Positions 1-41,124 of a stretch of DNA of 41,124 nt are shown here, piece after piece; within the stretch, counting starts at the first letter, position 1, and every line of letters begins with the position of its first letter. The notes under the pieces were generated by a model. It had not been told where the DNA came from and made no database searches. It worked only from the letters and a program-made list of their open reading frames with translations. Position numbers and translations under genes: made by a program. Source of the stretch: an uncultured Bacilli bacterium (GTDB lineage: Bacteria > Bacillota_I > Bacilli_A > RF39 > UBA660); the NCBI GenBank assembly GCA_947632455.1, contig CANRPK010000010.1:1-41124 (forward strand). The letters are read 5' to 3'.

Positions 1-28
1 AAGTAAAAGAAATTTTGGAGGTGGCAAT

Positions 29-190
29 ATGGCAAAGAAAGTTACAACAAAAAAACCTTTAACAGGTAATAAAAGAAGTCATGCTTTAAACGCAACAAAA
101 ATGAAACAAAAACCTAATATTCAAAAGAAAACTATTGATGGAACTAAAGTTAGAATTAGTGCTAGAGAAGCAAGAACTATTGAAAAATAG
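29..190 (+). CDS. rpmB: 50S ribosomal protein L28
   Basis: A 53-residue basic protein that binds 23S rRNA in the large ribosomal subunit. The sequence shows the L28 core: KKPLTGNKRSHALNATK followed by KPNIQKK, then a C-terminal VRISAREART. The start is fixed by GGAGG at 17-21, placed just upstream of the ATG. It is slightly shorter than usual L28 proteins and lacks the N-terminal cysteine found in zinc-binding versions. It lies at the window edge, so its promoter and any upstream neighbours are not visible. A hairpin at 214-238 followed by a T-run ends the transcript. Confidence 0.93.
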   Translation: MAKKVTTKKPLTGNKRSHALNATKMKQKPNIQKKTIDGTKVRISAREARTIEK

Positions 191-213
191 TTTTTAGAAT
201 AAAATATTTTTAT

Positions 214-244
214 TCACCTATAATATTGATATAGGTGATTTTTT
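214..244 (+). terminator. rpmB terminator that also carries the next gene's SD
   Basis: Perfect inverted repeat TCACCTATA (214-222) and TATAGGTGA (230-238) with a 7-nt loop, followed by TTTTTT at 239-244. This is a typical intrinsic terminator for rpmB. The 3' arm contains AGGTGA, which is also the SD of the gene starting at 245, so one element both ends rpmB and can hide the next ribosome binding site. Confidence 0.75.
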
Positions 245-766
245 ATGGATTTAAAAAAGTGGAAAATATTTAGTATTTTTGCTATATTTGGAATTAGTGC
301 CTTATTACATTTTATTTATGTATGGTTTCCTTGTTATTTTACTACCCTATTTTTTCCCGTTAATGAAAGTATTTGGGAACATAATAAAATTATTATTGGT
401 TCCTTTTTAATATGGGCAATTATAGAAAAAATATTTTTAAAAAAGCAACATAATATTATATTTTCAGAATTTATTGGGAGTGTTTTATGTGCTTTTATTG
501 TTATGAGTGTTTTTACTCCAATATTTTTTCTAATTTTAAAAACTAAAGATAATATGATAGTTACTTTTATAGTTTTTTTCTTAGCTATTCTAATTAGTCA
601 GTTTGTTAGTTATAAAATTATGAATAAGTCTTTGAATAATAATTTAGATAATTTTGCAATATATATGTTTGTTTGGATTATTATTTTAAATATTAATTTA
701 ACTTACTTTCCTTTAAAAACAGGAATATTTTTTGATTATAATAAAAAGATATTTGGGATTCCCTAA
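245..766 (+). CDS. DUF6512-like integral membrane protein
   Basis: A 173-residue hydrophobic protein with about five membrane segments, near residues 8-30, 48-65, 75-98, 104-122 and 138-160. The stretch FFPVNESIWEHNK after the first helix matches my memory of the DUF6512 family (PVNES-WEH), whose function is unknown. The start follows AGGTGA at the usual distance, although that SD sits in the 3' arm of the upstream terminator hairpin. It converges on the pilin-like gene that ends at 774 and shares a bidirectional terminator with it. The function cannot be predicted from the sequence. Confidence 0.7.
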   Translation: MDLKKWKIFSIFAIFGISALLHFIYVWFPCYFTTLFFPVNESIWEHNKIIIGSFLIWAIIEKIFLKKQHNIIFSEFIGSVLCAFIVMSVFTPIFFLILKTKDNMIVTFIVFFLAILISQFVSYKIMNKSLNNNLDNFAIYMFVWIIILNINLTYFPLKTGIFFDYNKKIFGIP

Positions 767-775
767 ATATCTTTT
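743..775. terminator. Bidirectional terminator between convergent genes
   Basis: AAAAGATATTTGGG (744-757) and CCCTAAATATCTTTT (761-775) form a long stem with one bulged base and a tiny ATT loop, flanked by A and T runs. It overlaps the stop codons of both convergent genes, so it can end transcription in either direction. Confidence 0.8.
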
Positions 776-2042
776 ATTTAATACCACAAGTTCCAGGACT
801 ATATACACCTAATATAGTTAGAATAAATCTAATTATTATTGGTAATAAGAAGATAATAACCGCGATTATAAATCTTTTAATAGCTTTTTGGGTGCATTTT
901 TTTATTTCATCTTGATTATTAGATGCTATAGCTTTAGTAAAATCAATTATGGTTAAAACAAGTAATAAAACAATAGCAATATATTTCATAATATTAAAGG
1001 CAAATTGTAAATAATATGCTGGAGTACCATTTGTTTTAGGATTACCTAGAATACTATCACAATCATTAGCATTATAATCATTGGGATCTTGATAGCCACC
1101 AGTATTTGGGGATAAACTAGTTTCAGTACAAGCACTATAATTATCTGGTGAAGCACTATATATATAAAAAGCAGTTGTTTGTGCGACTTTGCGACATTCT
1201 AAATAAATATTATCAATAGTGGATAAATTATTATAAATTGTTTCATCTTGAACTTTAAAACCATAATTAGTAAAATTTACGCCACCCGTTGAAGTTTGAT
1301 AAACAATATTAGATAGATCAGAATTAAGAGATACTCCAAGATAATTACTACCGGTTGTCGTTTTACCTATTTCAAAATATACATTTTGTTTGCCATCAGG
1401 TAAAGGAACATTTTGTTTAGAATAATGATAACATTCACTTGCATCAGGTTTCTTACAAGTATTTTGGTCATTACCACCTATAATTGAAGTTGATGTAGGT
1501 CTAAAATTTATGATACCTCCTTCTGGTTGCATACCTTTAAAATATCTAAACCGAGTTATTATAGCTGGAAGATTACTATCATAATCATAAAATTCTTCAG
1601 TATAGGCATGTATCTCTGTAGGACATGTGCCATTTTCTTTATAGTAGTTATAAAAATCTTCGCCATTGAAATTTGATAATCTATATAAATATAATTTTTG
1701 AGCATCACGTTTTAATTCTTCATCGCCTAAAGTATATTTCTTATCATAAAATGTATTGTAGCCACGATTATTAATGCTATATTGTAAAAGAAAGCTATTA
1801 TCTGAGCCGTCTAAAATTCTAATATCTAACTCATTTATACCAGTCTTTTCTTTAATTGTATCATCGGCGTCAATATAATATTTAGGGCAAGCAATACTAG
1901 TATATTTACCTACAGTTCTAGTTGCATAATCTTTTGTATTTAAGGTATTTTTTTCTAATGAAAAAATATTTTCATCCATTGTATTTTTAGTAAAACCAGT
2001 ACATAACAATAATATTATGGGTATTATAAATAATTTCTTCAT
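774..2042 (-). CDS. Secreted ectodomain protein with C-terminal T4SS pilin-like domain (copy D)
   Basis: 422 residues. It starts with a signal peptide (MKKLFIIPIILLLCTGFT), followed by a large polar, cysteine-containing ectodomain of about 320 residues that I do not recognise. It ends in two hydrophobic helices near residues 350-372 and 395-418, joined by a basic loop (NNQDEIKKCTQKAIKR). This helix-loop-helix end with FTKAI resembles VirB2/TrbC-type pilins (Pfam T4SS_pilin). The last 95 residues are almost identical to the protein at 9022-9999, including 98 identical nucleotides at the 3' end, whereas the ectodomains differ. The predicted topology is ectodomain outside, anchored by the C-terminal hairpin. 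Whether it polymerises into a pilus or is only anchored is unknown. It ends at a bidirectional terminator. Confidence 0.75.
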   Translation of the reverse strand: MKKLFIIPIILLLCTGFTKNTMDENIFSLEKNTLNTKDYATRTVGKYTSIACPKYYIDADDTIKEKTGINELDIRILDGSDNSFLLQYSINNRGYNTFYDKKYTLGDEELKRDAQKLYLYRLSNFNGEDFYNYYKENGTCPTEIHAYTEEFYDYDSNLPAIITRFRYFKGMQPEGGIINFRPTSTSIIGGNDQNTCKKPDASECYHYSKQNVPLPDGKQNVYFEIGKTTTGSNYLGVSLNSDLSNIVYQTSTGGVNFTNYGFKVQDETIYNNLSTIDNIYLECRKVAQTTAFYIYSASPDNYSACTETSLSPNTGGYQDPNDYNANDCDSILGNPKTNGTPAYYLQFAFNIMKYIAIVLLLVLTIIDFTKAIASNNQDEIKKCTQKAIKRFIIAVIIFLLPIIIRFILTILGVYSPGTCGIK

Positions 2043-2126
2043 TAAAATACCTACCTTCTTATAAAAAGAATACCTTTTTTTAAAATTAATGTCAAGGTAT
2101 TATAAAATATTATTCTACTCTTCTAT

Positions 2127-3335
2127 CTATTTTTTTAGTAATACGCAAAAACTTTCTAAATGGTATGTATAACTAAACATATCTAAAATCTTATATTCTG
2201 TTATGGTATAATTATCTTCTAATAATTTTAAATCTCTTATTAATGTATTTATATCACATGATATATAAATTATTTTATTTGGTAATTTATTTTTTATAAA
2301 GTTTAAAGTATTTTTATCTAAGCCTTTTCTTGGGGGATCAACAATTAATGTATCAAAAGAAATATTAATTTTATTTACTAATTTTGATGCATCACCTAAG
2401 AAAAATTTAATGTTATTTTGGTTATTTATTTTAGCATTAAATATGCCATTTAAAACAGCATTTTTGATTATTTCAATACTATAGACATATGATGCTTTAG
2501 TACTTGCAATAAGACTTAAAGTACCTACCCCACTATATAAATCTAATACTTTAGATGAGGGAGTAATATTGTCTTTAATTAGTTTAAATAATTCTTCGGT
2601 AATATAATTATTTACTTGAAAAAAAGAATCATAACTTACTTTAAATAAAAAATTATAGAGACGTTCATAATAAAAATTATTGCCATATATTGTTTTATTA
2701 TTATATACTATACCAATTAATTTTATTTTAGATTTTAACGCTATTATATCTATATCATAATTAGGATTAGAAGATTCTATAATTAGTAATACTTCATTAT
2801 TTTTATTAGTTCTAATAGTTAAAAAGCCATCTTGAAGATTTAGATACTTATAATTTTTTATGGTTTCATTAATAGTTTTATTAGCTATCATGCATTCTTT
2901 AATGGCAATTAATTTATGAGTTTTTTCTTCATAAAAGCCTATTTTACCATCAACTATTTTTAAACTTATTTTATTGCGATAATTAAAATTTTGTTTATTT
3001 TCTACGATAGAAATATTATTTACTTCTAATTTATTTTTTTGAAATAATGATTGAACTTTATTTTTCTTAAAAGTTAAAGTGTCTTCATAATTATAAAATA
3101 AAAGTTGACAGCCTCCACATTCATTAAAGTAAGGACATGGACTATTTTGGCGATGAATGCTTCTTTTTTGATAATTTAATACTTCAGCTTCACTATAATT
3201 CTTTTTAGATTTGATTATTTTTATATCGACTATTTCTTCAGGTAAAGCGTTTTTAATAAAAATAACTTTATTATCTATATGAGCAATACCACGGCCAAAA
3301 CTATCTAAAGATTCAATTAAAATATTTTGATACAT
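2127..3335 (-). CDS. 23S rRNA (uracil-5)-methyltransferase, RlmD/TrmA family
   Basis: 402 residues. SAM-dependent m5U methyltransferase acting on rRNA or tRNA in the cytoplasm. An N-terminal TRAM-like segment is followed by the iron-sulfur ligands (CPYFNECGGCQLL) near residue 70. The C-terminal Rossmann domain has VLDLYSGVGTLSL for SAM binding, then VDPPRKGLD and ISCDINTLIRDL, the latter carrying the catalytic cysteine. I chose the ATG at 3335 because AGGTGA lies upstream of it. A GTG nine bases further upstream is part of that SD. The exact target (U747 or U1939 type) cannot be told from the sequence. This housekeeping-type gene sits inside the pilin-like region, flanked by a pseudogene scrap and the copy D surface protein. 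Confidence 0.9.
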   Translation of the reverse strand: MYQNILIESLDSFGRGIAHIDNKVIFIKNALPEEIVDIKIIKSKKNYSEAEVLNYQKRSIHRQNSPCPYFNECGGCQLLFYNYEDTLTFKKNKVQSLFQKNKLEVNNISIVENKQNFNYRNKISLKIVDGKIGFYEEKTHKLIAIKECMIANKTINETIKNYKYLNLQDGFLTIRTNKNNEVLLIIESSNPNYDIDIIALKSKIKLIGIVYNNKTIYGNNFYYERLYNFLFKVSYDSFFQVNNYITEELFKLIKDNITPSSKVLDLYSGVGTLSLIASTKASYVYSIEIIKNAVLNGIFNAKINNQNNIKFFLGDASKLVNKINISFDTLIVDPPRKGLDKNTLNFIKNKLPNKIIYISCDINTLIRDLKLLEDNYTITEYKILDMFSYTYHLESFCVLLKK

Positions 3336-3698
3336 ATTATTCACCTACTTCAATGAATTTATTTAAAAAAAGATGTTGTAGTAGTCTTAAAAGCTTGTTT
3401 TAAAACATCAGCATCATTTATTTAAGTTTTTACTTAGGATTAATCTTGTAACCAATTCTACTATATTTAGTCTTAACCAAATATCTTGAGTTATAAATGG
3501 TTATTGGACGCACACCTATAGTGTCTCTCACGTTCGCACCGTCCAAGTAGCCATCATCACGCACACGGAACACGGCTGCCCAGCCTTCGGGATTATAGTG
3601 ATACGAAAAATGTAACTACTCGTTTTAGATTAACCCTTTAAATTATATCATACATTATTTTTTTATTAAATATAGTAAAATGATGTTGCTTTTCAACA
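3336..3698. other. 363-bp gap between surface operon and methyltransferase gene
   Basis: Apart from the pseudogene remnant at 3430-3615 and the terminator arm starting at 3677, this stretch is AT-rich and shows no intact gene. The part at 3336-3429 probably contains the promoter of the minus-strand methyltransferase gene, but I could not single out a convincing -35/-10 pair. Confidence 0.6.
3430..3615 (-). pseudogene. GC-rich remnant of a surface-protein C-terminus
   Basis: The minus strand holds an open stretch of 61 codons, from after an in-frame TAG at 3616-3618 to TAA at 3430-3432, without a start codon. The translation includes NPEGWAAVFRVRDDGYLDG followed by a GVRP motif. Secreted and phage-borne proteins of gut bacteria often end with such GVRP segments, so this reads as the C-terminal scrap of a larger gene. 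Roughly 3510-3595 is clearly GC-rich against surroundings that are mostly A/T, which suggests import or a different mutational history. The last 20 codons have the local AT bias. No homologous intact gene is present in the window. Confidence 0.6.
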
Positions 3699-3705
3699 TC
3701 ATTTT
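3677..3705 (-). terminator. Terminator of the TrbL-like operon
   Basis: AAAATGATGTTG (3677-3688) and CAACATCATTTT (3694-3705) form a perfect 12-bp stem with a CTTTT loop. The TGA stop of the upstream minus-strand gene (3699-3701) lies inside the stem. The T-run on the minus strand side is short, so termination strength is uncertain. Confidence 0.7.
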
Positions 3706-4376
3706 CTGCTTTGATATATTTCTCGCGCTTTTATAAAGGATAATTCAGTTTTTATGTTAATAGCGAGTGTACGTAATTTTTCAACATATGCTAAAGCTTG
3801 AGGATCATGAGCTTGTAATTTTTGACCATTTTCTCCTAAAACTTCATTAATGTTTATGGGTTCACCAATTAAATCTTTTAAATCAGCATATTTTTTTTGC
3901 AATGAATTAATAACCATTGCTTCAGTATACACTAATAAAGCATTATCAACATAAGCATTTTCTTTAGCAATAGTAATTAACATATTTAAATTATTTATGG
4001 TTTTTAAGCATTCCATAAGAATATTTAAATTCTGAGGAGTAACTTTTAAATCTAAATCAGTTATTTCTTTTTTGATGGCTAATCTAAATGAATTATTTGC
4101 ATCTATTCCTTTTTTTTGATATTCGGAGAATATTTTATTAATTCGACCAAATTTATAAGCATCAACTAATTGAGCGTTTCCACCTAAATTATAGACTTTA
4201 AATTCTTCTTGGACCATATCGCATATAAATTTAGATTGTTCAGGACTATCATTCCATATTTGTTCTATCTTATCTAAGCTGGGAGTTAATTGTTCCATGG
4301 CTTCTTTTTTACGGGCATTTAACCCATCAACATCATAAGCCCAATCATGTATACCTCTTTTTATCTTATCAAACAT
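3699..4376 (-). CDS. Soluble helical partner of the TrbL-like protein, function unknown
   Basis: 225 residues without signal peptide or membrane segment, rich in charged residues and predicted helical throughout. I do not recognise a domain. Its start codon overlaps the stop of the TrbL/VirB6-like gene by one base (TAATG arrangement on the minus strand), so the two are translationally coupled and probably work together at the inner face of the membrane. The N-terminus (MFDKIKRGIHDWAYDVDGLNARK) is amphipathic and could touch the membrane or the channel protein's cytoplasmic tail. The gene ends in TGA within a terminator hairpin, which argues for the standard genetic code. Confidence 0.7.
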   Translation of the reverse strand: MFDKIKRGIHDWAYDVDGLNARKKEAMEQLTPSLDKIEQIWNDSPEQSKFICDMVQEEFKVYNLGGNAQLVDAYKFGRINKIFSEYQKKGIDANNSFRLAIKKEITDLDLKVTPQNLNILMECLKTINNLNMLITIAKENAYVDNALLVYTEAMVINSLQKKYADLKDLIGEPININEVLGENGQKLQAHDPQALAYVEKLRTLAINIKTELSFIKAREIYQSRK

Positions 4377-6598
4377 TATTTTTTATCCTCTTTCTTAGCA
4401 TATCTACTACGTTCAATTTCACGACCAGAAATAGCTGATAATTCAATTTTAGCATTAGAGTCTAACTTATCTAGAGCATCAAGGTAATCTAATGCGGATT
4501 GTTCACCATTTTTTAGGTCTGCTACAAATTGATTATAAACATTTCTATCTGCTAAATTTTGATATTTTTTAATGCTTGCTTTAACTTCAGGACTTATATC
4601 TTTTAAATTATCAATATTTAAGAAATCAATTTCACCAAATTTAGCTTGAGTTTGTTGTAATTCAAGAACTTTACCAGCAATAGCTGCGGCTTTGCCAGAT
4701 CTTTGAATAGCTTTTGCTTGACTATCTACTAAATCTTTTGCTATAGCTTCTTTTTCTTGAGCTTGTGCTAAGCCAGTCGCATAATCTGTATTATATCTGT
4801 TTCTAAAAGCGTCTTCGGCTTGTTTAGTAGCGGCTGTTTCATTAGCTCCGGCTGCAATAGCTGCCATTTTAGTTTTAGCATAGAAATCTTCCATAGCTTG
4901 TCTAGCCGCAGAAGCATTACTAGCCTCTTCTTTAGCTTTAATATATCCAGGATCTTTCTTCCACAAATCTTGCATTGTGCCAACTAATGAGCCAATAGCA
5001 TTGATAGCTTCTTTTGTTCTTGCATCGGCCGTTGGATCTGAACCGGATGCTCCAGCCCATTCACGAACTCCTTGTTCCATTTTATTAAATCTGTATCCGG
5101 CAAGTTTATTACTTCTAGCTCTGTAATGTAGTTCGCTTTCACCTTCTTGTCTTTCAAAAGTTTGCTCATTATATGCGGCTTTTTCTCTTTTTCGAGTTTC
5201 TTTATCAGCCTGACGTTGTCTTTGTCTATTAATTACATCTTCAACAGATGACCTTGTATTTGATTTTATATCTTTAACGCCTTTATATTCTTTATTAGCA
5301 GCATTGTACGCACTTTTCCCTCCACCTAAGATAGCATTTTTAACACGATTAAATCCTGTCTTATAGTTTTTATCAGATTCCGGAGTTTGATTAAAGGCTC
5401 TAACTGCTCCAGTTGTAAGAGCTCCCATAGCTCCTAAACTAAGCATTGCACTTCCTAGAACATTATATTTACCACCATCTAGGCCAGTTATTTCTTTAAG
5501 TAAAGCGGGGGCTTGTTTAATAAACATAATTATTCCGACTATAATAAACATCTGAGCAAATAATCCAATAACAATACCACCATTTTCTCCACTTGATGAT
5601 ATAAAGGCTCCAAGGACGTTTACATTATTAAGAACTATCTTTATTAATAAAACGGAAAAATATAATATAGCTAACCTTATAAATACTTCAGCAAAAGTAG
5701 ACAATGTAGCTTTTATCCAATTACTAAAAATTTTATTACCCTGTTCATTTGGTAATATTCTACTTAATATTGGTAAAGGAGCCATTAATTCATAAACAGC
5801 TAATTTAATGGTTCTAATAGCTATATCAAAGCAATAAGAAATTAAAACAAATAATGTAAAAGCTCCAGCGACTGTGGAAATTATAAAATAATAAGTTAAA
5901 TCTTTATTTACTACATTAGATGCTAAATCAGTTATATAAAAGAGATTTCGATTTTTTATTATTTCCCAAAAATTCCGAAATGATTTATCTGTTTGGCCAT
6001 CTAAAGCGGCAGAGTCAATAGTTACACTTGAACAATCATACCCACGAGGATATTCCTCAGTAATAGCACCCTTATATTCACAATCATCATAATTTTCATG
6101 TAAAAATGCTTCTAAGACCCCTGTTGCCATGGTCATTCCACCTTGAGAAATTGTATCTTTTGAAGAATCACCTGTAGAACTGGTATCTCCTAAAATTATT
6201 TTGCCTAAAGTATTTGCTTCTAATAAAGAAGTTTGAAAAGCTCTAGCATAACTAAATATCATAGGTATTAAGGCAATTAATACAACGGATATTACAACAT
6301 CGCCAATAATCTTAATTGGGGATTTTTTACCTTTAAAAGCTTCATCGGGATTTATCATAGATTTTAATAAAGAATAAGCGACTAAAAACAAGACTACAAC
6401 ACCAATAATTATATATACACGTCCAACAAAAGCTGTAACTTCATCGCTATTATTTAAAATATCAACATTACATAATGTCATGATTATTTGATATACCCAA
6501 TTTATTAATGAATATACTAAAGCATCTATAAATAACAATATCCCTACGAAAAAGGTTGCTATTGTTTCAAGTATTTCTTGAACTAATCCTATTAGCAT
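4376..6598 (-). CDS. TrbL/VirB6-like polytopic membrane protein with long cytoplasmic tail
   Basis: 740 residues. The first about 410 contain roughly seven membrane segments, near residues 5-40, 57-82, 96-118, 238-262, 300-328, 345-368 and 385-410. A cysteine-bearing loop at about 120-235 is predicted to be outside. The stretch with VYELMAPLPILSRILP followed by FSNWIKATLSTFAEVFIRLA is typical of TrbL/VirB6 proteins of Gram-positive conjugation systems, which form the inner channel of type IV secretion. Residues 415-740 are hydrophilic, alanine- and lysine-rich and likely coiled coil, an unusually long tail for this family. It sits between a pilin-like gene (gap 31 bp) and a soluble partner (1-bp overlap). 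No VirB4/VirD4 ATPase, relaxase or peptidoglycan hydrolase is nearby, so this is an incomplete or dispersed system. Confidence 0.75.
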   Translation of the reverse strand: MLIGLVQEILETIATFFVGILLFIDALVYSLINWVYQIIMTLCNVDILNNSDEVTAFVGRVYIIIGVVVLFLVAYSLLKSMINPDEAFKGKKSPIKIIGDVVISVVLIALIPMIFSYARAFQTSLLEANTLGKIILGDTSSTGDSSKDTISQGGMTMATGVLEAFLHENYDDCEYKGAITEEYPRGYDCSSVTIDSAALDGQTDKSFRNFWEIIKNRNLFYITDLASNVVNKDLTYYFIISTVAGAFTLFVLISYCFDIAIRTIKLAVYELMAPLPILSRILPNEQGNKIFSNWIKATLSTFAEVFIRLAILYFSVLLIKIVLNNVNVLGAFISSSGENGGIVIGLFAQMFIIVGIIMFIKQAPALLKEITGLDGGKYNVLGSAMLSLGAMGALTTGAVRAFNQTPESDKNYKTGFNRVKNAILGGGKSAYNAANKEYKGVKDIKSNTRSSVEDVINRQRQRQADKETRKREKAAYNEQTFERQEGESELHYRARSNKLAGYRFNKMEQGVREWAGASGSDPTADARTKEAINAIGSLVGTMQDLWKKDPGYIKAKEEASNASAARQAMEDFYAKTKMAAIAAGANETAATKQAEDAFRNRYNTDYATGLAQAQEKEAIAKDLVDSQAKAIQRSGKAAAIAGKVLELQQTQAKFGEIDFLNIDNLKDISPEVKASIKKYQNLADRNVYNQFVADLKNGEQSALDYLDALDKLDSNAKIELSAISGREIERSRYAKKEDKK

Positions 6599-6629
6599 TA
6601 ACTACCATTCCTTTCTTTTTATTTAATTA

Positions 6630-7475
6630 TTAATCGTCTAAGATGGTACCACTACATTTGGTTGGATTTAACATACAGTAAGTACAATACCCAAATGAAC
6701 CATTTTGTTCATCATATACTTTTTCACCACCAATAAATTTTATAGCAAAGTTTAAGATGGTTGGTAATAAAAAGATAACAAAGCCAGCGATTACACGAAT
6801 AATCAAAGATTTGGCTGATTTTTTTATTTCATCATCTTTATTAGCAATGACTGCCTTGCCAAAATCAATACTACCTAAAACTATAATTATTATTGGAACT
6901 GCTATCTTTGCTACAAATATGGCCCACCCAATGCTACGGAAAGTGCCTTTTACTGAATTACGATTGCATAAATTTGAAGCTTCAGTATCAGGATTTTGAG
7001 TTTGAGGTAGATTTGGAGTACTTGGATCGCTTGGATTATTCGGTGTTGTGGGATTAGTTCCACCTGGGGTAGTAGGATCATCTAAATATTCATTATCAGA
7101 TTTGGAAACATTTAAATTAAAAGTATATGTTCCCTCTTCTGTATTAGCGTAACTGCCATTATTAGTTGGGGATATTTCCTTAATATATGGATTACTTGCT
7201 GCATCAAAGTGACCAAAAACATAAATTTTTTTAGTTCTAGTACAATCATATACTGAGCCATTTATATAATTATTTGGTTGCAATTTATTATTAACTATAC
7301 TGGAATTATTAAAAGTACATGTTACTTTAGAACTAGTTACTGTACATTCAATGGAATTTTTGCTTAAAAATGTCCCGTTTTCGTATACACAAGTTATTTG
7401 AGGTTCTGCGTACACTATATTGATTTTTAGGATATATAATATAATTAGGAATATAACATATTTTGTACTTCTCAT
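6630..7475 (-). CDS. Secreted Pro/Thr-linker protein with T4SS pilin-like domain (copy C)
   Basis: 281 residues. Signal peptide (YVIFLIILYILKINIVYA), a short beta-rich cysteine-containing ectodomain to about residue 130, a proline/threonine/asparagine-rich linker (NPTTPNNPSDPSTP) to about 165, then two hydrophobic helices around 180-205 and 222-245 with the loop NKDDEIKKSAKSL. The helix pair with IDFGKAV matches the VirB2/TrbC-like pilin hairpin. Unlike copies A, B and D it continues with a cysteine-rich tail (YCTYCMLNPTKC). I chose the ATG at 7475, since the ATG at 7487 forms part of the GGAGGAG SD. It is the first gene of the operon with the TrbL-like protein, which supports a joint role. 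Confidence 0.75.
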   Translation of the reverse strand: MRSTKYVIFLIILYILKINIVYAEPQITCVYENGTFLSKNSIECTVTSSKVTCTFNNSSIVNNKLQPNNYINGSVYDCTRTKKIYVFGHFDAASNPYIKEISPTNNGSYANTEEGTYTFNLNVSKSDNEYLDDPTTPGGTNPTTPNNPSDPSTPNLPQTQNPDTEASNLCNRNSVKGTFRSIGWAIFVAKIAVPIIIIVLGSIDFGKAVIANKDDEIKKSAKSLIIRVIAGFVIFLLPTILNFAIKFIGGEKVYDEQNGSFGYCTYCMLNPTKCSGTILDD

Positions 7476-7536
7476 AAACTCCTCCATATAAAAATATTTT
7501 TAAAATTTACCATAATAAATATAACATACTTTACAT

Positions 7537-7567
7537 AAAAAAACTAGTTTTTATTACTAAAAACTAA
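7537..7567 (-). terminator. Terminator of the copy B surface gene
   Basis: On the minus strand TTAGTTTTTA and TAAAAACTAG form a 10-bp stem (forward 7544-7553 and 7558-7567) with a four-base loop, followed by a run of seven T. Confidence 0.75.
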
Positions 7568-7571
7568 TTAT

Positions 7572-8951
7572 TTATTTAATTCCACATGTTCCAGCACTAT
7601 ATACACCTAATATGGTTAGTATGAATTTAATTATTATTGGTAATAAAAATATAATAGCTGCAATTATAAATCTTTTAATGGCTTTTTGAGTAGCTTTCTT
7701 AAAATCATCTTTATTGCTAGATACAGCTTTAGTAAAATCAACTATGGTTAAAACAAAAAGTAAAATTATAGCAATATATTTTATGGCGTTAAAAGCAAAT
7801 TGTAAATAGTGAGCTGGAGTACCATTTGTTTCAGGATTACCTAAAATACCATCACAACTATCAGCTTTATAATCTTTATCATCTTTATATCCTCCAACAT
7901 TATCTTTAAGAGGATCTTTAGGTATATCTTCAGGACAAGCAGTTGCTGAAGTAGATATATTATAATATGAAGCGCCGGCAGCACAGCCATTATTTAAATT
8001 AACTGTAGCTGGACAGTTTCCATCTTCAGGAAAATAATTTGCAACTTCTTCTGGTGTTAGCATAAAACTAAATTTATTATATTGTTCATTTACTTCAGAA
8101 TTGGCTGCACCTTCAGCTATTTCTAAAATATTATCTTTTAAACTCGAAATGGTACCATCAGTACTATGAGAATGATCTCCATGAATATATTTTATATAAA
8201 GTTTTTTCTCTCCACTTGCCATTTTTTTAAATTCAAAACTTAGCTGGCGGTTATTGTCAAAAGCAATATTTTCGTAAGTACAACTACTAGCTACCTTGCT
8301 TTCATTATTTCCTTCAGTTACGCCGGGAGTTGATGGAGTTTCTGGTGTTTCAGGGGTTGTTGACGTCGATGGAGTTGATGGTGTTGTTGGAGGCACTTTT
8401 TTTACAAATGAAATAGATTTAGTAGCATGAACATTATCATAAGTAGTATTTGGAATATCCTTATATTCGATACTTGGACAGGTTTGGACTGTAGCTTGAT
8501 ATTTTAATATTTCAATTTGGTCATCATCATAAGCTCTATCTTCAATTATTGTAGAATCAGAGGCTCTTATTTTATATTCTTTTAAATCTGAGCGATAAAC
8601 AAATAAAGATAAATTACGCATATAATTTGGTTTATTGTAGCCTTCATTAAGGGGAATTTCTGTAACTATATTGCCATTATTTCCAGTTCCATCACGAAAT
8701 AAATCCATTGAATTATTATCACTAAATGCACCAAAAGGTGCTCTATTTACGGAATATCTTTTATAAGTGGTTGTATCAAATTGTTCATCATATGTAAAAG
8801 AAAATTTATAATATATATGATCTTCTCCCTCAGCAGTTAATTGAGTTCCTGTTGGTATCCAGTAAGTACATATTAATTCGGCTGCCTGCACAATATTTAA
8901 ATTAATAATCATAGTTAATAACACTAATGTTAAAGATAATATCCTTTTCAT
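7572..8951 (-). CDS. Secreted ectodomain protein with T4SS pilin-like domain (copy B)
   Basis: 459 residues. Signal peptide (MKRILSLTLVLLTMIINLNIVQA), an ectodomain in two parts separated by a Thr/Pro/Ser linker near residues 190-215 (PTTPSTPSTSTTPETPETP), and a C-terminal pilin-like hairpin near 387-455 ending in GTCGIK. The C-terminal approximately 95 residues are homologous to those of copies A and D, with DFTKAV and a basic loop, but more diverged at the DNA level. The ectodomain shares no obvious similarity with its neighbours. SD AGGAG precedes the ATG. Own terminator downstream, so probably transcribed alone. Confidence 0.75.
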   Translation of the reverse strand: MKRILSLTLVLLTMIINLNIVQAAELICTYWIPTGTQLTAEGEDHIYYKFSFTYDEQFDTTTYKRYSVNRAPFGAFSDNNSMDLFRDGTGNNGNIVTEIPLNEGYNKPNYMRNLSLFVYRSDLKEYKIRASDSTIIEDRAYDDDQIEILKYQATVQTCPSIEYKDIPNTTYDNVHATKSISFVKKVPPTTPSTPSTSTTPETPETPSTPGVTEGNNESKVASSCTYENIAFDNNRQLSFEFKKMASGEKKLYIKYIHGDHSHSTDGTISSLKDNILEIAEGAANSEVNEQYNKFSFMLTPEEVANYFPEDGNCPATVNLNNGCAAGASYYNISTSATACPEDIPKDPLKDNVGGYKDDKDYKADSCDGILGNPETNGTPAHYLQFAFNAIKYIAIILLFVLTIVDFTKAVSSNKDDFKKATQKAIKRFIIAAIIFLLPIIIKFILTILGVYSAGTCGIK

Positions 8952-9002
8952 TTTATTTTACTCTCCTATTATATTTTATTATAACAATATATCGACAAAA
9001 AA

Positions 9003-9022
9003 ACTAGTCTAATATGACTAGT
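9003..9022 (-). terminator. Terminator of the copy A surface gene
   Basis: ACTAGTC (9003-9009) and GACTAGT (9016-9022) form a 7-bp stem with a six-base loop. On the minus strand it is followed by TTTTTTT. It overlaps the stop codon of the gene. Confidence 0.75.
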
Positions 9023-9999
9023 TATTTAATACCACAAGTTCCAGGACTATATACACCTAATATAGTTAGAATAAATCTAATTATTATTGGTAATAAGAAG
9101 ATAATAACCGCGATTATAAGTCTTTTTAGAGCTTTTTGGGTACATTTTTTTATTTCATCTTGATTATTTGAGGCTATAGCTTTAGTAAAATCAACTATTG
9201 TTAAAACAAAAAGTAGGACAATAGCAATATATTTCATAACATTAAAGGCAAATTGTAAATAATATGCTGGAGTACCACTTGTTTTAGGATTACCTAGGAT
9301 ACTATCGCAATCATTGGCAGTATAATCTTTATCATCTTCATAACCCCCTGTATTATCATCTAAAGGATCATCAATATCATCATATGGATTACTGGAAATA
9401 TCAGAACGACTTATTTTGGTACAATTATTATTATCCCAACTAGGAGTTTTATAAATTATAGAACCTTGACAAATATAAACTTCTTCTAAACAAGTACCAG
9501 TTGTAGGAAAATCATTACTTATAGAATAACTTGTATCATTAGGACCTATAGTTCCATCAGTATAATAATTAATAATATATTTACTTGTTTGACCATAAGT
9601 ACAAGCATGATCGATAATTTTTTGGTGGTCTTCTTCACTAACGTTATTATCTATTTCTTGATCAACTAACTCTAAGGTTATAGAAGAAGTATTCTCTTCA
9701 AAAGAAAAGCGATAGTCATTTCTTCTACTTTCAGCATTTGGCTCTAGAGTATAATATATTTGTTCAGGACAATAATAATTAGCATTATCAGTTATAAAAA
9801 AGCTGGAAGATACTGGTCCAAAATCATAGATGACTGGATTTTGATCATTTTTTTGTTTAACTAAAGCCCCTTCTTCATCAATTCCAACTATAACAGAAAC
9901 ACTGGTTCCATATGTACAATAAACACTTTTTGCTAAAGATTGATTAGGCCAAAGAAAAAAAGTTAACGTTATAAATAATAAGTAAATTGTTTTTTTCAT
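9022..9999 (-). CDS. Secreted ectodomain protein with T4SS pilin-like domain (copy A)
   Basis: 325 residues. Signal peptide (TIYLLFITLTFFLWPNQSLA), a cysteine-containing ectodomain of about 200 residues, an acidic linker (DDIDDPLDDNTGGYEDDKD), then the conserved module starting DCDSILGNPK and the pilin-like helix pair near residues 253-275 and 298-321. Its last 98 coding bases are identical to those of copy D, although the genes lie 7 kb apart and their ectodomains are unrelated by eye. That pattern suggests recent gene conversion or cassette swapping. It is transcribed divergently from murC and has its own terminator. Confidence 0.75.
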   Translation of the reverse strand: MKKTIYLLFITLTFFLWPNQSLAKSVYCTYGTSVSVIVGIDEEGALVKQKNDQNPVIYDFGPVSSSFFITDNANYYCPEQIYYTLEPNAESRRNDYRFSFEENTSSITLELVDQEIDNNVSEEDHQKIIDHACTYGQTSKYIINYYTDGTIGPNDTSYSISNDFPTTGTCLEEVYICQGSIIYKTPSWDNNNCTKISRSDISSNPYDDIDDPLDDNTGGYEDDKDYTANDCDSILGNPKTSGTPAYYLQFAFNVMKYIAIVLLFVLTIVDFTKAIASNNQDEIKKCTQKALKRLIIAVIIFLLPIIIRFILTILGVYSPGTCGIK

Positions 10000-10073
10000 G
10001 AATACTCTTCTTTCTGTTTTATAATTCTAACACAATAACAACTTAATAGTAAACTAAAAATTTGGTTTTATTA

Positions 10074-10103
10074 TTGATTATTAGTAATTCTTAAGTATAT
10101 AAT
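10074..10103 (+). promoter_or_regulatory. Probable murC promoter
   Basis: TTGATT at 10074-10079, an 18-base spacer, and TATAAT at 10098-10103, a good sigma-A type match. A second TATAAT overlaps at 10103-10108. AGGAGG follows about 10 bases later and the murC ATG is at 10127, giving a very short leader. Confidence 0.55.
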
Positions 10104-10126
10104 ATAATAAAGTTAGGAGGAAACTC

Positions 10127-11497
10127 ATGAAAAAAAATATTAAAGATTATAAAAATATTCATTTTATTGGAATTGGTGGAGCTAGCATGTATGCGATGGC
10201 AGCTCAACTTAAAAGTGATGGATTAAATATTACAGGAAGTGATATGCAAGATTCCCATAATACAGAGTATTTAAAAGGTTTAGGAATTAAGATTATAATT
10301 GGGCATGATACAAGTTTAGTTAAAGATGCAGATTTAGTTATTTATACCGCGGCTATTCATGATAGTGATCCAGAACTTTCTTTAGCTAGAAGTTTAGGAA
10401 TAGAGACAGTAGAAAGAGCGGCCTTTATTGGAGAGTATACTAAAGATTATGAAAATTTAATTTGTATAAGTGGTACCCATGGAAAAAGTACGACAACTAG
10501 TATGATTGCAAGCGTATTTTTAGAAGCAAAGCTTAATCCAACTATTCAAATTGGGGCTTCTTTAAAAAAAATTAATGGTAATTATTATGTAGGTGGAAAA
10601 AAATATTTTATTTTAGAAGCTTGTGAATATGTAGATTCCTTTTTACATTTTCATCCAACCGCGGAAGTTATTTTAAATATTGATGATGATCATTTAGATT
10701 ATTTTAAAAATATTGAAAATACTAAAAAGTCTTTTAGAAAATATGTAGAATTATTACCTCAAGATGGATATCTAGTTATAAATATTGATGATAAGAATAC
10801 TTTAGATTTAGATAAAGGCGTTAAAAATGTTACTACTTATGGAATTTATAATGAAAAAGCGATGGTTAGAGCTAAAAATATTAGTTATGATGAAATGGGA
10901 TTTCCCACTTTTCAAGTTTATATAAATGATGAGCTATGGGATACTTTTAGTTTAAGTGTTAGAGGTGAACATAATGTTTTAAATGCTTTAGCTACTATAA
11001 GTATGGCTAGAAATTATAATATAGATAAAAAAGATATAAAAAAGGCATTAAAAGAATTTGGTGGAGTTGGTCGAAGATTTGAATATCTAGGAGAATATAA
11101 AAAAGCTCATATATTTGATGATTTTGCCCATCATCCTACAGAAATATTATCTACTTATAATAGTGCCAAAAGTGTTAAACATAATGAATCTTGGGCAGTT
11201 TTTCAATCACATACTTATAGCAGAACTGTAGAACATTTAGAAGATTTTGCTAAAGTATTAGCTAAATTTGATCATGTAATTATTTGTGATATATATGCAG
11301 CTAGAGAAGAAAATATTTGGAATGTTAAAGAAGATGATTTAGTAGAACTTATTAAAAAAGATAATAAAAATGTTATTCATATTCCAACTTATGAAGAAAT
11401 TTCTAAATACTTAGAAGATAATGTTAAAGAAAATGATTTAATTCTAACTATTGGAGCGGGACCTATTAATAAAGTAGCAGATATTTTATTAAAATAA
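10127..11497 (+). CDS. murC: UDP-N-acetylmuramate-L-alanine ligase
   Basis: 456 residues. Adds L-alanine to UDP-MurNAc using ATP, the first amino acid step of the peptidoglycan stem, in the cytoplasm. N-terminal dinucleotide-like motif HFIGIGGASMYAMA (residues 13-26), the ATP loop SGTHGKSTTT near 118-127, NIDDDHLDYF in the central domain, and GGVGRRFEYLG followed by FDDFAHHPTEI in the C-terminal domain. Length and motif order fit MurC, not MurD/E/F. Strong SD (AGGAGG). It is transcribed alone and converges with the dihydrouridine synthase gene. Confidence 0.96.
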   Translation: MKKNIKDYKNIHFIGIGGASMYAMAAQLKSDGLNITGSDMQDSHNTEYLKGLGIKIIIGHDTSLVKDADLVIYTAAIHDSDPELSLARSLGIETVERAAFIGEYTKDYENLICISGTHGKSTTTSMIASVFLEAKLNPTIQIGASLKKINGNYYVGGKKYFILEACEYVDSFLHFHPTAEVILNIDDDHLDYFKNIENTKKSFRKYVELLPQDGYLVINIDDKNTLDLDKGVKNVTTYGIYNEKAMVRAKNISYDEMGFPTFQVYINDELWDTFSLSVRGEHNVLNALATISMARNYNIDKKDIKKALKEFGGVGRRFEYLGEYKKAHIFDDFAHHPTEILSTYNSAKSVKHNESWAVFQSHTYSRTVEHLEDFAKVLAKFDHVIICDIYAAREENIWNVKEDDLVELIKKDNKNVIHIPTYEEISKYLEDNVKENDLILTIGAGPINKVADILLK

Positions 11498-11511
11498 ATT
11501 ATATTAAAAAG

Positions 11512-11537
11512 AAAAAGTTGTATCCAAACAACTTTTT
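11512..11537. terminator. Bidirectional terminator murC/dus
   Basis: AAAAAGTTGT (11512-11521) and ACAACTTTTT (11528-11537) form a 10-bp stem with a six-base loop between two convergent genes, with T runs on both strands. Confidence 0.85.
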
Positions 11538-12530
11538 TTATACTTCATTTTTACATTCTAATTTGGTTTTGTATTCTTGTAAAATATTTAAAAATTCAGT
11601 TTCAGTTTTAGCTTGGCAAATTTTTTCTTTATATATTTTAGATTCAGGTATACCTTTTAAATAGTATAAAGCATGAGTACGTATTTCTAATAAAGCTACT
11701 TTGATATTTTTATCTTCTTTTAATAAATTATAATGGGTTATTATCATATCTATTTTTTCAATAGGTGTTGGTTCGGGTATGAGAATATGATTATTTAAAT
11801 ATTCATTACATCTTTTAAAAATCCAAGGATTACCTAGGGCTCCTCGACCAATCATTACAGCATCACATTTAGTGTAGTCTAACATTTTTTTAGCTAATTC
11901 AGGAGTAGTAACATCGCCATTTCCTATGACAGGAATATTTACATTTTCTTTAACTTTTTTAATGATATCCCAATTAGCTTTACCACTATAACCTTGATGA
12001 CGTGTTCTAGCATGAATAGTAATAGCACTAGCGCCATTTTGTTCACAAATCTTCGCTACTTCCACGGCATTGATACTATTTTCATCCCAACCACTTCTAA
12101 TTTTTACAGTTACAGGAACATTTACGGCTTTTACAACAGCAGAGATGATTTTACCAATTTTAGAAGGATCTTTTAAAAGAGCACTTCCGGCTTGAGCTTT
12201 AATTGCGACTTTAGGAACAGGACAACCCATATTTATATCAATAATATCAGGATGCATAGTAGATGCCACTATTTTAGCTGCTTCAACAAAAGTTTTTTCA
12301 TCACTACCAAATATTTGTTGGGCTATAGGTCTTTCTTCAGAACTCATTTTTAAGAGGTTTAAAGTTTTAGGATTGCCAAAAGTTAAAGCATTAGAACTAA
12401 CCATTTCAGCATAAATTAAGCCAGCGCCCATCTCTTTTACTATTTTACGAAATGAAGTATTAGATATGCCGGCCATAGGAGCTAAAACTAATTGATTAGT
12501 TATTTTTACATTACCGATATTCCAAGTCAT
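11538..12530 (-). CDS. dusB: tRNA-dihydrouridine synthase, DusB type
   Basis: 330 residues. FMN-dependent enzyme that reduces uridine to dihydrouridine in the tRNA D-loop. A TIM barrel begins with NQLVLAPMAGISNTSFRK, followed by EMVSSNAL and INMGCPVPKV with the catalytic cysteine region, KIRSGWDE, ITIHARTRHQGYSG, and the FMN phosphate motif VIGNGDV, then MIGRGALGNPWIF. A helical C-terminal domain follows. This order is typical of the Firmicutes DusB-like (YacF) proteins. AGGAGG precedes the start. The gene stands after pduL on the same strand with a 77-bp gap. Confidence 0.93.
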   Translation of the reverse strand: MTWNIGNVKITNQLVLAPMAGISNTSFRKIVKEMGAGLIYAEMVSSNALTFGNPKTLNLLKMSSEERPIAQQIFGSDEKTFVEAAKIVASTMHPDIIDINMGCPVPKVAIKAQAGSALLKDPSKIGKIISAVVKAVNVPVTVKIRSGWDENSINAVEVAKICEQNGASAITIHARTRHQGYSGKANWDIIKKVKENVNIPVIGNGDVTTPELAKKMLDYTKCDAVMIGRGALGNPWIFKRCNEYLNNHILIPEPTPIEKIDMIITHYNLLKEDKNIKVALLEIRTHALYYLKGIPESKIYKEKICQAKTETEFLNILQEYKTKLECKNEV

Positions 12531-12607
12531 TTTTATCCTCCTTCTAAAAAATAAGAAAATTCTTTAAGAATTCCCTTCATTATACTATAAAATATTTTTT
12601 AAGTAAA

Positions 12608-13186
12608 TTATTTTTCTATTTCTACTTCATCGCCTGTATTTAACATAAAGCAATTAGCATCATCTTTATCAATATGTATTTCATAAAAACCATTATCTGA
12701 AACTTTTACAAAAGCTTCCATAATGCCACCTTTATCATTTTCAACTTTTAATTTAACTAAATCTTCATGTTTTAATCCTAATTCGGCAGCTTTAGCTGGG
12801 TTCATATGAACATGTCTTTCAGCTTGAATACAAGCATTTTCTAAAGTTACTTCACCTTTTGGACCAACTAAAGTAATAGTTTCACTATCTTCTAAATCAC
12901 CACTTTGGCGAACTGGAGGATTTAAACCTAATAATATAGCATCAGTTCTAGATATTTCTACTTGGTTATATTTACGAAGAGGACCAATTACTCTTACATG
13001 CTCAATACTAGCAGTAGGACTTTTAATCGTTACTGTTTGAAATGAAGCAAACTCACCAATTTGATTTAATGGTCTTTTAATAGATAATGGTTCATCAAAT
13101 AACTTAGCATATACTTCTTTAGTTAAATGAACATGATGATTACTAATGGCGATTGTACCATATATTTTTTCAGGATTTTTATTCAT
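12608..13186 (-). CDS. pduL: Phosphate propanoyl/acetyltransferase, PduL family
   Basis: 192 residues. Transfers an acyl group between CoA and phosphate (acetyl-CoA to acetyl phosphate, the usual route to ATP with acetate kinase). Two beta-barrel repeats carry the zinc-binding histidines: SNHHVHLT near residue 16-22 and ERHVHMNP near 128-134, with HIDKDDANC near the C-terminus. There is no encapsulation peptide at the N-terminus and no microcompartment gene nearby, so it is probably the cell's free phosphotransacetylase and not part of a propanediol compartment. The gene has its own upstream spacer and no clear partner. Confidence 0.9.
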   Translation of the reverse strand: MNKNPEKIYGTIAISNHHVHLTKEVYAKLFDEPLSIKRPLNQIGEFASFQTVTIKSPTASIEHVRVIGPLRKYNQVEISRTDAILLGLNPPVRQSGDLEDSETITLVGPKGEVTLENACIQAERHVHMNPAKAAELGLKHEDLVKLKVENDKGGIMEAFVKVSDNGFYEIHIDKDDANCFMLNTGDEVEIEK

Positions 13187-13229
13187 ATATCTTCACTCTT
13201 TTCTATTTTTATTTTAACAAAAAATTAAT

Positions 13230-13262
13230 AAAAAAAGAAGTTTTATTTTACAAATTCTTCTT
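13230..13262 (-). terminator. Probable terminator of the metB-dapF-murE operon
   Basis: On the minus strand AAGAAG and CTTCTT (forward 13257-13262 and 13235-13240) pair around a 16-base AT-rich loop and are followed by a T run. The stem overlaps the end of murE. The wide loop makes this less certain. Confidence 0.5.
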
Positions 13263-14705
13263 TATTTCATTAATTATGTCTAATTCATTAAAATAATATT
13301 TTGTACCTTTTATTTCTTGATACTCTTCATGGCCTTTACCGACTAAAAGAATTAAATCGCCTTCTTTAGCATTATAACAGGCATATTTAATAGCCTCGGC
13401 ACGATCTTCAATTTCAATAAATTTAGCATTTACTTTATTTAAACCAACTTGAATATCTTTATTAATTGCACTTATTTGTTCAAAGCGAGGATTATCCATA
13501 GTTATAATACATAAATCACTGGCTCCGCCAATTATTTCTCCTAAATTATATCTTCGTTCTTTAGGGCGATTACCTCCCCCACCAAAAATACTAACTAAGC
13601 GTTTAGGTTTATATTCTCTTAGGGTTTGAACTAATTCTTTCATACCATCTTCTGTATGAGCATAATCAATTAATACTTTAAATTTAGGAGTTATAAGCGC
13701 TATTTCCATGCGACCACGAACTTTAGTAGTTAATAAGGCTTCTTTTTCTTTTTGGCGGTCAACTTTTAATTTTTCACATACCATGATGGCACATAGAGCA
13801 TTGTAAACATTAAATTTACCAGGCATACTAATTTTAAAAGTATCATTAATAAGTCCTTTGGTAGTAAATTCGGTTCCTAAAAAGTTTTCTTCATTAAGAA
13901 GTTTTATATTACTTACTTGTAAGTCAGCAGGATTATTTAAAGCATAAGTACTTTTTTTAGCATGAACATTTTTTAATACTTCTTCTAAATATAGAGAATC
14001 ATTATTGATAATTATTTCTTTACTATTTAAAAACAATTTATTTTTACAACTGAGATATTCTTCTTGACTAGCATGTTCGCCGGGGCCTATATGATCGGAA
14101 GTTAAATTAGTTAAAACTCCTAAATCAAAAGTGATACCCGCCAAGCGATTTAGTTTAAAAGCTTGAGATGATGCTTCCATCACAACATGAGTAATGCCGG
14201 CGTCTAACATTTGTCTAAAAGCTTTATGAACTTCATAAGATTCTGGAGTGGTATTATTGGTATGAATAACTTGATCATTATATTTAATACCAATACTGCC
14301 AATTAAACCACATTTAATATTACTTGATTGTAATATATCTCTAATCATATGGGTAGTCGTGGTTTTTCCTGTAGTTCCTGTAACGCCAATAACAGTTAAA
14401 TCTTTATTTGGATAATTAAAATAAGCCGCGGATAAATATGCTAAAGCTAGGCGTGTATCTGGTACTTTAATAATAGTTATATCATCAGGTAAATCAATAT
14501 CTTTAGATACTACTAAAGCTATAGCACCATTTTCAAGAGCATTTTTTAGATAATCATGACCATCATTATTAAAACCTGTTAAAGCTATATATAAATCATT
14601 TTTAGTAACTTTACGACTATCATATTTTAAATCATTAATTTTTAAATTAAGAGAACCTTTTACTAGTTGATAATCAATATTTTTTAATAATTGTTCTAAA
14701 TTCAT
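13248..14705 (-). CDS. murE: UDP-MurNAc-tripeptide synthetase, meso-DAP adding
   Basis: 485 residues. Adds the third amino acid to UDP-MurNAc-dipeptide. DSRKVTKNDLYIAL in the N-terminal domain, ATP loop GVTGTTGKTTT near residue 107-117, NNTTPES, LTSDHIGPGEH, and DYAHTEDGM in the C-terminal domain. The substrate signature is DNPR (in ITMDNPRFEQ), which in this family marks meso-diaminopimelate and not lysine. GKGHEEYQE closes the protein. It follows dapF by one base, and dapF makes meso-DAP, so the operon joins precursor supply with its use. Confidence 0.95.
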   Translation of the reverse strand: MNLEQLLKNIDYQLVKGSLNLKINDLKYDSRKVTKNDLYIALTGFNNDGHDYLKNALENGAIALVVSKDIDLPDDITIIKVPDTRLALAYLSAAYFNYPNKDLTVIGVTGTTGKTTTTHMIRDILQSSNIKCGLIGSIGIKYNDQVIHTNNTTPESYEVHKAFRQMLDAGITHVVMEASSQAFKLNRLAGITFDLGVLTNLTSDHIGPGEHASQEEYLSCKNKLFLNSKEIIINNDSLYLEEVLKNVHAKKSTYALNNPADLQVSNIKLLNEENFLGTEFTTKGLINDTFKISMPGKFNVYNALCAIMVCEKLKVDRQKEKEALLTTKVRGRMEIALITPKFKVLIDYAHTEDGMKELVQTLREYKPKRLVSIFGGGGNRPKERRYNLGEIIGGASDLCIITMDNPRFEQISAINKDIQVGLNKVNAKFIEIEDRAEAIKYACYNAKEGDLILLVGKGHEEYQEIKGTKYYFNELDIINEIKKNL

Positions 14706-14706
14706 T

Positions 14707-15561
14707 TTAGTCTCCTATAATATGAGATACATCTATTTCGCTTTCAAAAACAAAATTAGATGGACCTTTCATATATAATTCATGAGTATTTAGATCATAT
14801 TCAATTTCAAGTGGTCCCCCTATTTGTTCGACTGTACATTTATTAGTGGTTTTACCAAGCATAGATGCTATAACTGTCGCGGTAGCACAACCAGTTCCAC
14901 AGCCAATAGTTTCACCAGTTCCTCTTTCCCATTCTCTAATTTTAATATAATGATCATTTACAATTTCGGCAAATGTTACATTAGTTCTTTTAGGAAAAAG
15001 CTCTAAATGATTTTCAATAGCAGGACCAAATTTAGCAACATCAAAATTTTTAACATCATCGACAAAAATTACAGTATGGGGATTTCCCCAAGATAATGAA
15101 CTCATTTTAAAAGTTTGATCTAATATCTTTACTTCTTCCATAATAAATTTATCTTTTGAAGTATTTACTGGGATTAAATTAGGTTCAAAGATGGGAGAAC
15201 CAATATTAGCTTTAATATTTGTAGCTTTATTATCTGTGATAGTTAATTCAATATTTTTAATACCACCTAAAGTTTCAACAGTAAAATTAGTTTTATTAGT
15301 TAACTTATGATCATAAACATATTTGCCAACACTTCGAAGACCATTACCACACATTTCGGCTTCAGTTCCATCAGGATTAAAAATGCGCATTCTAAAATCG
15401 GCAACAGCGCTAGGACAAATAAGTATCATGCCATCACTACCTATTCCATAATGATGATCAGATACAAATTTGGCTAATTCATTAAGATTAGATAGTTTTT
15501 GATTAATGGCATCAATATAAACATAATCATTGCCATAAGCTTGCATTTTCGTAAACTTCAT
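14707..15561 (-). CDS. dapF: Diaminopimelate epimerase
   Basis: 284 residues. Converts LL-DAP to meso-DAP for lysine and peptidoglycan synthesis. Both catalytic cysteines are visible: EMCGNGLRSVGK near residue 70 and ETIGCGTGCATAT near 217. The start MKFTKMQAYGNDYVYID is the family's typical N-terminus. It lies 8 bases after the PLP enzyme gene and 1 base before murE, so all three are one transcript. The small lines on the other strand in this stretch are not genes. Confidence 0.95.
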   Translation of the reverse strand: MKFTKMQAYGNDYVYIDAINQKLSNLNELAKFVSDHHYGIGSDGMILICPSAVADFRMRIFNPDGTEAEMCGNGLRSVGKYVYDHKLTNKTNFTVETLGGIKNIELTITDNKATNIKANIGSPIFEPNLIPVNTSKDKFIMEEVKILDQTFKMSSLSWGNPHTVIFVDDVKNFDVAKFGPAIENHLELFPKRTNVTFAEIVNDHYIKIREWERGTGETIGCGTGCATATVIASMLGKTTNKCTVEQIGGPLEIEYDLNTHELYMKGPSNFVFESEIDVSHIIGD

Positions 15562-15569
15562 ATTTACCT

Positions 15570-16748
15570 CTATTCTAAAGCTTGAGTTAAATCGGCAATA
15601 ATATCATCGGCATCTTCAATACCTACTGATAAACGAAGTAAAGTATCGGTAATTCCTAAAGCTTGTCTTATTTCTTCTTTGATTTCAGTATGAGTTCGAC
15701 TAACAGGATGAGTAACTAAAGATTCTACTCCTCCTAGGCTTTCAGCAAAAGTTACAAGTTTTACTTTAGTTAATAATTTATTAACAGTTTCTAGATTATC
15801 AACTCTAAAGGAAATCATACCACCAAAACCTGTAGTTTGTTTAATTGTTGTGGCATAATTAGGATGATCTTCAAAACCAACATAATATACTTTTTCAACT
15901 TTAGGATGATTTCTTAAGAAGTTGGCAACTTTCATAGCATTTTCACTATGTTTAGTCATACGAAGAGCTAAAGTTTTGATACCTCTTAAAAGAAGCCAAG
16001 AATCCATTGGACCTAAACCAGCACCATTTATATACATTTGAATTTCTAATTTTTCTCCGATTTGTTCATCTTTAACAACTACTATACCTGCGACAACATC
16101 GTTATGACCACCTAAATATTTTGTACCACTATGAACAACAATATCGGCACCTAAAGTTAATGGTTTTTGATAAGAAGGTGTTAAAAAAGTATTATCAACA
16201 ACAACTAATGCCCCTATTTCATGACCGATTTTAGCTATAGCGGCAATATCAGCGACTTTCATCATAGGATTAGTTGGAGTTTCAATAAAAATCATTTTAG
16301 TATTAGGTTTAATAGTTTTCTTTAATAAATCTAAATCAGTTAAATCAATACTATCACTTTCTATACCATAAGGCTCTAATACTTCATTAACACATCTATA
16401 GGTACCACCATATACATCATCAGAATAAATGATATGATCATGAGGATTTAAAAGAGATGTAACTAAAGAAACGGCAGCCATACCAGAAGTAACAGCAAAA
16501 GCTCTATTTCCTTCTTCTAAAATACACATTGTACGTTCTAATTCTTCTCTAGTTGGGTTTATACATCGAGAATAGTTATAAGGATCTGTTTTTTCAAGTC
16601 CATGATGTTTAAAAGTAGCGGTTTGATAAATGGGATAACTTATAGAACCTGTTGTAGGATCAACTCCATTTGCTCCATGCACTACTATAGATTCAAATTT
16701 TAAATTTTCTTTGCGATTTTTTTCAACGTAATTGTTAAAATTTTTCAT
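15570..16748 (-). CDS. Trans-sulfuration PLP enzyme (cystathionine gamma-synthase or beta-lyase family)
   Basis: 392 residues. Fold type I PLP enzyme of the Cys/Met metabolism family. Visible motifs are YNYSRCINPTREELE, the aromatic-stacking region VTSGMAA, DDVYGGTYR, FIETPTNPMM, VVDNTFLTP, and the PLP lysine in VHSGTKYLGGHNDV. GGVESLVTHP near the C-terminus is common to gamma-synthases, beta-lyases and gamma-lyases, so the exact reaction cannot be set. I chose the ATG at 16748, 8 bases after GGAGG. The ATG at 16760 includes part of the SD. It heads the operon with dapF and murE, a pairing of sulfur amino acid metabolism and wall precursor genes. Confidence 0.88.
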   Translation of the reverse strand: MKNFNNYVEKNRKENLKFESIVVHGANGVDPTTGSISYPIYQTATFKHHGLEKTDPYNYSRCINPTREELERTMCILEEGNRAFAVTSGMAAVSLVTSLLNPHDHIIYSDDVYGGTYRCVNEVLEPYGIESDSIDLTDLDLLKKTIKPNTKMIFIETPTNPMMKVADIAAIAKIGHEIGALVVVDNTFLTPSYQKPLTLGADIVVHSGTKYLGGHNDVVAGIVVVKDEQIGEKLEIQMYINGAGLGPMDSWLLLRGIKTLALRMTKHSENAMKVANFLRNHPKVEKVYYVGFEDHPNYATTIKQTTGFGGMISFRVDNLETVNKLLTKVKLVTFAESLGGVESLVTHPVSRTHTEIKEEIRQALGITDTLLRLSVGIEDADDIIADLTQALE

Positions 16749-16785
16749 AATAACCTCCATATTTAAGGATATTTCCTTTAAGTTA

Positions 16786-16815
16786 AGTATAATCTATTAC
16801 TTCTTGGATTGTCAA
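16786..16815 (-). promoter_or_regulatory. Promoter of the metB-like-dapF-murE operon
   Basis: On the minus strand TTGACA (complement of 16810-16815), an 18-base spacer and TATACT (complement of 16786-16791). This is one of the best sigma-A matches in the window. The leader to the ATG at 16748 is about 30 bases and holds a small AAGGA/TCCTT hairpin, too short for a known riboswitch. Confidence 0.7.
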
Positions 16816-16850
16816 GTAAATGCCTATTAGCCTTTACAATAAAATATATG

Positions 16851-16876
16851 AAAAAAGAAAGTTTTTTTGCTTTCTT
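16851..16876 (-). terminator. Terminator of the dfrA-kinase operon
   Basis: AAGAAAG (16855-16861) and CTTTCTT (16870-16876) form a 7-bp stem with an eight-base loop; the minus strand continues with TTTT. It lies just after the kinase stop codon. Confidence 0.7.
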
Positions 16877-16877
16877 C

Positions 16878-17441
16878 TTAATTATTAATTTCAAAAAGTT
16901 TATTTATTTTTTCATAAGATTTAGAAAAGTCATCCATGGCTAATTCTATTACTTTAATATTTGGCAATTCTTTTATTTCGGGAATAATTGATTTATAAGT
17001 ATTTTGTTGATTAAGACTATTTTCTAGGCTAAAAGCTTGATAGTTATGATGTTCCCTTTTTAATCTTTCAGTAAAAATACTCGGATCTTCTAAATATAAT
17101 GAAATATAATAAATATCATAATTTAAATTACTTAATTTGGCTAGAAGTTCATGATATACATCAGTATAATCATATTCTTTATAACCTAAAAGAGAATATA
17201 CATAGTCCGTAAAGAATGTACGATCAAAGATTAAATTTACTCCACTATTTTCTATTTCTTGCATATAATTTAATAAAGCATAATACATAGTTTTACTTTT
17301 TTCTTTACCCGTTAAAGTTTTATCTTTACTACCAGTTAGGCGATAAAGATTGGACGCGGGAATATTTTCTCTTAAATAATTGGTTAAAGTAGTTTTGCCA
17401 CAACCTTGAGGACCCTCAACAATAATACATTTTGATTTCAT
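16878..17441 (-). CDS. P-loop deoxynucleoside or deoxynucleotide kinase (dTMP kinase-like)
   Basis: 187 residues. P-loop kinase: Walker A GPQGCGKTT near residue 10-18, the DR motif in LIFDRTFFTDYVYS near 71-85, and a lid region with RLKREHHNYQAF near 130-141. The family includes thymidylate kinases and deoxynucleoside kinases. The sequence does not decide between them. It overlaps the dfrA stop by four bases (ATGA) and is close to thyA, so a role in making dTDP or salvaging thymidine is likely. The tail resembles neither classical Tmk nor the Bacillus Dgk/Dck closely. Confidence 0.75.
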   Translation of the reverse strand: MKSKCIIVEGPQGCGKTTLTNYLRENIPASNLYRLTGSKDKTLTGKEKSKTMYYALLNYMQEIENSGVNLIFDRTFFTDYVYSLLGYKEYDYTDVYHELLAKLSNLNYDIYYISLYLEDPSIFTERLKREHHNYQAFSLENSLNQQNTYKSIIPEIKELPNIKVIELAMDDFSKSYEKINKLFEINN

Positions 17442-17920
17442 TTCTTTCTCCTTAATAAAACATGATGATATGACACTTCTTCTTCGACATCTTTTAAATT
17501 AGTTTTTTCATAATCTTGGGGATTAAAATTTGGAAAATATACATCAGCACTAGGACATTCGGCATCTATTTGAGTTAATAATAATTCATCACATAAAGGC
17601 AAAAATAATCTGTAAATAGATGAACCACCTATAATGTAAATATCTTCGTCAAGATTTTGTAAATATTTTACTAAAGTATCAAAATCATTAAATACTTTTA
17701 TGCCTTCAATATTAAGATTTTGATGCGTTAAAACAATATGTTCACGATGGGGTAAAAGTTTAGGTAAAGATGCAAAAGTATTATAACCCATGACTATTTT
17801 ATGATTTAAAGTAGTATTTTTAAAGAAAGTTAAATCTTCTTTTAAATGCCAGATAAGCTTATTATTTTTACCTAATTCATTATTTTTACCAATCGCGGCA
17901 ATAATTATTAATTTGGCCAT
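17438..17920 (-). CDS. dfrA: Dihydrofolate reductase
   Basis: 160 residues. Reduces dihydrofolate to tetrahydrofolate with NADPH. The N-terminus MAKLIIIAAIGKNNELGKNN, then LIWHLKEDLTFFKNTT (with the conserved W and the acidic active residue), IVMGYNTFASLP and YIIGGSSIYRLFLP, are the family landmarks. Preferred partner of thyA, which regenerates dihydrofolate and lies divergently 100 bases away. First gene of a two-gene operon with the kinase. SD AAGGAGGG. Confidence 0.94.
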   Translation of the reverse strand: MAKLIIIAAIGKNNELGKNNKLIWHLKEDLTFFKNTTLNHKIVMGYNTFASLPKLLPHREHIVLTHQNLNIEGIKVFNDFDTLVKYLQNLDEDIYIIGGSSIYRLFLPLCDELLLTQIDAECPSADVYFPNFNPQDYEKTNLKDVEEEVSYHHVLLRRKK

Positions 17921-17938
17921 ATCATACCCTCCTTATTA

Positions 17939-17967
17939 ACTCTACAAAAAAAGTCTAATTTTGTCAA
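17939..17967 (-). promoter_or_regulatory. Promoter of dfrA operon
   Basis: Minus strand TTGACA (complement of 17962-17967), a 17-base spacer and TAGAGT (complement of 17939-17944). Expected start of transcription near 17932, only about 12 bases before the ATG, so the leader holds little more than the SD. Confidence 0.6.
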
Positions 17968-17973
17968 GAAGGC

Positions 17974-18002
17974 TTGTTTTATTTATAGCACTCATTTATA
18001 CT
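17974..18002 (+). promoter_or_regulatory. Promoter of thyA
   Basis: TTGTTT at 17974-17979, 17-base spacer, TATACT at 17997-18002. GGAGG follows at 18011 and the ATG at 18021. It faces away from the dfrA promoter, which occupies 17939-17967, so the two promoters stand back to back. Confidence 0.55.
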
Positions 18003-18020
18003 AATAATATGGAGGTTATT

Positions 18021-18887
18021 ATGGAAGAGGTAAGAGGAACAAAGGGGGATATTTATACTAAAGAAATTATTAAAAAGATATTAGATGAAGGTTGTTTAGA
18101 TAAAAATCCAAGACCTAAATATAGTGATGGAACACCTGCACATACTTTGAGTGTCAATCATTTACTTTATTCTTATGATTTAACTAAAGATGAAAATCCC
18201 CTTATTACACTTAGACCGATTGCTGTTAAAAGTGCGATTGGAGAATTATTATGGATATATCAAGATGCATCAAATAATTTAGATTTATTAAAAGAAAAAT
18301 ATGGCGTTGATTGGTGGGATGAATGGGATATTGGTAATCGCACTATTGGGGCTTGTTATGGTGAAACAGTAAGAAGACATGATTTAATGCGTAATTTACT
18401 CGAGGGTATTAAAAATGATCCTGATGGTAGAAGACATACAATTAGTTTATGGCAAGAAGAAGATTTTAAAGATCCGCATGGTTTAAAGCCCTGCTGCTAT
18501 CAAACAATATTTAACGTTCGTCATGGTAAGGATGGCATAGATTATTTAGATATGGTTATGTTACAAAGATCTAGTGATTTTCTAACGGCTGGTTGTATTA
18601 ATCAAGTACAATATTTAGTATTTCAATATTTAGTTGCAAGACATACAGGATATACACCAGGAAAATTTAGTTGGTTTGTTGATAATGTTCAGATTTATGA
18701 TAGACATATTGAACAAGCCCATGAATTATTAGCAAGAGAACCTATTGAATGTCAGCCAAAAATATGGCTTAATCCGGAAAAGAAAGATTTTTATCAATTT
18801 ACACAAGATGATATTAAAATTGAGGGTTATCCTAGAGCTTTAATTAGAAAGAAAAATCCTCAAATGAATTTTGATTTAGGTATATAA
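18021..18887 (+). CDS. thyA: Thymidylate synthase, ThyA family with divergent active site
   Basis: 288 residues from the ATG after GGAGG; an upstream ATG at 17961 lies in the promoter and is unlikely. Converts dUMP to dTMP using methylene-tetrahydrofolate. Landmarks: RPIAVKSAIGELLWIYQ, DGRRHTISLWQ, the catalytic cysteine at about 158 in GLKPCCYQTIF, QRSSDFLTAGCINQVQY with the dUMP-binding Asn, and FVDNVQIYDRHIEQ. The usual PCH has become PCC and the usual LPFNIASY has become CINQVQY, so this is a divergent branch of the family. Overall length and order still fit a full enzyme. Divergent from dfrA and the kinase, which complete the dTMP route. Confidence 0.88.
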   Translation: MEEVRGTKGDIYTKEIIKKILDEGCLDKNPRPKYSDGTPAHTLSVNHLLYSYDLTKDENPLITLRPIAVKSAIGELLWIYQDASNNLDLLKEKYGVDWWDEWDIGNRTIGACYGETVRRHDLMRNLLEGIKNDPDGRRHTISLWQEEDFKDPHGLKPCCYQTIFNVRHGKDGIDYLDMVMLQRSSDFLTAGCINQVQYLVFQYLVARHTGYTPGKFSWFVDNVQIYDRHIEQAHELLAREPIECQPKIWLNPEKKDFYQFTQDDIKIEGYPRALIRKKNPQMNFDLGI

Positions 18888-18911
18888 AAACTGATTTAAT
18901 AATCAGTTTTT
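18886..18911. terminator. Bidirectional terminator thyA/clpC
   Basis: AAAAACTGATT (18886-18896) and AATCAGTTTTT (18901-18911) form a perfect 11-bp stem with a TAAT loop between convergent genes. Confidence 0.88.
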
Positions 18912-21045
18912 AAGTATTTACTTTTAAATTATATTTATTTATAACTCTATTTATATATCTAAATCCATATTTTTCATAATTGGTTTCTTTTAATAATTCA
19001 TTATAATCAAGATCTTGATTTTTTAAGTGTTCTTTTAAATAATTTAGAGTTTCTTCTTTAGTTGGGGCATTAAAATTAATTATATCATCAAAACGACCTA
19101 GAAATTCTTCAGTAAAAGTTTCGGTTAAATTATTCTTTTTATCACCAAAGCCAATACTGATATTTTTATAGGCATTAGAAGTCATAAAGATTAGAGTATG
19201 AGAAAAATCTATTGCTTCACCATGAGAGTCATGAATCACACCTTCATCCATAATTTGCAAAAATAAATTTAAAACACTAGGGTGGGCTTTTTCTATTTCA
19301 TCAACTAATATTACGGAATATGGATTATATTTAACTTTATTAAAAATATAATCATCCTCATAGCCAATATAACCATGCGATACACCAATAAGTTTATTAA
19401 CTGAAGTTTCTAAATTATATTCAGACATATCAAGTCTAATTAAATTATTTTTCATAGTATCACTAATTATTTTAACAGAAGATGTTTTACCTACTCCACT
19501 AGGGCCAACTAATAAAAGTTTTAAGTTGGTATCTTTTTTTAAATAAATATTTAAATTATCTAATAATTTATAAATAGCATTATTTTCATAAGAAATTTTA
19601 GAGATAAGTGCCCTTTTTATTTTTTCTAGTTCTTCTTCATGATTTAAAAACATTGGGATATGACTTTTAGTTTCAATTACTTTTAAGATATCTTCTTTAG
19701 TAATAGAAATATTGTTATTATCTTTTAAGTTCTCTATATTATTTTCTAATTTATTTATATTTATACATGTTTCTAGGGCTTGTTCATACTTACCTTCTTT
19801 AACATATTGTTCTTTTTTTAAAATAAGATCTTTTTTAGCTTGTTCTTGAGGTTTTATGTTATTTAAAGTTATACTCTTTCTTTTAACATGAGCACATATA
19901 CTATCTAATAAATCTATAGTTTTATCAGGATTTTTTTTAGAGAATATATATTTATTACCTAAACTTACAATATCTTCAATATTTTCTTCAGTTATTTTTA
20001 AGTGATGGTGATCTTCATAAGTCTTTTTAAGACCTAATAAAATAGTTTTCGTTTCTTCTTTAGATGGTTCTTTTATATATATTGTTTCAAAACGTCTTTC
20101 TAAAGCTTTATCTTTAGCTATATATCTTTCATATTCTATAGTAGTAGTGGCTCCGATTAAGCGAATATCTCCCCTGGCTAAATAAGGTTTTAAAATATCA
20201 CTAGCATTTATAGCTCCTTCGGCACCACCAGCATTAACCATAGAATGAACTTCATCTATAAATAAAATAATATTTTTATTTTTTAAGACTTCTTTTATTA
20301 TTTTAGTTAATCTTTCTTCAAATTCTCCACGATATTTGGTTCCACTTACTAAATCTCCCATGGGAAGTTCCACTATAAGAGTATTTTCTAAAGCAGCGGG
20401 TACTTCTTTAGCTACTATTTTACGAGCTAATTCTTCAACTATAGCGGTTTTCCCTACCCCAGCATCGCCAATTAAAAGGGGGTTACTTTTTTTCTTACGA
20501 AGTAAAACTTCAATTAAATTATTAACTTCTTTTTCACGACCTATACATTTATCAAAAGTATCAACTTTATTATTTAAGATAGTGCCTACGGTAAATAATT
20601 CTAATTTTTCTTGAGGAAGATTACTAGGTTTTATTTTTAAATCTTCATATAATTCTTCTAAATTAATACCTAGACTGAGCATTATTCTAATAGCTATTCC
20701 CTCGCCTTCATCTAATAAAGCTAGAAAAAGATGGGTTGGCGTTACTAAACCTTTATTATTTTCTGTAGCATCCTCGAGGGCATTACTAAGTATTCTTTTT
20801 AATAGAGGAGTATATAAATTTACTTCGATATTTTTTTTAGGTACTCCGACTATATTAATTAATTCTTTTTTAAATATGTTATAATCTAAATTATATTCTT
20901 GTAATTTATCCTTTAGAGGATCATTACTTTTTAAGATACTTAATAATAAATGTTCACTTCCTACATAGGGATGATGCAAGTTATATCTTTCTAATTCAGC
21001 TTCTTTTAAAATAGTACTTCCCATAAATCCAAAGTTATTAAACAT
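18910..21045 (-). CDS. clpC: ClpC-type AAA+ protease ATPase, short C-terminus
   Basis: 711 residues, about 100 fewer than typical ClpC. Unfolds proteins for ClpP. Order: Clp N-domain (residues 1-145, two repeats, HHPYVGSEHLLL and VTPTHLFLALL), first AAA+ with GDAGVGKTAI near 195 and ILFIDEVHS near 265, a short middle region with a UVR-like helix (KEGKYEQALETCININKLEN), and second AAA+ with GPSGVGKTSS near 515 and VDEIEKAHPS. The loop ISIGFGDKK contains IGF, the ClpP-docking tripeptide in Clp ATPases. The end (FRYINRVINKYNLKVNT) stops soon after the D2 sensor region, so the small D2 lobe is reduced. No CtsR or McsAB genes are next to it, unlike in Bacillus. Confidence 0.87.
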   Translation of the reverse strand: MFNNFGFMGSTILKEAELERYNLHHPYVGSEHLLLSILKSNDPLKDKLQEYNLDYNIFKKELINIVGVPKKNIEVNLYTPLLKRILSNALEDATENNKGLVTPTHLFLALLDEGEGIAIRIMLSLGINLEELYEDLKIKPSNLPQEKLELFTVGTILNNKVDTFDKCIGREKEVNNLIEVLLRKKKSNPLLIGDAGVGKTAIVEELARKIVAKEVPAALENTLIVELPMGDLVSGTKYRGEFEERLTKIIKEVLKNKNIILFIDEVHSMVNAGGAEGAINASDILKPYLARGDIRLIGATTTIEYERYIAKDKALERRFETIYIKEPSKEETKTILLGLKKTYEDHHHLKITEENIEDIVSLGNKYIFSKKNPDKTIDLLDSICAHVKRKSITLNNIKPQEQAKKDLILKKEQYVKEGKYEQALETCININKLENNIENLKDNNNISITKEDILKVIETKSHIPMFLNHEEELEKIKRALISKISYENNAIYKLLDNLNIYLKKDTNLKLLLVGPSGVGKTSSVKIISDTMKNNLIRLDMSEYNLETSVNKLIGVSHGYIGYEDDYIFNKVKYNPYSVILVDEIEKAHPSVLNLFLQIMDEGVIHDSHGEAIDFSHTLIFMTSNAYKNISIGFGDKKNNLTETFTEEFLGRFDDIINFNAPTKEETLNYLKEHLKNQDLDYNELLKETNYEKYGFRYINRVINKYNLKVNT

Positions 21046-21087
21046 TTTTTCCTCCTTTATAAGTCTATGTAAATTATGAGAAAAAAA

Positions 21088-21113
21088 GAAGTAGTTTATT
21101 CATTTACTACTTC
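21088..21113 (-). terminator. Terminator of the ftsY-ylxM-nudix operon
   Basis: GAAGTAGT (21088-21095) and ACTACTTC (21106-21113) form an 8-bp stem that includes the last codons of the Nudix gene. The minus strand continues with TTTTTTT. Confidence 0.8.
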
Positions 21114-21578
21114 ATCTTTATTTATTATATGAAATAATTCTTCTTGATTTAAATAATTATAAAGAATTTCTGGTTTAAAATTATCTTTAGTAATTTTATC
21201 TTTGGCAATCCATTTAAATTTAGAAGTTTTAGCTTCTTCTTTATTAATAATATTATCTTGTTTATAGGCTTCTTTATCAGTAAATTTAAGTTCATAGATG
21301 ATTAATATTTCATGACAGGCTCCTTTAGTATATTTAGAAGTAAAGAAATTTTCCACTATACCCATGCATCTTACAACTTCAACATTTAAACCAGTTTCTT
21401 CAAAAAATTCTCTTTTTATAGCTTCACTAGAAGTTTCACCTAGTTTTACTCGACCACCAATAAAAGAATAATAATTATTATCCGTATTTTCTTCTAGTAA
21501 AACATAATTATCTTTTTTAATTAGACAGCCAACCCGGTAATTAAAACTTATATTGGGAAATTTAAAACTTATATCCAT
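21096..21578 (-). CDS. Nudix hydrolase
   Basis: 160 residues. The Nudix box is complete: GGRVKLGETSSEAIKREF followed by FEETGL, with Gly, Glu and the REXXEE set in the right spacing near residues 41-63. Cleaves a nucleoside diphosphate linked to some moiety; substrate unknown. It follows ylxM by 15 bases, in the place where ffh would often stand in other Firmicutes. Ends in a terminator that overlaps its stop. Confidence 0.88.
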   Translation of the reverse strand: MDISFKFPNISFNYRVGCLIKKDNYVLLEENTDNNYYSFIGGRVKLGETSSEAIKREFFEETGLNVEVVRCMGIVENFFTSKYTKGACHEILIIYELKFTDKEAYKQDNIINKEEAKTSKFKWIAKDKITKDNFKPEILYNYLNQEELFHIINKDEVVNE

Positions 21579-21593
21579 ATTAACCTCACTATT

Positions 21594-21899
21594 TTAAGCT
21601 TCAATTATTTTAGTTATTTTTTCTTTTAATTTAATAATATCATTTTCATTTAGTAAATTAGTTAATGTTTGTTTGGTTTTTAAAATATTTAATTTAGTTT
21701 CATAATTAATTAATTTAGTTTCTACTTGTTTTAAAGTTTTACTAACACTAGCTTTAGTTATATGACGATTTTCTGCGATTTCTGTTAGAGATAAATCTTC
21801 AAAATAATAATTTTTAAAGGTATCTTGTTCAATTTCGGTTAATAAATCTTTATAGATATCAAATAAACTATTTAAATAATCTCTATTTTCCATCGTCAA
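21594..21899 (-). CDS. ylxM: YlxM/UPF0122 helix-turn-helix protein, SRP-associated
   Basis: 101 residues from TTG, or 99 from the ATG at 21893. Small sigma70-region-4-like helix-turn-helix protein: YKDLLTEIEQDTFKNYYFED then LSLTEIAENRHITKASVSKTLKQVE. In Firmicutes this family is encoded with ftsY and ffh and is thought to modulate the signal recognition particle. AAGGA lies 5 bases before the TTG and 11 before the ATG, so the TTG is slightly favoured. The gene overlaps the 3' end of ftsY. Confidence 0.88.
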   Translation of the reverse strand: MTMENRDYLNSLFDIYKDLLTEIEQDTFKNYYFEDLSLTEIAENRHITKASVSKTLKQVETKLINYETKLNILKTKQTLTNLLNENDIIKLKEKITKIIEA

Positions 21900-22881
21900 T
21901 CATATCCTTAAATAAACCATATATATAAGCTTCTATATCAAAGGTTTTTAAATCAGTCATAGCTTCACCTAAACCAATAAATTTAACAGGAATATTAACA
22001 CTTTCTTTAATAGCTAGGACTATACCTCCTTTAGCAGTTCCATCAAGTTTAGTTAAAACTATACCAGTAATATTAGTAATACTTTTAAAACTTTCGGCTT
22101 GTAATATACCATTTTGACCAGTCGCGGCATCAATTACTAAAAGAGTTTCATGAGGAGCATTAGGTATATTCATGCCAATTACTTTATTAATTTTTTCTAA
22201 TTCTTTCATTAAATTAGCTTTATTTTGTAGACGACCGGCTGTATCAATTAAAACAATATCAGCTTGTTCTTCTTTAGCTTTTTTTAAACCATCAAATATT
22301 ACTCCAGCCGGATCAGTATTTTTGGCACCATAAAATAAAGATCCAGTTTTATTAGCCCACTCTTCTAATTGTTCAACCGCGCCAGCTCGAAATGTATCTC
22401 CAGCGATAAGCATAACTTTTTTACCTTCATTTTTATATTTATAAGCTAGTTTCGCAATAGTCGTAGTCTTTCCTACCCCATTTACTCCGACCATTAAAAT
22501 AACAGTTGGACCATCAGGATTAATATTAATTTTATCACTTAAAGATTCCCCAGAGACATATATTATAAATAATTCATCAATAATTACTTCTTGTAAATAT
22601 TTAGGATCAGTAATATTTTCTTTTTTAACCCGATCTTTTAGACGATCAATAAATTTCATGACGGTATTTACACCTATATCAGCCATAATAAGAATATTTT
22701 CTAATTCTTCATAATAATCATCTGTTACTTTGGTAAATTTATGACCTAACACTGATAATTCACTAACAAATTCCTTACGAGTTTTTTCTAAACCTTTTTC
22801 ATAAGCTGCAATATTTTGGCTTTCTTCCTTTTTTGTTTCTTTTTTATAAATTATACTTTTAAATTTTTCAAATAATCCCAT
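21883..22881 (-). CDS. ftsY: Signal recognition particle receptor FtsY
   Basis: 332 residues. GTPase that receives ribosome-SRP complexes at the membrane. A short charged N-terminus, a helical N domain (residues 30-110) and the G domain: GVNGVGKTTTIAKLA near 129-143, DTFRAGAVEQLEEWA, DTAGRLQNKANLMKEL, and TKLDGTAKGGIVL near 275. The acidic A domain seen in E. coli is absent, as in other Gram-positives. First gene of the ftsY-ylxM-nudix operon; ffh itself is not in this window. Confidence 0.96.
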   Translation of the reverse strand: MGLFEKFKSIIYKKETKKEESQNIAAYEKGLEKTRKEFVSELSVLGHKFTKVTDDYYEELENILIMADIGVNTVMKFIDRLKDRVKKENITDPKYLQEVIIDELFIIYVSGESLSDKININPDGPTVILMVGVNGVGKTTTIAKLAYKYKNEGKKVMLIAGDTFRAGAVEQLEEWANKTGSLFYGAKNTDPAGVIFDGLKKAKEEQADIVLIDTAGRLQNKANLMKELEKINKVIGMNIPNAPHETLLVIDAATGQNGILQAESFKSITNITGIVLTKLDGTAKGGIVLAIKESVNIPVKFIGLGEAMTDLKTFDIEAYIYGLFKDMIDDGK

Positions 22882-23038
22882 TATTTTTCACCTTTAAATA
22901 TCATATCATAAATTTAAAGATTATAGCAATTATTTTCGTATATCTATTATTTTTTTTAGTAAAATGTAAGGGCTTTTACAAGATTTTTATTTTATTATTT
23001 TAGTTTTTAAAATAAATGTAGAAATGTGTAATAAACTT

Positions 23039-23067
23039 TTGCATTAATGACTTTTTTTTGGTACAAT
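23039..23067 (+). promoter_or_regulatory. Promoter of ftsK-like gene
   Basis: TTGCAT at 23039-23044, a 17-base spacer and TACAAT at 23062-23067. AAGGTGA begins six bases after the -10 box and the ATG is at 23087, so the transcript would start at or inside the SD. Confidence 0.6.
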
Positions 23068-23086
23068 TATATAAGGTGAATATAAA

Positions 23087-25324
23087 ATGGCAAAGAAAAA
23101 AAAATCTAGTACTAGTGAAAGTAATAGCTTTCCATATAGTGTAGAGCTTACAGGTCTTATATTAATATTAATAGGTCTAATTGGATTTGGTTTTGGACCA
23201 GTCGGATCGTTTATAAAACAATTTGCAATGTTTTTAGTAGGAGGTTGGGCTTGGCTCTTTTTATTGCTGGCTATTCTCATTCTTGGGGCTTACATGTTGT
23301 TTAAAAGAAAATTACCAAAATTTTTAAGTCAAAGATTAATTGGATTATATGTTATAATCATAGTTATTTTATTAGCTAGTCATTTTGGTTTTATTGAACA
23401 ATGTAAAGGTCCGGCGGATATACTTCAATCAACAGTTAATCAATATATGGATAGAAAAGATACAATCGGAGGTACAACAGCTTTATTTACGAGTGGTGAT
23501 ACTTCGATTGAGATTGGTGGAGGTATTGTTGGAGCTGGGGTTGCGGCTTTATTTAGCAGTTTATTTGGTCTTACTGGTTCAAAGATAGTAGCAATTATTT
23601 TAGTTATATTTGGAACGATTTTATTATTTAATATTACAATCGCGGATATATTTAAGAAAATTAAAGAATCCTTTAAGAATATTAGAGATGAAGAAGAAGT
23701 TATGCCAAAAGTTCAAGAACATGAGACAAAAATGTATGATTATGAAGAAGAAAAAGATTTTGAGGCACCTAAAGATGATAAAATTGTAATAACTAGTATG
23801 GAAGAATTAAAAACAATGAAAGAACCTCAAGTAGTTAAAGAAAATTTAGAACAACCGGAAAATAAAGTTTATGAAATTAATTCTAGTTATACTTTACCAC
23901 CTTTATCTTTATTAGATGATGTAAAAGAACAAAAGAAAGTTAATTCAAATAATTATATAAGAAGTAACAAAGAAAACTTAGAAAGAGTTTTAAAAGATTT
24001 TCAAATTAATGGTCAAGTTGTAGAAATTCATATTGGTCCAGCAGTAACACAATTTGAAGTTAAAGTTCCTAGTGGAACTAAAGTTAGTAGAATAAGTGGA
24101 ATAAACAAAGAAATTGCTTTAGCTTTAGCGGCTAAAGATGTTAGAATACAAGCCCCTATTCCAGGAAAAAGTACTATTGGTATTGAAATTCCTAATCCAT
24201 CAATTAGCATGGTTAAATTTAAAGAAGTATTAGCATACGAAGGTAAAGAAGCTAGTGGTAAAATTATTGTAGCTTTAGGTAAAGATATTATGGGTAAACC
24301 TCAACTCGCTGATTTATCTAAAATGCCCCACCTTCTTATTGCAGGTTCTACTGGTTCTGGTAAATCTGTTTGTACAAATACAATTATCTGTTCAATCTTA
24401 ATGCGTTATAAACCGGATGAAGTTAAATTAATGTTAGTTGATCCTAAAAAAGTTGAGCTTTCTAATTATAATGGTATCCCTCACCTTTTATGTCCCGTAG
24501 TTAGTGATCCTAAAAAAGCTAGTATTGCTCTACAAAAACTTGTCGCAGAAATGGAAAGAAGATACGATTTATTTAGTGAGAAAAACGTTAAGAATATTGC
24601 TGGTTATAATGAACTTATTGATAAAGAAAATAAAAATAAAGATGAAAAAATGCCTAGAATGCACTATATAGTAGCCATCATCGATGAGCTTGCTGATTTA
24701 ATGTTAGTTGCTTCTAAAGAAGTTGAAGATTCAATTATGCGAATTACTCAAATGGCTAGAGCGGCCGGTATTCATTTAATAGTCGCTACTCAAAGACCTT
24801 CAACTGATGTTATTACGGGAGTTGTTAAAGCTAATATCCCTTCGCGTATTGCATTTGCTGTTGCTAGTAATATAGATTCGCGAACTATTTTAGATTCTAG
24901 TGGAGCGGAAAAACTTTTAGGTAAAGGTGATATGTTATTTTTACCGATGGGTGAAAATGTTCCTACTCGTATTCAAGGATGTTTTATTGATGATGCCGAA
25001 ATTGCTAGAATTATTGACTTTGTTTGTAAACAACAAGGAGCGCATTATGACAGTGAAATGGAAAATTTAAATACTAATGAAAATGGTATTCACGGACTTC
25101 CGGATGAAAAAGAAGAATATGACGATCCTTTATATAATGAAATTGTCGAATTTGCTATTCAAACAGGTAAAGTTAGTACTTCCTTATTACAAAGAAGATT
25201 TAGATTAGGTTATAACCGAGCAGCTAGAGTGGTAGATTTGCTTGAAGAAAGAGGTATTGTAGGACCCGCTAATGGTTCTAAACCTCGAGAAGTATTGGTT
25301 AAATTAGAAGATAAAACTGAATAA
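23087..25324 (+). CDS. ftsK: DNA translocase FtsK/SpoIIIE
   Basis: 745 residues. Hexameric DNA pump at the division septum that clears chromosome ends. About four membrane helices at residues 18-180 (including a glycine-rich extracellular loop near 130-155), a charged linker to about 280, then the alpha and beta motor domains with Walker A IAGSTGSGKSVCTN near 420, Walker B IVAIIDELADLM near 528, QMARAAGIHLIVATQRPS and the C-terminal gamma winged helix (STSLLQRRFRLGYNRAARVVDLLEE) that reads KOPS. The linker is short. Not a T4SS coupling protein: the gamma domain and membrane layout are those of FtsK. Confidence 0.95.
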   Translation: MAKKKKSSTSESNSFPYSVELTGLILILIGLIGFGFGPVGSFIKQFAMFLVGGWAWLFLLLAILILGAYMLFKRKLPKFLSQRLIGLYVIIIVILLASHFGFIEQCKGPADILQSTVNQYMDRKDTIGGTTALFTSGDTSIEIGGGIVGAGVAALFSSLFGLTGSKIVAIILVIFGTILLFNITIADIFKKIKESFKNIRDEEEVMPKVQEHETKMYDYEEEKDFEAPKDDKIVITSMEELKTMKEPQVVKENLEQPENKVYEINSSYTLPPLSLLDDVKEQKKVNSNNYIRSNKENLERVLKDFQINGQVVEIHIGPAVTQFEVKVPSGTKVSRISGINKEIALALAAKDVRIQAPIPGKSTIGIEIPNPSISMVKFKEVLAYEGKEASGKIIVALGKDIMGKPQLADLSKMPHLLIAGSTGSGKSVCTNTIICSILMRYKPDEVKLMLVDPKKVELSNYNGIPHLLCPVVSDPKKASIALQKLVAEMERRYDLFSEKNVKNIAGYNELIDKENKNKDEKMPRMHYIVAIIDELADLMLVASKEVEDSIMRITQMARAAGIHLIVATQRPSTDVITGVVKANIPSRIAFAVASNIDSRTILDSSGAEKLLGKGDMLFLPMGENVPTRIQGCFIDDAEIARIIDFVCKQQGAHYDSEMENLNTNENGIHGLPDEKEEYDDPLYNEIVEFAIQTGKVSTSLLQRRFRLGYNRAARVVDLLEERGIVGPANGSKPREVLVKLEDKTE

Positions 25325-25384
25325 AAATATAAATTGCAAATAAATATATATTATGATAAAATAATGGTGAAAGGATGAGGTATA

Positions 25385-25912
25385 TTGGCTAATACTAAAT
25401 ATAAAGGAAAGAACCAAACTAAGAATTGGTATATTGGTTTTTTTATAGTAATTGGTGTAATACTTTTAATACTTTATGTATATAAATGGTATTCCGTAAA
25501 AGAAGAACAAAAATATATAAATAGTTATCTTATTTCTTCAAATACTGTAAGTTTAGAAATGACAGAAATAAATGAAATAAATAATGTATTAAGCGAAACT
25601 GGAAGCTATTATTTTATATATATTGGTTATACGGGAGATAAAAATGTTTATTCTTTAGAAAAAAAATTAAAACCAATAATTGATGATTATGATTTACATA
25701 ATAACTTTTATTATATAAATGTGACAAATATTAAAAATAATAATAAAGATTATATTGATGATATTGCTCATGAATTAAATATAGAAGATAATATAATTAA
25801 AAAAGTACCATCATTATTATATTTTAAAGATGGTAAATTAGTTGATAAAGCGGTTTATTCAGCTAAAGATTTTAAAAACCTATTAGAAGAACAAGGCTTT
25901 GAAAAAATGTAA
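25385..25912 (+). CDS. Membrane-anchored thioredoxin-fold protein without CxxC
   Basis: 175 residues, TTG start after GGATGAGG. One N-terminal membrane helix (WYIGFFIVIGVILLILYVY, residues 16-35), then an extracellular domain. SYYFIYIGYTGDKNVYSLEK aligns with the thioredoxin active-site strand but the CxxC is replaced by YTGD, and KVPSLLYFKDGKLVDK with the cis-proline is clear near residues 139-154. It therefore keeps the thioredoxin fold without redox cysteines, as in some secreted chaperone- or bacteriocin-accessory-like proteins. Follows ftsK by 60 bases on the same strand and may share its transcript. Confidence 0.72.
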   Translation: MANTKYKGKNQTKNWYIGFFIVIGVILLILYVYKWYSVKEEQKYINSYLISSNTVSLEMTEINEINNVLSETGSYYFIYIGYTGDKNVYSLEKKLKPIIDDYDLHNNFYYINVTNIKNNNKDYIDDIAHELNIEDNIIKKVPSLLYFKDGKLVDKAVYSAKDFKNLLEEQGFEKM

Positions 25913-25940
25913 AAAATTACTCACTTAAGAGTAATTTTTT
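25911..25940. terminator. Bidirectional terminator
   Basis: AAAAAATTACTC (25911-25922) and GAGTAATTTTTT (25929-25940) form a perfect 12-bp stem with loop ACTTAA between the convergent thioredoxin-fold and nth genes. Confidence 0.9.
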
Positions 25941-26563
25941 TATCGTTTTTTATAATATAAGCAATATTTTTGAAATGGGCAATTAGAACATTCTGGTTTT
26001 AGGGCTTTACATTTATATCTACCAAATAATACTAATTGATGATGAAGTCTACTCCAATGATCTTTAGGTAATTTCTTCATTAATTTTTGTTCAATAGTTA
26101 AAACATTATCTTTTTCTTTAGCTAAGCCTAAACGAACAGATACACGAGCTACATGAGTATCTACGGCAATCGCTGGAACATTATAAATATTGGATAACAC
26201 TACATTACAAGTCTTACGCCCTACTCCAGGTAAACTTTCTAAATATTTGCGATTATTTGGAACTTTTCCTTGATAGTCATTAACTAAACTTGTAGCAATA
26301 CTTTTTAAGTAATAAGCTTTTTTAGTATAAGAACCACAAGGTCTTATAATATTTTCTATTTCAGTTAGAGAAGCATCTTTTAAAGTATTAATATCATATT
26401 TAGAAAATAATATTTTAGTTACTTCATTTACCCTTTTATCTGTACATTGAGCACTTAGAACGGTAGCAATTAATAATTCATAGTCTTTAGTATAATTAAG
26501 TTCACATTTAGCAGTAGGAAATAATTTATCTAATTCAGTAATTAAAATATCACTCTTCATCAT
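25940..26563 (-). CDS. nth: Endonuclease III
   Basis: 207 residues. DNA glycosylase/AP lyase for oxidised pyrimidines. Helix-hairpin-helix LESLPGVGRKTCNVVLSN near residues 105-122 with the catalytic lysine, VDTHVARVSVRLGL with the catalytic aspartate, and the iron-sulfur cluster ligands CKALKPECSNCPFQKYC near the C-terminus. The start overlaps the end of dnaD by 14 bases. The dnaD-nth pair is a known arrangement in Firmicutes. Confidence 0.96.
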   Translation of the reverse strand: MMKSDILITELDKLFPTAKCELNYTKDYELLIATVLSAQCTDKRVNEVTKILFSKYDINTLKDASLTEIENIIRPCGSYTKKAYYLKSIATSLVNDYQGKVPNNRKYLESLPGVGRKTCNVVLSNIYNVPAIAVDTHVARVSVRLGLAKEKDNVLTIEQKLMKKLPKDHWSRLHHQLVLFGRYKCKALKPECSNCPFQKYCLYYKKR

Positions 26564-27182
26564 CTAACCAATTATAATTAAATAATTCCTTTCTAGGAGT
26601 TTTTTCTTCATTTCTATTTTCTAAGTGTTTATTTACATCATCAAGATTTTTGAAGCCTTTCTTTTGCCATTCATATAATATTTTATCAATATAGCGAAAA
26701 TTCTTTACTCCATTATATACAGCTTCTTTTAAGGCTCCTTTTATTAAATCTTCAGTATAACCCTTTTCTAACCAGGCATTGATGATTTCATATTCAGTAC
26801 TGGTAATAGGTCGTCCAAATTCATTTTCAAATAAAGAATAAATATCATTTTTAGTTTCAACTTTTTGTTCAGTTATTTTACTATCCATGATTAAATTATA
26901 AAAGTTATCTAATTTAACGACTTCAATCATACGACCTTCTATATCTTTTATGGTTTCAATATTTAAAAGCTTTTTAGATAAAAGACTATTAAATGTTTGA
27001 TAAGCGGCTGAGGAGTCTAGACCTAGGTTTTTACTTAAAAGTTCTATATCAAAATAGTTTTGATTATTATCAAAATAGGTTAAAACTAAAAATTCTTCTA
27101 AAGTTAATTTTAGTTCTAAAGCTTTTTTAATAAATAAACCATTTGTTACGTATTTTGTGGTTTTAAAAATTGTACTATTCAT
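26550..27182 (-). CDS. dnaD: DNA replication initiation protein DnaD
   Basis: 210 residues. Loads the replicative helicase in low-GC Gram-positives. N-terminal winged helix (residues 1-95, LTLEEFLVLTYFDN... LSKNLGLDSSAAYQTFNSL) and C-terminal DDBH2 domain with FENEFGRPITSTEYEIINAW and YIDKILYEWQKKGFKN, the conserved YxxxILxxW pattern. Both domains are complete. It overlaps cca by 8 bases upstream and nth by 14 downstream. Confidence 0.93.
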   Translation of the reverse strand: MNSTIFKTTKYVTNGLFIKKALELKLTLEEFLVLTYFDNNQNYFDIELLSKNLGLDSSAAYQTFNSLLSKKLLNIETIKDIEGRMIEVVKLDNFYNLIMDSKITEQKVETKNDIYSLFENEFGRPITSTEYEIINAWLEKGYTEDLIKGALKEAVYNGVKNFRYIDKILYEWQKKGFKNLDDVNKHLENRNEEKTPRKELFNYNWLDDEE

Positions 27183-28269
27183 GGATCCACCTTGCTTTAT
27201 TTTGTTCGATATATTTAATTAAATCACTTTTCTTATTTTTTATTTTACCACTTATTATAAAAAATTCAAGTTCACTTAAAATTTGACTTATTTTTTTAGA
27301 ATAATCAATATTAAGAATACTTACTATTTCTTTTGGGGTAATATTAATATCTTTAAGTTCTTTTATAGGTAAATTTTTATATAATTTATTTATATAACTT
27401 TGAGGAATATCTAAAATAGCCCCGGCAATCTTAGATAAATATAAACCATATTTATAGATTGTATAATTAGTTATTTCTTTTTCATTAAGAATATTTTTTA
27501 TCGCATTAATATTAGTTTTTTCAACTTTGGTAAATGGTAATTTATATCCAATAGTAATTTGAGCATACATTCCTTCAATATTTTTAATTGGAACTAAATT
27601 ATCATAAGATATATCTAATAGTTTTAATATACCCGTAGTTTCTAATAAATTTAAGCCATATTTAACATTGGGTGATATTAAGATTGAAGTTAATTCTTCT
27701 TTTATTCTAGTAGATGATAAATCTAAAATTAAATGGCTATATTTAGTTAAAGAAGCTAAAAGATTTTCTTCAATAGTAAAATTAAGAATAGTCGCAAACC
27801 GAATAGCTCGCATTATTCTTAAAGGATCTTCCACTAGTTTAACTGATGGATCACCAATTAAGCGAATACATAAATTATTTAAATCCTCAATTCCATTTAA
27901 TAAGTCAATTATTTCGCCTCTTTTATTCATACAAATAGTATTTATAGTAAAGTCACGACGTTTTAAATCTGTGATTAAATTATTTACATAATTATATTCG
28001 ATTGGTTTGCGGTTTTGATATTTTATTTCTTCACGGTAAGTAGTTATTTCAATATTATATTCTTTGATTTTAAAAGATATTCCTCCTAAATTTTTGGTTG
28101 AAGCATTAGGAAAAATATTAATTAATTCTTTAGGGGTGGCATTAGTGCATATATCAATATCATAAGAAGATTTACCAATTAATGAATCTCTAACATAGCC
28201 CCCAATAATATAAGCCTCATAGCCCTTTTTTTCGATGGCAATTAAAATATTTTTAAGTATTTTATTCAA
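27175..28269 (-). CDS. cca: CCA tRNA nucleotidyltransferase
   Basis: 364 residues, TTG start after GGTGA. Adds or repairs CCA at tRNA 3' ends. Class II nucleotidyltransferase motifs: AYIIGGYVRDSLIGK near 20-33, DIDICTNATP with the metal-binding aspartates, RRDFTINTICM near 110, and VEDPLRIMRAIRFA for the neck domain. No HD domain is visible at the C-terminus. Located upstream of dnaD and overlapping it. The preceding miaA ends in a hairpin, so cca probably has its own promoter. Confidence 0.93.
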   Translation of the reverse strand: MNKILKNILIAIEKKGYEAYIIGGYVRDSLIGKSSYDIDICTNATPKELINIFPNASTKNLGGISFKIKEYNIEITTYREEIKYQNRKPIEYNYVNNLITDLKRRDFTINTICMNKRGEIIDLLNGIEDLNNLCIRLIGDPSVKLVEDPLRIMRAIRFATILNFTIEENLLASLTKYSHLILDLSSTRIKEELTSILISPNVKYGLNLLETTGILKLLDISYDNLVPIKNIEGMYAQITIGYKLPFTKVEKTNINAIKNILNEKEITNYTIYKYGLYLSKIAGAILDIPQSYINKLYKNLPIKELKDINITPKEIVSILNIDYSKKISQILSELEFFIISGKIKNKKSDLIKYIEQNKARWIHE

Positions 28270-28321
28270 AAGTTATCACCAATTAAATTTTATCAAATTG
28301 CAAAATTATTGTCTATAAAAA

Positions 28322-28357
28322 AAGTTCAATACTTTAATTTTAAATAGTCTTGAACTT
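28322..28357 (-). terminator. Probable terminator of mscL-miaA
   Basis: Minus strand AAGTTCAA and TTGAACTT (forward 28350-28357 and 28322-28329) form an 8-bp stem with a 20-base loop, followed by TTTTTTT. The stem contains the TGA stop of miaA. Confidence 0.6.
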
Positions 28358-29183
28358 CATTTATTGTTTTATTAAAATTATTAAAATCAACATTAAACCA
28401 TTTAACTTCCATTTGATTATTAAACCAAGAATATTGTCTTTTAGCATAATTACGACTACGTTTCTTTATTAATTCTTGGGCTTCTTCTAAAGTTATTTGG
28501 CTATTAAAATATTGAAATAATTCTTTATATCCAATCGCTGTATTTAAAGCTTTACTTTTAATATTTTTAGAATATAAGTTTTTAGCTTCTTCTAATAAAC
28601 CTTCTTGAAACATGATATCTACCCTTTTATTTATACGATTATATAATTCATCTCTGGGAGCAGTTAGTCCGATATATATAGCATTATATAAGGGTTTACA
28701 AGGGGCTATATTAATATCTTTTTTATTTAGAAAACGAATTAAGCGAACTCGATTATTAGGATGGATATTCATGGTAGGCGATTTTTTTAGAGCAAGTTTA
28801 TATAATTCTTCATTTGTTAAATTACTATAATCCTCAGAATTATCAGTTTCTTCTTCAAAAACATAACTATAAAGAGCGGCTTTTAAATATAGACCTGTTC
28901 CTCCGACAAAGATTATATTACGATTTTTGAATTGTTCTAAAAGCTTACGAGCATCCTTTTGATAATGATATACAGTATAATTGGTTTCTAAATCTGAGAT
29001 GGATAATAAATAATGAGGAATATTTTCTTTTTCTTCTTCCGTTATTTTAGCAGTGCCAATATTTAATTCTTTATAAATTTGCATAGCATCAGCATTTATA
29101 ATAATGGCATTATATTTTTTGGCTAGTTCAATGCTTAATTTAGTTTTGCCTACACCGGTTGGGCCAACAATACATAAAATCAT
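28326..29183 (-). CDS. miaA: tRNA dimethylallyltransferase
   Basis: 285 residues. Transfers a dimethylallyl group to A37 of tRNAs that read UNN codons. P-loop CIVGPTGVGKTKLSIELA (residues 4-21), NADAMQIYKELNIGTAK, HYLLSISDLETNYTVYHYQKDA, FVGGTGLYLKAALY, and the RNA-binding KRSRNYAKRQYSWFNN near 245-260. The stop is TGA inside a terminator stem. It overlaps the mscL stop by four bases. MiaB, which modifies the product further, is encoded at 31056-32471. Confidence 0.95.
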   Translation of the reverse strand: MILCIVGPTGVGKTKLSIELAKKYNAIIINADAMQIYKELNIGTAKITEEEKENIPHYLLSISDLETNYTVYHYQKDARKLLEQFKNRNIIFVGGTGLYLKAALYSYVFEEETDNSEDYSNLTNEELYKLALKKSPTMNIHPNNRVRLIRFLNKKDINIAPCKPLYNAIYIGLTAPRDELYNRINKRVDIMFQEGLLEEAKNLYSKNIKSKALNTAIGYKELFQYFNSQITLEEAQELIKKRSRNYAKRQYSWFNNQMEVKWFNVDFNNFNKTINEVQDYLKLKY

Positions 29184-29602
29184 TTTTCAGCCTTAGTTTT
29201 TGTTTCTTTTTTTAATAAGTCACGAATTTCCTCTAAAAGTTCAACTTCTGGAGTTTTAGCAGGAGCTGGTGGTTCAGGTTTCTTTTCTTCTTCTTTTTTC
29301 TTTAAATGCATAATTTTATTAACAACTTTAACCATAATAAATATGCAGAAAGCTATAATTAAAAAGTCGATAATGCTTTGAATGAAAGCACCATATTGAA
29401 TTTGCGTGTCTTTAAAAGTTATAGCTAGATTAGAAAAATCTTTACCTCCAATGATTAAACCAATTATAGGAGTTAAAATATTATTAACTAAACTGGTTAC
29501 AATAGATGAGAAAGCTCCTCCGACTATAACACCTACGGCTAGATCCATAACATTTCCTCTAGCAATAAATGTTTTAAATTCTTGTAAATTTTTCTTAAAC
29601 AT
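29180..29602 (-). CDS. mscL: Large-conductance mechanosensitive channel
   Basis: 140 residues from the ATG at 29602, preceded by AGAGGTG; longer upstream frames lack such a site. Opens under membrane tension to release solutes. MFKKNLQEFKTFIARGNVMD, then first helix LAVGVIVGGAFSSIVTSLVN with the glycine-rich pore lining, NILTPIIGLI, second helix IQSIIDFLIIAFCIFIMVKV, and a C-terminal charged bundle with a PEPPAPAKTPE linker and EVELLEEIRDLLK. All family parts are present. Confidence 0.95.
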   Translation of the reverse strand: MFKKNLQEFKTFIARGNVMDLAVGVIVGGAFSSIVTSLVNNILTPIIGLIIGGKDFSNLAITFKDTQIQYGAFIQSIIDFLIIAFCIFIMVKVVNKIMHLKKKEEEKKPEPPAPAKTPEVELLEEIRDLLKKETKTKAEK

Positions 29603-29650
29603 AATTACACCTCTTAGACGTATTGTAACATATTTTGACAATTAAAAAAA

Positions 29651-29667
29651 GACTATTTTAACTAGCC
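29651..29667 (-). terminator. Terminator of the 199-residue secreted protein gene
   Basis: Minus strand GGCTA and TAGTC pair (one G-T pair) around GTTAAAA, followed by TTTTTTT. The stop codon of the gene at 29658 lies in the loop. Confidence 0.55.
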
Positions 29668-30257
29668 TCACTATAAATAGATACTTGAGCATTAAAGGTA
29701 GAACCCATAATGTCTTGACAAGCATTACCATCACAAAGATCTTTATCAAACCAAATATATAATTTATGTGTAGCACTTTTATTACTATTAGTTAAAGTAC
29801 CTTCTGTAAGAAGATAAGAACCTGAGACAGTATTTTCTTTAGGTACTAAAGATGTTGGCATACTAACTGGTGTTTTATTAACTGGAGCACCAGCACTTCC
29901 ATCTATAGAAAAATATATATAGCCTAATTTAGCTAATAGCTTAGAAGAAGTTGTATTTAAAACATTTAAGACAACTTTATATTTGGTATCTAAAGCAGTT
30001 TCACATGAATTTGTTATGGTTATTTCATAAGGAGTATATTTTTTTTCATTTGTGGCATTTGCTTCAGTTGTTGGATAACCAGTATAATTTATATATGAAG
30101 CATCAGTACTAGTTAGATTAAAGCAGGCGGAATTTAGAACGTTTGGTGTTTCTTGTTTTCCACTAAAAGAAAGGTAAGCATATGTTACCCCAGCAGTGGC
30201 AATTATTACCATAATTATAGATAAAGAAAGTAATGTAATTGTTTTTTTATAATTCAA
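29658..30257 (-). CDS. Secreted TasA/camelysin-like protein, paralogue 1
   Basis: 199 residues, TTG start after GGTGA. N-terminal hydrophobic helix (ITLLSLSIIMVIIATAGVTYAYL) followed by SFSGKQETPN, then a beta-rich extracellular domain with conserved cysteines (NSACFNL, NSCETAL, CDGNACQDIMG). The helix-plus-AYLSFSG pattern recalls TasA/camelysin matrix proteins that need SipW, but no SipW-like peptidase is here and the resemblance is by pattern only. It shares the C-terminal CxxxxCQxIMGxTF element and the SYLL-T-GTL motif with the neighbour at 30350-30997. Confidence 0.6.
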   Translation of the reverse strand: MNYKKTITLLSLSIIMVIIATAGVTYAYLSFSGKQETPNVLNSACFNLTSTDASYINYTGYPTTEANATNEKKYTPYEITITNSCETALDTKYKVVLNVLNTTSSKLLAKLGYIYFSIDGSAGAPVNKTPVSMPTSLVPKENTVSGSYLLTEGTLTNSNKSATHKLYIWFDKDLCDGNACQDIMGSTFNAQVSIYSEAS

Positions 30258-30349
30258 AGGTATTCACCAACTTCTATATTATGATTATATATTATTTTTT
30301 ATTATTTGAAAATACTTCACAATAAATTTGATGTAAATTTAAGAATTTT

Positions 30350-30997
30350 TTAGCTATTTCTTTCAGAGGCTACCCCTTGAGATGTTATAACTAAAATTTT
30401 ACCCTCAAATGTTTTACCCATTATAGTACTTTGGCAATCATTGCCTTCACAAGCATTGGCTGGTATCCAAAGGCGAAGATTAAATGTTTTTTGGGCTCCG
30501 TGTTCAAGTGTGCCGCTTGTTAGTAAATAACTATTTTTGACATTATTTTTATATTCGCTTGGTAAGTAACTAGGTGTTGGATATTTACTTTCAGTTTTTA
30601 ATTCTTTATTTGGATTTTCATCTAATTTATAATATAAATACTCAGTTAAATCTCCTTTTGATGTATCAGATACTTCTTGTTTTAAAGTGTTTAAAACTAT
30701 TTGATAATTTATAGCCTCGTTAGAATTATCAGCGGTGCAAGTATTTTCAATAGTAAAGGAATATGGGGTTAGGCTGTCTACTTTGCTATCATCAATAGGA
30801 TAAGCAAATTTTCCATCAGTATTTAAAGCAATAACATTTTCATCAGTAAATTTAATTTGGAAACACGTTGATTTAAATTCGTTAGCGGCTTCTTGTTTTC
30901 CTTGGACTGAATAAAATGAATAACTTGTTCCAATAGTTAATGTTATTAATATCATTACAGTTAAAACTGCTAATGTAACTTTATACCCTTGTTTCAT
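30350..30997 (-). CDS. Secreted TasA/camelysin-like protein, paralogue 2
   Basis: 215 residues from the ATG at 30997 after AGGTGA; an upstream in-frame extension overlaps the 3' end of miaB and is unlikely. Hydrophobic N-terminus (VTLAVLTVMILITLTIGTSYSFYS), then VQGKQEAAN, and a beta-rich domain with ENTCTADNS, NSYLLTSGTLEHGAQKTFNLR, LWIPANACEGNDCQ and IMGKTFEGKI. It is clearly a paralogue of the protein at 29658-30257. Function unknown; a surface matrix or adhesin role is a guess. The two genes stand in tandem with a 92-base gap. Confidence 0.62.
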   Translation of the reverse strand: MKQGYKVTLAVLTVMILITLTIGTSYSFYSVQGKQEAANEFKSTCFQIKFTDENVIALNTDGKFAYPIDDSKVDSLTPYSFTIENTCTADNSNEAINYQIVLNTLKQEVSDTSKGDLTEYLYYKLDENPNKELKTESKYPTPSYLPSEYKNNVKNSYLLTSGTLEHGAQKTFNLRLWIPANACEGNDCQSTIMGKTFEGKILVITSQGVASERNS

Positions 30998-31055
30998 ACT
31001 ATCACCTATAATAAATATTATAAGATACTTTTTTAATTTTGAAAAGTGTTTTTTA

Positions 31056-32471
31056 TTAAATATTTGCAAATATTACTTTTTCACCATCAAGACTAAAACT
31101 TTTAGCACTGGTTATTTTTACATCAATGATCTTACCTATATCAGTAAGAGGTGCTTCAACATTAACTAATTTCATAGTTTCAGTGTAGCCACAAACTTTG
31201 TTTTCCCCTTTTTCGCTTGGGGCGGTAACTAAAATTTTAACAACTTTATTTAAGTATTCTTGATTATGTTTTAAACTATGTTCATTAATTATTTTATTTA
31301 ATTTTTGTAAACGTTTTTCTTTTTCTTCTAAAGTTATATTATCTTTTATTAAAGATGCTGGTGTACCCTCTCTTGGAGAATAGATAAAAGTATAAGCTCC
31401 ATCAAAGACACATTTATTTACAACATCTAAGGTTTCATTAAAATCTTCTTCTGTTTCATTTGGAAAACCAACAATAATATCGGTAGTAATACTACAGTTA
31501 GGAACAGCTTGTTTAATTTTTTGATATAAAGCTAAATATTCTTCTTTAGTATATCTGCGCCCCATAAGACGTAATATTTTCGTACTGCCACTTTGAAGTG
31601 GTAAATGGATATAAGGCATAATATTAGGATATTTAGCAATAGTATCAATCATTTTATCAGTAAAATCCCAAGGATGAGATGTAACAAAACGAATACGGGG
31701 TATACCAATTTTGGCTGTTTCTTCTAATAAAGTGGCAAAATCATAATCTTCATTTAAATCTTTACCATAAGCATTAACATTTTGCCCTAATAAAGTTACT
31801 TCTTTATAACCCTCTTCTTTTAAAGTAGTTATTTCTTTTAAAATATCGGCCATATGGCGACTTCTTTGTTTTCCTCTAGTATATGGAACAATACAATAAG
31901 TACAAAATTTATCACAGCCATACATGATATTTACCCAAGCACTATATTTAGAATCTCTTTTATATTCAATATTTTCATAGACATCCCCTTCTATAGAATA
32001 AACTTCTATATCTTGAGAGTTGCTAGCATTTATAATCATACTTCCTAATTCATTAATATTATGAGTACCAAATACAATATTAACAAAAGGATATTTTTCT
32101 TTTAAGAGATTAGCAACATTTTCTTGTTGAGGCATACAACCTCCTACACATACTAGTAAATCAGGTTTATTTCTTTTTAAATGTTTAACACGACCTAAAA
32201 AACCGAAAACTTTATCATGAGCATTTTCTCTAATAGCACATGTATTTAATACTATAATATCCGCGTCATTTAAAACAGCAGTTTCAGTAAAACCTAAATT
32301 AGATAATATACCTTTTATTTCTTCAGAATCATGAACATTCATTTGACAACCATAAGTTTTTAAATAAAACTTTTTACCATTAAACTTATTACTTTTTAAA
32401 TTTTTTGCTTGAAGATATTTAGGACTATTTTTAGTTCTTTGTTTTGCTTCTTGTAAATTTGGTAAATTCAT
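31056..32471 (-). CDS. miaB: tRNA-2-methylthio-N6-dimethylallyladenosine synthase
   Basis: 471 residues. Radical-SAM enzyme that adds a methylthio group to i6A37 made by MiaA. N-terminal UPF0004 domain with KTYGCQMNVHDSE, NTCAIRENA and VGGCMPQQE (three cysteine ligands), the radical-SAM CDKFCTYCIVPYTRGKQRSR near residue 190-209, LLGQNVNAYG, LPLQSGS, and a C-terminal TRAM domain (VCGYTETMKLVNVEAPLTDIGK). A polar N-terminal extension of about 35 residues precedes the first domain, as in other Gram-positive MiaB proteins. MiaA is encoded 2 kb downstream on the same strand. Confidence 0.95.
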   Translation of the reverse strand: MNLPNLQEAKQRTKNSPKYLQAKNLKSNKFNGKKFYLKTYGCQMNVHDSEEIKGILSNLGFTETAVLNDADIIVLNTCAIRENAHDKVFGFLGRVKHLKRNKPDLLVCVGGCMPQQENVANLLKEKYPFVNIVFGTHNINELGSMIINASNSQDIEVYSIEGDVYENIEYKRDSKYSAWVNIMYGCDKFCTYCIVPYTRGKQRSRHMADILKEITTLKEEGYKEVTLLGQNVNAYGKDLNEDYDFATLLEETAKIGIPRIRFVTSHPWDFTDKMIDTIAKYPNIMPYIHLPLQSGSTKILRLMGRRYTKEEYLALYQKIKQAVPNCSITTDIIVGFPNETEEDFNETLDVVNKCVFDGAYTFIYSPREGTPASLIKDNITLEEKEKRLQKLNKIINEHSLKHNQEYLNKVVKILVTAPSEKGENKVCGYTETMKLVNVEAPLTDIGKIIDVKITSAKSFSLDGEKVIFANI

Positions 32472-32508
32472 TTAAATCACTTCCATAATTGTATATTATA
32501 ACAGATTT

Positions 32509-33153
32509 TTAAACATTATGGTATGATAACTTAATAATATAATATAATTTTAAAAGTTCAGGATTAAATTCTTTAGTTAATGCAGAATGTATTTTTTGAT
32601 AAATTATTTCTATATCATCAATCTTTTCTTGTTTATATTCATAATATAAATATTTTAATTTAGCTGTTTCTTTATTTTCATATAAATTTTGTAATTCTAA
32701 ACTGATTAAATTTATTACTTCTTTTATTTGTCTTAAACCATAATTAAGAGGAATTGGTTCTAATACTTGATAATTAAAATTATTTTCTTTTAGATTATAA
32801 GAGGCTTCTAAAACATTTAATTCATCATCTATTAAAAGTTTACTACGACTAATTATATGGCCTAATTCATTAAATTCTAGAGCATAAACATTCTTATTAT
32901 CTGTAATAAGACAAGCATAAGAAATACGTTTAATAATACTTTTAGAACTTAAAAAAGTTTTATCTTTTATTTCATTTAAGAAATTAGGATCTACTTCAAT
33001 ATTATTAGTTAAAACATCCATAAATAATTTATGAGATACTCTAATTAAAGGAATTTTTTTAATTAATTCTAAATAATCTGTATCATTCCATTCATAAAAT
33101 TCATAACCAATATTATCATTCCAATTTAGAATTACGTCGTAGTAATAATTCAT
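32509..33153 (-). CDS. DUF3603-like protein
   Basis: 214 residues, soluble, acidic, without catalytic motif that I can see. The beginning (MNYYYDVILNWNDNIGYEFYEWNDTD, then a KKIPLIRVS element) resembles Firmicutes proteins of DUF3603, whose function is not known; this is from memory of the pattern. SD AAAGGTGG precedes the start. The gene overlaps the end of the small membrane protein gene by 38 bases and precedes miaB by 37 bases, so the three may be cotranscribed. Confidence 0.6.
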   Translation of the reverse strand: MNYYYDVILNWNDNIGYEFYEWNDTDYLELIKKIPLIRVSHKLFMDVLTNNIEVDPNFLNEIKDKTFLSSKSIIKRISYACLITDNKNVYALEFNELGHIISRSKLLIDDELNVLEASYNLKENNFNYQVLEPIPLNYGLRQIKEVINLISLELQNLYENKETAKLKYLYYEYKQEKIDDIEIIYQKIHSALTKEFNPELLKLYYIIKLSYHNV

Positions 33154-33352
33154 TTTTTAGCCACCTTTCTAAAGATATTATTATTAATATTAAACCTAAG
33201 GGAATAAACCAAAATTCTACTTTTCTAATAATAAATTTAACAAATTCCATAAAAGTATACCCATTAGTTAATAAATTTAAATAAATAATTGTAAAGAAAA
33301 TGCCAATACTTGTAAATATTATACCTAAAATATAAATAAATAATTTAAACAT
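33116..33352 (-). CDS. Small two-helix membrane protein
   Basis: 78 residues with two hydrophobic helices (residues 3-27 and 45-64) and a basic end (LKNELLLRRNSKLE). SD AAGGG lies before the ATG. Not recognised. The 3' end overlaps the start of the DUF3603-like gene by 38 bases, which suggests translational coupling. Divergent from uppP. Confidence 0.6.
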   Translation of the reverse strand: MFKLFIYILGIIFTSIGIFFTIIYLNLLTNGYTFMEFVKFIIRKVEFWFIPLGLILIIISLERWLKNELLLRRNSKLE

Positions 33353-33418
33353 TTTATTTCCCTTTTAAATTTTATTTCTTAAGTTTAAAAAATATTATAT
33401 AATTGTAGTGGTGATGAT

Positions 33419-34231
33419 ATGAATTATTTAATTTACATTATATTAGGAATTATTCAGGGTTTTACTGAACCTTTACCAATTAGTTCTAGTGGGCATATAT
33501 TCTTATTTAAAAATATTTTTAATACGAATATGTTTAATGATTTAAATTTTGAAATTGTAGCAAACTTTGGATCTTTTTTAGCAATACTTTTTATTTTTAG
33601 AAATGATATTATAGATTTAGTTAAAAGCTTTTTTACTTATATTTTTAATAAAGAGAAAAGAAATGATAATAAAGTTAAATTTAAGTATTGTTTAAATATT
33701 ATTATATCCACTATTCCGGTTGGTTTAGTAGGTATTTTATTAAAAGATGTAATTGAAGATAAACTTACTAATTTAAAATTTTTAGGAATAGCTTTCTTAT
33801 TTACAGCTTTAATGTTATTTTTAATAAGAAATAAAAATGGTAATAAAGAAGATAAGGATATTACTATAAAAGATGCTATAATTATTGGATTATGGCAAAT
33901 GATTACTATTATGCCTGGTATTAGTCGAAGTGGAACAGTTTTAGTAGCTTGTTTATTAATGGGAATGAGTAAAAAAACGGCCTTAAAATATACTTTTATT
34001 CTTTATTTTCCAATTAGTTTAGCTACTATGGCTTTAGGTGTTAGTGATTTAATCGCATCTAATAGTTTATCTACCCTTTTAATACCTTATTTATTAGGAA
34101 TGTTCACGGCTTTAATAGTTACATATTTTACTTATAAATGGCTTACAGATATAGTGCAAAAAGGAAAACTTTGGAAGTTTTCAATATATTGTTTAGTTTT
34201 AGCAATATTTATATTTATTTACTTTAGATAA
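33419..34231 (+). CDS. uppP: Undecaprenyl-diphosphatase, BacA/UppP family
   Basis: 270 residues, eight or so membrane helices. Removes phosphate from undecaprenyl diphosphate so the lipid carrier can be used again in wall synthesis. Motif 1 GFTEPLPISSSGHIFLF (residues 14-30) with the catalytic Glu and Ser, and motif 2 IMPGISRSGTVLVA near 165. In many homologues motif 1 is E-x-L-P-I-S-S-S-G-H, as here. A TATAAT-like box lies just upstream (near 33395-33401) and GGTGAT is the SD. Confidence 0.95.
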   Translation: MNYLIYIILGIIQGFTEPLPISSSGHIFLFKNIFNTNMFNDLNFEIVANFGSFLAILFIFRNDIIDLVKSFFTYIFNKEKRNDNKVKFKYCLNIIISTIPVGLVGILLKDVIEDKLTNLKFLGIAFLFTALMLFLIRNKNGNKEDKDITIKDAIIIGLWQMITIMPGISRSGTVLVACLLMGMSKKTALKYTFILYFPISLATMALGVSDLIASNSLSTLLIPYLLGMFTALIVTYFTYKWLTDIVQKGKLWKFSIYCLVLAIFIFIYFR

Positions 34232-34266
34232 AAAAAATAAAATCGTTTAATTGATTTTATTTTTTT
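34231..34266. terminator. Bidirectional terminator uppP / nuclease operon
   Basis: AAAAAAATAAAATC (34231-34244) and GATTTTATTTTTTT (34253-34266) form a perfect 14-bp stem with an eight-base loop between convergent genes. Confidence 0.88.
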
Positions 34267-34928
34267 ATTTGAATTTTTAAATCTTGATCATTATTAGCAA
34301 CAAAGACTTTTATATCATATTTTTTTATTAATTCATTAACAAATTTGTCTTCTAAACTTTTATATGGTTCAGTATTTTCAAAAATTAATATAGCAGGTTT
34401 AACATTTAGATCTGAAGGTAGATTATAATCTTCTTTTAATTTAGAAATATCTACTTCATGATAGTAAGTAATTATTTCTAATACACATCTTAAAAGAGTT
34501 TCAGGGCTAGTTGTATTTTTTAGTTCAATTAAATAAAGGGTATTATCTTGTTTAGAGATTAAATCTATTTTGCCCGCGATATTATGAAGTTTATCTTTTA
34601 GGGGAACTTGATAATTTAGAACTGTACCTATATAATCATAAGTTTTATTTAACATTTTTATAGCAATTATTTCTTCATAACGGTTACTACCTATATTAAA
34701 TTTACCATTATGTTTAACATTATAGCTTCTTTTTCGATTTATTTGTTCAATTTTAGTTAAGTCATAAGTAGGATTAGTTAATATTTCTTTGGCGATAATC
34801 TCGGAATACTTTTCTTTTGTATCTTTAGTAATTCCTTTATTATTAATAATTGAAGCTTTATACAATAAATTAATATTAGTATTTTTTGGTAAACGATTTA
34901 ATGTTTGTTCTTTAGTATACATTCTCAT
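34257..34928 (-). CDS. PD-(D/E)XK-like nuclease of unknown role
   Basis: 223 residues. The pattern HNIAGKIDLISK (Asp near residue 119), LYLIELKNT (E-x-K near 133-135) and then SPETLLRCVLEIITYYHEV matches the core of PD-(D/E)XK nucleases: metal-binding Asp, ExK strand, then a helix. An earlier helix contains RYEEIIAIKML, supplying the first Glu. Family not resolved. It is the last gene of the operon with the dead-polymerase paralogue, 43 bases after the MBL gene. A real DNA or RNA cutting activity is inferred from the intact motif. Confidence 0.65.
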   Translation of the reverse strand: MRMYTKEQTLNRLPKNTNINLLYKASIINNKGITKDTKEKYSEIIAKEILTNPTYDLTKIEQINRKRSYNVKHNGKFNIGSNRYEEIIAIKMLNKTYDYIGTVLNYQVPLKDKLHNIAGKIDLISKQDNTLYLIELKNTTSPETLLRCVLEIITYYHEVDISKLKEDYNLPSDLNVKPAILIFENTEPYKSLEDKFVNELIKKYDIKVFVANNDQDLKIQIKK

Positions 34929-34971
34929 TAGAAATCACATCCTTTTGTTCATTATAATATATATAAATTGG

Positions 34972-36204
34972 TTATTCAACTACTACAGTTTCATTTAAAG
35001 TTGGTATATAGGTATTTTTAACAATATTTTTTAGAGCTAAACCATTGGTGGTGTGAATGGGAATTACTTTTTTAGCATGCAAATTATTTAATAATTTAAT
35101 AGTGTTACTATCAGCATGACCAGAAGTATGAAGATTAATAATTGTTGTTAGACCATATTGTTTTATTTTAGCTAAGAAATCTTTTATTTCCGGTTTTTCT
35201 TTATACCCTTCCCACATAGAATAAATTAAGCAAGCATTAGTAATATGTTTATGGCGATATAATTTTTCTAAATCGGAAAGCATAGATGATTTTAGCAAAA
35301 AAGTATAAGAATTAGTTAAATAAGCTTTAGCCTTACAATATGGTTTTATTGGGGTTATATACTTGTTTTTAAAAGATTTGCTTTTATGAGAGTATTTTGT
35401 TGGTATCCAAGCATAAACATCATTAAAGGTTTGGGGATTAGGAATATGGGGATTATTTAATATTTTAACAACATTACTAGTAAATAAGTCTTCGATAAAA
35501 GTTTTATTGGTTAATTTGGAGGCTTTATAAAAGCTTGTTAGACGATCAATATTAGTAGAAGAAGTCATAATAAATACTTGATCATATTTTGAAAATATTT
35601 TAGTGGCTTTGTTACATAAATCTTCTTCTTTTAAAAATTCTTCATTATCTTTTCTACTTAAAGTAGTGGCCTCTGTGATAATTAAATCTACTTCTTTTAT
35701 AGTTTTTAGGGTTGATTTAAATAAAGAACCTTTTTTACCATGACTGCGAAAATCCCCTGTATGTAAAACTTTTTTATTATCAGCTTCTATAAGAAGCATG
35801 GCAGAATTATATGCAGAGTGATCTACTAAATAAGGAGTTACGATAATATCATTATTAATAATTATTTTTGATTTAAAAGACATATCAAAAGTTTTTAGAG
35901 ATTTTTTAGGGTTAGTAAAAGCATTTTGTAAGTCATAAATTTTTTTAGATATTGGTTCAATATAGATAGGAATATCTTTTAAAATATAATTAATTAAACC
36001 GATATGGTCTGGATGACTATGGGTTATAAAGACTGCATCATACCCTTTTTTTCCGATAGTTAAGCCTTCAATTTGGGGATTTTGATTTATTGAAGCAGTT
36101 AAGGATTCACCAAAATCGATAATAATTTTAGTATTATTATTACTAGTTATTTCGGTAATACATCCCCCTATTTCATTTATTCCTTTTAATATTCTTACTT
36201 GCAT
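34972..36204 (-). CDS. Beta-CASP metallo-beta-lactamase protein (RNase J-like)
   Basis: 410 residues. Metallo-beta-lactamase core with HSHPDHIG near residues 62-69, the His in YLVDHSAYNS, and HTGDFRSHGKKG, which together bind two zinc ions. The beta-CASP motifs follow: EATTLSR (acidic motif A), HTSGHAD (motif B) and PIHTTNG (motif C). The order is that of RNase J and related nucleases, but it lacks the long C-terminal RNase J domain (410 against about 555). All metal ligands are present, in contrast to the altered neighbours upstream. It starts 9 bases after the DnaB-like gene. Confidence 0.85.
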   Translation of the reverse strand: MQVRILKGINEIGGCITEITSNNNTKIIIDFGESLTASINQNPQIEGLTIGKKGYDAVFITHSHPDHIGLINYILKDIPIYIEPISKKIYDLQNAFTNPKKSLKTFDMSFKSKIIINNDIIVTPYLVDHSAYNSAMLLIEADNKKVLHTGDFRSHGKKGSLFKSTLKTIKEVDLIITEATTLSRKDNEEFLKEEDLCNKATKIFSKYDQVFIMTSSTNIDRLTSFYKASKLTNKTFIEDLFTSNVVKILNNPHIPNPQTFNDVYAWIPTKYSHKSKSFKNKYITPIKPYCKAKAYLTNSYTFLLKSSMLSDLEKLYRHKHITNACLIYSMWEGYKEKPEIKDFLAKIKQYGLTTIINLHTSGHADSNTIKLLNNLHAKKVIPIHTTNGLALKNIVKNTYIPTLNETVVVE

Positions 36205-36213
36205 TAGTACTCC

Positions 36214-36717
36214 TTAATTAATAATTAAAGCATGAGCTTTATTTTTAATAGCCCAATTATTTATTTGGGTTAATGTTTCTTTTAAACTATATTTAGTTTT
36301 AGATAATAATTCGGTTAAGTTATCAATTATTAAAATATTATAATCTTGATCTTCTAATATATAAGTTAAATAATCTTTAGGAAATACTTTAGCAGAACTA
36401 ATAATAAGAGGACTATTTTGAATTTTTTCTATGCTTTTAATAAATTTAGTTTTGGAAATATGATCCTTATTATTTTTACTTAGACCTATACAGGGATAAA
36501 AATATTTAATTATTAAGCGTTCATCAAGACCTGATGTAAAAGATATTAATTTACGAATATAGTAATCACTTCGAAATTTTAGGCTATAAAATCTTGTATG
36601 ATAATTATTTTCAAGGGAAAAATAATTAAGTAATTCAATTATTAATGAGCTTTTAAAACGAGGTTTTACTTTTATTATTAATAAATTAGCATTTAGAAGC
36701 ATATTATATAAGTTCAT
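36214..36717 (-). CDS. Truncated DnaB-like RecA-fold protein with lost Walker A
   Basis: 167 residues. The beginning can be laid on the C-terminal RecA domain of DnaB helicase: NLLIIKVKPRFKSSLIIELL where DnaB has LIILAARPSMGKT, then TRFYSLKFRSDYYIRKLISF and TSGLDERLI where DnaB has FFSLEM...ESGID, and NILIIDNLTELL for Walker B. In this copy the Walker A GKT is replaced (PRFKSS), and the catalytic Glu of SLEM is Lys (SLKF). The aspartate of Walker B stays. The protein ends soon after, so later helicase motifs and any hexamer partner surface are missing. Start ATG at 36717 overlaps the end of the PolC-like gene by 14 bases. Most likely a non-helicase derivative; the function is unknown. Confidence 0.7.
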   Translation of the reverse strand: MNLYNMLLNANLLIIKVKPRFKSSLIIELLNYFSLENNYHTRFYSLKFRSDYYIRKLISFTSGLDERLIIKYFYPCIGLSKNNKDHISKTKFIKSIEKIQNSPLIISSAKVFPKDYLTYILEDQDYNILIIDNLTELLSKTKYSLKETLTQINNWAIKNKAHALIIN

Positions 36718-38614
36718 AGTTATTTCCTTTTAAAAATAGTTTATTAATTATTTTATGATATATTATTTCATTAGTCGTGTATAAATTAAATAATGTAGTA
36801 ATAATTAAGTTTATAATAGCATCTTCCTTTAAAGTAATTATTTTATTTTGAAAAGATATTTCTAATTCTTGTAAATATGGGATGGTAAATACTTGGAAAA
36901 TATCATATTCTTTAATTAAAGCTTTAAGATATAATTCGTAATATATTTCCGGATAATAAGTACGATAATAAGATATATAGTAATGTTGTAATACTTTACT
37001 TAACCAATTTTCATCATAATTTAAATTTATTAGATCTTTTAAAGAAGTTATTTTAGGAGTTGGTTCTTCTAATTTTAAAATATAAGTAAAATTATTAGCA
37101 ATGAAATATTCAGAATAAGAATGATAATCTTGTCTTTTATTACTTTTTAATACTTCATACATATTTTTTAAGACTTCTTTATCTTCTAGGTGTATTTCAT
37201 AAATATCTTTTTTAGTTTTTTTAGATAAATCATATAATAAATTAATTAATCTAGTTGGTCGAAAACGTAATCTAACAAAATTCTTTTTTAGATAAGGACT
37301 AAATTCTAAGATAGGTAGTTTTTTTTCTTCTTTTACTTGATAATTTAGAGGAGTTATATTTAGGATATCTATATTTTTGGGAACTAAATAAAAAGTATCA
37401 AAACTAGGTAAAATATTTAGTTTAATATTACTTAATTTCATGGCTTCTTTAAAATTATAATCTTCGGGATTAATTTCTCGATAAATACCTTTAGCATATA
37501 ACTTATTTAAATATTTAGAAGTATAATTTTTAATTTGGGCTTCCACTTTTTCTGGCATAAATATTTCAAAGTAAAAACCATAATTATTATAGTCATTTAA
37601 TAAAGGCTTTAAATTTTTATAATCTAGAGGGTTTACCTCAATTAAACCTAAAAGATAACTGATAATAAAATGGCTAAAATAAGAACCAATAAGATTATAG
37701 GCACCAATGTTGCGAGCTTTAGCCATTATATCGCTTAAAAATAATATAGTTCCGGCTAAATTATTTTGATAAATTAAAGATAATTCATAATTAATTCTTT
37801 TTAGAACTGATTTAGGGATGACATCAAGATAAATTAGCTTAGCTCGACTTAAAACTTCTTTTTTAAGTAAATTTATTTCGGGTTCAGGAAGATAATATTT
37901 ATTATTAAATTTAAAATCATAGTTGGTAACCATATCTATTATTTTTTTAGGATTAGTAAGAATAGCTTCTTCATAATTAGGTAAAAACTTAAAATAATTT
38001 TGCATTTGGTCTAAACTATAATAATAATTATTATTACTATTTTTATTTAGAGTAGAAAGCAAAGAAAGATCTTCTTTATTTAAGGTATTAGGTTTACTAG
38101 TAGCGATTAACAATAAATTATATTTATTAGCAATGCTAGATAAATTTAAAATGGTAGATTTAGACATTAAAGGGTTTATTTCTAGGTAAGTATAATACTT
38201 TAAATAATTTTCTTCGTAATCAGTTATGGTATCTATACCTAATATTAGATTATTTATGTACTTTTTTAAATCTTTAAATAAAATAGTATCTGTTTTATTA
38301 AAATTTAATTTAGTAACTATTTGATATAGAGCTTTTATACCTTGATTATTTTTAGCTAAAATAATGCTTTTAATATTACTATGAGGGAATTTAATAATTA
38401 AAGTTATTCCATATATAATTTTTAAATTAGTTAAAGCCATTTGGTTTTTTAAATATTCAAAATCAGGAATAGAAGCACAATTACAATAATCTACTATACC
38501 AATACTGGAGATATTCTCTTTTTGACATTTAATTAATAAATCTTGAGGTTTAATTACGCTTTTATTACCTTTATAAGAATAGATGGTAGAAATATGTAAA
38601 TCACATCTTGACAT
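36704..38614 (-). CDS. PolC/DnaE-like polymerase paralogue with catalytic residues lost
   Basis: 636 residues from the ATG at 38614 (SD GAGGTG). It is collinear with PolC, but without the N-terminal and exonuclease parts. PHP region 1-240 (LAKNNQGIKALYQIV; LIATSKPNTLN), palm/linker 241-345 (INYELSLIYQNNLAG; SYLLGLIEVNPL at 319-330), LVPKNIDILNITPLNYQ near 410, and YRTYYPEIYYELYLKA near 550-565, which matches PolC's RIAYFK-Y-P-YY. The PHP ligands are gone (HxH is HIS at 7-9; TDH is VDY at 41-43; GDVHY is SKPNT). The polymerase PDIDLNF is YFEIF near 348-352, and the third Asp is Arg near 450. So it should lack polymerase and PHP activity while keeping the scaffold. The reading frame is intact over 1.9 kb, unlike a decaying gene. 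Confidence 0.75.
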   Translation of the reverse strand: MSRCDLHISTIYSYKGNKSVIKPQDLLIKCQKENISSIGIVDYCNCASIPDFEYLKNQMALTNLKIIYGITLIIKFPHSNIKSIILAKNNQGIKALYQIVTKLNFNKTDTILFKDLKKYINNLILGIDTITDYEENYLKYYTYLEINPLMSKSTILNLSSIANKYNLLLIATSKPNTLNKEDLSLLSTLNKNSNNNYYYSLDQMQNYFKFLPNYEEAILTNPKKIIDMVTNYDFKFNNKYYLPEPEINLLKKEVLSRAKLIYLDVIPKSVLKRINYELSLIYQNNLAGTILFLSDIMAKARNIGAYNLIGSYFSHFIISYLLGLIEVNPLDYKNLKPLLNDYNNYGFYFEIFMPEKVEAQIKNYTSKYLNKLYAKGIYREINPEDYNFKEAMKLSNIKLNILPSFDTFYLVPKNIDILNITPLNYQVKEEKKLPILEFSPYLKKNFVRLRFRPTRLINLLYDLSKKTKKDIYEIHLEDKEVLKNMYEVLKSNKRQDYHSYSEYFIANNFTYILKLEEPTPKITSLKDLINLNYDENWLSKVLQHYYISYYRTYYPEIYYELYLKALIKEYDIFQVFTIPYLQELEISFQNKIITLKEDAIINLIITTLFNLYTTNEIIYHKIINKLFLKGNNYELI

Positions 38615-38622
38615 AAAACACC

Positions 38623-38883
38623 TCAATCATTAAATGGTCTTAAAATAACTTTATGAAGCCTTTCAAGACAATTCTTAGGATACTTAATGGCATCTTTATT
38701 ACCATAATAGTATCTTGAAATTAAATACTTCATATATCCTGATAAATTATCTAGGGATTCAAGCTTTTGGATATATTCTTGAACCTCTTTATTATGGCGA
38801 TTTTTCCTTAATAGAATTAATTGTTCAGAAACATTTTGTTTTTGTTCCAATAATTCCTTCACTAAATTAGTTTGATTAGACAT
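38623..38883 (-). CDS. Small charged helical protein heading the polymerase-like operon
   Basis: 86 residues from the ATG at 38883; a TTG 21 bases earlier overlaps the SD (AAAGGAG) and is unlikely. It is helical and likely coiled coil in residues 5-50 (LVKELLEQKQNVSEQLILL), then a segment SGYMKYLISRYYYGNKDA and a basic end. No family recognised. It is followed by the PolC-like gene after 8 bases and shares its promoter. An adapter or regulator role is possible but not shown. Confidence 0.6.
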   Translation of the reverse strand: MSNQTNLVKELLEQKQNVSEQLILLRKNRHNKEVQEYIQKLESLDNLSGYMKYLISRYYYGNKDAIKYPKNCLERLHKVILRPFND

Positions 38884-38911
38884 TAATTTTTTTCTCCTTT
38901 TCAATAAATAA

Positions 38912-38920
38912 AGTATAGCA
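38912..38920 (-). promoter_or_regulatory. Extended -10 promoter of the polymerase-like operon
   Basis: Minus strand TGCTATACT (complement of 38912-38920), a TGnTATACT extended -10 element, about 30 bases before the ATG at 38883. No good -35 box is visible, as is usual with extended -10 sites. Confidence 0.5.
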
Positions 38921-38965
38921 CTTTTAAAAATTTAGATTTTAACTTAATTTTATAGAGGACAAAAA

Positions 38966-38992
38966 AAGGAATATTTTACAAGTTAATTCCTT
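38966..38992 (-). terminator. Terminator of the 211-residue protein gene
   Basis: AAGGAAT (38966-38972) and ATTCCTT (38986-38992) form a 7-bp stem with a 13-base loop; the minus strand goes on with TTTTTTT. It overlaps the stop codon and separates this gene from the operon that follows. Confidence 0.75.
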
Positions 38993-39618
38993 ATATTTTT
39001 AGTTTTATACCAAAGCTTTTTCTTTTTATTATAACCAATATTATTATAGATTAAATTTACATCTTGCATATATCTTTGAAGCCATTTATCATTAACATTT
39101 AACATATTTTTAAGATCTTTAGAAGAGAAATAAGTCTTTTTTATTTTAGTTAAACAAAGATGTAATTTTTCAATATTATGCCATCTTTTAGAAGTAAACT
39201 TAGAATTAGGAGTTAGTAAACTTTTTTGATATAATTCATTTATTAAAATATTAATACCCTCTTTATTATTAAGATATTTATTTTGATATTCAATATAAAT
39301 ATTAGAAAAAGGAATATGACCATAATCAAATTCTTCTAAAGATAAGATAATAACATACTTAAAATTTTTAAAAAAAGGCCTAAAATAACGATCTATTTCA
39401 TATACATCAGGATTATATATATCAATATCATTTTTTATTACATATAGATCATTAACAGTTAATAAAATAAACATTCCTTCTATATTATTTAATTCTTTTA
39501 AAGAATTAATTTTAATTAAGTTTAACTGAGTACCATTTATTAGATTATTTTTTATTTTAAGTTCAGGGATATAATAAGTATCATAAAAATCATTGATATA
39601 GACTAAATTATTTGGCAT
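38983..39618 (-). CDS. Unknown protein with possible C-terminal DNA-binding segment
   Basis: 211 residues from the ATG at 39618, preceded by AGGGTGA; an upstream frame to 39684 has no SD and passes through the promoter. No known domain found. The last 55 residues (TYFSSKDLKNMLNVNDKWLQ and on to LWYKTK) have a helix-turn-helix look with ASN-type spacing, followed by a short beta hairpin. The rest is alpha/beta with many aromatic residues. It stands alone between the IS element and the polymerase-like operon and has its own terminator; a regulator of that operon is one possibility, unproven. Confidence 0.55.
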   Translation of the reverse strand: MPNNLVYINDFYDTYYIPELKIKNNLINGTQLNLIKINSLKELNNIEGMFILLTVNDLYVIKNDIDIYNPDVYEIDRYFRPFFKNFKYVIILSLEEFDYGHIPFSNIYIEYQNKYLNNKEGINILINELYQKSLLTPNSKFTSKRWHNIEKLHLCLTKIKKTYFSSKDLKNMLNVNDKWLQRYMQDVNLIYNNIGYNKKKKLWYKTKNIRN

Positions 39619-39634
39619 AGTATTCACCCTTTTA

Positions 39635-39640
39635 ATTATA
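39635..39640 (-). promoter_or_regulatory. Possible -10 box of the 211-residue protein gene
   Basis: Minus strand TGTTATAAT contains TATAAT (complement of 39635-39640) with TG one base upstream, an extended -10. The resulting leader is about 10 bases. Confidence 0.4.
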
Positions 39641-39701
39641 ACACGTATAATACTGATTAGTAAATTGGTGAAGTTGCAAATCATTAATTTATGAGTATAA
39701 T

Positions 39702-39733
39702 AATTTTACTTATTTTTAAAAATAAGTAAAATT
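39702..39733. repeat. Perfect 32-bp palindrome next to the IS110 leader
   Basis: AATTTTACTTATTTTT (39702-39717) is followed directly by its exact reverse complement (39718-39733). It stands between the divergent minus-strand gene and the candidate IS leader. It may be a terminator of the pre-insertion locus, or part of the insertion target or IS end. The sequence alone does not place the IS boundary. Confidence 0.65.
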
Positions 39734-39735
39734 AA

Positions 39736-39901
39736 TGCGATTGAGTTTAGGCAGATTATAACAAGGGTCTTAAGTATCCATTCTTATGACGGCCTAGCTC
39801 TTTTCTTTTTATGTTCCTAGTTTTAGAATGTGAGGATTTTTTTTCAAATCTTATATAACAAGCGTGATGAGGAGTAAGAGGTACAAAAGAGTTCAATCGT
39901 A
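39736..39901 (+). ncRNA. Candidate IS110 bridge RNA
   Basis: The stretch upstream of the transposase is closed by a 9-bp long-range stem: bases 39736-39744 pair with 39893-39901 (core CGATTGA with TCAATCG). Inside are TAGGC/GCCTA (39748-39752 with 39791-39795) around a 38-base loop, a GATTT/AAATC hairpin (39835-39850) and TCTTA/TAAGA (39849-39853 with 39875-39879). About 166 nt in total, close to the size of known IS110 bridge RNAs, which come from this 5' region. TATAACAAG occurs in both large loops (near 39757 and 39854). Structure was drawn by hand; the boundaries are estimates. Confidence 0.55.
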
Positions 39902-39911
39902 AAAAGAAAAG

Positions 39912-41102
39912 ATGGTGCTTATGCATAATTGTTTAGCTATTGATGTAGCTAAAGGTAAAAGTATGGTTACTTTAATTAGTTCTTGTGGTGAAGTTCTAAT
40001 TGAACCATACGAAGTTAATCATTCTATTAATGATTTTTCTAATTTGCTTAATAGAATTAAAAATTTAAAATTAGACAATGTTTCTGTAATAATGGAATCT
40101 ACTGGTATCTATCATAGACCTATTGAAAGATTCTTTTTAGAAAATAATTTTAAAGTATTTATTATTAATCCTATCTATGGAAAAATGCAAAAAAGAAATA
40201 TAAGAAAGACTAAAACTGATAAAGAAGATTGTTTGAACTTAGTTAATTTATTTTTTACTAATACTTTTAAAGAATATAACAAACCAGATCAATTATATTT
40301 AGATTTAAATGCTTTATCTAGGCAATATTTTGCTTTAGATGAATTATGTGTAAATATTAAAAACAGATATAGGAATTTAATTTATTTATGTTTTCCGGAA
40401 TATGAAGAAATTTTTAAAGGAAACACTATTTATTCTAACCTTGCTTTAGAATTTATTGAAAGTTTCCCTCATGCTGATATTATTTCTAATACTAGAATTG
40501 ATAGATTACAAAATTTCCTTAAAAATCATGATTTTAGATATTGGAAAATGAAAGCAATTAAAATTAAAGAATATGCCTCTAATTCTTATCCATCAGTTAA
40601 TGTTAATGATGAATTAGTTTCTAATTTATCTCAAATAGCGAGATTAGTTAATGAATATCAAAAAGCTATTGATATTGTTAAATACAAAATCATTTTTTTA
40701 GCTAAAAAATCTAAATATTTTAAACCAATTAATTCTATTTATGGTGTTGGTGAATTTAGTACTTCTATTATTATTGCTGAGTTGGGTGATATTAATAGAT
40801 TTCACAATATTAAAGAATTAACTGCTTATTGTGGACTTGATCCATCTATTAAACAATCTGGTAGATCAGTGAATGTTCATGGTCCTATTTCTAAATCAGG
40901 TAACAAATATATGAGAAAAATTCTTTATATAGCTTGTTCTAACATTATTACTGTTGTTGGTAGAACGAAAGTTGAAAATGATATTGAAATTTATTACAGA
41001 AAAAAACGTAATGAAGGTAAACATCATTACGCAGCAACTATTGCTTGCACAACTAAATTACTTCGCAAAATTTTAGCTTTGTGTAAGCAATTAGATAAGT
41101 AG
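39912..41102 (+). CDS. IS110-family transposase (DEDD type)
   Basis: 396 residues from the ATG at 39912, or 393 from 39921; the SD is weak at both. N-terminal RuvC-like DEDD domain with LAIDVAKGKSM near residue 8-18, VIMESTGIYHRP near 60 and KTDKEDCLNL near 100. A central helical region follows, then the Transposase_20 domain: NSIYGVGEFSTSIIIAELGD, LTAYCGLDPSIKQSG and the catalytic serine region GPISKSGNKYMRKILYIAC. Full length for the family. The enzyme recombines DNA as a tetramer guided by a bridge RNA from the same element. Codon use is as AT-rich as its neighbours, so the element is adapted to this genome. Confidence 0.92.
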   Translation: MVLMHNCLAIDVAKGKSMVTLISSCGEVLIEPYEVNHSINDFSNLLNRIKNLKLDNVSVIMESTGIYHRPIERFFLENNFKVFIINPIYGKMQKRNIRKTKTDKEDCLNLVNLFFTNTFKEYNKPDQLYLDLNALSRQYFALDELCVNIKNRYRNLIYLCFPEYEEIFKGNTIYSNLALEFIESFPHADIISNTRIDRLQNFLKNHDFRYWKMKAIKIKEYASNSYPSVNVNDELVSNLSQIARLVNEYQKAIDIVKYKIIFLAKKSKYFKPINSIYGVGEFSTSIIIAELGDINRFHNIKELTAYCGLDPSIKQSGRSVNVHGPISKSGNKYMRKILYIACSNIITVVGRTKVENDIEIYYRKKRNEGKHHYAATIACTTKLLRKILALCKQLDK

Positions 41103-41124
41103 TCATCCACCACTTGACTACACT

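Follow-up and report, generated by a model that had tools for sequence, protein, structure and literature searches.

Pilin-like proteins with variable outer domains suggest a chromosomal type IV secretion system displaying contact domains in uncultured gut Bacilli

Four proteins encoded in a 41,124-nucleotide stretch of DNA (the window) from an uncultured Bacilli bacterium carry large ectodomains on a C-terminal pilin-like hairpin. On balance, they are probably divergent VirB2-like (T4SS_pilin) minor or tip subunits of a chromosomal, relaxase-less type IV secretion system (T4SS) that displays variable contact domains, with a bare paralogue (A0) as the major subunit. Because the outer domains of these pilin-like subunits are large and fast-changing, the apparatus may be a secretion pilus or pore with variable contact domains presented at the cell surface. 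The T4SS belongs to the core genes of this family of uncultured gut bacteria and is apparently inherited vertically.

The sequence-only reading had described a signal peptide, a variable cysteine-bearing ectodomain and a C-terminal helix pair in four open reading frames between positions 774 and 9999. All four are confirmed at these places on the minus strand, with ectodomains of about 130-330 residues in the window, within the 100-380 that had been claimed. P9022 (9022..9999, 325 aa) is the first gene of an operon that also contains P7572 (7572..8951, 459 aa) and P6630 (6630..7475, 281 aa). P774 (774..2042, 422 aa) is not part of this operon; its gene follows an rRNA methyltransferase-like gene (2127-3344) downstream. 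P9022, P7572 and P774 possess a type-B hairpin, and P6630 possesses a type-A hairpin and a β-rich ectodomain. The first listed ATG of P6630 (7487, giving 285 aa) coincides with a GGAGG Shine-Dalgarno motif; therefore, as read from the sequence, translation probably begins at the following ATG (7475). Hydropathy analysis revealed two strongly hydrophobic C-terminal helices and an N-terminal signal-like stretch in each protein, although the signal of P9022 fell under the threshold and was read from the sequence instead. P774 has the least canonical signal peptide of the four.

AlphaFold models of P9022 and P6630, together with hydropathy, reveal a two-helix transmembrane hairpin with a short charged loop. 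The P9022 hairpin (9061..9270, minus strand) is composed of helices at residues 244-277 and 280-313, and that of P6630 (6732..6959, minus strand) spans residues 177-252 in the 285-aa numbering. Alignment to P9022 places the P7572 hairpin at 7611..7817, and alignment likewise places that of P774 at 813..1022, both on the minus strand. The signal peptide, hairpin, short charged loop and VirB4/VirB6 linkage are shared with VirB2/TrbC and T4SS_pilin proteins (PF04956, PF18895). Unlike these, the window proteins carry 130-330 residues of ectodomain before the hairpin and score below threshold singly, and they measure 281-459 aa versus a mature size of about 65-120 residues.

Profile searches of the C-terminus, which the sequence-only reading had proposed as a check on its VirB2/TrbC assignment, gave a divided answer. 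In a single-sequence Pfam scan, none of the four window proteins passed the T4SS_pilin cut-off; T4SS_pilin is absent among the matches listed for P6630 alone, and the P9022 hairpin yielded sub-threshold matches to T4SS_pilin and to the Mbov_0396 type (Pfam, NCBIfam). Among relatives, however, PF18895 matches 34/59 type-A hairpins (E<=0.01; best E 3e-6), being the commonest Pfam match in type A, and 15/55 type-B hairpins (E<=0.01), and the two types are homologous (hhalign, 99.7%). The assignment is thus upheld at the family level and by T4SS gene context, but not by the single window sequences. Type B also matches DUF1980 (PF09323), in 20/55 hairpins with a best E of 1.2e-6, at least as good as T4SS_pilin, as would be expected of an unrelated membrane domain of the DUF1980/YcgQ type rather than a pilin. 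We consider this extremely improbable, given the PF18895 matches to the homologous type A, for which PF09323 is absent among the 19 families listed, and a context that is entirely that of a T4SS. A structure search for a solved VirB2-type fold gave no Foldseek match at E<=0.001 and only generic two-helix hairpins in VIA, and comparison with an ICE pilin (L064:14789-15145) yielded nothing that could be aligned usefully. A further match, on contig C11, was rejected as a YidC/Oxa1-like protein by sequence.

Hairpins and ectodomains differ sharply in conservation. The three window type-B hairpins are 78-91% identical, and the last 80 bp of the P774 gene are identical to the last 80 bp of the P9022 gene. 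Across co-resident type-B copies, hairpins are mostly 77-94% identical, whereas ectodomains are only 19-30% identical; hairpins from other genomes are in no case more than 71% identical to those of the window. On the poorly resolved hairpin tree, bare and ectodomain forms interchange at least 8 times in type A and at least 12 times in type B. The residues ahead of the hairpin number up to about 490 in relatives. Just past the signal, 84/96 ectodomains carry a C-x-Y motif, versus a mean of 14 in shuffled sequences, and the ectodomain cysteines are real. The AlphaFold model of the P9022 ectodomain is unusable (pLDDT mostly under 50), and no fold is claimed for any ectodomain.

Near-identical paralogue anchors beneath large, highly variable ectodomains recall antigen-variation families, and the hairpin could be a pilin-derived duplicate that merely tethers surface antigens or adhesins and no longer enters a filament or channel. 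The position of P774 outside the operon fits such re-use, as does one type-A form with an α/β hydrolase behind the hairpin. Yet K, D-D, K-K, R and F-P in the loop and helices are retained by bare and ectodomain forms alike, beyond what a plain anchor needs. The gene neighbourhood points the same way: P9022, P7572 and P6630 share their operon with a gene for a VirB6/TrbL-like multi-transmembrane protein (4376..6598, minus strand; 740 aa) that has a long soluble C-terminus and weakly matches NF045890 (pLS20_p028); its relative L050 matches NF045889 (Mbov_0396). This operon with the VirB6-like gene is present in 24/25 genus genomes, hairpin genes adjoin the VirB6-like gene in 71/75 related loci, and types A and B both recur beside most VirB6-like genes. 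As in VirB2/T4SS_pilin systems, the hairpin proteins are therefore encoded with other T4SS genes. The sequence-only reading had left open whether these are pilus subunits displaying adhesins or a hairpin re-used as an anchor; because of the T4SS linkage and the conserved loop residues, we favour an apparatus subunit and regard the anchor as unlikely.

The bare paralogue A0, a 123-aa protein on contig C26 of the same genome, outside the window, is near VirB2/T4SS_pilin size. It is found in 33/36 genus genomes at 55-79% identity and a length of about 120-150 aa, and it is probably the major subunit. Its near-consensus promoter, TTGACA-N17-TANAAT, matches at 11/12 positions in 13/15 genomes, compared with 5/103 control genes. 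The A0 gene lies directly behind TadC, following an RcpC-TadA-TadB-TadC operon. This order is that of a Tad (type IVc) pilus, from which the genus differs in that the gene after TadC encodes a VirB2-like pilin; no Flp gene was found there in the genus. Flp- and TadE-like genes do occur in sister genera, where a single locus reads TadB-TadC-Flp-TadE-CpaE-like-A0-pilin B-VirB6-PrgI-VirB4N-VirB4C, and in one genome A0 is followed directly by PrgI-VirB4. We tentatively raise the possibility that a Tad assembly platform and the relaxase-less T4SS form one hybrid machine and share A0 as a VirB2-type pilin, while the swappable, fast-evolving ectodomains of its paralogues decorate or cap the filament as a variable targeting head, by analogy with phage receptor-binding proteins.

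Whether an extended filament is formed at all bears on a further alternative, that there is no pilus and types A and B instead sit on VirB6 at the wall as a short VirB5/VirB2-like cap, a channel or tip module. The very constant position of type B directly before VirB6 agrees with this, and according to the available text of PMC12102498 and PMC12857230, T4SSs of Gram-positive, monoderm bacteria usually lack VirB2 pilins, Patescibacteria being the one exception. The bare, promoter-driven A0 nevertheless looks like an abundant subunit, and we rate the filament-less cap as rather improbable.

The remaining T4SS components are widespread. VirB4, accompanied by genes for PrgI-like and VirB4-N proteins, is present in 35/36 genus genomes; a VirD4-like protein, whose core copy is syntenic behind uppS, is likewise present in 35/36. 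In a sample of the class, VirB4 occurs in 34/38 same-family genomes at 64-100% identity, and elsewhere full-length matches reach only <=34%. An M23+lysozyme VirB1-like protein completes the set of VirB4, VirD4, VirB3/PrgI, VirB6 and VirB1-like proteins that marks a monoderm T4SS (MPF-FATA type), the PrgI matches being sub-threshold and the VirB6-like matches weak; no VirB8-like protein was noticed at the locus. In the window genome, VirB4 and A0 lie on contigs other than the window's. Such parts could also supply mating-contact factors of an integrative element. However, the MOB relaxase PF03432, the only relaxase family searched, occurs in just 6/36 genus genomes and in none of them shares a contig with the core operon, and in 5 of the 6 its contig also has an ICE-type VirD4 match; no PF03432 relaxase thus accompanies the core transfer genes. 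In most genus genomes examined, the neighbours of the core genes include murC/dus, uppS and further housekeeping genes. Since the relaxase is rare, we consider conjugation very improbable. Competence may be another role, since comEC is over the cut-off in 31/36 genus genomes and prepilin peptidase is present in 106/117 family genomes, although neither was seen linked to the T4SS locus.

The closest parallel is the T4SS of Patescibacteria/Saccharibacteria, as described in the available text of PMC12102498 and, for Southlakia epibionticum, reviewed in PMC12857230. Both are chromosomal monoderm systems with separate VirB4-N (TrsD-like) and VirB4 genes. Also shared (PMC12102498) are PrgI/VirB3, VirB6, a distant T4CP, divergent VirB2-like pilins in arrays, a peptidase and a lysozyme next to VirB4 and, mostly, no relaxase. 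In gene content, split VirB4, pilin array, missing relaxase and distant T4CP conform to this type as that text presents it. The present system differs in belonging to class Bacilli, in pilin paralogues with large variable ectodomains in constant types A and B, and in a bare pilin embedded in a Tad operon; large ectodomains are not reported for Patescibacteria pilins in the available text of either source. Relative to the Mycoplasma ICE proteins Mbov_0395/0396/0397 (NF045849, NF045889, NF045975), VirB4 is closest to the Mbov_0397 family (E 6e-104), and the VirB6-like protein and hairpins match Mbov_0396/0395 weakly. Unlike that ICE, no mobile element was seen around the genes and no relaxase beside them, VirB4 is split into PrgI-like, N and C genes, and the pilins bear ectodomains. 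Bartonella and Anaplasma likewise have multiplied and diversified VirB2 variants in tandem, with a proposed role in varying surface contacts, but there, in the available text of PMC12102498, the variation lies in the pilin itself, and here in an ectodomain added to a conserved hairpin.

In the model of minor or tip subunits, signal peptide cleavage would leave the ectodomain outside the membrane, with the two helices as the pilin hairpin and the short, positively charged loop inside. Type-A and type-B proteins would co-assemble with A0 through their conserved hairpins on the VirB6 platform, assembly would be driven by split VirB4 and VirD4, and recognition of a partner cell or surface by the fast-changing domains may precede cargo transfer. 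Hairpins, family homology, gene linkage, the conservation pattern, the promoter motif and the rarity of the MOB relaxase are observed here; co-assembly, filament, display, adhesion and translocation are inferred. Counting against the model are the single-sequence scores below the T4SS_pilin cut-off, the DUF1980 matches of type B, the structure search that returned generic hairpins, the location of A0 and VirB4 on other contigs and the poor resolution of the hairpin tree. In addition, a VirB2-type filament could hardly accommodate ectodomains reaching about 490 residues on each of its subunits.

With a second case, spanning a family of gut Bacilli, chromosomal T4SSs that have pilins but no relaxase would no longer be peculiar to Patescibacteria, and they would be linked to a Tad operon. 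The combination of constant hairpin, hypervariable ectodomain and bare, promoter-driven paralogue makes target-cell choice by a T4SS testable. According to PMC13155120, genes for making nucleic acids de novo are missing from RF39 bacteria; should the family prove to be this genome-reduced, uncultured lineage (RF39/UBA660), the system would point to a contact-dependent life. A literature search on RF39 and secretion systems returned nothing relevant.

The interval 774-9999 also holds genes outside the hairpin family: besides the rRNA methyltransferase-like and VirB6-like genes, the operon encodes a small soluble protein of 225 aa with no assigned function (3699..4376, minus strand). Similarly placed small genes of some relatives resemble the C-terminal region of the VirB6-like protein.

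Four hairpin proteins, P774, P6630, P7572 and P9022 (named by gene start), are all encoded on the minus strand within 774-9999, in agreement with the sequence-only reading. P6630 (6630-7487 as listed), P7572 (7572-8951) and P9022 (9022-9999) belong to one operon-like run that also encodes a VirB6/TrbL-like multi-TM protein of 740 aa (4376-6598) and, at 3699-4376, a soluble protein of 225 aa; 31-84 bases separate the genes, except that the latter two share one base at 4376. P774 (774-2042) is separated from this run by an rRNA methyltransferase-like gene (2127-3344). Because the first listed ATG of P6630 falls on a GGAGG site, its real start is probably 7475. The proposed architecture of signal, ectodomain and C-terminal helix pair is borne out by hydropathy and AlphaFold, the helices being modelled as antiparallel. 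The P6630 ectodomain (~residues 31-130) is predicted as a β domain with mostly high confidence; that of P9022 yielded no reliable AlphaFold model.

The hairpins comprise two types, A (P6630-like) and B (P9022-like, including P774 and P7572). Across the genus, type A is marked by a C-x-x-C beyond the second helix, and type B by one Cys ahead of the first helix and one just past the second. The two are homologous (hhalign 99.7%), and on a tree of 150 rows each clusters almost purely (2 changes versus ~50 in shuffles). Conserved residues span the helices and loop (KAV.SKDDEIKK..K.L..R and KA..S...DA.KKA.....KR).

Identification of the C-terminus as a T4SS pilin, also proposed from the sequence, holds at the level of the family. 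Singly, the window proteins score at most 13.6 bits against T4SS_pilin, below the Pfam gathering score of 26.6, with weak NCBIfam matches to Mbov_0395/0396-type ICE proteins, and Foldseek and VIA structure searches returned generic two-helix hairpins only. The assignment therefore rests on gene context and family-level profile matches, in which PF18895 is matched at E≤0.01 by 34/59 hairpins of type A and 15/55 of type B among relatives (best 3e-6). The runner-up family for type A matches 7 members. DUF1980 (PF09323), which 20 type-B members match, raises the main sequence-level doubt on pilin identity; for many hairpins of this type it fits about as well as T4SS_pilin does. Given their size and low single-protein scores, we class the window proteins as putative functional counterparts of T4SS pilin subunits rather than as VirB2 members in the strict sense.

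The 740-aa protein is kept in 24/25 genus genomes, its gene usually adjoining murC, downstream of one type-A and one type-B gene. In many relatives the operon runs on into PrgI-like (~103 aa), VirB4-N (~190 aa) and VirB4-C (594 aa) genes, which in the window genome lie on contig C8 (locus L063). There, VirB4-C matches the Mbov_0397 VirB4 family at 6e-104, a 182-aa gene matches the N-terminal part of that family, and the VirB4 Walker motifs, judged by eye, are intact in translation. VirB4 is present in 35/36 genus genomes and, in a class sample, in 34/38 same-family genomes (64-100% identity), with full-length relatives outside these at ≤34% identity. A VirD4-like coupling protein, matched in the window genome by PF02534 (1.2e-54), likewise occurs in 35/36 genus genomes; the core copy, which spans 725-831 aa among the loci read, is flanked by uppS with a small membrane gene and by a rhodanese-like gene. 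A VirB1-like protein that combines M23 and phage-lysozyme domains follows VirB4 in locus L142 and is present in the genus too. PF03432, the sole relaxase family sought, occurs in just 6/36 genus genomes, five of which carry an ICE-type VirD4 match on the relaxase contig; as every genome here is a metagenome assembly or a fragmented draft, relaxase and Flp absences may be assembly gaps.

A separate ICE-like element on contigs C17 and C63 of the window genome (L064, L065) encodes a relaxase (C17), VirD4, a fused VirB4 and a small TrbC/VirB2-type pilin. Immediately behind VirB4-C lies a 201-aa collagen-repeat protein (L063:8788-9393), and a stand-alone, full-length 401-aa type II/IV secretion ATPase (L063:13025-14230; also L051, L054, L085) adjoins the PrgI-VirB4 genes on the opposite strand in the window genome and L085. 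A variable family of large proteins with secretion signals, whose complete members measure 424-671 aa and share a motif like YWTMSP...RPVINLK, lies near VirD4 or VirB4 genes in L063, L085, L088, L089, L091 and L092, at times in tandem; they are possible surface proteins or substrates.

A named-genome scan gave 75 loci, with titles nearly all of uncultured Bacilli, Mycoplasmatota or Tenericutes and one of Candidatus Caccenecus avistercoris. Several sister-genus loci share the order TadB-TadC-Flp-Flp-TadE-like-TadE-like-CpaE-like-small type-A pilin-type B-VirB6-PrgI-VirB4N-VirB4C, where the Flp, TadE and CpaE labels reflect reading by eye and three tested proteins so labelled lacked a Pfam match. 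The type-A pilin of these sister genera often measures 103-150 aa and has next to nothing ahead of the hairpin, and type B is at times bare. A0, a small bare paralogue (123 aa, contig C26 of the window genome), is kept in 33/36 genus genomes at 55-79% identity. The Tad operon is present in 10/10 further genomes mapped, with A0 directly after TadC in nine; in genome G009, PrgI-VirB4N-VirB4C immediately follows A0. Its promoter, TTGACA-N17-TANAAT, has 11/12 consensus bases in 13/15 genomes and 10/12 in the other two, a value of 11/12 being reached by 5/103 control genes. This short conserved gene with a strong promoter of its own would fit an abundant major subunit. In the genus genomes mapped, the Tad operon is headed by a ~1230-1530 aa Cys-rich secreted protein without a Pfam match (L043:4220-8125 on C26; also L186-L195).

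P774 and P9022 share hairpins that are 91-94% identical (third codon positions 86-91%; last 80 bases identical) versus ectodomains at 26-31% (third positions near 50%). Co-resident type-B pairs in L097, L110, L168, L169 and L170 have hairpins at 77-93% and ectodomains at 19-30% identity; in the L114 pair, with one bare member, the hairpins are less similar (65%). Identity of window hairpins to those of other genomes never exceeds 71%. This contrast would be explained by recent duplication followed by rapid ectodomain change or, alternatively, by gene conversion of the hairpin, and both are compatible with hairpins that have to pack together and ectodomains that vary. The poorly resolved tree implies at least 8 switches between bare and ectodomain forms in type A and at least 12 in type B, and a C-x-Y opens 84/96 ectodomains. 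An alpha/beta hydrolase is fused behind a type-A hairpin across murC from the operon (L055:11527-12771, L059:4861-6150); in L116, a record overlapping the L059 region of genome G004, the hydrolase-fused and operon pilin hairpins are 98% identical.

We infer that A0 would build the main part of a short pilus, or line a pore, upon a VirB6 platform, which A- and B-type proteins would enter via the same hairpin, with their ectodomains at the tip or on the exterior. Assembly and transport would be powered by VirB4 and VirD4, and the VirB1-like hydrolase would open the wall. A VirB2-type pilus offers too little surface per subunit to seat a 150-330 residue domain on each, which makes it more probable that the ectodomain proteins are minor or tip subunits than that they build a fully decorated homopolymer. 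The system might move protein effectors, export DNA or take DNA up; comEC occurs widely across the genus.

The gene set agrees with that of the Patescibacteria T4SS as outlined in PMC12102498, with separate TrsD-like and VirB4 proteins, PrgI, VirB6, VirB2-like arrays, a distant T4CP and a usually missing relaxase. The window family differs from that outline in host lineage, in its large variable ectodomains, in recurrent A/B pairing and in a bare pilin within a Tad operon. A unified-nomenclature review describes VirB2 as absent from Gram-positive T4SSs, with Patescibacteria the sole exception (PMC12857230).

Elsewhere in the window, 29658-31069 encodes a related pair of adjacent secreted proteins, 199 and 239 aa long and TasA/camelysin-like in appearance, and 39912-41102, at the contig end, an IS110-family-like transposase recognised by eye only.
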